43,978 nt of DNA from assembly GCA_016931995.1 (NCBI GenBank), contig JAFGDS010000080.1:1-43978 (forward strand), in the 5' to 3' direction. This DNA is from Pirellulales bacterium. GTDB taxonomy: Bacteria > Planctomycetota > Planctomycetia > Pirellulales > Thermoguttaceae. Under the pieces are notes generated by a model. That model worked only from the letters and a program-made list of their open reading frames with translations, was not told where the DNA came from and searched no databases. Shown in pieces: positions 1-43,978 of the stretch. Each line of letters starts with the position of its first letter. Within the stretch, counting starts at the first letter, position 1. Position numbers and translations under genes: made by a program.

Positions 1-639
1 CAGACCTGCACGTACAAGGTCTGCAAGATGGTGCCCGAGCAACGCGTTCAGACCTGCACGTACAAGGTCTGCAAGATGGTCAAGGAGAACCACGTTCGGA
101 CCTGCGAGTACAAGGTCTGCAAGATGGTGCCCGAGCAACGGGTCAAGACCTGCACGTACAAGGTCTGCAAGATGGTGCCCGAGCAACGCGTGAAGACCTG
201 CACGTACAAGGTCTGCAAGATGGTCAAGGAGAACCACGTTCGGACCTGCGAGTACAAGGTCTGCAAGATGGTTCGCGAGAACTGCGTGAAGACCCAGACG
301 TACAAGGTCTGCAAGATGGTGCCCGAGCAGCGGGTCAGGACCTGCACGTACAAGGTCTGCAAGGTTGTGCGCGAGTGCCACCAGAAGCAGGTTCCGTACA
401 AGGTCTGCAAGATGGTTGCCCAGCAGTGCACGAAGATGGTCCCGTACACGGTGATGAAGCCCGTGTGCTACACGAAGACCGTCAACTGCGTGAAGCTGGT
501 GCCGAAGTGCGTGCCCTATACGGTGACCCGGTGCGTGCCGCGCGTGATCTGCAAGCAGGTGCCGGTGCGGGTGTGCTGCCCGGTGCCGGAGTGCTGCGAG
601 CCCGTGAAGTGCTGCGAGCCGGCGGGTTGCGGGGGGTGA
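1..639 (+). CDS. YTV-type Cys-rich repeat protein, 5' truncated by window edge
   Basis: The reading frame is open from base 1 and ends at TGA 637-639, so the N terminus lies outside the window and only the last 212 residues are seen. The visible part is built from 16-residue repeats of the form KMVPEQRVKTCTYKVC, with variants KMVKENHVRTCEYKVC and KMVRENCVKTQTYKVC. They grade into a less regular tail carrying VPYTV and YTVTRCVPRV motifs and ending in CCEP/CGG-type Cys clusters. YTV motifs of this kind are known from planctomycete proteins (Pfam YTV family) of unknown function; a wall or surface structural role with disulfide cross-linking is an inference. Cys, Lys and Val dominate the composition. 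A strong terminator follows about 70 bases downstream. Family assignment is fairly sure; function is not known. Confidence 0.85.
   Translation, partial: QTCTYKVCKMVPEQRVQTCTYKVCKMVKENHVRTCEYKVCKMVPEQRVKTCTYKVCKMVPEQRVKTCTYKVCKMVKENHVRTCEYKVCKMVRENCVKTQTYKVCKMVPEQRVRTCTYKVCKVVRECHQKQVPYKVCKMVAQQCTKMVPYTVMKPVCYTKTVNCVKLVPKCVPYTVTRCVPRVICKQVPVRVCCPVPECCEPVKCCEPAGCGG
25..408 (+). repeat. 48-bp in-frame tandem repeats (8 units)
   Basis: Eight consecutive 48-base units start at 25, 73, 121, 169, 217, 265, 313 and 361, each encoding one 16-residue KMV...YKVC block. Unit types run P, K, P, P, K, R, P, then a divergent unit, where the letter is the residue after KMV. The near-identity of the P units, and of the two K units, at DNA level points to recent duplication or unequal exchange inside the gene. 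A ninth, decayed unit begins at 409. Confidence 0.9.
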
Positions 640-708
640 CCTCAACGGCGGATGATCTTGCCTCTCAGGCCTGACCGGCCCGGGGGCGAGCCTGGTCCGA
701 CAACCCCT

Positions 709-746
709 AGCGGTCCGGTCCTGCGGGATCGGACCGCTGCTTTTTC
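709..746 (+). terminator. Rho-independent terminator after the YTV gene
   Basis: A perfect 9-bp stem (AGCGGTCCG at 709-717 with CGGACCGCT at 730-738) with a 12-base loop is followed by GCTTTTTC. It sits 70 bases after the YTV stop codon and before the next gene, so it most likely ends that transcript. Confidence 0.85.
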
Positions 747-771
747 TTGGCGTTCCAAGGTGATAGGCGGC

Positions 772-839
772 GTGTGCCACTGGCTTCGCCAGTGCCGGAT
801 TCTCGGTGTGCCAGGGCACTGGCAAAGCCAGTGGCACAC
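772..839. repeat. Dispersed inverted repeat, GTGCCACTGGC family, copy 1
   Basis: Arms of 25 bases at 772-796 and 815-839 are reverse complements with one mismatch. Each arm has the core GTGCCACTGGCTTYGCCAGT and can itself fold (ACTGGC...GCCAGT). Related copies lie at 15686-15752, 18173-18236 and 31079-31142. Confidence 0.9.
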
Positions 840-918
840 TTGCGGAGGTCGGACTGGCAGCGGCCGCCGCGGCGCGGTAGACTTCCGGCGGATCATCACG
901 CGGCCCAGGGCGAACGCC

Positions 919-1470
919 ATGAAATCGCTCAAGGGACAGCTCCTGGTGGCGACGCCGCAGTTGCCCGACGAAAACTTCTCCCGGACCGTGGTCCTCATGG
1001 TGGAACACACCTCGAATGGGGCATGGGGGGTGGTGCTCAACCGCTTCGCGGACCAGTCGGTGGCCGATCTCTGGCGGCAGGTCAGCGAGGAACCCTGCCA
1101 AAGCACGCGGAAGGTCAATTTGGGGGGGCCGGTGTCTGGCCCCTTGCTGGCGGTGCATACCGACCGCGATCTGGCCGAGATCGAGATCCTGCCCGGCGTC
1201 TATCTGGCCGCGCAAAAGGGCAATCTCGATCGGCTGGTGCGGCAGGAGGACCATCCGTATCGCGTCTTCGTCGGTCACTCGGGTTGGGGGGATGGGCAGC
1301 TCGAAAACGAGCTTTCGCAAGGGGCTTGGCTGGTCACGCCGGCCACGCCCGAATTCATCTTCCACGGCCAGGAGGACCTTTGGGTCACGGTCGCCAAGCA
1401 CATCGGCGACGCCGTGGTGATCGAATCGCTCCGGATCAAACACGTGCCGAGCGATCCGTCGATGAACTGA
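919..1470 (+). CDS. yqgE: YqgE/AlgH family protein (UPF0301)
   Basis: The 183-residue product has the usual length of the UPF0301 family. It begins MKSLKGQLLVATPQLPDENF and carries the family's typical pieces: FSRTVVLMVEHTSNGAWGVVLNR near residues 19-41, a GGPV motif, VFVGHSGWGDGQLENEL in the second half, and a C-terminal GDAVVIESLR-type segment. The frame is open farther upstream, but homology starts at ATG 919; the upstream part covers a repeat and a terminator and should not be coding. The biochemical function of the family is unsettled: AlgH was named from alginate regulation in Pseudomonas, and the protein is presumed cytoplasmic. The following release-factor-like gene begins 37 bases after this stop, so the two may be co-transcribed. 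Confidence 0.93.
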   Translation: MKSLKGQLLVATPQLPDENFSRTVVLMVEHTSNGAWGVVLNRFADQSVADLWRQVSEEPCQSTRKVNLGGPVSGPLLAVHTDRDLAEIEILPGVYLAAQKGNLDRLVRQEDHPYRVFVGHSGWGDGQLENELSQGAWLVTPATPEFIFHGQEDLWVTVAKHIGDAVVIESLRIKHVPSDPSMN

Positions 1471-1507
1471 TGGCGTGAGGTGGCACGTTGCGAAGGGTGG
1501 CAAGCTG

Positions 1508-2017
1508 GTGACAGAAGTCCATCCCGCCACGTTGCCCGACGAGATCCTGTTGGAGCAGTGCCGCCAACGGCGGACGCGGCGGCGCGGCCCGGGCGGGCAG
1601 CACCGCAACAAGGTCGAGACCGCCGTGGTGCTGGAGCACTTGCCCACGGGCATCCGGGCAGAGGCGGCCGAGCGGCGGAGCCAGGCGGCCAATCGGGCGG
1701 TCGCCATCGGGCGGCTTCGCGTGAATCTGGCCCTGGAGGTCCGCCGCCGCGCGGCCTCCCTCGAGCCGAGCCCCCTGTGGCGGAGCCGGCGCACGGCGGG
1801 CGGAACCATCCGCGTGGCGGCCGACCACGAGGATTTCCCCGCGATCCTGGCCGAAGCGCTCGATGCGCTGGACGCGAGCGACGACGATCCCGCCAAGGCC
1901 GCCAAGGCCCTGGGCGTGACCGGATCGCAGTTGGTCAAGCTCCTGAAGAAGGAGCCCCGCGCCCTGGCGGCGGTCAACGCGGGCCGGCAGCAGCGTGGTT
2001 TGGGACCGCTTAGGTGA
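1508..2017 (+). CDS. Release-factor-like protein with GGQ motif (ArfB-like)
   Basis: The 169-residue product holds a class I release-factor catalytic domain with GPGGQHRNKVETAV at about residues 27-40. The GGQ loop drives peptidyl-tRNA hydrolysis. There is no codon-recognition domain, so it resembles ArfB/YaeJ-type or RF-H-type proteins that rescue stalled ribosomes rather than a true RF1 or RF2. The C-terminal part (SQLVKLLKKEPRAL...) is basic and differs from E. coli ArfB, so the exact role is open. GTG 1508 is chosen because AAGGGTGG lies seven bases upstream and homology begins at HPATLPD; an in-frame GTG at 1475 without a clear ribosome site is the alternative. It follows yqgE closely. 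Confidence 0.85.
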   Translation: MTEVHPATLPDEILLEQCRQRRTRRRGPGGQHRNKVETAVVLEHLPTGIRAEAAERRSQAANRAVAIGRLRVNLALEVRRRAASLEPSPLWRSRRTAGGTIRVAADHEDFPAILAEALDALDASDDDPAKAAKALGVTGSQLVKLLKKEPRALAAVNAGRQQRGLGPLR

Positions 2018-2503
2018 CGTTTCCGGGAGGGCGAGGCTCCCGCCGAGCCGTGGACACTGCTGGGCAAGCCAGCCGTGGCGCCCCATTGCCGCGAAACCAG
2101 GGAAAATCGGGAAAAAACGCTCTCCGGCATATTCTGCTGCCGGTCGCAATGCGTATACTGGGATTTTGCCATCCGCCACTGTGACCGGCGCGCCGTGAAG
2201 GCCTGGTTCGGTGTTTTGTTTCCCACCTGGAACAGCGAAGCGGGGAGGCCGGCCAAACGGTCCGTCCGCGGCCGTGGCTTCCTCCGGCGCCAGCTTCAAG
2301 ACTGGCGATTGGGGAAGCCGTCTCCGCTTCGTTTACGCGGAAGGGGGCGGTTTTCTGCCGTCTTTTCCGCCCCTCTCGATCGAGGGCGCCTTCCGTTTCG
2401 ACTTCCTTTCGTTCGTGCGGCCTGGGTTTGCCCGCGGGCGCGCGGGGGCTGTTGCTTCCGCTTTCTTGTGTCTGGACATGTTGAATTGCGAGGAGGTGCC
2501 GCG
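2018..2503. other. 486-bp gap before the citrate-lyase-type operon
   Basis: No convincing gene was seen. It contains a partial inverted repeat at 2051-2082 and a TATACT hexamer at 2154-2159 that could be a -10 box, though no good -35 lies at the right distance. The rest is GC-rich sequence without clear structure. If transcription starts near 2165, aclB would have a leader of about 340 bases. Confidence 0.6.
2051..2082. repeat. Partial CACTGCTGG/CCAGC dispersed repeat
   Basis: The core CACTGCTGGGCAAGCCAG (2055-2072) continues into CCGTGGCGCC. It is the same kind of element as the short hairpin at 32234-32256. Confidence 0.55.
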
Positions 2504-3796
2504 GTGAACGTGCGGGTAGGCGAGCTTGGCTTTTTGAAGGAGCTGGCGGGGCGGTTCAAGATTCCGGCGCCGGACTACGTTGTGGAGCCGGTGGCCCAAA
2601 GCGTCGTGCGGGAGAAGCTGGAGCGATGGGGCGCCGGCATCATCAAGCCGGACGTGCTGACCGGAAAGCGCGGCAAGGCGGGGATGGTTCGGACCGTGAC
2701 GGACTACCGCGAAGCGGTGCGGATGCTCAAGCAGGTGGCGGCCACGGAAGTGTCGGGCCAACAGCCGCGGACGGCCTACATGGTCCAGTCCGTGCCGGCC
2801 GACCTCGAGGTGTTTTCGGCCATCACGTACCACTCGGGCCTGCTGGGGCCGTCGCTGACGCTTTCGCTCGAGGGCGGCGTGGACATCGAGTCGGTGGCCG
2901 ACTCGGCCAAGGCGACGATTCCCGTCTGTGTGTTCCGCGGCCTGAACGCCTACGAGGCCTCCGAGGCCCTCTCCAAGTTGGGGCTGGACGGCCAGCTCAA
3001 CGCCAATCTGGCCCGATGCCTCGTGAGTTTGTGGGACCTGTTCATCTCGACCGGGATGCTCAGTTGCGAGATCAACCCCTGGCGGGTCACCCGCTCGGGC
3101 GAGGTCCACGCCTGCGACTTCAAGGCCACCTTCGACGAAAACAACCGGAAGTTCCGCGACCTGGGCATCCAGTGGCCGGAATACCCGACCAACGAAACGC
3201 CCTTCGAGGAGGAAATGAAGGATTGGGCCGCGTCGAGCTATCGGGGGCAGGCGCACGTGTCGGACCTGGGGGGCAAGAGAATTCTGCCGATCCTCTTCGG
3301 CGGCGGGGCCAGCACGATCATCATCGAAACGCTCAGCCAACTCGGCGGCGACCCCATCTTCCTCTCCGATTTTGGCGGCAATCCGCCCTACGAGCGGATG
3401 AAGCAGACCGCGGCCATCTGCTTCAAGCATTACCTGGGCGAGGCCACGCTGCTGTTGATCCTCGGAGGCAAGGCCAATAACACCCGGATCGACGTGACCT
3501 TCGCCGCCATCGCCGACGCCTTGCAGGAATGGGTGGACGAGCACGGGCCGCGGGATATCCCGGTGGTGGTCGGGCGCGGCGGGCCGGGGTTGATCCAGGG
3601 GTTGGGCCAACTGAAGAAGACGCTCGACAACCTGGGCATGCCCTACGTGTTCTTCGGACCCGACACGCCCATCACCATGGTCGCCGCCTACGCCGCCGAA
3701 CTAGCCAGTCTTCCCGCCGAACCGCAAGCAGAGGCCGCGCCCTCGACGGATGCCGCCCCCCAGACCGACGCCGCGCCGCAGGAGGTGACATCATGA
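2504..3796 (+). CDS. aclB: ATP-citrate-lyase-type small subunit (ATP-grasp plus citrate-binding domain)
   Basis: The 430-residue product aligns by eye along its whole length with the N-terminal part of ATP citrate lyase. An ATP-grasp/succinyl-CoA-synthetase-beta-like region comes first (IIKPDVLTGKRGKAG near 46-60, EGGVDIESV, then CEINPW). A citrate-binding-like domain follows, with GGGAST near residue 267, GGKANNTRIDVTF and VGRGGPGLIQG. In characterised enzymes this subunit binds ATP and citrate and forms citryl phosphate with the partner. An Ala/Pro-rich tail follows about residue 405 and looks disordered. GTG 2504 has AGGAGG just upstream. The stop overlaps the partner's start (ATGA at 3793-3796), so translation is coupled. 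Naming follows the green sulfur bacteria, where small aclB precedes large aclA; plants use the letters the other way. Confidence 0.88.
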   Translation: MNVRVGELGFLKELAGRFKIPAPDYVVEPVAQSVVREKLERWGAGIIKPDVLTGKRGKAGMVRTVTDYREAVRMLKQVAATEVSGQQPRTAYMVQSVPADLEVFSAITYHSGLLGPSLTLSLEGGVDIESVADSAKATIPVCVFRGLNAYEASEALSKLGLDGQLNANLARCLVSLWDLFISTGMLSCEINPWRVTRSGEVHACDFKATFDENNRKFRDLGIQWPEYPTNETPFEEEMKDWAASSYRGQAHVSDLGGKRILPILFGGGASTIIIETLSQLGGDPIFLSDFGGNPPYERMKQTAAICFKHYLGEATLLLILGGKANNTRIDVTFAAIADALQEWVDEHGPRDIPVVVGRGGPGLIQGLGQLKKTLDNLGMPYVFFGPDTPITMVAAYAAELASLPAEPQAEAAPSTDAAPQTDAAPQEVTS

Positions 3797-5871
3797 TTAA
3801 AGCCAAATCCCTTAGCGATCTGCTGAAAAAGGGCGACCGCGTCGCGGTCTCGAACATCACCGGCCGCGAGGCATCGGCCGTGTCGTGCGTCTCGCAAGTG
3901 TATTGCAATAACGTCGTGGCCGGCTGGTCGCTGGGCAAGGCGGGCCGAACGATCACCGTGCCCTCCGGCGACGATATCCCCGTCTTCGGCCAGTTCGACC
4001 AGATGATGAACGATCTGCCCGAGGACAAAAAACCCAATAAAATCATCGTCTACTCGCCGCCCGAGGCCGTCTACGGCGACGTGAAGGAAGTGATCGAGCA
4101 CGGCAAGGGCCAAGTCGAGACGATGTACGTCATCACGGAAAACGTTTCGATCGAAGTGACCGCGAAGCTCCGCCGGCTGTGCGACCAGGAAGGGTTTGAC
4201 ATCGTCGGCTGCAACACGCTGGGCGTGATCAACGTCCACGATCAGGTTCGCGTCGGCGCGGTGGGCGGCGATTCGCCCGCCGAGTCGTTCTTGCCGGGAA
4301 GCGCCTGCATCCTGTCCAACTCCGGCAACATGGTCAACACGATCGCCAGCTACCTTCAGTCGGCGGGCTTGGGCGTTTCCTACGGCGTGGCCACCGGCAA
4401 GGATCCGCTCATCCTCACGCCGATGAAAAGGCTCCTTGGCCTGGCCGAACGCGACGAGCGGACGAAGCTGATCGTGCTGTACGTCGAGCCGGGGGGAACC
4501 TACGAGCATGAAGCCCTGGAAATGGCCCGGGCCGAAGGCTTCACCAAACCGCTCCTCGTCTACGTGGCCGGATCGTTCGCCGAAGGGAAGAACGTCTCGT
4601 TGGGCCACGCCGGCGCCGTGGTCGAGGGCAATCTCACCACCGCCACGGCCAAAATGGCCCTGTTCGACGAGTATCTCGGGCTGCCGGTCTTCAACCCGGA
4701 CCATCAGAAGGAGTTCGTCGCGCAATTGGCCCAGACGCGTCGCGGGCTTCGCGTGAACACGCTGCACGACCTGGTGCCGGCCGCGGCAACGCTGCTGGCC
4801 GCCATGGAGTGGGAACGCGACATGATGCCCAAGAGCCCGCTGGTGCTCAAGCCGTGGCTGGTGAACCTCGGCCCGCTGGCCGGCAAATTGCCCAACCGGC
4901 TCGTGCCGCACGTCGAGGCGATCATCGAGCCCTACGGGTCGCTCATCAAGAAGTACATCCACTCGGGCCTGGGCCGCACGCCCTCCCGCCAGTCGATGCG
5001 CAACGCCTCGCACGCCTCGAGCAACGACGGCGTGACGCCGCGCGTCTGGGGCTATTCGCTCCTGAACCAGATGAAGGCCCACTCGTTCGTCAAGTCCGTG
5101 CTCCTGTACTGGCTCGGCGAGCCCGTGCGCTACGAATTCGAGGCCCGATTGTTCGAGATGTCGCTCATCGCCGCCTTGACCAACGGCCCCGGCACGATCT
5201 CGGCACAAGGGGCCAAGCTCTGCGCCTCGGCCGGCAACGACCCGCACGTCGCCATGATGACCACCCTGGGCACCATCGGCGAAACCCACGGCGGCAACGG
5301 CCGCCTGGCGGCCAAGCTGCTCATCGACGTGTTCAGCAACACGACGCTGGTCGACCCGTACCGCCGCGACCAGGGCATCGCCCTGGACGAGCTGGCCGCC
5401 GCGCACGTCTCGACCTTCAAGAAGCACAAGGCCGCGGCCAAGGAGGCCGGCATCGACTACGCCAAGGTGCCCTGCCTGGGCCATCCGGTGTTCAACAAGG
5501 CCACCGTGAACCACGACCCGCGCGAACGGATCATCTCGGCCTATCTGGAGGAAAACGACCTCTACAACATCTTCCTCGACTTCTACCACCGCTTGGCCAA
5601 GGAGCTTTACAGCCAGCAGGCCACCAGCAAAGTACACGCGGTGAACGTGGACGCGGCGATCACATGCGTGTTGATGGGCATCGCGTGGCCCCGGCTGGTC
5701 GAGAAGCAGATGACCGTCGAACGCGCCCTGGACCTCCCCTTCCTTGCCTTCGCCCTGGGTCGCGTGGCCGGCGGCGCGGGCGAATACCTCGACCACCGCG
5801 AAACCGGCACCGAAATGGACATGCGCGTCCCCGTGGCCGAATGCCGCACGCTGGGCCGGGCGCGGGATTGA
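3793..5871 (+). CDS. aclA: ATP-citrate-lyase-type large subunit (CoA ligase plus citrate-synthase-like domain)
   Basis: The 692-residue product is longer than the roughly 610 of typical large subunits. Residues 1-310 form the CoA-binding and CoA-ligase part with [11 protein letters not shown], where His272 matches the residue phosphorylated in this superfamily. About 100 residues of poorly matched linker follow. The C-terminal part (about 410-680) is citrate-synthase-like: [32 protein letters not shown] (His564) and VNVDAAI (Asp620). By-eye alignment with human ACLY suggests the His of ADHGPAVSG is Asn464 here and the Arg of GHRV is Pro565. The fold and coupling with the upstream subunit support an ATP-dependent acyl-CoA lyase acting in central carbon metabolism, with citrate the likeliest substrate but not certain. 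The start follows GGAGG with a short spacer. Confidence 0.85.
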
Positions 5872-5922
5872 GGGGGGGGACGAGGGGCGGGACTCGGGGA
5901 TCGGGGGCTAGGGACTGGGGAG
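5872..5922 (+). other. G-run tract, possible G-quadruplex
   Basis: Directly after the aclA stop, seven or more runs of three to nine G lie within about 50 bases, separated by ACGA, C, ACTC, ATC, CTA and ACT. The pattern could fold as a quadruplex in DNA or in the 3' end of the operon mRNA. It resembles the C-rich tract at 16464-16507 read on the other strand. Confidence 0.6.
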
Positions 5923-6005
5923 TCGAAGGCCGAGGCCGCTTGCGGCTTCACAGGGGCTTCGCAGCGGCGGGCCAGTGTCTCCCGGCTCCGCTTGGCGTCG
6001 GGCGC

Positions 6006-6029
6006 CATGTCCAAGCGTGCGTGGACATG
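6006..6029. repeat. Short palindrome CATGTCCA...TGGACATG
   Basis: Eight-base arms at 6006-6013 and 6022-6029 enclose AGCGTGCG. A related stretch, CGCTTGCGTGGACATG, lies at 20152-20167 inside a larger repeat, which suggests a dispersed element. Confidence 0.5.
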
Positions 6030-6062
6030 ATTGGGACAACAGTTGACGCATATCGCGATACC

Positions 6063-6773
6063 ATGGCCACCACCAAGATCGAATGGACGGAATCGACGTG
6101 GAATCCGGTCACGGGGTGTAGCAAGATCAGCGCCGGCTGCGCGCATTGCTACGCCGAGCGGATGGCTCTGAGGTTGCGGGCGATGGGACAGGCGAACTAT
6201 CGCAATGGGTTCCGGGTGACCTGCCACGAGCACGTGCTGGAACATCCGCTGCGATGGCGGATGCCCCGGATGGTGTTCGTCAATTCGATGAGCGATCTGT
6301 TTCATAGGGACGTGCCCGAGGCGTTCATCGCGGCGATCTTCGACGTGATGCGGCGGGCGCATTGGCACCGGTTCCAGGCGCTCACCAAGCGGGAAAATCG
6401 CCTGGCGGGGCTCGCGGCGCGGCTGGAATGGCCGGACAACGTGTGGATGGGCGTCACCGTGGAGAACAAGGCGGCCCGGCGTCGGATCGACGCCCTGCGC
6501 GGCGTGCCGGCCGCCGTGCGATTCCTTTCCGCCGAGCCGCTCCTGGAGTCGTTGGGCCGGCTCGACCTGACGGACATCCATTGGGTCATCGTCGGCGGCG
6601 AATCCGGCCCGGGCGCAAGACCCATGAAGGAAGAATGGGTCCGGGAGATCCAGTCGCAATGCGCGGCCGGGGGCGTGCCGTTCTTCTTCAAACAGTGGGG
6701 CGGCGTCAACAAAAAGAAGGCGGGCCGGCTGCTCGACGGACGCACGTGGGACGCGATGCCGGCGGTAGCGTGA
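6063..6773 (+). CDS. Phage Gp37/Gp68 family protein (DUF5131)
   Basis: The 236-residue product starts [19 protein letters not shown], the hallmark of the Gp37/Gp68 (DUF5131) family, and has the family's usual length. Cys19, Cys26 and Cys29 (CX6CX2C) are followed by YAERM. These cysteines are thought to hold an iron-sulfur cluster and the fold is radical-SAM-like, but no reaction is established. Other family signatures are visible: [53 protein letters not shown] and a C-terminal FFFKQWGG. The family is common in phages and in bacterial chromosomes. No other phage gene lies nearby, so this is either a resident copy or a lone transferred gene. Confidence 0.93.
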
Positions 6774-6790
6774 CCGTAGACTGCGATTCT

Positions 6791-6813
6791 CCCCTCTCCC
6801 AAAGGGAGAGGGG
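6791..6813. repeat. CCCCTCTCCC hairpin
   Basis: A perfect 10-bp stem (CCCCTCTCCC with GGGAGAGGGG) around AAA follows the DUF5131 stop by 17 bases. It lacks a clear T-run, so termination is uncertain. The sequence matches the type of element at 19878-19990. Confidence 0.6.
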
Positions 6814-6972
6814 ACCGTCGTGCATCTTCATCACGACTCACTCACAAGACCGGACGCTCCAAAGGTCCATACCACTCGCCCCCGTGCCGCCTGGGCCGGT
6901 TGGCAGCGCCGGAAGCCGCGTTCTACAATGGGGGAGTGATTCACGAATCGTCTGGGCTTTGCATACGCCACC

Positions 6973-6999
6973 GAGATCCTTCGCTTCGCTCAGGATGAC
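6973..6999. repeat. Half copy of the CATCCTGAGCG repeat
   Basis: GATCCTTCGCTTCGCTCAGG followed by ATGAC equals the right arm of the complete inverted repeat at 28773-28841. The left arm is missing here. Confidence 0.75.
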
Positions 7000-7041
7000 T
7001 ATGGGGTCCGGACCCCCGGAACACGCTTTTGGGAGAACACC

Positions 7042-8616
7042 ATGAACCATCGCACGCGTTTCACCTTGTGGACAATCCTGTTTCTCTTTTCGGCGGCCTT
7101 CGCCACGGCGGCCACGGCGGCCACGGTCGAGGAGATGAAGGAGGCCAGGAAGAAGCTGGCGTGGAAGCCCCGGGGGGTGATTTGGAATAACGACGGCAAC
7201 GACGCGATCACCGAGGACGAGCCCTCGCGGGAGAACTTCCTGCGGACGCGGGCCGTGCCGGTGATGAAAACGAAGGTGGACACGGTTTGCTACTGTTCGG
7301 GCGTGTGGGGCGTGTTCAAGTTTCCCAGCCCCGTGGCCGAGCTCCGCGACAGCCGCGACCGAGGTCGGCCGGAGTGGGCGGCGCACCTGGGCCAAGACGG
7401 CGGGCCGGACGCGCTGGCCACGATGGTCGACTACACCCACCAGCACGGCAAGGAGTTCTTCTGGTCGCTGCGGATGAACGACACGCACGACGCGGCCGAC
7501 GCGACAATGCTGAGCCGGTGGAAGAAGGCGCATCGGGAGTTTCTGGTGGGCAAGCCCCGCGTGCGGTATCCCTCCGGCGCCAGGCGATGGTCGGCAGCCG
7601 ACTACGCCCACGAGGAGGTCCGCGACCGCGTCGCGCTCTGGATCGACGACGTCGCGCGGCGGTACGACGTGGACGGCTTCGAGCTCGATTTCTTCCGGCA
7701 CGCGATCTTCTTTCAGCCGCAACTGCTGGGCAAACCGGTCACTCAAGAGCAATGCGACCGGATGACCTCGCTCATGACCCGGCTGCGGCAAATGACGGAC
7801 GAGCTGGGCGCGAAGCGCGGCCGGCCGTTTCTCATTGCGATCCGCGTGCCCGACTCGGCCGGATTCTGCAAGGCGATCGGGCTGGACGTCGAGCGGTGGA
7901 TGAGCGAGGGGCTGGTCGATATGCTCATCACGACCGGTTATTTCCGCCTGAACCCGTGGGAAACGAGCGTCGAGCTGGGCCACCGCCACCACGTGCCCGT
8001 GTATGCCTCGCTCGACGAGCCGCGATTGCGCGGCCAGGAGGAACTGCAGAAGCTCCGCGAGTCGATCGAGTGTTATCGGGCCCGGGCGTTGGCCGCCTGG
8101 CGGGCGGGCGTGGACGGGATCTACCTGTTCAATTACTACTTCCACCCCGACATGCCGGCCTGCAACGATCTGGGCGATCCGGACGCCCTCATGCGGATGG
8201 ACAAGCTCTACACGACCGGCGCCAGGGAGATCCGCGGCGCCCGGTCGTATCTGGTCAATGCGGGTGAATTCATCAACCGCCCGCCCATGCTGCCGGAGAA
8301 GCCGGCGGCCCTGGCCGTGGCCAAGCCGGCCGAGGTGACGCTGGACGTGTTCGACAAGTTGGCGGAAAACGGCGGCACGGCCACCGCGCGGCTCTACATT
8401 CCCGGCTTGAGCGGCCTGGAGAACCTGACCGTGACGCTCAACGGCCAGGCCCTGGCCCAGGGCAAGCCGACGGGCCCATGGATCGAGTACGCCGTCGAGC
8501 CGTCCCTGGTGAAGACCGGCGCGAATCGCTTCGCCGTATCGGTGAAGAAGCCCGAGAAGAAGGGCGTGGTCTTGCGGGATCTGGTGCTGTCGGTGCGGTA
8601 CCCGCGGAAGCCGTAA
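7042..8616 (+). CDS. Secreted glycosidase-like TIM-barrel protein
   Basis: The 524-residue product begins with a signal peptide (MNHRTRFTLWTILFLFSAAF, then an Ala-rich stretch with a likely cleavage near residues 24-28), so it is exported. The body looks like a (beta/alpha)8 glycosidase-like domain: WKPRGVIWNNDGND near 41-54, HGKEFFWSLRMNDTHD near 135-150, DVDGFELDFFRH near 212-223 where acidic residues could be catalytic, and AGVDGIYLFNYYF near 355-367. The C-terminal 100 residues (VTLDVFDKLAENGGTATARL...) look like a beta-sandwich. I cannot place it in a named GH family. GGGAG lies six bases before ATG 7042. It stands alone between repeat-rich gaps. A role in polysaccharide breakdown is inferred from fold and export only. 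Confidence 0.75.
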   Translation: MNHRTRFTLWTILFLFSAAFATAATAATVEEMKEARKKLAWKPRGVIWNNDGNDAITEDEPSRENFLRTRAVPVMKTKVDTVCYCSGVWGVFKFPSPVAELRDSRDRGRPEWAAHLGQDGGPDALATMVDYTHQHGKEFFWSLRMNDTHDAADATMLSRWKKAHREFLVGKPRVRYPSGARRWSAADYAHEEVRDRVALWIDDVARRYDVDGFELDFFRHAIFFQPQLLGKPVTQEQCDRMTSLMTRLRQMTDELGAKRGRPFLIAIRVPDSAGFCKAIGLDVERWMSEGLVDMLITTGYFRLNPWETSVELGHRHHVPVYASLDEPRLRGQEELQKLRESIECYRARALAAWRAGVDGIYLFNYYFHPDMPACNDLGDPDALMRMDKLYTTGAREIRGARSYLVNAGEFINRPPMLPEKPAALAVAKPAEVTLDVFDKLAENGGTATARLYIPGLSGLENLTVTLNGQALAQGKPTGPWIEYAVEPSLVKTGANRFAVSVKKPEKKGVVLRDLVLSVRYPRKP

Positions 8617-8780
8617 CGGGTTGAGGGAAATCCTCAAGACGACACGGTGGGATGATAGGGCTCGCTCCGCTCGATTCGCTTACCCCCCGCTCTTAGGTGG
8701 AATGCCTCGCACTGTAGGGTTGTGAGGTAGGCTTTCTTGTTGCACCCTGCTGTTGGGGAGGGTGCGTCAACAATGGCATC

Positions 8781-8848
8781 AAGGGGGACAGTCCCCTTTT
8801 CGCTGGCGCGAAAATTGGGACCGTCCCCCGGGCGCGAAAATCGGGACA
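8781..8848. repeat. GGGGACAGTCCCC-type repeat cluster
   Basis: AAGGGGGACAGTCCCCTTT at 8781-8799 is an almost perfect palindrome. It is followed by CGCGAAAATTGGGACCGTCC and a second CGCGAAAATCGGGACAG. The block ends about 30 bases before the AAA+ gene's start. Confidence 0.7.
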
Positions 8849-8878
8849 GCCCGCCGACCACCGGCCACGAGGAAGATC

Positions 8879-10369
8879 ATGACGGTTGCGGATTTGCCCT
8901 ACAGCGACGAGGCGTTGGCGTTTCGACGGCGGCTGTTGGATCTCATTGCCGGCAGTCCGGAGGCGGTGGCCGAGGAGGCGGACGAGACGGAGCTGTGCTC
9001 CCGGGGGGAGGCGCCCAGCAGCCGGTCGATCGCGATGACGCGGCGGCTGGCCCCCGTGCCGGACCGGCGCGCGGAAGCGGGGCAGCCCGCGGCAAAGGAC
9101 GCGGCGGCCGTGCCGGATGAGTTCGTGCCGCGCGTGCCTGGGTCGCTCTCGGCGTTGGGCGTGCGCGACATGGACGTCGAGGCGATCATCTTGAAGTTCC
9201 TGCTCAACAGCGGGCCGCACGTCGGCGCGGAGATCGCCCGGCATATTCGGTTGCCCTTGTCGCTCATCACCGGGCTCTTGCGCCAGCTCAAGGAGGACCA
9301 GTTGCTGGTGTACAAGTCGTCGGCCGCGGCGGGCGACTTTCTCTACGAACTGACGGAGGTCGGCGTTGCGCGGGCCCGGCGGTATTGGGAGCACTGCACC
9401 TACTATGGCGCGACGCCCGTTTCGCTTAGGGATTACGTGGCGAGCATCCATGCGCAGTCGGTCCGGCGGCAGAACCCCAAGGTGCGGGAGATCCAGCGTG
9501 TTTTGGCGGACATCTCGGTGTCGCGGGAGATGACGGTGCGGCTGGCGCAGGCGGTGAATTCCGGCCTGGGGCTTTTCCTGTACGGGGCCCCGGGCAATGG
9601 GAAAACGCTGATCGCGTGCCGGTTGGCCCGGGCGTTCGGCGAGACGGTTTGGGTGCCGCGGGCGCTGAACGTGGGCGGGGCGATCATGCGGCTTTACGAT
9701 CCGAGCAACCACGTGCACCAACCGCTGCCGCAGGACGCGGCGTTGTCGGCAGGCATCGACGAGCGGTGGATTCGGATCCGCCGGCCCACGATGGTGGTCG
9801 GCGGCGAGCTGACGCTCGACAGCTTCGAAGTCCGCACCGATACCACCACCGGCGTGAGCGAGGCGCCCATCCAACTTAAGAGCAACTGCGGCGCGCTGGT
9901 GATCGACGATTTTGGGCGTCAGCGGGTGCCGCCGACCGACATTCTCAATCGCTGGATCGTGCCCTTGGCGCAGCGATTCGACATCCTGAGCCTCCGCAAC
10001 GGGCGGAAGTTCGAGTTTCCGATCGATCAATTGGTCGTGTTCGCCACGAACCTGGAGCCGCGGTCGCTCGTGGACGAGGCGTTTCTGCGACGGATTCCCT
10101 ACAAGATCGACGTGCAGAATCCTTCCGAGGACGAGTTCCGGCGTTTGACGCGGAAGATCGCCGAGGAATGGGGAGTCGTCTGCCGCGACGAGGCCGTCGA
10201 TTATCTCATCGAACGGTACTACAGGAGCTGCGGGCGGGAGATGCGCTACTGCCAGCCGGGCGACCTTCTGCACCAGGTCTGCACGTACTGCAAGGTGCTC
10301 GGCTTGCCCCTGGAAATCACGCCCGAGGCCATCGACGCGGCCGCGAAGAACTATTTCGCGCTGCTGTGA
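8879..10369 (+). CDS. AAA+ ATPase with N-terminal winged-helix-like domain
   Basis: This is a 496-residue cytoplasmic protein. Residues 1-85 are Ala/Glu/Pro-rich and probably disordered. About 95-165 look like a winged helix (VEAIILKFLLNSGPHVGAEIARHIRLPLSLITGLLRQL...LYELTEVGVARARRYWE). The ATPase domain follows with Walker A GAPGNGKT near 236-243, Walker B ALVIDDFG near 340-347, and an arginine-rich end, FLRRIPYKIDV. A C-terminal helical lid follows and holds CYC-type cysteines. The large segment between Walker A and Walker B (VWVPRALNVGGAIMRLYD...) is unusual. The partner is unknown: motor, remodeller or regulator are all possible. The frame is open upstream to 8753, but that part crosses a repeat, and ATG 8879 fits better. 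No operon partner is adjacent. Confidence 0.85.
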   Translation: MTVADLPYSDEALAFRRRLLDLIAGSPEAVAEEADETELCSRGEAPSSRSIAMTRRLAPVPDRRAEAGQPAAKDAAAVPDEFVPRVPGSLSALGVRDMDVEAIILKFLLNSGPHVGAEIARHIRLPLSLITGLLRQLKEDQLLVYKSSAAAGDFLYELTEVGVARARRYWEHCTYYGATPVSLRDYVASIHAQSVRRQNPKVREIQRVLADISVSREMTVRLAQAVNSGLGLFLYGAPGNGKTLIACRLARAFGETVWVPRALNVGGAIMRLYDPSNHVHQPLPQDAALSAGIDERWIRIRRPTMVVGGELTLDSFEVRTDTTTGVSEAPIQLKSNCGALVIDDFGRQRVPPTDILNRWIVPLAQRFDILSLRNGRKFEFPIDQLVVFATNLEPRSLVDEAFLRRIPYKIDVQNPSEDEFRRLTRKIAEEWGVVCRDEAVDYLIERYYRSCGREMRYCQPGDLLHQVCTYCKVLGLPLEITPEAIDAAAKNYFALL

Positions 10370-10744
10370 GCCGCGCGGCCGCCGGAACCGCGGGGCGCCC
10401 GGCGGGACTCCCGACCGCCGAGGGGGCGATTCTCGCGATCTCTTGCTGAAGAGTGGGGCCCACTTTGCCGATACCAGAGTCCACAACAAGGCATTGTGGC
10501 GACTTCGGGTGTCGTTCGACCCCCGACCTGTTTTGTGCATTTGCCCCACTCTTCCGTTTTTTGGGGTGGGTTTCCCTGCACGTCTTTTCGAGATTTGGGG
10601 CTAGTAAACCAATCGCGTCGCACTGAGAACCCTGTTGGCCGGGCACGCTGTGCTGCCACGACCGACGTCCCGCCATGAAGATGGGTGGATTGACCTCCCA
10701 GCAGACTGGTGGTTTTTTGCGGGTTAGCTCGTTCGGGGCCTGTC
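10370..10744. other. 375-bp gap between AAA+ and glycosyltransferase genes
   Basis: No gene was recognised. The gap holds one inverted-repeat element (10448-10554) followed by a T-rich stretch, then GC-rich sequence leading into the glycosyltransferase gene. Confidence 0.6.
10448..10554. repeat. 107-bp element with 12-bp terminal inverted repeats
   Basis: GAAGAGTGGGGC at 10448-10459 and GCCCCACTCTTC at 10543-10554 are perfect reverse complements enclosing 83 bases. CGTTTTTTGGGG follows, so the transcript end of the AAA+ gene may lie here. It could also be a tiny non-coding mobile element. Confidence 0.6.
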
Positions 10745-11986
10745 GTGCGAATTTGTCTCTACTCGGAAAAAACGCTGCCCGGACTCGGCGGCCAAGGGTG
10801 CGTCGTGGACCGCCTGGCTCGCGGATTTCAGGATGAGGGCCACGCCGTGGTCGTGCTGGCGCCGCGGGGCCGGCGCTGGACGCGCGGCGATGACGCGCGG
10901 CTACCCTATCCGACGGTCCGCCATCCGCGGTTCCGCTCCACGCGGTGGTTGCTGTCGTGGTACAGGTGGTGGCTTGGCGCGTTGTATCGGCGGGTGCAAT
11001 TCGACGTCTTGCACTGTCACAGCGTTCACCCCACCGGTTACATCGCCGCCCGATGCGCCGCTCTCCACGACGTGCCCGTCGTCATCAGCAGTCACGGCGG
11101 CGACATGGACGACTGGAGCCCGCTCTACCGGAAGCCGGGTCTCATGCCGCACTACCGGCAGGCGCTCGAGCGCGCGGACGCCCTGGTGGCGCCCAGCGAA
11201 TTCATCGAAACGCGGCTCCGCGAGTGGTGCGGCGGCCAAACCCGGATCGAACGGATCGGGCACGGCGTGGACCTGAGCCGCTATGCGACCGTCGCGACGC
11301 GGCCCGCCGATTTGGACCCCAGGATCGTGCCAGGCAACTACTTCCTTTATCTCGGTCGGGTCGTCTGGCGCAAGGGCGTCGATTTGCTGATCGAGGCGTT
11401 CCGCCGCGTCGCCGGGCAACATGACGTCCGGTTGGTCATCGCGGGCGAGGGCACCGGCCATCCCGCCATGAAGGCCGCCGTTGCCCAAATGCCGTGTGCC
11501 GACCGAGTTATTCTCCTTCCCTGGACCGAAGGCAACGCGAAGACGTGGCTCTTCCAGAACGCCATCTGCAACGTGGTCCCGTCGCGCTATTCGGAGGCGT
11601 TTGGTCTCACCGTGCTGGAGAGTCTCGCGGCGGGCCGGCCGGTGATCGCCACGGCGGTGCCGGGGCTCCGCGAGCTGATCGAGCCGGGGCGCAACGGCAT
11701 CTTCGTCGCGCCCGAGTCGGTCGAGGACTTGGCCGGCGCACTGCGAAACGCCATCGCGCGGCCCGGCTGGATAGACCAGATGGGTCGGCAAGCGCGAGAG
11801 ACGGTCCAGACGTTCACGTGGGACAAAACCATCCAGCGGCATTTGGTTCTCTTTGACGAGTTGGCGAACCGCCGCTCTCGCCGCGCGATCCACGAATTCG
11901 CGGCCCCCTTCCGAAGGCGGCGGCTTACTTCCCTTCCCGCGGTGAACGGACTGGCCGATTGGTCGGATGAAATGAAGGCCTCGTGA
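10745..11986 (+). CDS. Glycosyltransferase family 4 protein
   Basis: The 413-residue product has the GT-B layout of GT4 enzymes, which move a sugar from an NDP-sugar with retained configuration. The N-terminal Rossmann half runs from VRICLYSEKTLPGLGGQG through FDVLHCHSVHPTGYIAA and VVISSHGGDMDDW. The C-terminal half starts near LYLGRVVWRKGVDLLIEAF. The donor-site EX7E-type motif is SEAFGLTVLE near residues 285-294, followed by SLAAGRPVIATAVPGLREL. There is no signal peptide or membrane segment. The acceptor is unknown; cell-surface glycan or glycolipid synthesis is the usual role. GTG 10745 matches where homology should begin; GTG 10709 is an in-frame alternative, and neither has a strong ribosome site. 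It converges on the NfeD-like locus with 41 bases between stops. Confidence 0.88.
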   Translation: MRICLYSEKTLPGLGGQGCVVDRLARGFQDEGHAVVVLAPRGRRWTRGDDARLPYPTVRHPRFRSTRWLLSWYRWWLGALYRRVQFDVLHCHSVHPTGYIAARCAALHDVPVVISSHGGDMDDWSPLYRKPGLMPHYRQALERADALVAPSEFIETRLREWCGGQTRIERIGHGVDLSRYATVATRPADLDPRIVPGNYFLYLGRVVWRKGVDLLIEAFRRVAGQHDVRLVIAGEGTGHPAMKAAVAQMPCADRVILLPWTEGNAKTWLFQNAICNVVPSRYSEAFGLTVLESLAAGRPVIATAVPGLRELIEPGRNGIFVAPESVEDLAGALRNAIARPGWIDQMGRQARETVQTFTWDKTIQRHLVLFDELANRRSRRAIHEFAAPFRRRRLTSLPAVNGLADWSDEMKAS

Positions 11987-12027
11987 GCCGAGGGTATCCG
12001 ACGGCCTCGTCGCGTTCCATCGCGCGG

Positions 12028-13070
12028 TCAGTCCGAGGTCTGCAGCTCGGCAACGATAATGTGGTTGCCCGCGATCTGGACGACCTGAAGGGGCCGGCCG
12101 GGTTTGATGAAATCGCCCTCGGTGACGACGTCGATCAAGCGGTCGCCGAAGCGGGCCTTGCCGGCGGGGCGCAGCAGCGATAGCGCGACGCCACGGTCGC
12201 CCGGCGCGATGCCGCCGTGGGCCGCCTGCGCCGGTTCGAAGGCCGCGGAACCCGTGGGCGGCTGGAGGATGAGTCGGTTGAGCACGGGGATCATGCCCAG
12301 CCGCGCGTTGAGCACGTAGGCGATGGCGAAGACCATCACGCACGATCCGGCCACCACGCCGAGGGTTGTTGTGAGCCGGGTCCATTGGGCGGGCGTTTCG
12401 GGCACGACCGCCCCCTGACACGCCAGCACCAGACTGGCCAATAGCAGCAGGACGCCCGTCAGGCCGGCCACGCCAAAGCCGGGCAGAACGAACAGCTCGA
12501 CTGCCAGAAACGCGAAGGCCGAGACAAATAGGACGACTTCGAGCCAGCCGGCGGTTCCGCCGAGGAAATGACTCCAGAAGAAGACGCCGAAACACAGCGC
12601 GGCCGTCAGCCCGCCCAGGCCGATGCCCGGAGCGCAAAACTCCACGTACAGAGCCACTAGCCCCACGACGAAGAGCAACCCGGTCACCAGCGGCGCATTG
12701 AGAATATCCACCACGCGATCGGTTGTCGTGTAGGAGAGGACGACCACGTCGTCGTGCAGTCCGTATCGCTCGTCCAGCGCCCGGCGATTGGAAACGACGG
12801 CGTCGGCCAGACCCAACTCGACCGCGCGGCGCCCGTTCACCTCGAGGAAGTAACCCTCGCGCGATTCGACGACCGGCTGGAGCTTCTCCCACTGGTCGGG
12901 CTTGCGCGAGCCGGCAATCTCGGGGTCGGACATGAACGTCTCCTTGCCGGTCTCGCGGTTCTTCACGCGGAAGACGACGAGATCCATATCGACCATGGCC
13001 TCGGCCAACGCGGGAGGGCGGCCGTGGGCTTCGGCCAGGTCGCGCACTCGCCGTGCAAGATGCGTGCGGA
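12028..13070 (-). CDS. NfeD-like membrane serine protease, C-terminal piece (frameshifted)
   Basis: This reading frame continues the protein begun at 13547 after a single-base frame change near 13070. From VRTHLARRVRDLAEAHG it holds the end of the ClpP-like protease domain, then membrane segments (GLLFVVGLVALYVEF, LTAALCFGVFFW, VVLFVSAFAFLAVELFVL, VLLLLASLVLACQG and another near VVAGSCVMVFAIAYVL). It ends in a soluble NfeD OB-fold-like domain (GDRLIDVVTEGDFIKPGRPL...). NfeD proteins partner with SPFH/stomatin proteins in membrane quality control. Full membrane and OB-fold parts are kept in frame, so the protein has not decayed otherwise. Independent translation of this piece is doubtful; a sequence error or a recent mutation is more likely. 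The window shows no SPFH partner. Confidence 0.82.
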
Positions 13071-13547
13071 CTTCTCCGGCGCGTGGCGAAACTGGAAGCC
13101 CTCGGCCTGATAGATGGGTCCCGCGTCGCCCAGGGCGGCCTCCGGCGCCATGACGATCTCGTCGCATCCCAGGGCGACAATGGCCGCGCCGCTGAGCGCC
13201 TCGCGCGGGACGTAGGCCACCGTGCGGGCCCAGTCCACGTCGACCAGCCGGTCGGCCGAGTCCAAACTGGCATCGACGCGCCCCCCGGGGCTGTCGATTT
13301 CGAGGATCACCAGATCGGCGTTCGTGTCGCGGGCCGCGTCCAGCTTGCGGGCAAGATACGCCGCAAGACTGCCCGTGATGACCCCTTCAAATCGTATCAA
13401 GACCGGCCGATCGTAATGGACAACCGCCGACGGCTCGGCCGCGATCGACCGCCCGGCCGCCGCCAGGAGCGACGACAGAGCCAGCGCGGCCAACACGCTC
13501 GCCAGGCATGGCGGCCGAGACAAACGACATCGGGCGCGTTGGACCAC
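12963..13547 (-). CDS. NfeD-like membrane serine protease, N-terminal piece (frameshifted)
   Basis: Starting at GTG 13547, this frame encodes a signal peptide or anchor (CLASVLAALALSSLLAAAG near residues 14-32) and then a ClpP-like fold: DLVILEIDSPGGRVDAS near 79-94 and VPREALSGAAIVALGCDEI near 113-131, where Ser119 sits where NfeD proteases have the nucleophile. It stays homologous through FRHAPEK near residue 160; the following 35 residues are out-of-frame readthrough. Restoring one base in the AAG|TCC region near 13070-13073 joins it to the next piece as HAPEKVRTHLARRV. The start lies 4 bases after the stop of the galactosidase-like gene, so the two are probably co-transcribed. Confidence 0.82.
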   Translation of the reverse strand: MVQRARCRLSRPPCLASVLAALALSSLLAAAGRSIAAEPSAVVHYDRPVLIRFEGVITGSLAAYLARKLDAARDTNADLVILEIDSPGGRVDASLDSADRLVDVDWARTVAYVPREALSGAAIVALGCDEIVMAPEAALGDAGPIYQAEGFQFRHAPEKSARILHGECATWPKPTAALPRWPRPWSIWISSSSA

Positions 13548-13551
13548 GTTG

Positions 13552-15657
13552 TCAATCCGTTTTTTGGTATTCGATGATGACCGATTCGGGACGGTCGCCG
13601 ATGGTGATCTCGAGCTTCTTCAACGCCGAACCCTTCATCACGATGGTTTCCGACGGCTCGTAGGTGTACGACCGGGTGACGCGGTAGTCGGCGGCCTCGT
13701 CGATCCCGCGGATCTCCTTGGGCGCGAAGACGGCGTCCGGCGACTCGTGCCGGCGGAAGGCCACAATCATGCCGTCCCGCTCGGCCGGCCGGTGATACTG
13801 CATCACGCACCAGTCCGTCGGACTCACGGTGACCGGCGAAAGCGGGTAGAAATCGCCCAGGAAGTACTTCCGGAGCCGTTTCCCCTCGGCAATCGCCTTT
13901 TTGAGCAGATCCCGCTCGGCGTCGAGCGGCTGGTGGGCAAGCACGATGCCGTAGTTGAAGCCGCTGCGGAAGTGGTACGGCTCGGCGCCGATGTTGCCCA
14001 CGACGCTGTGGGGCACGTAGCGATTCAGGCCCGCGGTCATCACCTGATTCTGCAGGGCGGTCTGGTTGAAGTCCGACCTGATGAAGGGGTCGATCGTCGC
14101 ATCCGTCCGCCAGAGGACGATGGAACGGGAGCACATCTCCAGGTCCACGCGCCGGCCGCCGCTGGCGCAGTTGTCGATGAAGAGGTGGGGGTTGGCCTTC
14201 AGGATGTCGTCCCACATCTGGTAGAGCCCTTCGACGTAGCGGATCTCGGCCATGCCGGCGCGGTTCGGATCCTCCGCGTCGAGCACCTGCCAGAACGGCA
14301 GCGGATCGATGTTGAAGTCGATCCGGAGGCAGTCCATCCGCCACTGGGCAATGGCCGTGTTAAGGATCGTGGTCATGTGCCGTCGGGCCTCGGGCAGACC
14401 GAGGTTGTACAAGCCCGAGCCGTCGCCTTCCCGCCAGATGCAGAATTCCGGATGTTCCGTGGCGATGGTCGTTCCGCGGACGACGCGTTCCGGCTCGAAC
14501 CACACGACGTACTTCATTCCGGCCGCGTGCGCGGCGTCGCTAATGGGCCTGAGCCCTCGCGGGAAACGGGCCAGATCGGGAACCACCTCGTCCAAGGGAA
14601 GGCCGTAGTTGCCCATCCCAGCCGGGAAGTTGCCCCGCGTGTAGTAGGCGTCGGTCCAATAGAACTCGTAGCCCAGGCCCTTGATGCGCTCGATCTCGGC
14701 CAGGGCGTCGGACTCCTTGAAGCCGTAGAGATAGTCCCAGGGGTTGCCCTCGCGGACGATCCAGGGCGACGGCGTGGTGACCGGGGGCGTGACGAGCCGG
14801 CCGTCGATCCGCGGCAGCACGTGCGCGAGCATCGTCCGGCGGAAGAGGTTGTACGATTGGAGGTGATCCATGCCCGCCCAGCGGATCTGGAGAACGCGCG
14901 CGGCCCGGATGGATTCGCCGGGATGGAGCGTGAGGTGGACCCGTTCGATGCCGGCCTGGACGCGGAGCTTTCCTTCTTCTTGGCGCGAAACGCGCGCGGC
15001 CCATTGGCCGGACCAACCGATGGCGGTGATGACCCCTTCGGCTCCGCACGCGATATTGAAGAAGGGGCAGACGTTCGAGGAGCGGCCGCCCACGGCGGCC
15101 ATCGCGATTTCCTGCCCGGAGGGCAGCGGCTGGTCAAAGGGCATCCAATCGTCCACGCGGCACGGTCCGCCGTTGAGCCGGTGCAGCACGACGTCAGCGT
15201 CCGTCGCGGCGATCGGGTCGGACGCGTCGAGCGTGCGGACGTCTTCGAGGACGAGCGCGTCCGCGGTTCCGCGGTTGGTGAAGTGGAGCGTCCAATCCAC
15301 GCCCGGCGTATCGGTGTAGATCGTGGCGACCGCGCGGACCTCGAGTCCGGTCTGGGGATCGGTCAGCGTGAGCGTACGCACCCGCCGGCTGGGATCGATC
15401 GTCGCGTCGGTCAGCTCCCGTTTCCACGACGCGAGGAATTCGGCGGACGGACGGCCGCCGTAGGTGAAGGAAAACGGTGGCACGTCCTCGGGGCGATCCG
15501 AAAACGCCCGTTCGGCCCATTGGCAGTTTCGCTCAACGTCGGGATCGACGGCCGCCTCGGCGGCGCGGGCGGCGGCCGGCATGGCGTGAAGCGACACGGC
15601 GACAGCAGCCGCAACGAGGGACAAAACGATCAGGCTTTGGAAAGAACTTCGAGGCAT
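13552..15657 (-). CDS. Secreted GH36-type alpha-galactosidase-like glycoside hydrolase
   Basis: The 701-residue product starts at ATG 15657 with a signal peptide (LIVLSLVAAAVAVSLHAMPA, then AARAAEA near residue 35), so it is exported. Residues 40-300 form an N-terminal beta-sandwich. The catalytic barrel follows with PWDYLYGFKESDAL, YEFYWTDAYYTRGNFP, GMKYVVWFEPERV, CLRIDFNIDPL near 445 (Asp as likely nucleophile) and DNCASGGRRVDLEM near 496 with WRTDA after it, matching the melibiase/GH36 pattern. Such enzymes remove alpha-linked galactose or related sugars with retention. Exact sugar specificity cannot be read. The frame extends upstream to 16212 through a repeat, which is not coding. The NfeD-like gene starts 4 bases after its stop. 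Confidence 0.87.
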   Translation of the reverse strand: MPRSSFQSLIVLSLVAAAVAVSLHAMPAAARAAEAAVDPDVERNCQWAERAFSDRPEDVPPFSFTYGGRPSAEFLASWKRELTDATIDPSRRVRTLTLTDPQTGLEVRAVATIYTDTPGVDWTLHFTNRGTADALVLEDVRTLDASDPIAATDADVVLHRLNGGPCRVDDWMPFDQPLPSGQEIAMAAVGGRSSNVCPFFNIACGAEGVITAIGWSGQWAARVSRQEEGKLRVQAGIERVHLTLHPGESIRAARVLQIRWAGMDHLQSYNLFRRTMLAHVLPRIDGRLVTPPVTTPSPWIVREGNPWDYLYGFKESDALAEIERIKGLGYEFYWTDAYYTRGNFPAGMGNYGLPLDEVVPDLARFPRGLRPISDAAHAAGMKYVVWFEPERVVRGTTIATEHPEFCIWREGDGSGLYNLGLPEARRHMTTILNTAIAQWRMDCLRIDFNIDPLPFWQVLDAEDPNRAGMAEIRYVEGLYQMWDDILKANPHLFIDNCASGGRRVDLEMCSRSIVLWRTDATIDPFIRSDFNQTALQNQVMTAGLNRYVPHSVVGNIGAEPYHFRSGFNYGIVLAHQPLDAERDLLKKAIAEGKRLRKYFLGDFYPLSPVTVSPTDWCVMQYHRPAERDGMIVAFRRHESPDAVFAPKEIRGIDEAADYRVTRSYTYEPSETIVMKGSALKKLEITIGDRPESVIIEYQKTD

Positions 15658-15685
15658 GAGGCAACTCCGAACGTGGACGGCGCCA

Positions 15686-15752
15686 GGCGCCACTGTCTCT
15701 GCCAGTGCTTGTCTGGCTAGACTGTTGACACACTGGCGGAGCCAGTGGCGCC
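15686..15752. repeat. GTGCCACTGGC family inverted repeat, divergent copy 2
   Basis: The left arm begins GGCGCCACTGTCTCTGCCAG and the right arm ends GGCGGAGCCAGTGGCGCC. The arms pair apart from a few mismatches. It fills the gap between the GH36 start and the next gene. Confidence 0.75.
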
Positions 15753-15782
15753 CGGCGCGACGGATCATTGCCCATGCAGACA

Positions 15783-16262
15783 TCAATAGACCTGGGCGAG
15801 CATGACCACATAATTTTTGCCGTATTTCTTCGCGCATTTTGGGCAGGTGGTGTAAAAGGTGTACTCGTGTTTGATCTGTTTGCCTTGCCTGGCCACGAAT
15901 TCCCGCATCTGGCGCATCCACTTGTACGTGTTCGAGTACGGACCTTCGAACACCTTGCCGAGGAACGTGCCGGAGAGGGTGACCATGTTGGCCCCGGGCA
16001 CGTCCCGGGCGACGCCGATGTAGACGTTCGACGCCCAGAGCGAAACGTTGTCGTCCAGGACGATCACCTCGTCGGCCACCGCGCCGGCCGCCTCGATCCG
16101 CGCCATGTTGCGCCGCATCACGCCGCCGAAGTTCAGCGGGATATGCAGGAAGCAGCGGACGCGGTCCTGGACGAACCGCTTGCCTTCCCAGTGGATGGTC
16201 TTCTCGTCCCAAGGGCCCGGGTCAAACGGCGGGCAGCACACCGGAGAATTCGGCTCGGCCAT
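15783..16262 (-). CDS. Small CxxC protein of unknown function
   Basis: This is a 159-residue soluble protein without signal peptide or membrane segment. It starts MAEPNSPVCCPPFDPGPWDE, continues with RFVQDRVRCFLHIPLNFGGVMRR-type sequence, and has VADEVIVLDDNVSLWASNVYIG and VTLSGTFLGKVFEGPY in the middle. It ends with FYTTCPKCAKKYGKNYVVML, where the CPKC pair could bind metal or be redox-active. I believe I have seen close relatives in diverse bacteria, often labelled only as a hydrolase without proof. AAAGGAG lies about eight bases before ATG 16262, which fixes the start; longer upstream readings run through GC-rich repeats. It is transcribed away from the ABC permease. Confidence 0.85.
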   Translation of the reverse strand: MAEPNSPVCCPPFDPGPWDEKTIHWEGKRFVQDRVRCFLHIPLNFGGVMRRNMARIEAAGAVADEVIVLDDNVSLWASNVYIGVARDVPGANMVTLSGTFLGKVFEGPYSNTYKWMRQMREFVARQGKQIKHEYTFYTTCPKCAKKYGKNYVVMLAQVY

Positions 16263-16463
16263 CGTTTTCTCCTTTCGCGAGGGGGTTTCGGAGTTAGGGG
16301 GACTGGCATCCCCTTCCGACCGGCCATATTGTGGCAGATGGCTCCCGGCGGGACAAGCTGGCGGCGTTGATCGAGTGCAGGGAGGTCGGTAGACTGATCG
16401 GGGGGCCGTATTGCGAAGCCGCAAGCGGCTTGCGAAGTCGGAACGCGGAAGACCGTTCGATCG

Positions 16464-16507
16464 CCCCCCCAATCCCCAATCCCCAATCCCTCGCCCCCAA
16501 TCCCCCA
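16464..16507 (-). other. (GGGGATT)n-type G-run tract, possible G-quadruplex
   Basis: On the minus strand this reads as G-runs separated by ATT or CGA, including three GGGGATT units in a row. It lies just before the ABC permease start, whose leader is therefore C-rich and lacks a ribosome site. Four or more runs of four G make quadruplex folding of the template strand plausible. Confidence 0.65.
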
Positions 16508-16512
16508 ACTCC

Positions 16513-18162
16513 ATGTACCTGCTCGAAAACCCCGTCCTGCAGCGCGAACTTCTGGTGAATCTCCGGATGCACCGGGCGTTTTTCCTGTTGTTTGCGTACG
16601 TGGGCCTGCTTGGGTTAGTCGTGTTCGCGGCGTGGCCAGCCGACACGCGGCTGGACCTGACGGCGGCCGGCCAACAGGCCAGCAGCCAGGCCCGGCAGGA
16701 CGTGCCTGGTACCAGGTTGGTCAACCTGTTCTTCCTCGGCCAATACATCCTCATGGCCTTGATGGCGCCGAGCTTCGCGGCCGGGGCCATCGCGGGCGAG
16801 AAGGAACGACGGACCTATGAGATGCTCCTGGCCAGCCCCATGCGGCCGGCGGCCATCGTGCTGGGCAAGCTCCTGGCGTCCCTGTCGCACCTGGCCGTGC
16901 TGGTGTTCGCGTCGCTGCCGATCGTGATGCTGTGTCTCCCGTTGGGCGGGATGTCGCTCTGGGAGGTGTTCGGCACGTACGTGGCCATGGCCGCCAGCGT
17001 GGTCACGTTCGGCATGATCAGCCTGGCCGCCAGCAGCTACTTCACGCGGACGGTCGCGTCGCTTCTGGTCTCGTACATGGTAATCCTGCCGCTTTGTCTT
17101 TTCGGCGTGCTCTTCTATCAGGTGTTCGAGGCGGCGGCGTGGTTCCGGCTGGTCGTGCTGGCGGTGTTCTTTCCGGGTCTGTGCGTGGCGGCGTGCGTGG
17201 CGCTGGGCCGGGCGGCGGCCCGGCGGCTCATGCACCCGCCCGACGTCGGCGCCGATGCAAGAGAAGTGGTCGATCTGGACCAGGAGCAGCGCGAGGCGGT
17301 GGGCATGGTCATCCGGCGGGACCAGTTTCCCGACAAACTGTTCGCCCCGCCGAAGCGCGTCGATTTGTTGGACGACGGCGCGAACCCCGTCTACGACAAG
17401 GAAATGCGCAGCGAAATCTTCAGCCAAGGCTCGCTCATGCTCCGGCTGGTGATCCAGGTGAGCATGATCCTCGCGCTGCCGCTGATGGCGTTCTTCCTAT
17501 ACCTGAAGCCGGAATTGGCCCCGTGGTACGCGAGTTACGTCATCCTGTTCAACATGCTGGTAGGGCCGGTGTTCGCGGCCGGGGCGGTGACCAACGAGCG
17601 CGAGCGGCAGACGCTCGAGCTGCTTTTGACGACGTCGCTTTCGCCGTGGACGATCCTGTCGGCCAAGCTGTATTCGAGCCTGCGGATTTCGTACGTGCTG
17701 ACGAGCTTCCTGATTTGGCCGATCCTGCTGGTTTGGGTTTTGCCGCCGTGGACGTACATGGCGGACACGATGACGCTGGTTGGGTACGTCGCGATTATTT
17801 CGCTGTCGAGCCTGACGACGACGACCGTGGCGATGTTTTGCTCGGTCGTGCTGCGCAAGACGTCGGTCGCCATGATGACGGCGTATCTTCTGATCGTGGT
17901 TCTTTACGCCGTGCCTTGGGCGGCCGAGTCGTTTTCCGACGTGTTTTTCCCCAACACGCTGGCGGCCGCGTGGATCCACCACATGCTCTTCACCAGCCCC
18001 TTCACGGCGGCGTTCGGTTTGCCTCTGGCGGTCCGCGCGGGCGGGGCGTCCGTGGGGACGAGTCTGACGTATCTCTGCTTCTATCTGGCGGTGGACGCCC
18101 TGTTGATCTGGGGTATGATCCGCCTGTTCGAGGTCCGCTGGCGGGCCGTGACGGCGGGGTGA
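16513..18162 (+). CDS. ABC-2 type transporter permease, two fused modules
   Basis: The 549-residue membrane protein has about 12 hydrophobic segments in two similar halves. The first begins ENPVLQRELLVNLR and carries FAAGAIAGEKERRTYEMLLA; the second begins NPVYDKEMRSEIF near residue 294 and carries FAAGAVTNERERQTLELLLT. The internal repeat shows two ABC-2 permease modules joined by a cytoplasmic linker (about 240-300). Such permeases form the membrane channel with an ATP-binding subunit; none is encoded beside it, so the partner is elsewhere. The substrate is unknown. ATG 16513 is where homology starts, though no Shine-Dalgarno sequence precedes it. A dispersed repeat follows 10 bases after the stop. 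Confidence 0.9.
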   Translation: MYLLENPVLQRELLVNLRMHRAFFLLFAYVGLLGLVVFAAWPADTRLDLTAAGQQASSQARQDVPGTRLVNLFFLGQYILMALMAPSFAAGAIAGEKERRTYEMLLASPMRPAAIVLGKLLASLSHLAVLVFASLPIVMLCLPLGGMSLWEVFGTYVAMAASVVTFGMISLAASSYFTRTVASLLVSYMVILPLCLFGVLFYQVFEAAAWFRLVVLAVFFPGLCVAACVALGRAAARRLMHPPDVGADAREVVDLDQEQREAVGMVIRRDQFPDKLFAPPKRVDLLDDGANPVYDKEMRSEIFSQGSLMLRLVIQVSMILALPLMAFFLYLKPELAPWYASYVILFNMLVGPVFAAGAVTNERERQTLELLLTTSLSPWTILSAKLYSSLRISYVLTSFLIWPILLVWVLPPWTYMADTMTLVGYVAIISLSSLTTTTVAMFCSVVLRKTSVAMMTAYLLIVVLYAVPWAAESFSDVFFPNTLAAAWIHHMLFTSPFTAAFGLPLAVRAGGASVGTSLTYLCFYLAVDALLIWGMIRLFEVRWRAVTAG

Positions 18163-18172
18163 CAACCCGCGA

Positions 18173-18236
18173 GTGCCACTGGCTTCGCCAGTGTGGTGCG
18201 GCGCGCGGATTCGCGCACTGGCGGAGCCAGTGGCAC
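18173..18236. repeat. GTGCCACTGGC family inverted repeat, copy 3
   Basis: 21-base arms at 18173-18193 and 18216-18236, with core ACTGGCTTCGCCAGT on the left and ACTGGCGGAGCCAGT on the right, pair with few mismatches. It may double as a 3'-end hairpin for the permease mRNA. Confidence 0.88.
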
Positions 18237-18312
18237 ACGGGGCTCGTGGCACGCGTAAGTCCCGCGCTGCTGGACAAGCCGGCAGGGGCACACCCATTCT
18301 TCACACACGCCA

Positions 18313-19785
18313 CTACAAATACGCCTGCCGGATCGACGCGAAGGTGCGCAGGGCGGGCTTGGGGTGGCGGCGGAGGTCGAACAAGCCGCCGTGCGAAAAG
18401 TCGTGCGGGGCGTAGTCGTGCAGTTGGCTCCACACGACGCCGCGGACGTAGGTCTTGGCCAACACGACGGGCAGATACCGCGCCAGCCACGCCTGCTGGG
18501 TGGCCGGCGAGCAGCCCGGCTGAATCGACGGCGACTTGCGCCGGGCGAAGGGATCCGGTCCGTTGCCGCTGGGCACGCACAGCGCCACGTAAATCGGCAC
18601 GCCCAGCACGCTCCACATGTCCAATTGTCGCGAGAATTCCAGCGGGTCGCGCGGCAGCGTGCCGCCCGGCTCGTAGCCGAGGTTCACCTCGAGCATCAAC
18701 CCGCTCAGGCCCAGGTCCGCCCGCACCAACGCGTCGGCGAAGTAGAACGGCGGGAAGTCGGCGTCGCGTCGGGCGGTGTACTCGGCCCAAGGCTGGTCGA
18801 ACGACACCACCCGGGGCGTGTCGGGATCGAGACGTCGGACTTCCTCGACGGCCTGCGCGGTCAATTGGACGAGTTCTTCTTCCTCCAGATTCAGGAAATC
18901 GGCCGTGTTCGTCCGCCCGGTGCATTGCCACAAGGCAACCTGCCCGCGATAACGCGCGACGGCGGCCTTGAGGAAATCGGACACGGAGGCTTGCAGGCCG
19001 GCCAGGTCGCCCTCGAACAGCATGAGCCAGTCGGGCGCGCTCCCGGCGGCCAGATGCACCAGCGGACCGCCGCAGACCTGCAAACCCGCCGACCGGCACC
19101 AGGCCAACTGCCGATCGAAGATCTCCCAGTTGCGGCTGCCCTCGCTCGTTTCGACCTCGCGCCAGGTCAGCGGCACGCGGGCGGCGCCGAACGACTCGAC
19201 GAACTGCGCGGCGGCATGCCGATCCAAGAGCGATACGCCCAGATCGGCGCCCAGCAGGCAAGGGCGCTGGCGCGCGTGGCGGCGGCGCAGGGCCAGGGCC
19301 TGCTCGACGTAGCATTCCGTCAGGTGCGCGCCCGCGTCCAGGATGGTCCGCAAGGCGGTCTCCGCCGCGCGGACGGACGCCTCGCGGGTCGGGTCGCCGG
19401 CGGTGGCGTGGGCGAGGTGCTTCTGGGCCTCGGCGATCTTGGCCGGCACGCTCGGGGGAACTACCAGCCCGATCGACTGCCAATCAGCGAGCTGGTTTCG
19501 CGTCAGGGCGATCTTCCCCCGCGCCAGCTCCAGCGGGAGGTGGTACGGCTGGGGCCGCTCCATGAGGCTGGCGGTGGACAGGGCCAGGACGCCGTGCCCC
19601 TCGACCGGCCACGGGACGTGCAGATTGCCCGAATCGGTCACATTGCGCGCAATCGCCAGCTCGCCCTCGGCGAATTCAACGGTCCCCCGCCAGGGGATCC
19701 GCTCGAAACCGGACAGATACGCTTGCCGGGCCAGCTCGGGCGTGATGCGATCCGGTGGGGAAACGACAAACCGCATCAGGCCCAT
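18313..19785 (-). CDS. GH10-xylanase-like domain protein
   Basis: The 490-residue product has no clear signal peptide. Residues about 1-130 resemble a beta-sandwich carbohydrate-binding region. About 175-480 resemble the GH10 barrel (RNWEIFDRQLAWCRSAGLQVCGGPLVHL...PDWL, then VALWQCTGRTNTADFLNLEEEEL, then GYEPGGTLPRDPLEFSRQLD and VRGVVWSQLHDYAPHDF, as in the W-rich end of GH10). The usual acid/base motif near NE after strand 4 is not evident; CTGRTN stands there, so activity on xylan is doubtful. ATG 19785 has GAGGGA nine bases upstream; GTG 19815 adds ten residues and has a weaker site. It converges on the ABC permease across a repeat. Confidence 0.72.
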   Translation of the reverse strand: MGLMRFVVSPPDRITPELARQAYLSGFERIPWRGTVEFAEGELAIARNVTDSGNLHVPWPVEGHGVLALSTASLMERPQPYHLPLELARGKIALTRNQLADWQSIGLVVPPSVPAKIAEAQKHLAHATAGDPTREASVRAAETALRTILDAGAHLTECYVEQALALRRRHARQRPCLLGADLGVSLLDRHAAAQFVESFGAARVPLTWREVETSEGSRNWEIFDRQLAWCRSAGLQVCGGPLVHLAAGSAPDWLMLFEGDLAGLQASVSDFLKAAVARYRGQVALWQCTGRTNTADFLNLEEEELVQLTAQAVEEVRRLDPDTPRVVSFDQPWAEYTARRDADFPPFYFADALVRADLGLSGLMLEVNLGYEPGGTLPRDPLEFSRQLDMWSVLGVPIYVALCVPSGNGPDPFARRKSPSIQPGCSPATQQAWLARYLPVVLAKTYVRGVVWSQLHDYAPHDFSHGGLFDLRRHPKPALRTFASIRQAYL

Positions 19786-19877
19786 CGGGCAAAATCCCTC
19801 GCCGACCGGGTCCACTTGCCCGACCGGAGTCTGTTGAATTGAGGTCTCAAGGCCTCTCCGGAAAGACCCCCGATTCT

Positions 19878-19990
19878 CGTCCCCTCTCCCTCCGGAAGAG
19901 GGCCAGGGTGAGGGCGATTTGGGGTCGAGAGGGTGTCCTCGCGGTCAGACGCGCCTCGCCCCCCAACCCCTCTCCCACAGGGAGAGGGAA
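19878..19990. repeat. CCCTCTCCC / GAGAGGG repeat block
   Basis: The block holds CCCCTCTCCCTCCGGAAGAG followed by GGCCAGGGTGAGGG, and at its other end CCCCTCTCCCACAGGGAGAG. Each end can fold locally. The same kind of hairpin is at 6791-6813. Confidence 0.7.
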
Positions 19991-20097
19991 GCCGTTGCCG
20001 AACGCCTTCTCGAACACGTTATTCTACCGCGTTTGGCCGGTCCGTTCAACCTGCTGGACAACCCCCTGCCCGGCTGCTATCCTCGCGGCCGTCGCCT

Positions 20098-20226
20098 TTT
20101 GGAGTGCGGTGACGTGTCACCGCTTTGGCGCTTTCGTTGGGTACATATCGACGCTTGCGTGGACATGTACCCCTGTCGAGCGATCCAAAGACCATCAATA
20201 GCGGCGACAAGTCGCCGCACTCCAAA
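20098..20226. repeat. TTTGGAGTGCGGYGAC inverted repeat, full copy
   Basis: 26-base ends at 20098-20123 and 20201-20226 pair with three mismatches. Each end contains its own small hairpin: GGTGAC...GTCACC on the left and GGCGAC...GTCGCC on the right. The centre contains GTACAT...ATGTAC around GACGCTTGCGTGG, related to 6006-6029. Confidence 0.85.
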
Positions 20227-20271
20227 GGATTTTGCCTACGCCCCATTGCACAGAGAAGACGTTTATTGCCC

Positions 20272-21156
20272 ATGACTTCTCCCGTTGTCCTCCAAACCGC
20301 CATCCCCGGCCTTGCCGTCCGGCGCGGCAAGGTCCGCGACGTGTACGACCTGGGCGAGACGCTTCTGTTGGTCAGCACGGACCGGATCAGCGCGTTCGAC
20401 TGGGTGCTCCCAACCGGCATTCCAGACAAGGGCCGGGTGTTGACCCAAGTCGCCGCGTTCTGGTTCGAGTTGCTCGGCGAATCGAACCACCTGATTACGA
20501 CCGACGTGGCCGCCATGCCGTTGCCGGAGGGAGCCGACCGCGGGGTGCTCGCCGGTCGGTCCACCTTGTGTCGGAAGGCCGAGGTGGTGCCGATCGAATG
20601 CGTGGTCCGCGGCTATCTGGTCGGCTCGGGCTGGAAGGAATACCAGAAGCGGGGTACCGTCTGCGGCATCCGTCTGCCCAAGGGGCTGGTCGAATGCGCC
20701 CGGCTGGACGAGCCCATTTTCACGCCCGCCACGAAGGCCGCCGAAGGCCACGACGAGAACATCCCGTTCGACCGGATGGTCGAGCTGGTGGGCGGCGCGC
20801 TTTCCGAGGAGCTGCGCGAGCGGAGTCTGGCGATCTACCGGCGCGGCGTGGAGCACGCCGCCGAGCACGGCATTCTCATCGCCGATACGAAATTCGAGTG
20901 GGGGCAAGTGGACGGCAAGGTGATTCTGATCGACGAGGTGCTCACGCCCGATAGCTCGCGGTTCTGGCCGGCCGCCGAGTACGCGCCGGGTCGGGGCCAA
21001 CCATCGTTCGACAAGCAGTTTGTCCGCGACTGGCTCGAATCGACCGCGTGGGACAAGAACAGCCCCCCGCCAGCCCTGCCCGACGACATCGTCGCGCGCA
21101 CCCGGGCGAAGTACGTCGAGGCGTTCGAGCGTCTGACCAGCCGGACGTGGTCATGA
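20272..21156 (+). CDS. purC: Phosphoribosylaminoimidazole-succinocarboxamide synthase
   Basis: The 294-residue cytoplasmic enzyme joins CAIR and aspartate with ATP to make SAICAR in purine synthesis. Family motifs are clear: [25 protein letters not shown] near 15-40 (nucleotide loop and substrate site), [18 protein letters not shown] near 114-131, [11 protein letters not shown] near 160-170, [10 protein letters not shown] near 202-211 and [14 protein letters not shown] near 221-234. The length fits the longer single-domain type also seen in fungi and many bacteria. ATG 20272 gives [14 protein letters not shown], a natural start; the upstream open frame crosses a repeat. Its stop overlaps the bioF start (ATGA), so the two are translationally coupled though their pathways differ. 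Confidence 0.97.
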
Positions 21157-22322
21157 GTGGCACGGGCCGGCTGGACTGGATCGACGACGAACTGGCCGAG
21201 TTGGACGCGGCGGGATTGCGGCGCGCGCGGCGGCTCCGCGGCGGGCCGCAGCAGGTGAACGTCGAGTTGGACGGCCGGCCGATCGTCAGCTTCGGCTCGA
21301 ACGACTACCTCGGCTTGGCCGCCGACGGCCGACTGGGCGAAGCGGTCGCCCAGGCGATCGCCGACGAAGGCTGGGGCAGCGGCGCGAGCCCTCTCTTGGC
21401 CGGCATGGCCCGGCCGCACGCGCGACTTGAGGCCCGCCTGGCCGAGTTCGAGGACACGGAGGCGGCGCTCCTCTTCCCGTCCGGATTCGCCGCCAACGTG
21501 GGCGCGATCGCGGCCCTGGTGGGTCCCGGCGACGTCGTCTTCACCGACCGCAAGAACCACGCCAGCGTGGTGTGCGGCTGCCGGCTCTCGCGGGCGGACG
21601 TCCGCGTCTGGCCGCACGGCGACGCGAACAGGCTCGAAGGGCTTCTGGCCAAGGCCGCCGGGTATCGTCGGCGCTTGATCGCGACCGACGGACTGTTCAG
21701 CATGGACGGCGATCTGGCCCCGCTCGAGCGACTCGTCGAGCTCGCCCGACGGCACGACGCCATGCTCCTGGTCGATGAAGCGCACGCCACGGGCGTATTC
21801 GGCCCGCACGGCCGCGGTGTGGCGGAGCATTTGGGCGTTGAGGACGAAGTGGACGTTCGCGTGGGCACGCTGAGCAAAGCGCTCGGTTCGATCGGCGGGT
21901 TTGTCGCGGGGAGCCGCGCGCTGGTCGATTGGCTCGTGCAAGGGGCCAAGTCCTACGTGTACTCGACGGCCATGCCCGGCGCCGTGGCCGCGGCCGCCGA
22001 AGCGGCCCTCGACGTGGTTCGCGACGAATCCCGGCGGCGCGTCGAGCTCTTGGCCCGCGCGGCGCGGCTCCGCCAGGCGTTGGCCGAGCAAGGCTGGAAC
22101 GTGGGCACGTCGGCCAGCCAGATCATCCCCATCATCGTGGGCGAGGTGGAAGCGGCATTGCGACTGGCAGAAGCACTCTGGAGCCAGGGTCTGTACGTGC
22201 CGGCCATCCGCCCACCCACCGTGCCCCGGGACGAGGCGTGTCTCCGCCTGAGCCTCACCTGGGCGCACGCGCCCGACGAGATCGACCGGCTCGTCGCGGC
22301 GCTCGAAGCGCTGCGTGCATGA
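21153..22322 (+). CDS. bioF: 8-amino-7-oxononanoate synthase (KAPA synthase)
   Basis: The 389-residue PLP enzyme of the alpha-oxoamine synthase family condenses pimeloyl thioester with alanine, the first step of the biotin ring pathway. It shows [14 protein letters not shown] near 49-62, [10 protein letters not shown] near 78-87, the PLP-contact stretch [18 protein letters not shown] near 204-221, and the Schiff-base lysine in [13 protein letters not shown] near residue 243. The C terminus [16 protein letters not shown] is typical. A related enzyme using glycine (Kbl) is the main alternative, but the proportions favour BioF. No other biotin gene is visible; it is coupled to purC by a 4-base overlap. 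Confidence 0.9.
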
Positions 22323-22483
22323 ATAGCAACCAAACGGCTGATTCTGCCCGTAGGGAGCGGGGAAGCGGCGGTTCTTGCCGTTTCGCGGGCACGGGCGGGA
22401 CGGTGGGTGAAACTCCGCCCGATCGTCGGCAAATCGCGGCGGATCAAGGACTTACGGTTCGATCTCCGACTTTGCGGGTGGCG

Positions 22484-22499
22484 CGGCACGCCGGTTGCC
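22484..22499 (+). promoter_or_regulatory. Sigma-54-like promoter
   Basis: CGGCACGCCGGTTGCC matches the -24/-12 consensus TGGCACG-N4-TTGC with the GG and GC pairs correctly spaced. It lies about 50 bases before ATG 22550. No activator sites were recognised. Confidence 0.5.
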
Positions 22500-22504
22500 T
22501 TGGG

Positions 22505-22535
22505 GTGAAACAGGACGGTCCCGTTCTCGTTTCAC
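22505..22535 (+). promoter_or_regulatory. Leader inverted repeat next to the ribosome site
   Basis: GTGAAAC at 22505-22511 pairs with GTTTCAC at 22529-22535, with further partial pairing inside (AACAGG with CCCGTT). The ribosome site AGGGAG (22536-22541) starts at the next base, so this may be a protein-binding operator or an mRNA hairpin affecting initiation. Confidence 0.45.
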
Positions 22536-22549
22536 AGGGAGCCCTATCG

Positions 22550-23038
22550 ATGGGAATTCAGCCGATACGCAGCGGCGCTTACTCGGATCCAATGATCGTG
22601 GCCAAGCGAGCCGAGCAGGGCGAAGCCCCGGCGCCATCCCTCCTGAATGTTGCGTCCGCGTGGCCAGCCGCCGGCGAGGCGGCCGACGCGCTTCGCGAGA
22701 TTCTCGGCAAGTATGACGTGACCGACATCACGCCCCGCGAATTCTCCGAAATGCTGCACGAGCTGCAAAAAACGGGCGCCGTCCCCGAGGGCATTCTCCA
22801 GGAACTCGCGCTCATTCGAGTGGACCTCGAACAGGATGGCATCGACCCGGACGAATCGCTCGACCTGGTGGCCTACTACACCGACAAGCTGGCCGCGCGC
22901 CGCAAGGGCGATGCGCTGGGCAGCATCCTGCAGCAGGACGAGCCATCCAGCAGCGTGCTCGCCGAGCGTCTGGAGTGGATGGAGAAATTCGCCCTCGTCC
23001 ACGCCGATCCGGACGTCGGCCTGGACACGACGGCGTAG
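22550..23038 (+). CDS. Hypothetical protein, acidic and helical
   Basis: The 162-residue product has no signal peptide or membrane segment. It starts MGIQPIRSGAYSDPMIVAKR, then has a mostly helical, acidic body: DALREILGKYDVTDITPREFSEML near 50-73, VPEGILQELALIRVDLEQDGID near 81-102 and DLVAYYTDKLAARRKGDALG near 107-126. I do not recognise a family. The start is supported by AGGGAG nine bases upstream. The sigma-54-like promoter and leader hairpin just before it suggest regulated expression separate from purC-bioF; sigma-54 often drives motility or nitrogen genes, so a link to those is possible but unproven. Confidence 0.75.
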   Translation: MGIQPIRSGAYSDPMIVAKRAEQGEAPAPSLLNVASAWPAAGEAADALREILGKYDVTDITPREFSEMLHELQKTGAVPEGILQELALIRVDLEQDGIDPDESLDLVAYYTDKLAARRKGDALGSILQQDEPSSSVLAERLEWMEKFALVHADPDVGLDTTA

Positions 23039-23043
23039 CTCCC

Positions 23044-23070
23044 TTTGGAGTGCGGCGACTTGCCGCCGCC
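23044..23070. repeat. Half copy of TTTGGAGTGCGGCGAC repeat
   Basis: TTTGGAGTGCGGCGACTTGC continues as CGCCGCC, matching one end of 20098-20226. It lies between the convergent stops of the hypothetical gene and trkH. Confidence 0.75.
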
Positions 23071-23099
23071 TTCTTCCCCCACCGGCCCGGCCGGCTGCC

Positions 23100-24656
23100 T
23101 CATCGTCTCCGCCAGAAGCGCGGGACGAAGAGGACGAGCAGGACGAACACTTCGAGCCGGCCCAGCAGCATGGCCGCCGTGAGCACGAGTTTGCTGAACC
23201 AGTGCAGGGCGGCGTAGTTTTGCGACTCGCCGACGATGCCCAGGCCAGGGCCAACGCCGTTGAGCGTCGCGGCCACGGCGCTGGCGCAGTCGAGGAGCTT
23301 GTCGCCCGGATCGCGGCCGGCGTCGGTCCACGCCGAGTCGGGCTCGGTGGCCACGAGCAAGAGCCAGGCGACGAGGAACAGAAGCAGGACAATCGTGAAG
23401 TATAGGAGGACGTCCTTGCGGAGTTCCGGATCGCCAAGCGTGCGTCCACCCATCCGCACGTGGCGGACGACGTTGGGGTGGAACACCTGCTCTAGCTCGA
23501 GGCGGAGGATCTTGAACAAGAGGATGTAACGGATCACCTTGACGCTGCAACTGGTGCTGCCCGCGCACCCGCCGACGAACATCAGCAGCAGCAGGATCCC
23601 GCGGCTGAACTGGTTCCACCGGTCGAAGTCGGCGGTGCCGAAGCCCGTGTTCGTCATGATCGAAACCACCTGGAAGAGGCCGTGGCGGACGGCGCTGACG
23701 GGATCGCCGAAGTCGCCGCAAGCCGTTCCAAAACCCACCACCAGCACGGTGACGACGGCCATGATGAGCAGGTACGTGCGGAACTCGACGTCGGCCAGCA
23801 ACGCGCGGGGCTTGCACAGCACGAGGTAGTAAAGCAGCGTGAAGTTCGTGCATGCCAGGATCATGAACAACGCGATCGTCATCTCGACGTTGACGTTCTG
23901 GAAGTGCTCGATGCTCTTGTTGTACGTGCTGAATCCGCCGGTGGCGATCGTGCCGAAGGAGTGACACAGGGCATCGAACATGCCCAGACCTTCGACGTGG
24001 AGAATCGCCGCGAGGATGGCGGTCAGGCCGAGGAAGATCAGCGCGAAGACCCAGGCGGCCCGTTGCGTGCGGGCGTGGGCGGCTTCCTGGCTGGGGCCGG
24101 GCATTTCGGTGAGCATGAGGGTTTTGCCGGCCGAGCCCATCCCGAGGATCGCGACGAACAGGACCATGATCCCCAATCCGCCGAGGAAGTGCGTCTCGGA
24201 CCGCCAGAAGAGGATCGCGCGGGGCACCAGCTCGGGGTCCTCCAAGTCGGTCAGCACGGTGGATCCCGTGCCCGTGAAGCCCGAGCCCGACTCGAACAGC
24301 CCGTCGGCCACGTCCATCAGGATCGGCAGGCCGTCGGGTCCGCGGCCGTAGGCCGTCTGGCTCAACCAGAAGGGCAGTGCGCCCAGCAGCGTGGCCATAA
24401 GCCAGCTCAGGCCGACCACGGCAATGGCTTCGCGCCGATAGAGCGCCGCGCCGGCCCCCCGGCGTCCGACCCAAACCAGCAAGCCGCCAACCGCGCCGCA
24501 AATGGCCATCGACCCCAGCAGACCCTCGACGCCGCGGCCCTCGACGTGATCCGTCTGGCCAAACGCCGGAAACGCCCACGGCAGGCTCATCGCCATGGAC
24601 GCTCCGATCAGCAGCGTGATCAATCCCAAAAGTCGGCAGATGAGGCGGCGATTCAT
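23100..24656 (-). CDS. trkH: TrkH-family potassium uptake membrane subunit
   Basis: The 518-residue protein has some ten hydrophobic segments arranged as four membrane-pore-membrane units, as in TrkH/KtrB. Filter-type loops are visible: [14 protein letters not shown] near 116-129, [14 protein letters not shown] near 235-250, [13 protein letters not shown] near 325-338 and [15 protein letters not shown] near 465-480. It imports K+ (with Na+ or H+) together with a cytoplasmic NAD-binding TrkA/KtrA protein, not present here. ATG 24656 gives [11 protein letters not shown], a proper first membrane helix, and lies 7 bases after the aroB stop, so the two form an operon. An upstream in-frame start (24728) would lie inside aroB. 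Confidence 0.92.
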
Positions 24657-24663
24657 GGCGTTG

Positions 24664-25755
24664 TCATTCCCCCAACACCGCCCGGACGTCGGCGGGGGCG
24701 AGGTCGGAGACGAGGGCGACGTGGCCAAGGCGGTCCGGCAAAACGAAATGGAGCCGACCGTGCTGGGACTTCTTGTCGCGCTGCATGGCTTGAAAAACCT
24801 GGTCCGGGTCGAGCGGAGGCAGTTCGATCGGCAAACCCAACACCGCGAGCAGGTCGCGCTGCCGGCGGGTTACGTCCGGGCCGATCCGACCCAACCGCTC
24901 GGCCAGACGCGTGGCGCAGACCATGCCCATGGCCACGGCCTCGCCGTGCAGCAGCTCGCCGTAGCCGGAAAGCGTTTCCACGGCGTGGCCAAACGTGTGT
25001 CCATAGTTGAGCACGGCCCGCAGACCAGTCGTCTCGTGCTCGTCGCGCCGGACAATGTCCGCCTTGAGACGGCAGCATTGGGCAATCACGTCGATCAAGA
25101 GATCGTCTTGCCGCGCCAACAGGCCGGCGGCGTTGGCCTCGAGCTGGTCGAACAGAACCGCGTCGAGGATGACGCCGTACTTGACCACCTCGGCCAGACC
25201 GGAGCGGTACTCTCGCTCGGGCAGCGTGGCCAGCGTGGCCGCGTCCACAAGCACGCCGACCGGCTGCAAAAACGCGCCGACCATGTTTTTGGCTTGCGGC
25301 AGGTTGATGCCCACCTTGCCGCCGACGGAGCTATCGACCTGCGCCAGCAGCGAGGTGGGCACCTGGAGAAACCGGACGCCGCGGGCGAACGTGGCGGCCA
25401 CAAAGCCGGCCAGATCGCCGACGACGCCCCCGCCAACGGCCACGATAACGGTCTTTCGATCGGCCCCCAGTTCAACAAGGCCCTCCCAGAGCGACATGGC
25501 CATGTCGATCGACTTGGTCGGCTCGCCCGGCTCCATGGCCACGAGATCGACGGCCAGGTCCTCGCCGGCGAGGCTCTCGGCCACGGCCACGGCGTGCGGC
25601 CGCTCGACGTTCGTGTCGGTCACCACGACCGCGTGCGACACCGGTCCCAGATCGGTCAACAACGGCCCCACCTCGGCGAGGTTTCCGATGCCGATCTCGA
25701 TGTTATAGCTCCGCGGGCCGAGTTCAACGCGGACGGTTTGGATGGGTTTGGTCAT
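24664..25755 (-). CDS. aroB: 3-dehydroquinate synthase
   Basis: The 363-residue enzyme turns DAHP into 3-dehydroquinate, step two of the shikimate pathway, using NAD+ and a divalent metal. Signatures are VVTDTNVE near 44-51 and GGGVVGDLAGFVAATFARG near 108-126 for NAD binding, PTSLLAQVDSSVGGKVGINL near 133-152, GLAEVVKYG near 188-196 with the metal-binding Glu, and NYGHTFGHAVE near 250-260 with the metal-binding His residues. The length is typical. It is first in a two-gene minus-strand operon with trkH, an unrelated function. The ATG start is at 25755; the upstream region carries common intergenic repeats. Confidence 0.97.
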   Translation of the reverse strand: MTKPIQTVRVELGPRSYNIEIGIGNLAEVGPLLTDLGPVSHAVVVTDTNVERPHAVAVAESLAGEDLAVDLVAMEPGEPTKSIDMAMSLWEGLVELGADRKTVIVAVGGGVVGDLAGFVAATFARGVRFLQVPTSLLAQVDSSVGGKVGINLPQAKNMVGAFLQPVGVLVDAATLATLPEREYRSGLAEVVKYGVILDAVLFDQLEANAAGLLARQDDLLIDVIAQCCRLKADIVRRDEHETTGLRAVLNYGHTFGHAVETLSGYGELLHGEAVAMGMVCATRLAERLGRIGPDVTRRQRDLLAVLGLPIELPPLDPDQVFQAMQRDKKSQHGRLHFVLPDRLGHVALVSDLAPADVRAVLGE

Positions 25756-25788
25756 CAGAGACTACTGCTGGAGAGACTGAATGTCACC

Positions 25789-25852
25789 ATGGAGACACAG
25801 AGACACGGAGGTTAAAAGGGGGACCACAGATGAACACGGATGAACACGGATA
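25789..25852. repeat. ACACGGA-type intergenic repeat
   Basis: GGAGACACAGAGACACGGAG is followed by ACCACAGATGAACACGGATG and another AACACGGAT. The GATGAACACG unit is directly repeated. Sequences of this kind recur in gaps of many bacterial genomes. Confidence 0.65.
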
Positions 25853-25995
25853 GGCGAGAACCGGTGGAGACATCGGAGTATGGGGGACGGCGTCACACGC
25901 TCACCCCTCGTCCCCAACCCCTCTCCTTCATCCGTGGTTCTTTCCCGTTATCCTCCACGTCGCAGCGGTTATCCTATCCCTCCGTGAATTGTACG

Positions 25996-26967
25996 TCACG
26001 CCCGATCCCACGGGAACGGCGTCACGGCGGCGAGGGTTTTCGCTCCGGCGGCGAGCATCACGAGGCGGTCGAAGCCCAACGCGACGCCGGCGGCGGAGGG
26101 CAGGCCGCGGTCCATGGCCGCCAGCAGGCGGCTTTCTTCGGGCAGCGGCATTTTGCCATCTTGTTCGCGCCGGTGGTTCGCCTCGGCGTTGCGGCGGCGG
26201 AGCTCGGCCGCGTCGGTCAGCTCGTGGTAGCCGTTGGCCAGCTCGATTCCGTCGACAAACAGCTCGAATCGTTCGGCCACGGGCTGCGTGTCGGGTCGAA
26301 CGCGGGCCAGGGCGGCCTGGCTGGGCGGGTAGTCGAACAGGATCGTCGGCTGCGTGCGGCCCAAATGCGGCGCGACCAGCCCAACCAACAGCAGATCGAA
26401 CCATCCGTCGCGGTCGAGCGCGTCGAGACTCTCCGGCGTGGCAACGCCGTGTTCCGCCGCCGCGCGGCGAAGCGACGCGACGTCGGCCGCGAGCGGATCG
26501 ACGCCCGCGTGCAAAATGAACGCGTCGCGATAACTCACACGCTCGGCCGGCCCGCGCCCGAGCATCGCTTCGGCCAGGTCGCTCAAAAGGATCATGCCCT
26601 CCTCAAGTCCGTCGCCGGGCCGGTACCACTCGACAATCGTGAACTCGGGATTGTGCAGCGGGCCACATTCGCCCTGGCGAAAGGATCGGGTGACTTGATA
26701 GATCGCCGGGGCGCCGGACGCCAGGAGGCGCTTCATGGCGAACTCGGGCGAGGTCTGCAGCCAGAGCGTTCGGCCGGCGTCCTCGACGCGGAACGGATCG
26801 AGATGCCGGTCGATCACCGTGTCGGCCGACAAGAGCGGCGTCTGCACCTCGATGAATCCACGCTCGGCGAAGAACCGCCGCAGCCGCGCCAGCATCACGG
26901 CCCAAAGCCGCAGGGCGTCCCAGTTGGCCGTCGGGCGGAAGTCGGGGTGAAGGGGAGGAGCGGTCAT
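25996..26967 (-). CDS. epmA: EF-P--(R)-beta-lysine ligase (EpmA/GenX/PoxA)
   Basis: The 323-residue enzyme resembles the catalytic core of class II lysyl-tRNA synthetase without an anticodon domain. It activates (R)-beta-lysine with ATP and attaches it to Lys34 of EF-P. Motif 1 lies in [18 protein letters not shown] near 29-46, motif 2 in [20 protein letters not shown] near 94-113, and motif 3 in [13 protein letters not shown] near 296-308. The length matches EpmA. The gene follows efp on the same strand, separated by one inverted repeat, and epmB is divergent, which makes the function very likely. ATG 26967 gives [16 protein letters not shown], typical for the family. Confidence 0.95.
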
Positions 26968-26972
26968 GCGAC

Positions 26973-27043
26973 TGTAGGAGGCGACTCCCGTCGCCAATTC
27001 CCCTAAAACGAGCCGCGATCGGCGACGGGAGTCGCCTCCCACA
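26973..27043. repeat. GGCGACGGGAGTCGCC inverted repeat between efp and epmA
   Basis: 23-base arms at 26973-26995 and 27021-27043 are reverse complements with one mismatch. Each arm holds GGCGACTCCCGTCGCC, which also folds on itself. It occupies most of the 88 bases between the efp stop and the epmA start and could lower epmA expression. Confidence 0.85.
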
Positions 27044-27055
27044 GACGTCCCAGCG

Positions 27056-27625
27056 CTACTCCTTGACCCGCTCGATGTAGTCGCCGGTGCGGGTGTCCAC
27101 TTTGATGAGATCGCCCATCTCGACGAAGGAGGGACAGGTCATCTCGGCGCCGGTTTCGACCTTGACGGGCTTGGTCACGTTGCTGGCCGTGTTGCCCTTG
27201 GCCCCCGGTTCGCAGTATTCCACCCGCAGAACGACGTGGTTCGGCGGCGTCATCGTGATCGGGTTGCCGTTGAACAGCAACATGCTGCAGTTCATGCCTT
27301 CCTTGAGGTACTTCCAGGCGTCGTCGATCTGGTCGAGCGTCAACTCGTATTGCTCGTACGTTTGGACGTTCATGAAGACGAACTGGTCGCCCTGGCGATA
27401 GAGGTACTGCGCGTCGATCTCCTCGACGTCGGCGGCTTCGATCGAATCGCCGCTTTTGTAGGTGCGGTCGATGACGGTGTTTCGCAGCAGGTGGCGCAGG
27501 CGGCACTTGTACAGGGCTTGGCCCTTGCCCGGCTTGACGAAATTGCACTCGATCATCAAGTACGGGTCGCCGTCGAGCTGGACCTTGAGACCTTTTCGGA
27601 ACTGGCTGGTGTTGTAGGTTGCCAC
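27056..27625 (-). CDS. efp: Elongation factor P
   Basis: The 189-residue factor binds between the ribosomal P and E sites and relieves stalling at polyproline. The three beta-domains are visible: KOW-like 1-65, OB 66-128 and the C-terminal OB. The loop KPGKGQA carries Lys34, the residue that receives beta-lysine in species with EpmA and EpmB. The C terminus GDLIKVDTRTGDYIERVKE is the family signature. It is the first gene of the efp-epmA unit, with 59 bases separating it from the divergent epmB, so both directions probably start from that gap. Confidence 0.98.
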   Translation of the reverse strand: MATYNTSQFRKGLKVQLDGDPYLMIECNFVKPGKGQALYKCRLRHLLRNTVIDRTYKSGDSIEAADVEEIDAQYLYRQGDQFVFMNVQTYEQYELTLDQIDDAWKYLKEGMNCSMLLFNGNPITMTPPNHVVLRVEYCEPGAKGNTASNVTKPVKVETGAEMTCPSFVEMGDLIKVDTRTGDYIERVKE

Positions 27626-27684
27626 GGTGGTCTTCCTGCTTGGGACTTCAATGCGCCGTTGGACTGTGGTACGATCGGTTGGTC

Positions 27685-28695
27685 ATGGCGAGCACAGGCA
27701 TACTGACGCGGTCCGACCCAGCCCCACCCGACGCGCCGGCCTGGTCGCGGCTGGTCGCCGGCGCGATCCGCGATGGGGCCGAGCTGTGCGACCGGCTGGG
27801 CCTGCCGCGCGAACGGGCCGACGATGCCCCGGGCTTTCCCGCGCTCGTGCCCGAGCCCTTCCTGGCCCGAATCCGCCCAGGCGACCCAGGCGATCCTCTC
27901 CTGCGTCAGGTATTGCCCACCCGCGAGGAGCAAGTCAAATCCCCCGGATTCACGCCCGATCCGCTGGGCGAATCGGCGGCGATCAAGGGCGCCTGCCTGC
28001 TGGCGAAGTACGCAAACCGATCCCTCATCGTAGCAAGCGGGGCGTGCGCCGTCCATTGCCGGTTTTGTTTCCGCCGGCATTTTCGCCCGGCAGATCCCCC
28101 GTCGGAGGAGTCGATCGCCTCGGCCATCGGGCGACTGGCCGCCGACCCATCGGTCCACGAAGTGGTGCTCAGCGGCGGCGATCCGCTGGGGCTGGACGAC
28201 CCGCGCCTGGCGTGGCTTCTAGCCCGGCTGGCGGACGTGGCGTCGTTGCGGCGGGTTCGGGTGCATACGCGTTTTCCGGTCGCCATTCCCCAGCGGGTGA
28301 CCGCCTCGCTGATCGAGACGCTCCGCGGGACGCGGCTCGTGCCGATCGCCGCGGTCCACGTCAACCATCCCGCCGAAATCGACCGGGACGTCGCGGCCGC
28401 GCTGGGCCGCTTCGTCGACGCCGGGATCCCCGTGCTCGGCCAGACCGTTCTGCTGCGCGGAGTAAACGACTGCGCCGACACGCTGGCGACGTTGTTCGAG
28501 CGGCTGGTCGATCTTCGCGTGATGCCGTACTACCTGCACCAATTGGACCGCGTGGCCGGCGCGGCCCATTTCGAGGTCTCTGAAACAGTGGGCATCCGTT
28601 TGATTGCCGAGCTTCGCGCCCGACTGCCCGGCTACGCGGCGCCGCGCTACGTGCGCGAAGTGCCGGGCGAGCCGGGCAAGCGGGTATTGGCGTGA
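27685..28695 (+). CDS. epmB: EF-P beta-lysylation protein EpmB (lysine 2,3-aminomutase family)
   Basis: The 336-residue radical-SAM enzyme converts L-alpha-lysine into (R)-beta-lysine, the donor used by EpmA. The iron-sulfur motif CAVHCRFCFRRHF places Cys121, Cys125 and Cys128 in CX3CX2C, followed by VVLSGGDPLGLDD for SAM and PLP contacts. The C-terminal PYYLHQLDRVAGAAHFEV is typical of lysine aminomutases. The size matches EpmB, which is shorter than KamA (about 415). With efp and epmA beside it the assignment is firm. ATG 27685 lies in the divergent gap; no strong ribosome site is seen. Confidence 0.95.
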   Translation: MASTGILTRSDPAPPDAPAWSRLVAGAIRDGAELCDRLGLPRERADDAPGFPALVPEPFLARIRPGDPGDPLLRQVLPTREEQVKSPGFTPDPLGESAAIKGACLLAKYANRSLIVASGACAVHCRFCFRRHFRPADPPSEESIASAIGRLAADPSVHEVVLSGGDPLGLDDPRLAWLLARLADVASLRRVRVHTRFPVAIPQRVTASLIETLRGTRLVPIAAVHVNHPAEIDRDVAAALGRFVDAGIPVLGQTVLLRGVNDCADTLATLFERLVDLRVMPYYLHQLDRVAGAAHFEVSETVGIRLIAELRARLPGYAAPRYVREVPGEPGKRVLA

Positions 28696-28772
28696 GTTTT
28701 CGCCTGGGCGTGCTGAGGGTGGTTTGGCCAACGGATCGCGACGTTCGCCGCGTTTGACAGCGTTCCATCAGT

Positions 28773-28841
28773 CGTCATCCTGAGCGCAGCGAAGGATCTG
28801 GTTGGTAGCACCGGAGATCCTTCGCTTCGCTCAGGATGACG
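28773..28841. repeat. CATCCTGAGCG...GAAGGATC inverted repeat
   Basis: 27-base arms at 28773-28799 and 28815-28841 pair with one mismatch. The core is CATCCTGAGCGMAGCGAAGG. It lies between the convergent ends of epmB and the AraC gene; a half copy is at 6973-6999. Read as protein it gives the familiar spurious VILSEAKDL string. Confidence 0.9.
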
Positions 28842-28872
28842 TGCCGCGATGACAGAGGTTTCTCAGCCAGCT

Positions 28873-29814
28873 CTATGTGTTCTGAAGACCTGGTCCCGGC
28901 GATTGCGGTCCGGAGCGGAACGCGCGGGGCGACATGCCTTCGATCCGTTGGAACACGCGGCCCATTGTGTCGGCGCTGGAGAATCCCGCGGCGATGGCGA
29001 TCTCGTGGATGCTCAGGTGCGTGCCCGCCAACAGGCGCCGCGCCCGCTCGAGCCGGCAGAGGATGATGGCCTCGTGAATCGTGTGGCCCACCACCTGACG
29101 GAAACGGCGTTCCAGGCTGCGCCGGGTGAGCGGCAACTGCCGGGCGACGTCCTTGACGGTCATGGGCTCGTGGCTTTGGCTCCAAATGAGCCGCAGCGCC
29201 TCGGCCACGACGCGGTCTTCATACGTGGTGACTTCCTCGGGCCCCTTGGCGACCATCTCGGCCGAGTCGCTCGGCGCGGCGGTCGTCACGGCGGCCAACA
29301 GCTCCATCGTGTCCGCGGCAATCAGGTGCGGGAACCCGCGGACCTCGGCCTTCAGGCGGGCCAACAACGCCTCGAACACGCTGCGTATCGCCTCGTTTAC
29401 GCCCGTGCGCAGCACCGCCCGCTCGGGCAGGAGAAATCCCTCGCTCTGAAGCGACTCGACGTTGCGCCCGGCGAAACTGACCCAATACTCGTCCCACCCG
29501 GTGGATTCGAGCGGGCGGTAGCGGTGCCATACGCCGGGAAAGAGCAGAAAAACCGTGCCGGGGACCACCTTGGCCGCGCCCGTCGGGCCGGACTCGAATT
29601 CGCCGTGGCCCCGGGGGATGTAGACGACCTGATACTCGGGCAACGTCCGGCCGTGGGACCAACTGAAGTCGTAGAGTTCCGGATGGCGCGCCGGAGGGTA
29701 CACCACGCCGGGCGGGATCCGCGTTCGGCCGGCGCCGATCACGTACAGCCCCCAGTCAACGTCGCGACGCCGAACGGGGATGTAGCGGAAGTAGTTCTCG
29801 CCGAAATGTTCCAT
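28873..29814 (-). CDS. AraC-family transcriptional regulator
   Basis: The 313-residue protein has an N-terminal cupin-like sensor (about 30-110: GVVYPPARHPELYDF, YQVVYIPRGHGEFES, GTVFLLFPGVWHRYRP, WDEYWVSFAG) and a C-terminal AraC double helix-turn-helix (about 205-300: MTVKDVARQLPLTRRSLERRF, then HLSIHEIAIAAGFSSADTMGRVF). The sensor half is of the sugar-sensing XylR/RhaS type. It is transcribed away from the DUF6807/PmoA gene, so control of that gene is the natural guess. A candidate promoter with a short direct repeat lies between the two. The ligand is unknown. Confidence 0.93.
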   Translation of the reverse strand: MEHFGENYFRYIPVRRRDVDWGLYVIGAGRTRIPPGVVYPPARHPELYDFSWSHGRTLPEYQVVYIPRGHGEFESGPTGAAKVVPGTVFLLFPGVWHRYRPLESTGWDEYWVSFAGRNVESLQSEGFLLPERAVLRTGVNEAIRSVFEALLARLKAEVRGFPHLIAADTMELLAAVTTAAPSDSAEMVAKGPEEVTTYEDRVVAEALRLIWSQSHEPMTVKDVARQLPLTRRSLERRFRQVVGHTIHEAIILCRLERARRLLAGTHLSIHEIAIAAGFSSADTMGRVFQRIEGMSPRAFRSGPQSPGPGLQNT

Positions 29815-29934
29815 AGTCCGTGGCGCCCCGCCTCGCGCACGCGTGCGTGTCCAATAATCAGACTACCCCCCGATCATCGCCACGAACTCCGGCCACGGCA
29901 ACCACTCGTTCTGGGGGGCGATGGATTGCGCGCG

Positions 29935-29963
29935 TTGTCCAAGATATCCCACCCAAGTATATT
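29935..29963 (+). promoter_or_regulatory. Candidate promoter for the DUF6807/PmoA gene
   Basis: TTGTCC (29935-29940), a 17-base spacer and TATATT (29958-29963) fit a vegetative promoter. CCAAGATAT (29939) and CCAAGTATA (29953) form a direct repeat across it, a possible binding site for the divergent AraC regulator. Confidence 0.35.
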
Positions 29964-30074
29964 GGAGCACACGTAGGCTTGGCGCCCCGATCGCTCAAGC
30001 TGAGTCCGCAGGCGTTGACCCCGAGCAAGGGCGGGTTCGTCTTCGCGAAGATGCCTCAACCTAGGAAATCCCCC

Positions 30075-31037
30075 ATGAATCGCCTCGCCACTGCCCCTCT
30101 ATTATCCGGTCTACTGATTGCCCTGGCGGGTCCACCGTCCTCGGGGCTCTCGGCCGACGTGACGGCGGAGCTGTCGAAGGACAAGAGCCGGGTGACGGTG
30201 AAGATCGACGGGCAGCTCTTCGCCGAATATCTCACGCGCTCGGGCACGAAGCCGATCGTCTGGCCCATTATCGGGCCAACCGGCAAGCCCATGACCCGCG
30301 GCTGGCCCATGACCCAGGCCGGCCCCCACGAGCAGAAGGACCACGTCCACCACCGATCGCTGTGGTTCACCCACGGAGACGTCAACGGGGTGGATTTCTG
30401 GAGCGAGCAGCGCAAGCCGGCGGTTATCAAACACCGCGAGTTCGTCGAGGTTGCCGGCGGGCCAGAAGCCCGGATCGTCACCCGCAACGATTGGCTCGAC
30501 CCCAACGGCAAGAAGGTCTGCGAGGATGAGCGAACGCTTGCCTTTGGCGCGGACGGCGACGCCCGTTGGATCGATTTTGACATCGTGCTTTCGGCCACGG
30601 CCGGCCGGGTGACGTTGGGCGACACAAAGGAGGGGACGTTCGGGATCCGCATGGCGGCGACCATGAAACCCGATGCCAAGCTGGGCGGGCGCGTCGTCAA
30701 CAGCGAGGGCAACGCCGGAGCCGACGTTTGGGGGAAGCGGGCGTCTTGGGTCGATTATTTTGGCCCGGTGGATGGCGAGACGGTGGGCATCGCCCTGATG
30801 AACCACCCCAAGAGCTTCCGCTACCCCACGCACTGGCACGCCCGCACGTACGGTCTGTGTTCGGCCAACCCGTTTGGCGCAAGTTGCTTCGAGGGACCCG
30901 GCGCGGACGGATCGGCGACGATCGAGGCGGGCGAGTCTCTCAGGCTGTACTACCGCGTCTACCTCCACAAGGGCGACGACGAGCAAGGCAGGGTGTCCGC
31001 CGCTTTCGAAGCCTACTGCAAGCGGGCGAAGAAGTAG
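30075..31037 (+). CDS. DUF6807/PmoA-family secreted protein
   Basis: The 320-residue product begins with a signal peptide (MNRLATAPLLSGLLIALAGP, ending near residue 26). The mature part has the marks of the PmoA/DUF6807 family common in planctomycetes: IVWPIIGPTGKPMTRGWPM near 56-74, HEQKDHVHHRSLWFTHGDVN near 79-98, FWSE near 102, ASWVDYFGP near 225-233, and HARTYGLCSANPFG near 255-268. Despite the PmoA label there is no link to particulate methane monooxygenase shown here. Function is unproven; the family often sits near sugar-use genes. The divergent AraC regulator fits a carbohydrate-response unit. A dispersed repeat follows the stop. Confidence 0.9.
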   Translation: MNRLATAPLLSGLLIALAGPPSSGLSADVTAELSKDKSRVTVKIDGQLFAEYLTRSGTKPIVWPIIGPTGKPMTRGWPMTQAGPHEQKDHVHHRSLWFTHGDVNGVDFWSEQRKPAVIKHREFVEVAGGPEARIVTRNDWLDPNGKKVCEDERTLAFGADGDARWIDFDIVLSATAGRVTLGDTKEGTFGIRMAATMKPDAKLGGRVVNSEGNAGADVWGKRASWVDYFGPVDGETVGIALMNHPKSFRYPTHWHARTYGLCSANPFGASCFEGPGADGSATIEAGESLRLYYRVYLHKGDDEQGRVSAAFEAYCKRAKK

Positions 31038-31078
31038 ATTCGTCTGTTGGCATCCATCCGGCACACCACCGGCATTGA

Positions 31079-31142
31079 GTGCCACTGGCTTCGCCAGTGC
31101 GTCCCTTGCAGTATCCCGTGGCACTGGCAAAGCCAGTGGCAC
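31079..31142. repeat. GTGCCACTGGC family inverted repeat, copy 4
   Basis: 22-base arms at 31079-31100 and 31121-31142 pair with one mismatch. The core is identical to the arms of copy 1 at 772-839. Confidence 0.9.
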
Positions 31143-31655
31143 GCGCGTGGTCTTCATTGCGAAACCGCGAGCGACCTGCCAAATGGGCGCAAGCAGCGTC
31201 TTGAACGCACTGCCAGGCTCCGCCGAGCCGCCAAAGTTTCTTCCACCGGCAGAGTTCGCCTGTTTTCCTGCATAGTCTTCAAATATCCCAAGATGTGACT
31301 TTCTGCCGCAAGAAATCGCTTCCTATTTTGCCGATAGTCTCCTGTATCAGTACTCACCCCATACTGTCTCACCCGCACGGAGTTATCCATCTCCCGCACC
31401 CTCCGTGCCCAACCAACGGCCTGACCAAGAAATGCCGACCGGGTGAACGCCAGCGAGAGCGGCCACCGCGAATCGGGCTCGACGGGAGCATCGAGCCATC
31501 GCGTGGCCGAGGGTGCCCGTGGGCGGAAACGCCAAGAGTCGTTCGTCGGGGAGAAGCCTCCCGGCGACGGCTGGATGGGCGCCGCGCCGCGGCCTTCCGC
31601 GTAGACGACCGGTTCGCGCATTCTCCACGCAGGCCCCGAGGAGACCTCACCCCAG
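31143..31655. other. 513-bp gap without a recognised gene
   Basis: No open frame here shows a family signature or a good ribosome site. Base composition varies, with a lower-GC part near 31260-31370 unlike the surrounding genes. A 169-codon minus-strand frame (31154-31663) has no recognisable features. Confidence 0.5.
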
Positions 31656-31952
31656 ATGGTCACGAAAGTTTTGCAATTTCACGATCTGCAAGACCTACGA
31701 GATTTTGTCCACGAAACCTTCTGTAACCGTTATCAACTTCAATTCGGCGCGTTTCGGATGACCGAACGGGTCCTCCTTCGAGGGGGGAAACCCTGTGGTG
31801 TTCACTTCTGCCTGCACGGACCTCGGGCAGCCCGGTTCACCGCGATTTGGGAGACCGATCGAAACCAGGTTCTCTTCTACGGCTCCGCCGGCGAGCGGTT
31901 TCTTAAGACCCAGCTCGTCGAAGCGCCCAACCTGGAACGCAAGGCCGCTTGA
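31656..31952 (+). CDS. Small hypothetical protein
   Basis: This 98-residue soluble protein begins MVTKVLQFHDLQDLRDFVHE and continues with FGAFRMTERVLLRGGKPCG and ARFTAIWETDRNQVLFYGSA. It alternates short beta-strand-like stretches after an N-terminal helix and has no signal peptide. GAGGAG lies about eleven bases upstream. The codon pattern and balanced composition look real, unlike nearby open frames. No family was recognised. The csrA promoter overlaps its stop codon, so the two genes sit in tandem but may be transcribed separately. Confidence 0.65.
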   Translation: MVTKVLQFHDLQDLRDFVHETFCNRYQLQFGAFRMTERVLLRGGKPCGVHFCLHGPRAARFTAIWETDRNQVLFYGSAGERFLKTQLVEAPNLERKAA

Positions 31953-31977
31953 CACCGGCCGCAAAGCAGTGTACATT
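31949..31977 (+). promoter_or_regulatory. Vegetative promoter for csrA
   Basis: A perfect TTGACA (31949-31954), exactly 17 bases of spacer, and TACATT (31972-31977) followed by TATATATG. The -35 box overlaps the TGA of the upstream small gene. This is the best sigma-70-type match seen in the window. Confidence 0.6.
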
Positions 31978-32019
31978 TATATATGTTGTGCCCTTCATCC
32001 CTGACACGGAGGTCCTCCG

Positions 32020-32208
32020 ATGTTGGTCCTTTCCCGCCGAGAAAGTCAGCGAATCCGACTCGGCGATTCGATTGTCGTAACGGTAGTCCGCGTGGCCGGC
32101 GACCGCGTCCGCCTGGGCATTGAGGCCCCCCGCGACGTCGTCGTGCTGCGCGATGAGTTGGAGCCGCACCGGCCGGCCGAACCGTTGCCCCTGCCGGCCT
32201 CGGCGTGA
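32020..32208 (+). CDS. csrA: Carbon storage regulator CsrA
   Basis: The 62-residue RNA-binding protein starts MLVLSRRESQRIRLGDSIVV and continues VRVAGDRVRLGIEAPRDVVVLRDEL, the complete CsrA/RsmA fold that dimerises and binds GGA motifs in mRNA leaders. The RLGIEAP core and the basic residues at each edge strand are kept. The last 12 residues are Pro-rich and variable, as usual. The ribosome site GGAGG (32008-32012) lies inside a perfect 13-base palindrome ending at the base before ATG, and contains GGA, so self-repression is plausible. In many bacteria csrA sits beside flagellar genes; none is visible here. Confidence 0.96.
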   Translation: MLVLSRRESQRIRLGDSIVVTVVRVAGDRVRLGIEAPRDVVVLRDELEPHRPAEPLPLPASA

Positions 32209-32233
32209 TGGTGCGGGCGTGTACGCGCGGGGG

Positions 32234-32256
32234 CACTGCTGGCTTGCCCGGCAGTG
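32234..32256. repeat. CACTGCTGGC short hairpin
   Basis: CACTGCTGG and CCCGGCAGTG pair around CTTG with one mismatch, between the csrA stop and the YhaM-like stop. A related partial copy is at 2051-2082. Confidence 0.6.
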
Positions 32257-32283
32257 TGCGGCGACAGCCACAAGGGGAGCGTG

Positions 32284-33294
32284 TTACCCGCTCGCCCAAC
32301 CGCGAAATACCTTTTGACGGAGGGGATTTTTGTTCGAGCTGAGCGGACCGGCGTGGTCGTCCTCGGCCAGGATCGAGGCCATCATGTGGAACTTCGCGTC
32401 GACGTCGTCGGCGTAGTGGACCAGGAGGGCCTCGGGCGTCATCGGCGGTTTGGGCGAGCCCCACTCGGGCAGTCGCTGGTGGGCGATGATGAGATGCTCC
32501 AGGCGCAAGAGCGTCTCGGCGTCCACGCCCGAGCCGGCGGCCGCCTCGCGCACCAGGTCGCGACCCTGGAGCATGTGCCCGATCAAGCCGCCCTCGGCCG
32601 TGTACTCGGCGCCGGTGGGGTTCGCCCGAATCTCGCGGACCTTGCCGATGTCGTGCAACGCGCCGCCGGCCACGACGAGCCCTCGGTTCAAGGGCGGCTT
32701 CATGTCGGGATAAAGAGCCGCGTATTTGTCGGCAAGATAGACGCACGTTCTGGCCACGCTGAGCGTGTGCTCCAGCAGGCCCGCCACGTGCGTGTGATGA
32801 TTGTGCCGGGCGGCCGGCAGCACCAAGAGCGCGTCGCGGTGGGTCGTTAGGATCGTCTCGACGAGCCCACGCAGCGGGCCGGCGGGGATCTCCGCCCGAA
32901 CGAGCGCCACCAGTTCGTCAAACATCGTTTGCGGACAAAACCGCGATTGGGGCCGGCATAGGTTCGGGTCGAACCCGTCCGCCACGTCCGACTCGACCAC
33001 TTCGCGGATTTTGCGTATGTCGAGTTGCGGGCCGTAGTTGGTCTCGCGATAAACGGCGCGGAGCTTGTAGAACGCGCCGGGCGTCCAGCTTGCGCGGCAT
33101 TCGGCCGCCCAGGGCGAATTATCCCAGATCGGAAAGCTCACCTCCCGGCCCGCGTCGCGGAAGGAAACCCGATAGTACGGCTTGCCCTCCCGCGTCGAAA
33201 GCTCCTCCTTGCCGGTCAACAGAGCGAACAGATCGCCCTCCTCGCCAGGAGTCATGTCGCAAAGCCGGACAATCGGGACGGATCGCGGGGGCAT
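32284..33294 (-). CDS. HD-domain nuclease, YhaM-like 3'-5' exoribonuclease
   Basis: The 336-residue protein has an N-terminal OB-fold (about 10-90: GKPYYRVSFRDAGREVSFPI, then DNSPW and FYKLRAVYRETNYGPQLDI) and an HD phosphohydrolase domain (about 155-300). The metal ligands are visible in HNHHTHVAGLLEHTLSVA and GGALHDIGKVRE. The ending LVHYADDVDAKFHMMASIL is typical of YhaM/CBF1-type exoribonucleases, which trim RNA 3' ends. The length is close to Bacillus YhaM (314). It converges on csrA; a shared RNA-regulation theme is only suggestive. GTG and ATG choices near the N terminus do not affect the domains. Confidence 0.88.
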   Translation of the reverse strand: MPPRSVPIVRLCDMTPGEEGDLFALLTGKEELSTREGKPYYRVSFRDAGREVSFPIWDNSPWAAECRASWTPGAFYKLRAVYRETNYGPQLDIRKIREVVESDVADGFDPNLCRPQSRFCPQTMFDELVALVRAEIPAGPLRGLVETILTTHRDALLVLPAARHNHHTHVAGLLEHTLSVARTCVYLADKYAALYPDMKPPLNRGLVVAGGALHDIGKVREIRANPTGAEYTAEGGLIGHMLQGRDLVREAAAGSGVDAETLLRLEHLIIAHQRLPEWGSPKPPMTPEALLVHYADDVDAKFHMMASILAEDDHAGPLSSNKNPLRQKVFRGWASG

Positions 33295-33382
33295 GGGGGG
33301 CCTCGCAGCCGGCGGGTATCGGGGTTGATCGCATTTCCGTGCGCGAGCGATTATCCCCCGGCGGGTTGGCTTTCGTCAAGTT

Positions 33383-33430
33383 CCGCGCGCGAATCGCGCG
33401 GCATCTCGCCCCAGGCGAAACGGCCGTTTC
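33383..33430 (-). terminator. Possible terminator after the giant surface gene
   Basis: GAAACGGCCGTTTC (33417-33430) is a perfect palindrome touching the stop codon, and CCGCGCG...CGCGCGG (33383-33401) forms a second GC-rich stem just after it in the direction of transcription. There is no U-run, so any termination would be of a non-classical kind. Confidence 0.25.
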
Positions 33431-36400
33431 TCACGCGACGCCGCTGGCGACCAAGAGGTCCGCCAGGAAGTCGTCCCAGAGGTCGTCGCCGATCGTGACG
33501 TCGTCGTCCGGGTCTTCGTTGAAGTAGCCGTACTGGGCGAACACTAGGTCGATGGCCGACGTCGGATTGCCCGTCACCACAGGGGCCGACGCCGGGGCGG
33601 GCCAATAGGTTTGGCCGATGTGTGACGCCATGATGCTGAAATCAACCGGCGATACTTGGCCATCGAAGGTGAAATCGCCCTGGTACCACGTGGCGCCGCT
33701 GGTCGTTCCCCAGTAGGTGGCGAAGATCTCCCAGTCGATGTCATCGACCCGGCCGTCCAGGTTGGCGTCGCCTTGGAGCAAGAGCGAGAAGGCGTACGCG
33801 AAGTCCCCGCCGACCTGGCCGTCGCCCGAGGCCCCGTCGTTCCAGAACTGGCTCGTGCCGGACGTGTCGCCGATGAAGTCGGGCCCGTCCCATTCGCCGT
33901 CGAGCGAGAGGCCGTTGGTCGCGGCGATGGCGTCGGAAAGCTCCAGGACCCACTCGCCGTACTTCCACGTCGTGCCGAAGGTCCAGGTGACCGTCGAGCC
34001 GTTCACCGTGACGCTGGTGGGCGCGTACTCGGTTCCTTCGCCGCGCTGGTCCGTGAGGGTCAAATACGTCAATAACTGGGCCGGCGTGGAGGCCACGGCC
34101 CGGGTGAACGCCAGGGTGACTTGATTCACGCCGTCGAACACGGCGACGGGCAACAACTGGTCGTCGTCGCCGGCCTCGGGGGTCATTTCGATGGTCGAGC
34201 CCGGCACGGCCGAATTGGCCAATGCCATGTACGTGACCTGGAACGCCTGGGGCCACTGCTGCGAGCCATAGTTGGCCGCGAGGACGGCCAGGTCCAAATC
34301 GTCGACGAGGCCGTCGCCGTTGAAATCGCCCTCCTCCCACGTCATGCCCGACATGAGCCAATGGGAGGCCACGATGCTGGAGTCCGTGCCGGTGACCGTG
34401 CCGGAGAGGTTCGCGTCGCCGGGGAGCAGCAGAGAGAACGCGAAGTCAAAATCCCCGCCGTACGCGCCGTCGCCGGACGTGCCGCCGTCCTCAAAACTGC
34501 TCGTGCCGGAAGTATCCAGACGGTATTCGGGACCATCCCACTCGCCATCGAGCGGACCCGCCCCGGACGCGGCAATGGCGTCCGACAGCGACAAGACCCA
34601 CGCGCCAATCTTCCACGTCGTGTCAAACGTCCACGTGACGGTGAGGCCGTCCACTTCGACGCTCGTGGGCGTGTACTCCGTGCCAAAACCGTGCTGGTTC
34701 GTGAGAGTCAGGTAGTCCAACAGATCCTCGGTCGATGAGGTGACGGCCTGGTCAAACGTCACGATCACCTGATTGACGCCGTCGAATACCGGCAAGGGAT
34801 CGAGCTGCCAGAAGTCCTCCGCGGCCGTCGGGATCTCGATCTCCGAGCCGGGCACGGCGGAGTTGGCCACCGACACACCGGCGACGTGCAGGGCCGTCGG
34901 CCAGTACGTGCCGCCGGGCGTCGTCTGCAAGGCGAACGCCATCACGAAATCCCCGCCGCAGACGCCGTCGCCCGAGGTCCCGCCGGCGTCGAACGCGCTC
35001 GTGCCGGTCGGATCGCCGACGTAGCCCGGCCCGTCCCACTCGCCGTCCAGCGGCACGCCCTCCGCCGCGATCGAGTCGGACAGCGTCAGCACCCACTCTC
35101 CGACGTCCCACGTGGTGGCGAACGTCCAGGTAACCGTCTCGCCGTCGATGGACACGCTCGTGGGCGTGAAGATCGTGCCCGTACCGCGCTGGTCGCGAAG
35201 CACCAGATCGTGGACCAACGCGTCGACCGGCCGGTCGAACGTGACGATCACCTGGTCCATGTCCTCGTACACGGTCAGGGGAAAAAGCTGCACGTCGTCG
35301 CCGGCCTCGGTGTCGATCGCCACGGTCGAGCCGCTCACGCCCGACTTGGCCACGGCCACGCCGGCCACCTTCGGCCCGTCGCTGGCCGACTGCTCCAGCC
35401 AATGGTCGCCCATGATGTCGAGGTCCATAAGGCTGACCATCCCGTCCAGATTGAAGTCGCCGTCGGTCCACGCCGCGCCGCTGGCCGTGGGGTAGTGCTG
35501 CAATAAGATCTCGAAATCGCTAAAAGAGACCTTGCCGTCCAGGTCGGCGTCGCCGGGCAGCAACAGCGAGAACAGGAAGTGGAAATCCCCGCCGTACGCC
35601 CCATCGCCGGAGGTCGTGTCGTCGAAAAAGTCGCTCGTGCCCGACGTATCGCCCAAGTACTTGGGTCCGTCCCACTCGCCGTCCAGCGCCCGCCCGTCGG
35701 CCGCCTTGACCGCGTCGGACAGGCGCATGGCCCAGTTGCCGAACGTCCACGTGTCGCCGAACGTCCACGTCACGGTCGAACCGTCGGTCGTCGCGCCGGT
35801 GGGCGTATACTCCGTGCCCGTCGCCCGGTCCACCAGCACGAGGTCGCCGACCGACGCGAGCACCGGCTCGGAGAAGGTGACGATCACGCGGTTCATGCCG
35901 TCGAACACGGGCAGCGGCAGAAGCTGGTCGTCGTCGCCCGCGTCCGTGGGGATCTCCACCTCGGAACCGCTCACGGCGGAGTTGGCCACCTCGACTTTGG
36001 CCACCGTCGGGCCGACCGGCCAGACGTGCAGCTCCCAGTTGGCGTCCGCGACGGCCTCGTCCGCGGCGTCCACGTCGCCGTCGAAGTCGAAGTCGCCGTT
36101 GGCCCAGGTCGCTCCGCTGGCCATCGGGTAGTACGTGTAAAAGATGTCACAGTCCGAATCGTAGACCTCGCCGTCCAGGTCGATGTCGCCGGGCATCAAA
36201 AGCGAGAAGCCGAACGCGAAATCGCCGCCGGGCTGGCCGTCGCCCGAGGTCCGGTTGTACTGGCCCGACGTGCCCACCTGCAGGAAGAAGCTCGTGCCCG
36301 AGGCGTCGTCGAAGTTCGCCGGTCCGTCCCACTCGCCGTCCAGGGCCACGCCGTCCGCGGCCACCACGTCGGACAGCCGCAGCACCCAGTTGCCCAGCCG

Positions 36401-39400
36401 CTGGGTCGCGCCAAACGTCCACGTAACCACCGTGCCGTCGGCCGAGACCGCCGCGCTCGTCGCGCCGTGCTGCGTGCCCGTGCCGTACTGGTCGGTCAAC
36501 GTCAGCGCGGTGCGCAGGTCCTCGCCCGAGGTCGAGATCGGCCGGTCGAACGTCAAAATCACCTGGTCCATGCCGATGCACTGGCCCGCGGCGTCGAACA
36601 CCGGCAGCGGCAGAAGCTGATCGTAGTCGCCCCGCCGCGTGGGCACGGTGATCGCCGAGCCGCTCACGCCCGAGTTGGCCACGGCCACCTGGGCGACCTT
36701 GGGGGCGGCGTTGACGTAGCTCGTGCCGGCCGAAAGCTGGGGCCAGTAGGCGTCGTGCCAGTGGCCGGCGAGGATGGCCAGGTCGCTCTCGTCCACGTCG
36801 CCGTCCGCGTTGAAATCGCCGTCCGTCCACGCGGCGCCGCTGGCCGTGCCCAGGTTTTGGGCCACGATCTGCGCGTCCGCGTCGTTCACCATGCCGTCCA
36901 TGTCCGCGTCGCCGGGCAGCCGCAGCGCGAAGGCAAACTCAAAATCCCCGCCGTGGAAGCCGTCGCCCGAGGTCATGTCCAGGAAACTGAACGAAAACGC
37001 CCGGGTGGACGACGTGTCGCCCCGATACCGCGGCGCGTCGGTCCACTCGCCGTCCAGCGCCGTCCCGTCGGCCAGCACGTCGTCGGAGAGCTTCAATACC
37101 CACTCGCCGGTTTGCAGGGTCGCGCCAAAGGTCCACGTCACCGTCAGCCCGTCCACCGACTTCGTCCCCCCGGTCGGCGTCTTCACCGCGCCGGTTTGGT
37201 GGTTGGTGAGCGTCAGCAGATCCGCCAGTTCGGCCTCGGAGGAGGACACGGCCCGCGTGAACGTCAGGATCACCTGGTTCATTCCGTTCGCCACGGGCAG
37301 CGGGTGAAGTTGAAGATCCGTGCCGACACACGTGGGCACGAGAATCTCCGAACCCGAGACACCCGAGTTGGCCACGCTCACCGACGTCACCTGAAGCGGA
37401 TCCGGATCGGAGCCCGGCGGTTCCGGAATGTCGGGTGTCCAGTTCGCGGCGAGAATGGCCAGGTCCAGGTCGTCCACGGTGCCGTCCAGGTTGAAGTCGG
37501 CTTCGGTCCAACCGACGTTCGAGGTCCACAGCCAATGCGCCGCCAAGACGGCCGCATCCTCGCCGTCGACGTTGCCGTTCAGGTTGGCGTCGCCCGGCAT
37601 CGGGGGAGCGATCTCCTCGACGTTGGAGAACTCGGAGGTATTGCCATTTTGGAGATCCGTGGCGACGATGGTCACCCAATCGCCTACACTCAACTGCGCC
37701 GCGGGGATGCCCACGTAGTACGGATCGTCCCAACTGGAGTAGTGGCCGTTGGCGTCGGTGGTTCCCGCCAAGTCGTCCACGAAGTTGTACTCGTGGGCCT
37801 CTTCGTCGTACACGTAGACCTGAAACGCGAATGTAGTGCTGGCGAAATGGGCGGCGGGCGCGTCCAGGGAGAAGGGAATGACCCACGCGTTGTTCTCCAG
37901 CCATATCCCGTGGGTGTTGATTACCGGGGCCGCCAGCCCGCGATTCACTCCGTCGGTAAGCTGGATCGGGCTGCTCGGGTCAACGAAGGTATTGAGAAAG
38001 AAACAGGCGTCGTAAACCGCGGCATCCGCGGCAACCACGGAGCCGCCGCTGTTGTCCGTAAACGTGTTTTGAATGATCGCGATGTCGTGAGTGCTCGCCT
38101 GGTTGGTGCAATGGACCGACACGCCGGCGCCGATGTTCTCTTCGATCTGATTGCCGTAGAGGACGTCGTTCAATGGCGTGGCGGAGATCGTAACACCGCT
38201 CGTGCTGGATCCGGATCCATCGCTCGCGACAGCTACGCCATCTGCTCCATTCTCCGATATCACGTTTGGATAGATGGAGTACGTGCCATTGCCATTGTCG
38301 ACGACGGCTGGGGAGATTGTGACGTCGCTGAGATCGCCGCCCGTGGTACTGGAGAGGAGGATGCCGTGGCCGTCGTTGCCGCTGACGAGATTGCCTTGAA
38401 GGTCGATGCCCTGCGAGGTCCCCGTGCTGCCGGAGGCCACGACGACAATCCCGTTTTCGTTATTGTCGGCGATGGTGTTTCGGAGGAAGAGAAGGTCCTC
38501 GCTGTTGTCGGCGTTGACGCCCGAAGCGTCGTTGCTGCGCACGCTGTTCTGTTCGAGGATCACGTCCTGGCAATTGGCAAGCGCGACGCCCGACTCGCCA
38601 TTGTAGCGGATTTCGTTTCCGAAGATAAAGGAGTTGCCGCCGGCGCCGCGAAGCCCCACGGCGTGGATGCCGCATCCGTCGTTCGACAGAACGGTCGTTC
38701 CCGTCGCATTTGTGCCGATCGCGTTGTAGTAGATTTGGACCTGCAGCGCCATGCTATCGTTGCCGTCCAATTCGATCCCATTGTCGCCGTTGTTGACGAT
38801 CGTATTGGAGGCAATGGTGACCATGCCGGTGCCATCGCAGTAGATGCCGTCCGTCTCGTTGTCGTATGTGCTGCCGTTGTTGCCAATGTAGTTAGAGGCA
38901 ATCGACAGCACGTCAGCGTGGCCTCTGTGCGAAATCCCAAGGACTTCACCGAAGATCGTGCAATTGTTGATGGAGATGGAGTCGGCGTCGACGTTTGAGC
39001 CAATGAAGAAACCGACGCCGTTGTGACCGTTATCCGACACGGCACCACAGCTCGTTATGGTCACATTCTTCACATTGGCCCAAACCTCAAACGCGGTCCC
39101 AGTAATGTTGTAGAAGACCACATCGCTGATCGCGACGTTGCGGTACTGTGCGGTGTTTGGGAGTGTGTTAAGGAGATCCATCACGAAACCGTTGGCATAG
39201 CAATTGCTCCCATCAATGACAACATCGGCTGACGTTCCAGATCGCTGAATGACGACACCTTCCGAGATCTCTGGGAGGGAACGTGCGAGGGTGATCCAAG
39301 AAACGCCAGATTGAATGTAGATATAGTCCATGCCCAAGGAATTCGCTTGAGAATTCGCCTGGTTGATGGCCCACCTCAAAGTGTTTGGCATGTCGGGATC

Positions 39401-39547
39401 GCCGTAGGGTGTGTCGCCTTCAAGGGATACACTCCAACTGCTCAGAACGCGGCGGCCCTCCAATTGCTCGATCCGGAGCAATCTACTCCCTTGTGCCTGG
39501 CGTCTCCGGCGTGCATCGCGCGATGAAATGGTTTGTTGTTCTTTCAT
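33431..39547 (-). CDS. Giant surface protein: beta-helix, six Ig-like modules, six dockerin pairs
   Basis: The 2038-residue product has a basic N terminus and the planctomycete export motif RIEQLEGRRVLS near 24-35 (LEPRxL type) instead of a classic signal peptide. About 60-540 form a right-handed parallel beta-helix with short Asn-rich coils (NGDNGIELDGND, DNNENGIVVV, SGNDGHGILLS). From about 650 come alternating modules: EF-hand-like dockerin pairs (GDANLNGNVDGEDAAVLAAH) and Ig-like domains starting VANSGVSGS and holding QVILTFTRAV, VTWTFG and LDGEW. Ig modules start near 719, 949, 1179, 1392, 1554 and 1771. The fourth lacks its dockerin. The tail after 1975 is acidic. It is the last of four tandem surface genes. 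Adhesion or polysaccharide binding is inferred; enzyme activity is not evident. Confidence 0.9.
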   Translation of the reverse strand: MKEQQTISSRDARRRRQAQGSRLLRIEQLEGRRVLSSWSVSLEGDTPYGDPDMPNTLRWAINQANSQANSLGMDYIYIQSGVSWITLARSLPEISEGVVIQRSGTSADVVIDGSNCYANGFVMDLLNTLPNTAQYRNVAISDVVFYNITGTAFEVWANVKNVTITSCGAVSDNGHNGVGFFIGSNVDADSISINNCTIFGEVLGISHRGHADVLSIASNYIGNNGSTYDNETDGIYCDGTGMVTIASNTIVNNGDNGIELDGNDSMALQVQIYYNAIGTNATGTTVLSNDGCGIHAVGLRGAGGNSFIFGNEIRYNGESGVALANCQDVILEQNSVRSNDASGVNADNSEDLLFLRNTIADNNENGIVVVASGSTGTSQGIDLQGNLVSGNDGHGILLSSTTGGDLSDVTISPAVVDNGNGTYSIYPNVISENGADGVAVASDGSGSSTSGVTISATPLNDVLYGNQIEENIGAGVSVHCTNQASTHDIAIIQNTFTDNSGGSVVAADAAVYDACFFLNTFVDPSSPIQLTDGVNRGLAAPVINTHGIWLENNAWVIPFSLDAPAAHFASTTFAFQVYVYDEEAHEYNFVDDLAGTTDANGHYSSWDDPYYVGIPAAQLSVGDWVTIVATDLQNGNTSEFSNVEEIAPPMPGDANLNGNVDGEDAAVLAAHWLWTSNVGWTEADFNLDGTVDDLDLAILAANWTPDIPEPPGSDPDPLQVTSVSVANSGVSGSEILVPTCVGTDLQLHPLPVANGMNQVILTFTRAVSSSEAELADLLTLTNHQTGAVKTPTGGTKSVDGLTVTWTFGATLQTGEWVLKLSDDVLADGTALDGEWTDAPRYRGDTSSTRAFSFSFLDMTSGDGFHGGDFEFAFALRLPGDADMDGMVNDADAQIVAQNLGTASGAAWTDGDFNADGDVDESDLAILAGHWHDAYWPQLSAGTSYVNAAPKVAQVAVANSGVSGSAITVPTRRGDYDQLLPLPVFDAAGQCIGMDQVILTFDRPISTSGEDLRTALTLTDQYGTGTQHGATSAAVSADGTVVTWTFGATQRLGNWVLRLSDVVAADGVALDGEWDGPANFDDASGTSFFLQVGTSGQYNRTSGDGQPGGDFAFGFSLLMPGDIDLDGEVYDSDCDIFYTYYPMASGATWANGDFDFDGDVDAADEAVADANWELHVWPVGPTVAKVEVANSAVSGSEVEIPTDAGDDDQLLPLPVFDGMNRVIVTFSEPVLASVGDLVLVDRATGTEYTPTGATTDGSTVTWTFGDTWTFGNWAMRLSDAVKAADGRALDGEWDGPKYLGDTSGTSDFFDDTTSGDGAYGGDFHFLFSLLLPGDADLDGKVSFSDFEILLQHYPTASGAAWTDGDFNLDGMVSLMDLDIMGDHWLEQSASDGPKVAGVAVAKSGVSGSTVAIDTEAGDDVQLFPLTVYEDMDQVIVTFDRPVDALVHDLVLRDQRGTGTIFTPTSVSIDGETVTWTFATTWDVGEWVLTLSDSIAAEGVPLDGEWDGPGYVGDPTGTSAFDAGGTSGDGVCGGDFVMAFALQTTPGGTYWPTALHVAGVSVANSAVPGSEIEIPTAAEDFWQLDPLPVFDGVNQVIVTFDQAVTSSTEDLLDYLTLTNQHGFGTEYTPTSVEVDGLTVTWTFDTTWKIGAWVLSLSDAIAASGAGPLDGEWDGPEYRLDTSGTSSFEDGGTSGDGAYGGDFDFAFSLLLPGDANLSGTVTGTDSSIVASHWLMSGMTWEEGDFNGDGLVDDLDLAVLAANYGSQQWPQAFQVTYMALANSAVPGSTIEMTPEAGDDDQLLPVAVFDGVNQVTLAFTRAVASTPAQLLTYLTLTDQRGEGTEYAPTSVTVNGSTVTWTFGTTWKYGEWVLELSDAIAATNGLSLDGEWDGPDFIGDTSGTSQFWNDGASGDGQVGGDFAYAFSLLLQGDANLDGRVDDIDWEIFATYWGTTSGATWYQGDFTFDGQVSPVDFSIMASHIGQTYWPAPASAPVVTGNPTSAIDLVFAQYGYFNEDPDDDVTIGDDLWDDFLADLLVASGVA

Positions 39548-39590
39548 TGCGAGTGTTCCCGTCTCTTTGTCAGCCTACCGATGTGCTGTA

Positions 39591-40811
39591 TTACCTGTAC
39601 GAACGAGATGTCATTTCGACTGCTGGCGGATGGCGATGTGTTCGTGGTAGTGCCTTGATCGCCCCGAAGAACGCGACAACAACGAAACACATTGCCGCAA
39701 AATTGGGTTCCGGGACTGGAATAAGCAACAAAGAGGCATTGATCCCGTTTGCATCCGTGCCGGACGCCAAAATCCATCCATTGTTGTTGATGTCATGCGC
39801 CGACGCGATTCGCCACACATCGCCCAAGACGACGTTGTTGAGATCCTGCATCCCATAGGTCTCATCCCAAAGGAAGGCGTGCAGCGTGGAGCGATCGTCT
39901 CCTGGTACCCAGCCATTTCCGACGATCTGACCCAAATCGTTGATCGCGAAAACGAATGTTGACTCACCGGCAAGCGTGCCTAGGTCCCGAATCTCTCCAT
40001 CCTCCCAAACCACCACGGAATCCACTGTGCGCCAAGGAAAGTCGGGAACGGGCGCCGGGCGCGTCTTGACACCCGCGATACTCCCGAGATTGTTGATTGC
40101 CATTGGATTGATATCCAACAAACCACCGATATCCCGCATGCCCTCGGATTCCGTCCACAAGAACGCCCGAAAGGGCGCATCCGGGTCGAGTGACACGGAC
40201 GTCACGCCGATCACTTGGCCAAGGTTGTTCACGGCAATCGCCGACGACTCGTCGCCACCCAGAGTGCCCAGGTCGCGCATGCCCGTCTGGGCGGTCCAAA
40301 GGAAGGCGTGGCTCCGGTCATTGCCCGGCCAGGCGGCTCCCACGACCGTGCCGTCGTCATTGATGTCGAACGCGTTGGATTGATTGCCGCCCAGGCCATC
40401 CAGATCCAACATGCCGCCGTCTCGCCGCCAGCGAAAGGCATGCGGACCGCCGCCGCTAAGGTAATCCGTGGTGCTGCTCCCGGCCACTTCGCCGCGATTA
40501 TTGATCGCGTAGCCTGTCGTGTTGTACGACCGCCCGAGGTTGCCGAGTTCCTTCATCCCCGACGTTGGGTCCCAAACGAACGCGCCCCAATCTCCGAACA
40601 CCGTCTCGTAACCCCCGACGATCTGGCCCGCATCGTTGATCGCGCTGGCGGAAAAACCTTTGATGAGGTCTGCGCCCACTGCCGCGTCTCGCCAGATCGC
40701 GCTCAAGTCGGTCACCGCATACCGCACCTCGGCCGCGCCCGGCGCGGGCCAGCCCAGCAAGACGGTAAGGGCAACCAAGGTCGTCATTCTCACAACAGAT
40801 GGACGGTTCAT
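39591..40811 (-). CDS. HAF-repeat protein with PEP-CTERM sorting tail
   Basis: The 406-residue product has a signal peptide (MNRPSVVRMTTLVALTVLLG, cleaved near AAE at residue 27). It then carries about seven beta-propeller-like HAF repeats of the form AINDAGQIVGG...HAFLWT...GMRDLGTLGG. The C terminus VPEPNFAAMCFVVVAFFGAI followed by a basic cluster (PRTHRH) fits a PEP-CTERM signal, which is cut and anchored by an exosortase encoded elsewhere. ATG 40811 has GGAGGA eight bases upstream, so the ATG at 40832 is less likely. It lies 43 bases before the giant gene and 51 bases after the VWA gene. Function is unknown; HAF proteins are usually extracellular. Confidence 0.9.
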   Translation of the reverse strand: MNRPSVVRMTTLVALTVLLGWPAPGAAEVRYAVTDLSAIWRDAAVGADLIKGFSASAINDAGQIVGGYETVFGDWGAFVWDPTSGMKELGNLGRSYNTTGYAINNRGEVAGSSTTDYLSGGGPHAFRWRRDGGMLDLDGLGGNQSNAFDINDDGTVVGAAWPGNDRSHAFLWTAQTGMRDLGTLGGDESSAIAVNNLGQVIGVTSVSLDPDAPFRAFLWTESEGMRDIGGLLDINPMAINNLGSIAGVKTRPAPVPDFPWRTVDSVVVWEDGEIRDLGTLAGESTFVFAINDLGQIVGNGWVPGDDRSTLHAFLWDETYGMQDLNNVVLGDVWRIASAHDINNNGWILASGTDANGINASLLLIPVPEPNFAAMCFVVVAFFGAIKALPRTHRHPPAVEMTSRSYR

Positions 40812-40862
40812 CGCACTTTCCTCCTTGTTCATGGCGATAGCCTCGCGGCAGTCACGGCGCGT

Positions 40863-43304
40863 TCACGCGGCCAGAACCACTTGCGCGGCGCACGCGCGCG
40901 GCCCGACGCCGCCTGATGGACCAAATATGACCAACATGGTATTCCTTCGCCGTCCCTGCGTCAACGCAGGGGGAGGGGGAGAAGCCAATCGACCCCTCCC
41001 GGCGATTTCGGTGATCGGAGAGTAGGCGGTGCCGTCGGTGGCGCGGACGTAGAAGTGGTCGATGCCGGTCCAGCCCTCGGCGGGCGTGTAGCTGAACGTG
41101 CCGTCCGCATGGATCTCCAACGCCCGCGCGTGCTCCGCGCCGCGCCAGAGGGTCATCTGGATGGCCTCGCCCTCCACGTCGTAGCCCAGCACGCCGCTGA
41201 TTGGTTCGTCGGTCACGGTGCGGAGCCGCTCGTAAAACCGCGGCGCGTCGTTCACCGGGCTGACGTTGATCGTCACCGTGGCCCAATCGTAGAAATCTCC
41301 GTCCCCCGTGAGCGCGTAGCGGAAGGTATCCGTACCATGGAAATCCGGGTCGGGCTCATATCGGAATGCGGGTCCTGTTGGTGGGTCGGGCTCGATGCGC
41401 GTTAGCGTCCCGTTCCCTGGCTGTGTGACCATCTCGAACGCGAACGACACGACTGTGTTTGTAACTGGGCTGGGGTTGGTGTCGTTAGCCAAAAGGCTGG
41501 CGAGTGTAATCTCCAGCGGCGTATCCTCGTTCGTATCACAAGCATCGTTCGTCGCGGCTGCCTCTTGAATGCCGAAATCCGCCACGATCTGGGAAGCACG
41601 GCGTATTGTCACCGCGTCGTAGTACGTTGTAGGTTTGTAATCGGCGGGAGCTTCGATTTTCAGTGGGTACTCGCCGGGAACCAGGTTCTCGAAGGAGTAT
41701 TCGCCGCTGGCGTTGGTGACGGTGGTAAGGTCGCCCGCGTCCGGCACGCCGTTTTCGTTCCAGTCGAAGTACACCGTGACGCCCGCCATGCGCGCGTTCG
41801 TCTCGTCCTCGATGCCGTTGCCGTTGAGGTCGTACCAGACTGCTCCTTCGATCGTGCCGGGCACGCTGGTCACCTGCGACGAAAGCCCCGCCAAAAGGCC
41901 CTGGCGGAGGGTGTAGCCGCCGACCGTATCCAGGTTGAAGTACAGCGGATCGCCCGGCTCGATCAGGTCGTTGGTTCCGTTCTGCAGTGTGCCCGTACCG
42001 CGATAGATCGCGCCCGTGCATTCGGCGAACGCCTCGAGCGCGGTCCGCGGCTTGCGAGTCGGATCGTGGTTGATCGGGTAAGTGGACTTGCCGATGCCGA
42101 TGACGAGGATCTCCAGTTCATTCAGTGCGGTCACGGTCTCCTGGATCTGCGCGCCCTCGCCCCGAGGCGTTCCCGCAATCCCGTCGGTGGTGAAGCGGCT
42201 GTATTCGACTGGGACCCCGTCAAGGCCGTAGATGAGATCCTCGGGCCCGAGCGGGGGGGATTCGACTTGGTACCGGATGCCCATGTCAGTGGCTACAAGC
42301 ACCACGCGCATCGCGCCCTCGCGGAATCCGACGCCGCCAAGGCCGTCTTCGACATCGACCGCCGGCGGAATGATGTCGTGTTCGGGATCGGGCTCGAAGG
42401 TATCGAAAGCGGGCACGTCGCCGCTATCGCCGGGTGTGACTTGCGTCGCATACAGTCCCGCCGCCCCCGAGTCGATCGTGTCCTCATCGTCATTGCCGTC
42501 GAAGCCCTCCCCGGTCGCGACTTGGTAGAGAGCTTCCACCATGGACTCGGGGCCATCGCCGCCGTATCCGGGCGTCCTGCGTAGGATGGCTGCCTCGATG
42601 GCCTCGGCGAACGTCACCGTAGTCTGACCATTCGTCCACACGCTGTCGTACTCAATGATCGGCTGGCTGAGGATGAACGGACGGTCGCTAGGATATGAAA
42701 AAGGAGAACCCCAGTTCGCGTATTCCTCATAGCGCCCGACTCCAAAGCCCCAACTGATCTCGGGATATGCTCCGGCACTTCCAGCCAGATCCTCAATGAG
42801 CAAGTTCGCAACGCCAAGGAATTCAGCCGTGTACTGGGGACTGTCAAAGCTTCCCGTATCGTCGACAAGAAAGAACACATCCACCATGGCTGGCTGATTG
42901 GCGTGCCTGAAATCCACCCCTTCCTCGATCTCTTCTGCAAGCAGCGTCATGGAGCGAAAGCCGCTTGCCGGATTCGCCAGCATATAACCTGTCGAAACAA
43001 CCTCGGCCACTCGGTACGTTCCGGCATCCAGGTCGGCAAACGTGTACTCGCCAGCACTATTGGTGACAGCCCACAGTTCTCCTTCGTCCCATGAAGAATC
43101 GGCATCCTCGTCCAGAAACACCTTGATCCCCGCAAGCGGCTGCGGATCGAGGATGTCGCCGAAATACGCCATCCCGTGAATCTCCGCGCCGCTTAGACAA
43201 AGCCGAGCTTCCAGCGACTCGAAAGCACGGACTCGTGCCTTCGTGGAACTGCGCGACGAGACATGACCCATTCCTTTACGATTGAAACGTTTATGGGACG
43301 ACAT
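40863..43304 (-). CDS. Surface protein with SdrD-B, VWA-like and cadherin-like domains, C terminus probably broken
   Basis: The 813-residue product starts at ATG 43304 (AGGAG eight bases upstream) and has the planctomycete export motif RAFESLEARLCLSG near 26-39. An SdrD-B-like domain follows (GIKVFLDEDADSSWDEGELW near 58-77), then a VWA-like domain with metal site DVFFLVDDTGSF near 140-151 and a long Asp/Gly-rich segment. A second SdrD-B domain holds VWYDLNGNGIEDE near 503, and cadherin-like repeats follow (EDTPLEITLASLLANDTNP, then YEPDPDFHGTDTFRYALTGD). After YSPITEI near 768 the sequence stops looking like the fold and becomes GRGRLASPPPPALTQGRRRN, read from a palindrome-bearing repeat. 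An intact protein would finish the last strand, so the end seems lost. Confidence 0.87.
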   Translation of the reverse strand: MSSHKRFNRKGMGHVSSRSSTKARVRAFESLEARLCLSGAEIHGMAYFGDILDPQPLAGIKVFLDEDADSSWDEGELWAVTNSAGEYTFADLDAGTYRVAEVVSTGYMLANPASGFRSMTLLAEEIEEGVDFRHANQPAMVDVFFLVDDTGSFDSPQYTAEFLGVANLLIEDLAGSAGAYPEISWGFGVGRYEEYANWGSPFSYPSDRPFILSQPIIEYDSVWTNGQTTVTFAEAIEAAILRRTPGYGGDGPESMVEALYQVATGEGFDGNDDEDTIDSGAAGLYATQVTPGDSGDVPAFDTFEPDPEHDIIPPAVDVEDGLGGVGFREGAMRVVLVATDMGIRYQVESPPLGPEDLIYGLDGVPVEYSRFTTDGIAGTPRGEGAQIQETVTALNELEILVIGIGKSTYPINHDPTRKPRTALEAFAECTGAIYRGTGTLQNGTNDLIEPGDPLYFNLDTVGGYTLRQGLLAGLSSQVTSVPGTIEGAVWYDLNGNGIEDETNARMAGVTVYFDWNENGVPDAGDLTTVTNASGEYSFENLVPGEYPLKIEAPADYKPTTYYDAVTIRRASQIVADFGIQEAAATNDACDTNEDTPLEITLASLLANDTNPSPVTNTVVSFAFEMVTQPGNGTLTRIEPDPPTGPAFRYEPDPDFHGTDTFRYALTGDGDFYDWATVTINVSPVNDAPRFYERLRTVTDEPISGVLGYDVEGEAIQMTLWRGAEHARALEIHADGTFSYTPAEGWTGIDHFYVRATDGTAYSPITEIAGRGRLASPPPPALTQGRRRNTMLVIFGPSGGVGPRACAAQVVLAA
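40954..40971. repeat. CCCTGCGTCAACGCAGGG palindrome
   Basis: A perfect 8-bp stem with a two-base centre followed by GGGAGGGGGAG. It lies exactly where the VWA protein's C terminus loses homology, so it may belong to an inserted repeat. Confidence 0.65.
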
Positions 43305-43391
43305 CGCTGATGCTCCTGTGCCTGAATTGGTGCGAATTTTGAAATAGCGCGACGTTGTCTTACGATCTGACACACTGTGGCATTAAAAATC

Positions 43392-43940
43392 TCAACGAAC
43401 AGACAGACGAATCACAACCCCCGTCGCCGTAGCTATCAGCACGAGGAGTATCGTGCCGGGCTCCGGGACAACGCCAATCGCGACTCTACGGAAGCCTCCT
43501 TGCCATGAATGAAGTTCGATTTGCTCAATCTCTCCAATCTGGCCTGCTGAAATCTCCACGAAGGTCTTTCCATAATCAGCCGGTCCGGTTTCCCATGTCC
43601 CTCCAGACCCAACGAAACGAACGGACGTGGACGCAGGACCGATGGGAGTGCCAGAAGACAGCGACACGGCTCCGTATGTGATTGGCGTTGCGGTGGGCAA
43701 ATTGAAACTGATCGTATCCGTGGCCCCAGCGAGTACCAGAGTGAACGCTCCCGGCGTCCCCACGAATCCCCAATGCGGAGGTTCCGCAGATAAGACGTGA
43801 TTAAATAGTGTGTCGAACCCCGGCTCGCCGTTGTTCTCGAAATCCTCGACGTAGTAGGTCACCTCAGCCGAGGCCGCGCCGGCCAACGCGGCCGTCGCGA
43901 GCGCAAGCGCCGCCGCGACGTGAAACGCGAATCGAAACAT
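43392..43940 (-). CDS. Small PEP-CTERM secreted protein
   Basis: The 182-residue product has a signal peptide (MFRFAFHVAAALALATAALA, cut near ASA-E at residue 25). The mature part is beta-rich (FTLVLAGATDTISFNLP, TSVRFVGSGGTWE, IEQIELHSWQGGFRRVAIG). The C terminus VVPEPGTILLVLIATATGVV then IRLSVR is a textbook PEP-CTERM tail: PEP motif, hydrophobic helix, Arg cluster. AAGGAG is nine bases before ATG 43940. It is the first visible member of the tandem surface block; the VWA gene starts 87 bases after its stop. The fold resembles lectin-like PEP-CTERM proteins, but the ligand is unknown. Confidence 0.92.
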   Translation of the reverse strand: MFRFAFHVAAALALATAALAGAASAEVTYYVEDFENNGEPGFDTLFNHVLSAEPPHWGFVGTPGAFTLVLAGATDTISFNLPTATPITYGAVSLSSGTPIGPASTSVRFVGSGGTWETGPADYGKTFVEISAGQIGEIEQIELHSWQGGFRRVAIGVVPEPGTILLVLIATATGVVIRLSVR

Positions 43941-43978
43941 GACGTGTCTCCTTGAAAAGAAGGTTGCGTTCTCGAACA

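Follow-up and report, generated by a model that had tools for sequence, protein, structure and literature searches.

An ATP citrate lyase-like gene pair of a Pirellulales bacterium with an altered lyase site, apparently from a lineage sister to a postulated type II enzyme

A gene pair on contig JAFGDS010000080.1 of a Pirellulales bacterium probably encodes an ATP citrate lyase (ACL) of two subunits, in which an ATP-dependent citrate:CoA ligase is joined to a citryl-CoA lyase; its lineage appears to be sister to a postulated type II ACL. The stretch of DNA analysed is 43,978 nucleotides long and is called the window; all coordinates refer to its forward (+) strand. Judged from sequence comparison, the pair looks like a new member of an already known lineage, and citrate is its likely substrate. 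What is new here is the pattern of active-site residues, the lineage itself having already been noted in planctomycetes.

The small subunit (2504..3796), similar to AclB and to the large subunit of citryl-CoA synthetase (CCS), contains an ATP-grasp and a citrate-binding domain. Its GTG start at 2504 is the presumed one, and GAGGAGG at 2490..2496, 7 nt before it, is by its position a likely ribosome binding site. The AclA-like large-subunit gene (3793..5871) is an open reading frame of 692 residues running from ATG at 3793 to TGA at 5871, in which a CoA-binding/ligase alpha part is followed, as a fusion, by a lyase part with citrate-synthase homology (CSH); the small-subunit stop and the large-subunit start share 4 nt (ATGA). 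Pfam matches were above cut-off for ATP-grasp_2 (65 bits) and Citrate_bind (54.3 bits) in the small subunit and for Succ_CoA_lig, Ligase_CoA and Citrate_synt in the large one, and every NCBIfam score for the pair was below cut-off. The top solved match of the small subunit was the large subunit of Hydrogenobacter citryl-CoA synthetase (6hxq_B, E 4.3e-39), and the same enzyme was the best match of the large subunit among solved sequences (E 4.6e-34), making it the closest solved relative of both ligase parts. In CCS and citryl-CoA lyase (CCL), the ligase subunit and the lyase are separate proteins, whereas the window carries both in one 692-aa gene. The two-subunit layout of type I ACL (ATP-grasp/citrate-binding; ligase alpha fused to CSH lyase) is present in the pair, and the predicted large-subunit structure aligns with ACL chains across about residues 1-683. 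The 534-557 aligned residues give an rmsd of 17-19 A because the two halves of the model are set differently, and the 50 matches listed in this structure comparison included no citrate synthase or lone CCL.

Both subunits were found to group outside canonical ACL with strong support, and a tree of the lyase part agrees; canonical ACL is represented in these trees by proteins from genomes that carry ADHGP and PRFGG rather than by the named sequences from human or Chlorobium. The divergent branch suggested by the earlier note is thus borne out. The form found in the window (short form) was sister to a long form in three trees, the joint clade being supported at 100/99 and 100/100 for the two subunits, and the two forms share the N464/H499/P565 pattern. 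Drift of an ordinary type I ACL, its residue changes lacking mechanistic meaning, would account for the two-subunit build and the overall fold. Such drift is highly improbable, however, given that N464/H499/P565 are fixed or nearly so in many phyla and that both subunits fall in a separate, strongly supported group.

Residue conservation was counted over 88 aligned homologues, the denominators being the rows with a residue at the position concerned. His272, the phosphorylated His of GHAGA (4606..4608), is kept in 88/88 rows, His564 of GHPV (with Pro565 at 5482..5487) in 85/85 and Asp620, the catalytic Asp of VNVD (5650..5652), in 84/84; these three lie where the earlier note had placed them, as a check of the codons confirmed. 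Asn464 (5182..5184; 86/86) and Pro565 (85/85) occupy the sites of the ADHGP His and the GHR Arg, respectively, when aligned by HMMER with solved chains of citryl-CoA lyase and ACL. The same pairing, first read by eye, recurred in a 47-row alignment and when profiles were compared with a single canonical ACL (94.5%, E 8.2e-8). Three findings that the earlier note had named as counting against it, a His at the Asn464 position, an Arg next to His564 and a place within standard ACL in a tree, were not observed. The Asn464 and Pro565 substitutions are genuine and family-wide, not peculiar to one genome; the Pro565 position is basic (Arg/Lys) in 14/14 comparison rows of ACL, CCL-type lyases and citrate synthase.

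A further residue, absent from the earlier note, is His499 of HGGNG (5287..5289). In the alignments it takes the position of the HGGAN His of citrate synthase and of the HGG His of CCL, a residue that the window lyase part has in common with CCL; the position is Phe (PRFGG) in 8/8 canonical ACLs compared. His499 is present in 84/85 rows, the exception being a short-form member with Tyr (L077). The solved CCL and three of the four CCL-type lyases compared retain the DHG His, in contrast to Asn464 of the window, and the CCL-type lyase L160 carries Asn there; with the Tyr of L077, neither residue is therefore an absolute marker. By alignment, His499, His564 and Asp620 occupy the catalytic positions of citrate synthase, which has the HGGAN His, the GH His and the NVD Asp there. 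Citrate synthase itself has no ligase domain, does not use ATP and has its own DHG/DHE His. Against a single citrate synthase, hhalign gave a probability of only 24.7% (E 7.9e-4). The lyase-domain arginines of DPR, GR and MDxR are kept in all rows or all but one: Arg577 and Arg657 are invariant in rows with a residue, and Arg678 is found in 83/84. This conservation of triad and substrate arginines, with at most one exceptional row at any position, speaks against a pseudo-enzyme that has lost its active site. Compared with canonical ACL (human ACLY, Chlorobium AclBA), then, the window enzyme shares the domain order, phospho-His, catalytic Asp, GH motif and fold, but swaps the ADHGP His, the GHR Arg and the RFGG Phe (to His), is about 80 residues longer than bacterial AclA and lies in a separate clade.

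How would such an enzyme work? By homology and motifs, the ligase would consist of the small subunit together with the N-terminal ~340 residues of its partner; ATP would phosphorylate His272, the phosphate would pass to citrate, and CoA would then give citryl-CoA. In the lyase part, His499, absent from canonical ACL, would offset the 'lost' ADHGP His. By alignment to the ADHGP and GHR motifs, the Asn464 and Pro565 sites would correspond to His900 and Arg976 of human ACLY, respectively. The human ACLY residues H900, R976, R1065, D1026, F347, E599 and H760 are named in PMC10115795, which gives Arg976 an important part in binding CoA; Pro565 may for this reason bear more on how CoA is handled than on which acid is used. 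Whether the ACL CSH module is catalytic or purely allosteric is disputed, and the same paper argues that the human module is allosteric, not catalytic (PMC10115795). If this also held here, the triad argument would be void. The family, keeping a citrate-synthase-like triad with the His900 and Arg976 counterparts missing, offers a natural test of the dispute.

The substrate is indicated by motifs and gene context. The small subunit contains, by alignment, the citrate-site motif GGKANNTRIDVTF (3464..3502), whose counterpart in human ACLY structures takes part in citrate binding, and a second citrate-site motif, GRGGPG (3572..3589). The ANxT/ASNT and R-x-GP motifs of ACL and CCS are thus present in the small subunit, and they are missing from three succinyl-CoA-synthetase-like rows. 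ANNT is invariant across 61 short-form rows, the ACL/CCS rows having ANFT or ASNT; the residue between Asn and Thr is Asn here and in citryl-CoA synthetases, and Phe in canonical ACL. With these motifs kept and both subunits matching Hydrogenobacter citryl-CoA synthetase best, the ligase half is probably active on citrate.

An isocitrate dehydrogenase cluster was found within six genes of 11 of 65 short-form loci and an aconitase cluster within six genes of 8 of 65, in several phyla, and both at 0/23 long-form loci; the remaining 54 short-form loci, the window among them, showed neither within that distance, and many of the 65 are interrupted by contig ends. Gene orders include B-A-acn-icd (L031, L033, L038), acn-icd-B-A (L053), icd-B-A (L056) and B-A-icd (L067, L073). 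All five dehydrogenases scanned among these neighbours score above cut-off with NCBIfam models of NADP-dependent isocitrate dehydrogenase, of which two different ones were hit, and all three aconitases do so with that of aconitate hydratase, so that by these cut-offs the scanned neighbours are not homoaconitase or methylcitrate enzymes. Di/tricarboxylate transporter genes lie near 4/5 long-form plasmid loci inspected. The kept citrate motif and these neighbours make citrate the likely substrate. The earlier note had suggested a different acyl-CoA substrate; an acid such as methylcitrate, homocitrate, citramalate or malate would be in keeping with the unusual Asn464 and Pro565, the latter at an otherwise basic site, with the replacement of the canonical Phe in the citrate motif and with the low NCBIfam scores. 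Citryl-CoA synthetases carry the same motif Asn, however, the arginines are kept and the neighbours handle citrate and isocitrate, which leaves this suggestion unsupported and such a substrate improbable. A changed substrate on account of Pro565 in particular was set aside, as gene context favours citrate.

The enzyme may cleave citrate or, in line with the earlier note's suggestion of another direction, may run mainly in reverse, in which case acetyl-CoA, oxaloacetate, ADP and Pi would yield citrate, ATP and CoA and feed aconitase and isocitrate dehydrogenase for glutamate in anaerobes. Gene runs with acn and icd fit this possibility, as does the fact that no 2-oxoglutarate:ferredoxin oxidoreductase family was among the 25 neighbour families listed of 61. 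Among 50 carrier genomes (47 short-form, 3 long-form), citrate synthase was full-length in 31, not found in 18 and a fragment in one; the 11 icd-adjacent loci include four of those 18 (L031, L033, L055, L073), the fragment (L035) and six with the enzyme. These absences are weak, the carriers being nearly all draft bins and the search having been for the Si-type enzyme, and most carriers, like the window genome, possess citrate synthase. As direction cannot be read from gene content, mainly synthetic use is a possibility that we consider real but the less probable one. Rather doubtful, and reaching further, is the idea that the lyase module is catalytic through His499-His564-Asp620 in both the short form and type II, canonical ACL having given up one His, so that two lineages would rely on different histidines, perhaps after separate ligase-lyase fusions, and the enzyme would serve as an ATP-yielding citrate synthase in anaerobes without citrate synthase.

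The long-form large subunit has ~900 residues and an additional degenerate CSH-like domain ahead of the active one (23 rows), which the window protein, with its single CSH domain, does not have. The degenerate copy scored E 0.019 or better in 23/23 long-form rows against a best E of 0.053 in 460 shuffled sequences, the weakest rows thus standing just modestly above chance. Primer-encoded motifs, and its presence in 38/48 genomes from the order to which a Magnetococcales bin belongs, suggest that the long form corresponds to the "type II ACL" postulated for magnetotactic cocci and for tubeworm symbionts. The best matches to the type II primers are correctly ordered and 1.28-1.37 kb apart in 12/23 long-form genes, and not in the other 11. 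Across 398 genomes from the phylum of the genome carrying L099, the same 38 long-form carriers as in its order were found and no more, so that type II ACLs published for gammaproteobacteria were not recovered. Strain MC-1, in which citrate cleavage was detected, has no CCS, CCL or ordinary ACL genes and has two ORFs of the postulated type II ACL (PMC6783814). In tubeworm symbionts the type II genes lie beside acn, idh, mdh, kor and tfr (PMC6315080). If type II ACL is the long form, it is a sister group of the window form with the same residue pattern and with acn and idh beside its genes, differing in length and in the extra CSH-like domain.

Fused planctomycete homologues placed between CCS-CCL and type II ACL have already been described, with relatives in Spirochaetes and Phycisphaerae (PMC5459899). 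Compared by description, Planctomycetes DG20 and OTU-14 of that study belong to the phylum of the window and likewise lie between CCS-CCL and type II ACL; DG20 has the same fusion of ligase subunit and lyase in aclA, whereas OTU-14 has the two genes apart, unlike the window form. The ACL section of that paper mentions neither active-site residues nor gene neighbours of these homologues, and neither an account of the active-site swap nor a measured activity of the short form was found in the excerpted text of PMC5459899, PMC3522073, PMC6315080, PMC6783814, PMC9560492, PMC12137691, PMC2864759 and PMC10115795.

The large subunit, with 692 residues, compares with 608-623 in seven canonical AclA open frames; an eighth, of 812 residues, was left out because its start is ambiguous. 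The earlier note had placed all of the extra length between the ligase and lyase parts, which proved right for the larger share: of ~80 extra residues, the linker holds about two thirds, not all. The linker (residues ~300-397, 4690..4983) exceeds that of canonical ACL by ~50 residues, judged by landmark spacing (192 vs 140-144), the distance from the phospho-His to the Asn/His site being longer by 48 to 52 (7/8 measurable). The next interval, to the His/Phe site, shows no excess, being 35 residues in 62/62 measurable short-form rows and in 8/8 canonical ACLs. A ~25-residue insertion lies inside the lyase domain, approximately at 5344..5460, where the His499-His564 spacing is 65 vs 40; the His564-Asp620 interval is longer by 5. 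The alignment to the citryl-CoA synthetase small subunit 6hxq_A extends to residue 380, and residues 351-390 have a mean model confidence below 60.

The window genome contains two ordinary citrate synthases, which makes the need for an ACL-like enzyme there unclear. Its single KorA-family match reached 38.5 bits, where the cut-off is 482.75, and its single SucA-family match 31.9, where it is 770. The lack of either above cut-off fits mainly synthetic use as well, and a reductive TCA cycle role in this organism is unsupported. Given the KorA result, screens that use ACL as a CO2-fixation marker may pick up this enzyme in organisms without the cycle. Around the pair itself, a scan of eight hand-chosen open frames gave no operon evidence, the nearest of the scanned genes encoding an RF-1 domain protein, an AlgH-like protein and a DUF5131 protein. 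At another Pirellulales locus, L026, the pair is likewise preceded by a gene from the same cluster as the RF-1 domain gene of the window.

The citrate-lyase-type enzyme of the window is encoded by two plus-strand genes overlapping by the four bases ATGA: a small-subunit gene (2504-3796; GTG start inferred), containing ATP-grasp and ATP-citrate lyase (ACL) citrate-binding domains, and a large-subunit gene (3793-5871; 692 aa), containing succinyl-CoA-ligase-like and citrate-synthase domains. All domain matches of both subunits pass the Pfam cut-offs except Citrate_synth_N (third model, small subunit), and no NCBIfam model reaches its cut-off for either subunit. For both subunits, the best match among solved sequences is Hydrogenobacter citryl-CoA synthetase (6hxq). 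As contig C122, the window belongs to a 5.43 Mb genome (99.13% complete), and the closest homologues of the pair among the best 80 of 528 loci are from planctomycete bins, mostly Pirellulales (identity 76-78%). According to excerpts of PMC5459899, planctomycete enzymes of the fused type, together with their relatives from Spirochaetes and Phycisphaerae, had already been placed between citryl-CoA synthetase-citryl-CoA lyase (CCS-CCL) and type II ACL; the window gene most likely belongs with them.

Homologues occur as a short form (~690 aa) and a long form (~900 aa), and an alignment of 88 (65 short, 23 long) demonstrates that the substitutions in the large subunit are genuine. Asn464 and Pro565, which the earlier note had aligned by eye with a His and an Arg of ACL, are conserved in 86/86 and 85/85 rows with a residue, respectively. 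His499 (HGGNG), overlooked in that note, is present in 84/85 rows. The sole exception, L077 from a Lentisphaerae chromosome, is the most divergent short form among the best 80 of 528 loci (45% identity) and has Tyr at this site, where it is possibly inactive or misaligned. The lyase domains of 33 family members were compared with those of eight canonical ACLs (genome proteins), four CCL-type lyases and the two citrate synthases of the window genome. The 464 site is Asn in 33/33 family domains, but His in 8/8 canonical ACLs, 3/4 CCL-type lyases and 2/2 citrate synthases, whereas the 499 site is His in all family, CCL-type and citrate synthase domains (33/33, 4/4 and 2/2) and Phe in 8/8 canonical ACLs. 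Thus, the catalytic histidine has not simply been lost. As judged from these alignments, the family retains the citrate-synthase His that is absent from canonical ACL and forgoes the other. HMMER alignments to solved chains concur, CCL having both histidines and ACL chains having His at the first site and Phe at the second. The two sites are 35 residues apart in 62/62 measurable short-form rows and 8/8 canonical ACLs. Arg577 and Arg657 are present in every row with a residue, and Arg678 in 83/84. At the Pro565 site, the residue is basic in 14/14 comparison rows. A free-standing citryl-CoA-lyase-like protein (L160:2340-3137), from a genome of the same phylum as a Nitrospiraceae bin, carries Asn where DHG has its His (IDNG) and keeps HGG, suggesting that the Asn-for-His swap may have arisen outside the family too. 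Although the lineage is already known from metagenomics, no account of this active-site pattern was found in the literature excerpts consulted. The pattern bears on the open dispute over whether the citrate-synthase-homology (CSH) module of ACL is catalytic, as outlined in part of PMC10115795.

The extra length, attributed in the earlier note to the ligase-lyase linker, lies there for ~50 residues relative to canonical AclA; another 25 belong to the lyase domain, in the stretch from His499 to His564. For the large subunit's AlphaFold model (pLDDT 84.6), Z was highest, at 38.1, with the CCS small subunit (325 residues, 3.4 A, residues 6-380), an alignment that partly covers the linker, up to residue 380; mean confidence for residues 351-390 is below 60. 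ACL chains cover approximately residues 1-683, with 534-557 residues aligned at 17-19 A rmsd because the two halves of the model are set differently.

In maximum-likelihood trees with 46 rows each, for ligase alpha and for the small subunit, the short form is sister to the long form and both lie apart from canonical ACL (joint clade 100/99 and 100/100, respectively), which bears out the proposed divergent branch. CCS falls on the family's side in the midpoint-rooted alpha tree (99/94), but not in the small-subunit tree. Family, ACL and CCL are separate in the lyase tree (47 rows; short form 87/81). Several long branches were flagged by the program and may join falsely. Overall, the enzyme lineage is real and well conserved. 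The long form contains an extra, degenerate CSH-like domain N-terminal to the active one, detected in 23/23 rows with a short-form lyase profile (E 4.8e-16 to 0.019; best among 460 shuffled sequences, 0.053), an arrangement that resembles a dimer with one half fused on and inactivated. In these rows, the GHPV segment lies outside every stretch reported, and no His occupies the 499 position in the alignments inspected (L093, L016, L013). Residues ~409-640 of L101, a type II-like large subunit, exemplify this domain.

The primers for the tubeworm-symbiont 'type II ACL' encode VAKEEWF and NGFEAIA, as given in part of PMC3522073. With at most one mismatch, AKEEWF occurs in 9/23 long and 1/65 short forms, and NGFEAIA in 6/23 and 0/65. 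The best DNA matches of both primers lie in the correct order, 1.28-1.37 kb apart, in 12/23 long forms, with 3-6 mismatches each in loci L099, L097, L015, L016 and L103; short forms have 6 and 5 mismatches at best. Among genomes from the order to which L099, a Magnetococcales bin, belongs, 38/48 carry the long form, and a draw of 398 genomes from the phylum of L099 gave the same 38 carriers and none beyond. For Magnetococcales, a type II ACL has been postulated and citrate cleavage detected in strain MC-1, according to excerpts of PMC6783814. Primer motifs and Magnetococcales occurrence make it very likely that the long form is type II ACL.

The best 80 of 528 loci in the species-genome scan (62 short, 18 long) come from Planctomycetota, Kiritimatiellota/Verrucomicrobia, Lentisphaerota, Spirochaetes, Deltaproteobacteria, Fibrobacteria, Elusimicrobia, Nitrospirota, Calditrichota, Ignavibacteria and others. 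The spread within the window's phylum is patchy: 8/392 genomes, including the window genome, have matches at E 1e-30 (one a long form, one confined to the ligase part), and the other genomes drawn from the window's family, order and class have none at that threshold.

The earlier note envisaged a different acyl-CoA substrate or direction. Members of one isocitrate dehydrogenase cluster and of one aconitase cluster lie no more than six genes from the pair in 11/65 and 8/65 short-form loci, respectively, and in 0/23 long-form loci, several short-form loci having them in tight same-strand runs. Among the operon neighbours scanned (70/94), Iso_dh is commonest (7), followed by GntR (6), aldehyde dehydrogenase (4) and aconitase (4). 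Against NCBIfam, all five isocitrate dehydrogenases scanned score above cut-off as NADP-dependent isocitrate dehydrogenase (with two models), and all three aconitases as aconitate hydratase. Both ACL/CCS motifs, ANxT and RGGP, are retained in the small subunit, and DctA, TctA/B or 2-hydroxycarboxylate transporter genes lie near 4/5 inspected plasmid long-form loci. Neighbours, citrate-site motifs and transporters therefore point to citrate as the predicted substrate, and a new substrate is unlikely. Gene content does not decide between cleavage and synthesis: two citrate synthases are encoded by the window genome, in which nothing scores above cut-off for SucA or KorA, and among 50 carriers (47 short, 3 long) citrate synthase is full-length in 31, absent in 18 and a fragment in one.

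Aldehyde dehydrogenase genes also adjoin short-form pairs in L030, L078, L054 and L072; that of L072, the one tested, scores above cut-off as L-glutamate gamma-semialdehyde dehydrogenase, hinting at a link to glutamate/proline metabolism. Antisense to the large-subunit gene, a 702-aa open frame (3688-5796, minus strand) appears to be a side effect of GC-rich codon usage. Elsewhere in the window, a 2038-aa open frame (33431-39547, minus strand) contains dockerin type I and right-handed beta-helix domains.
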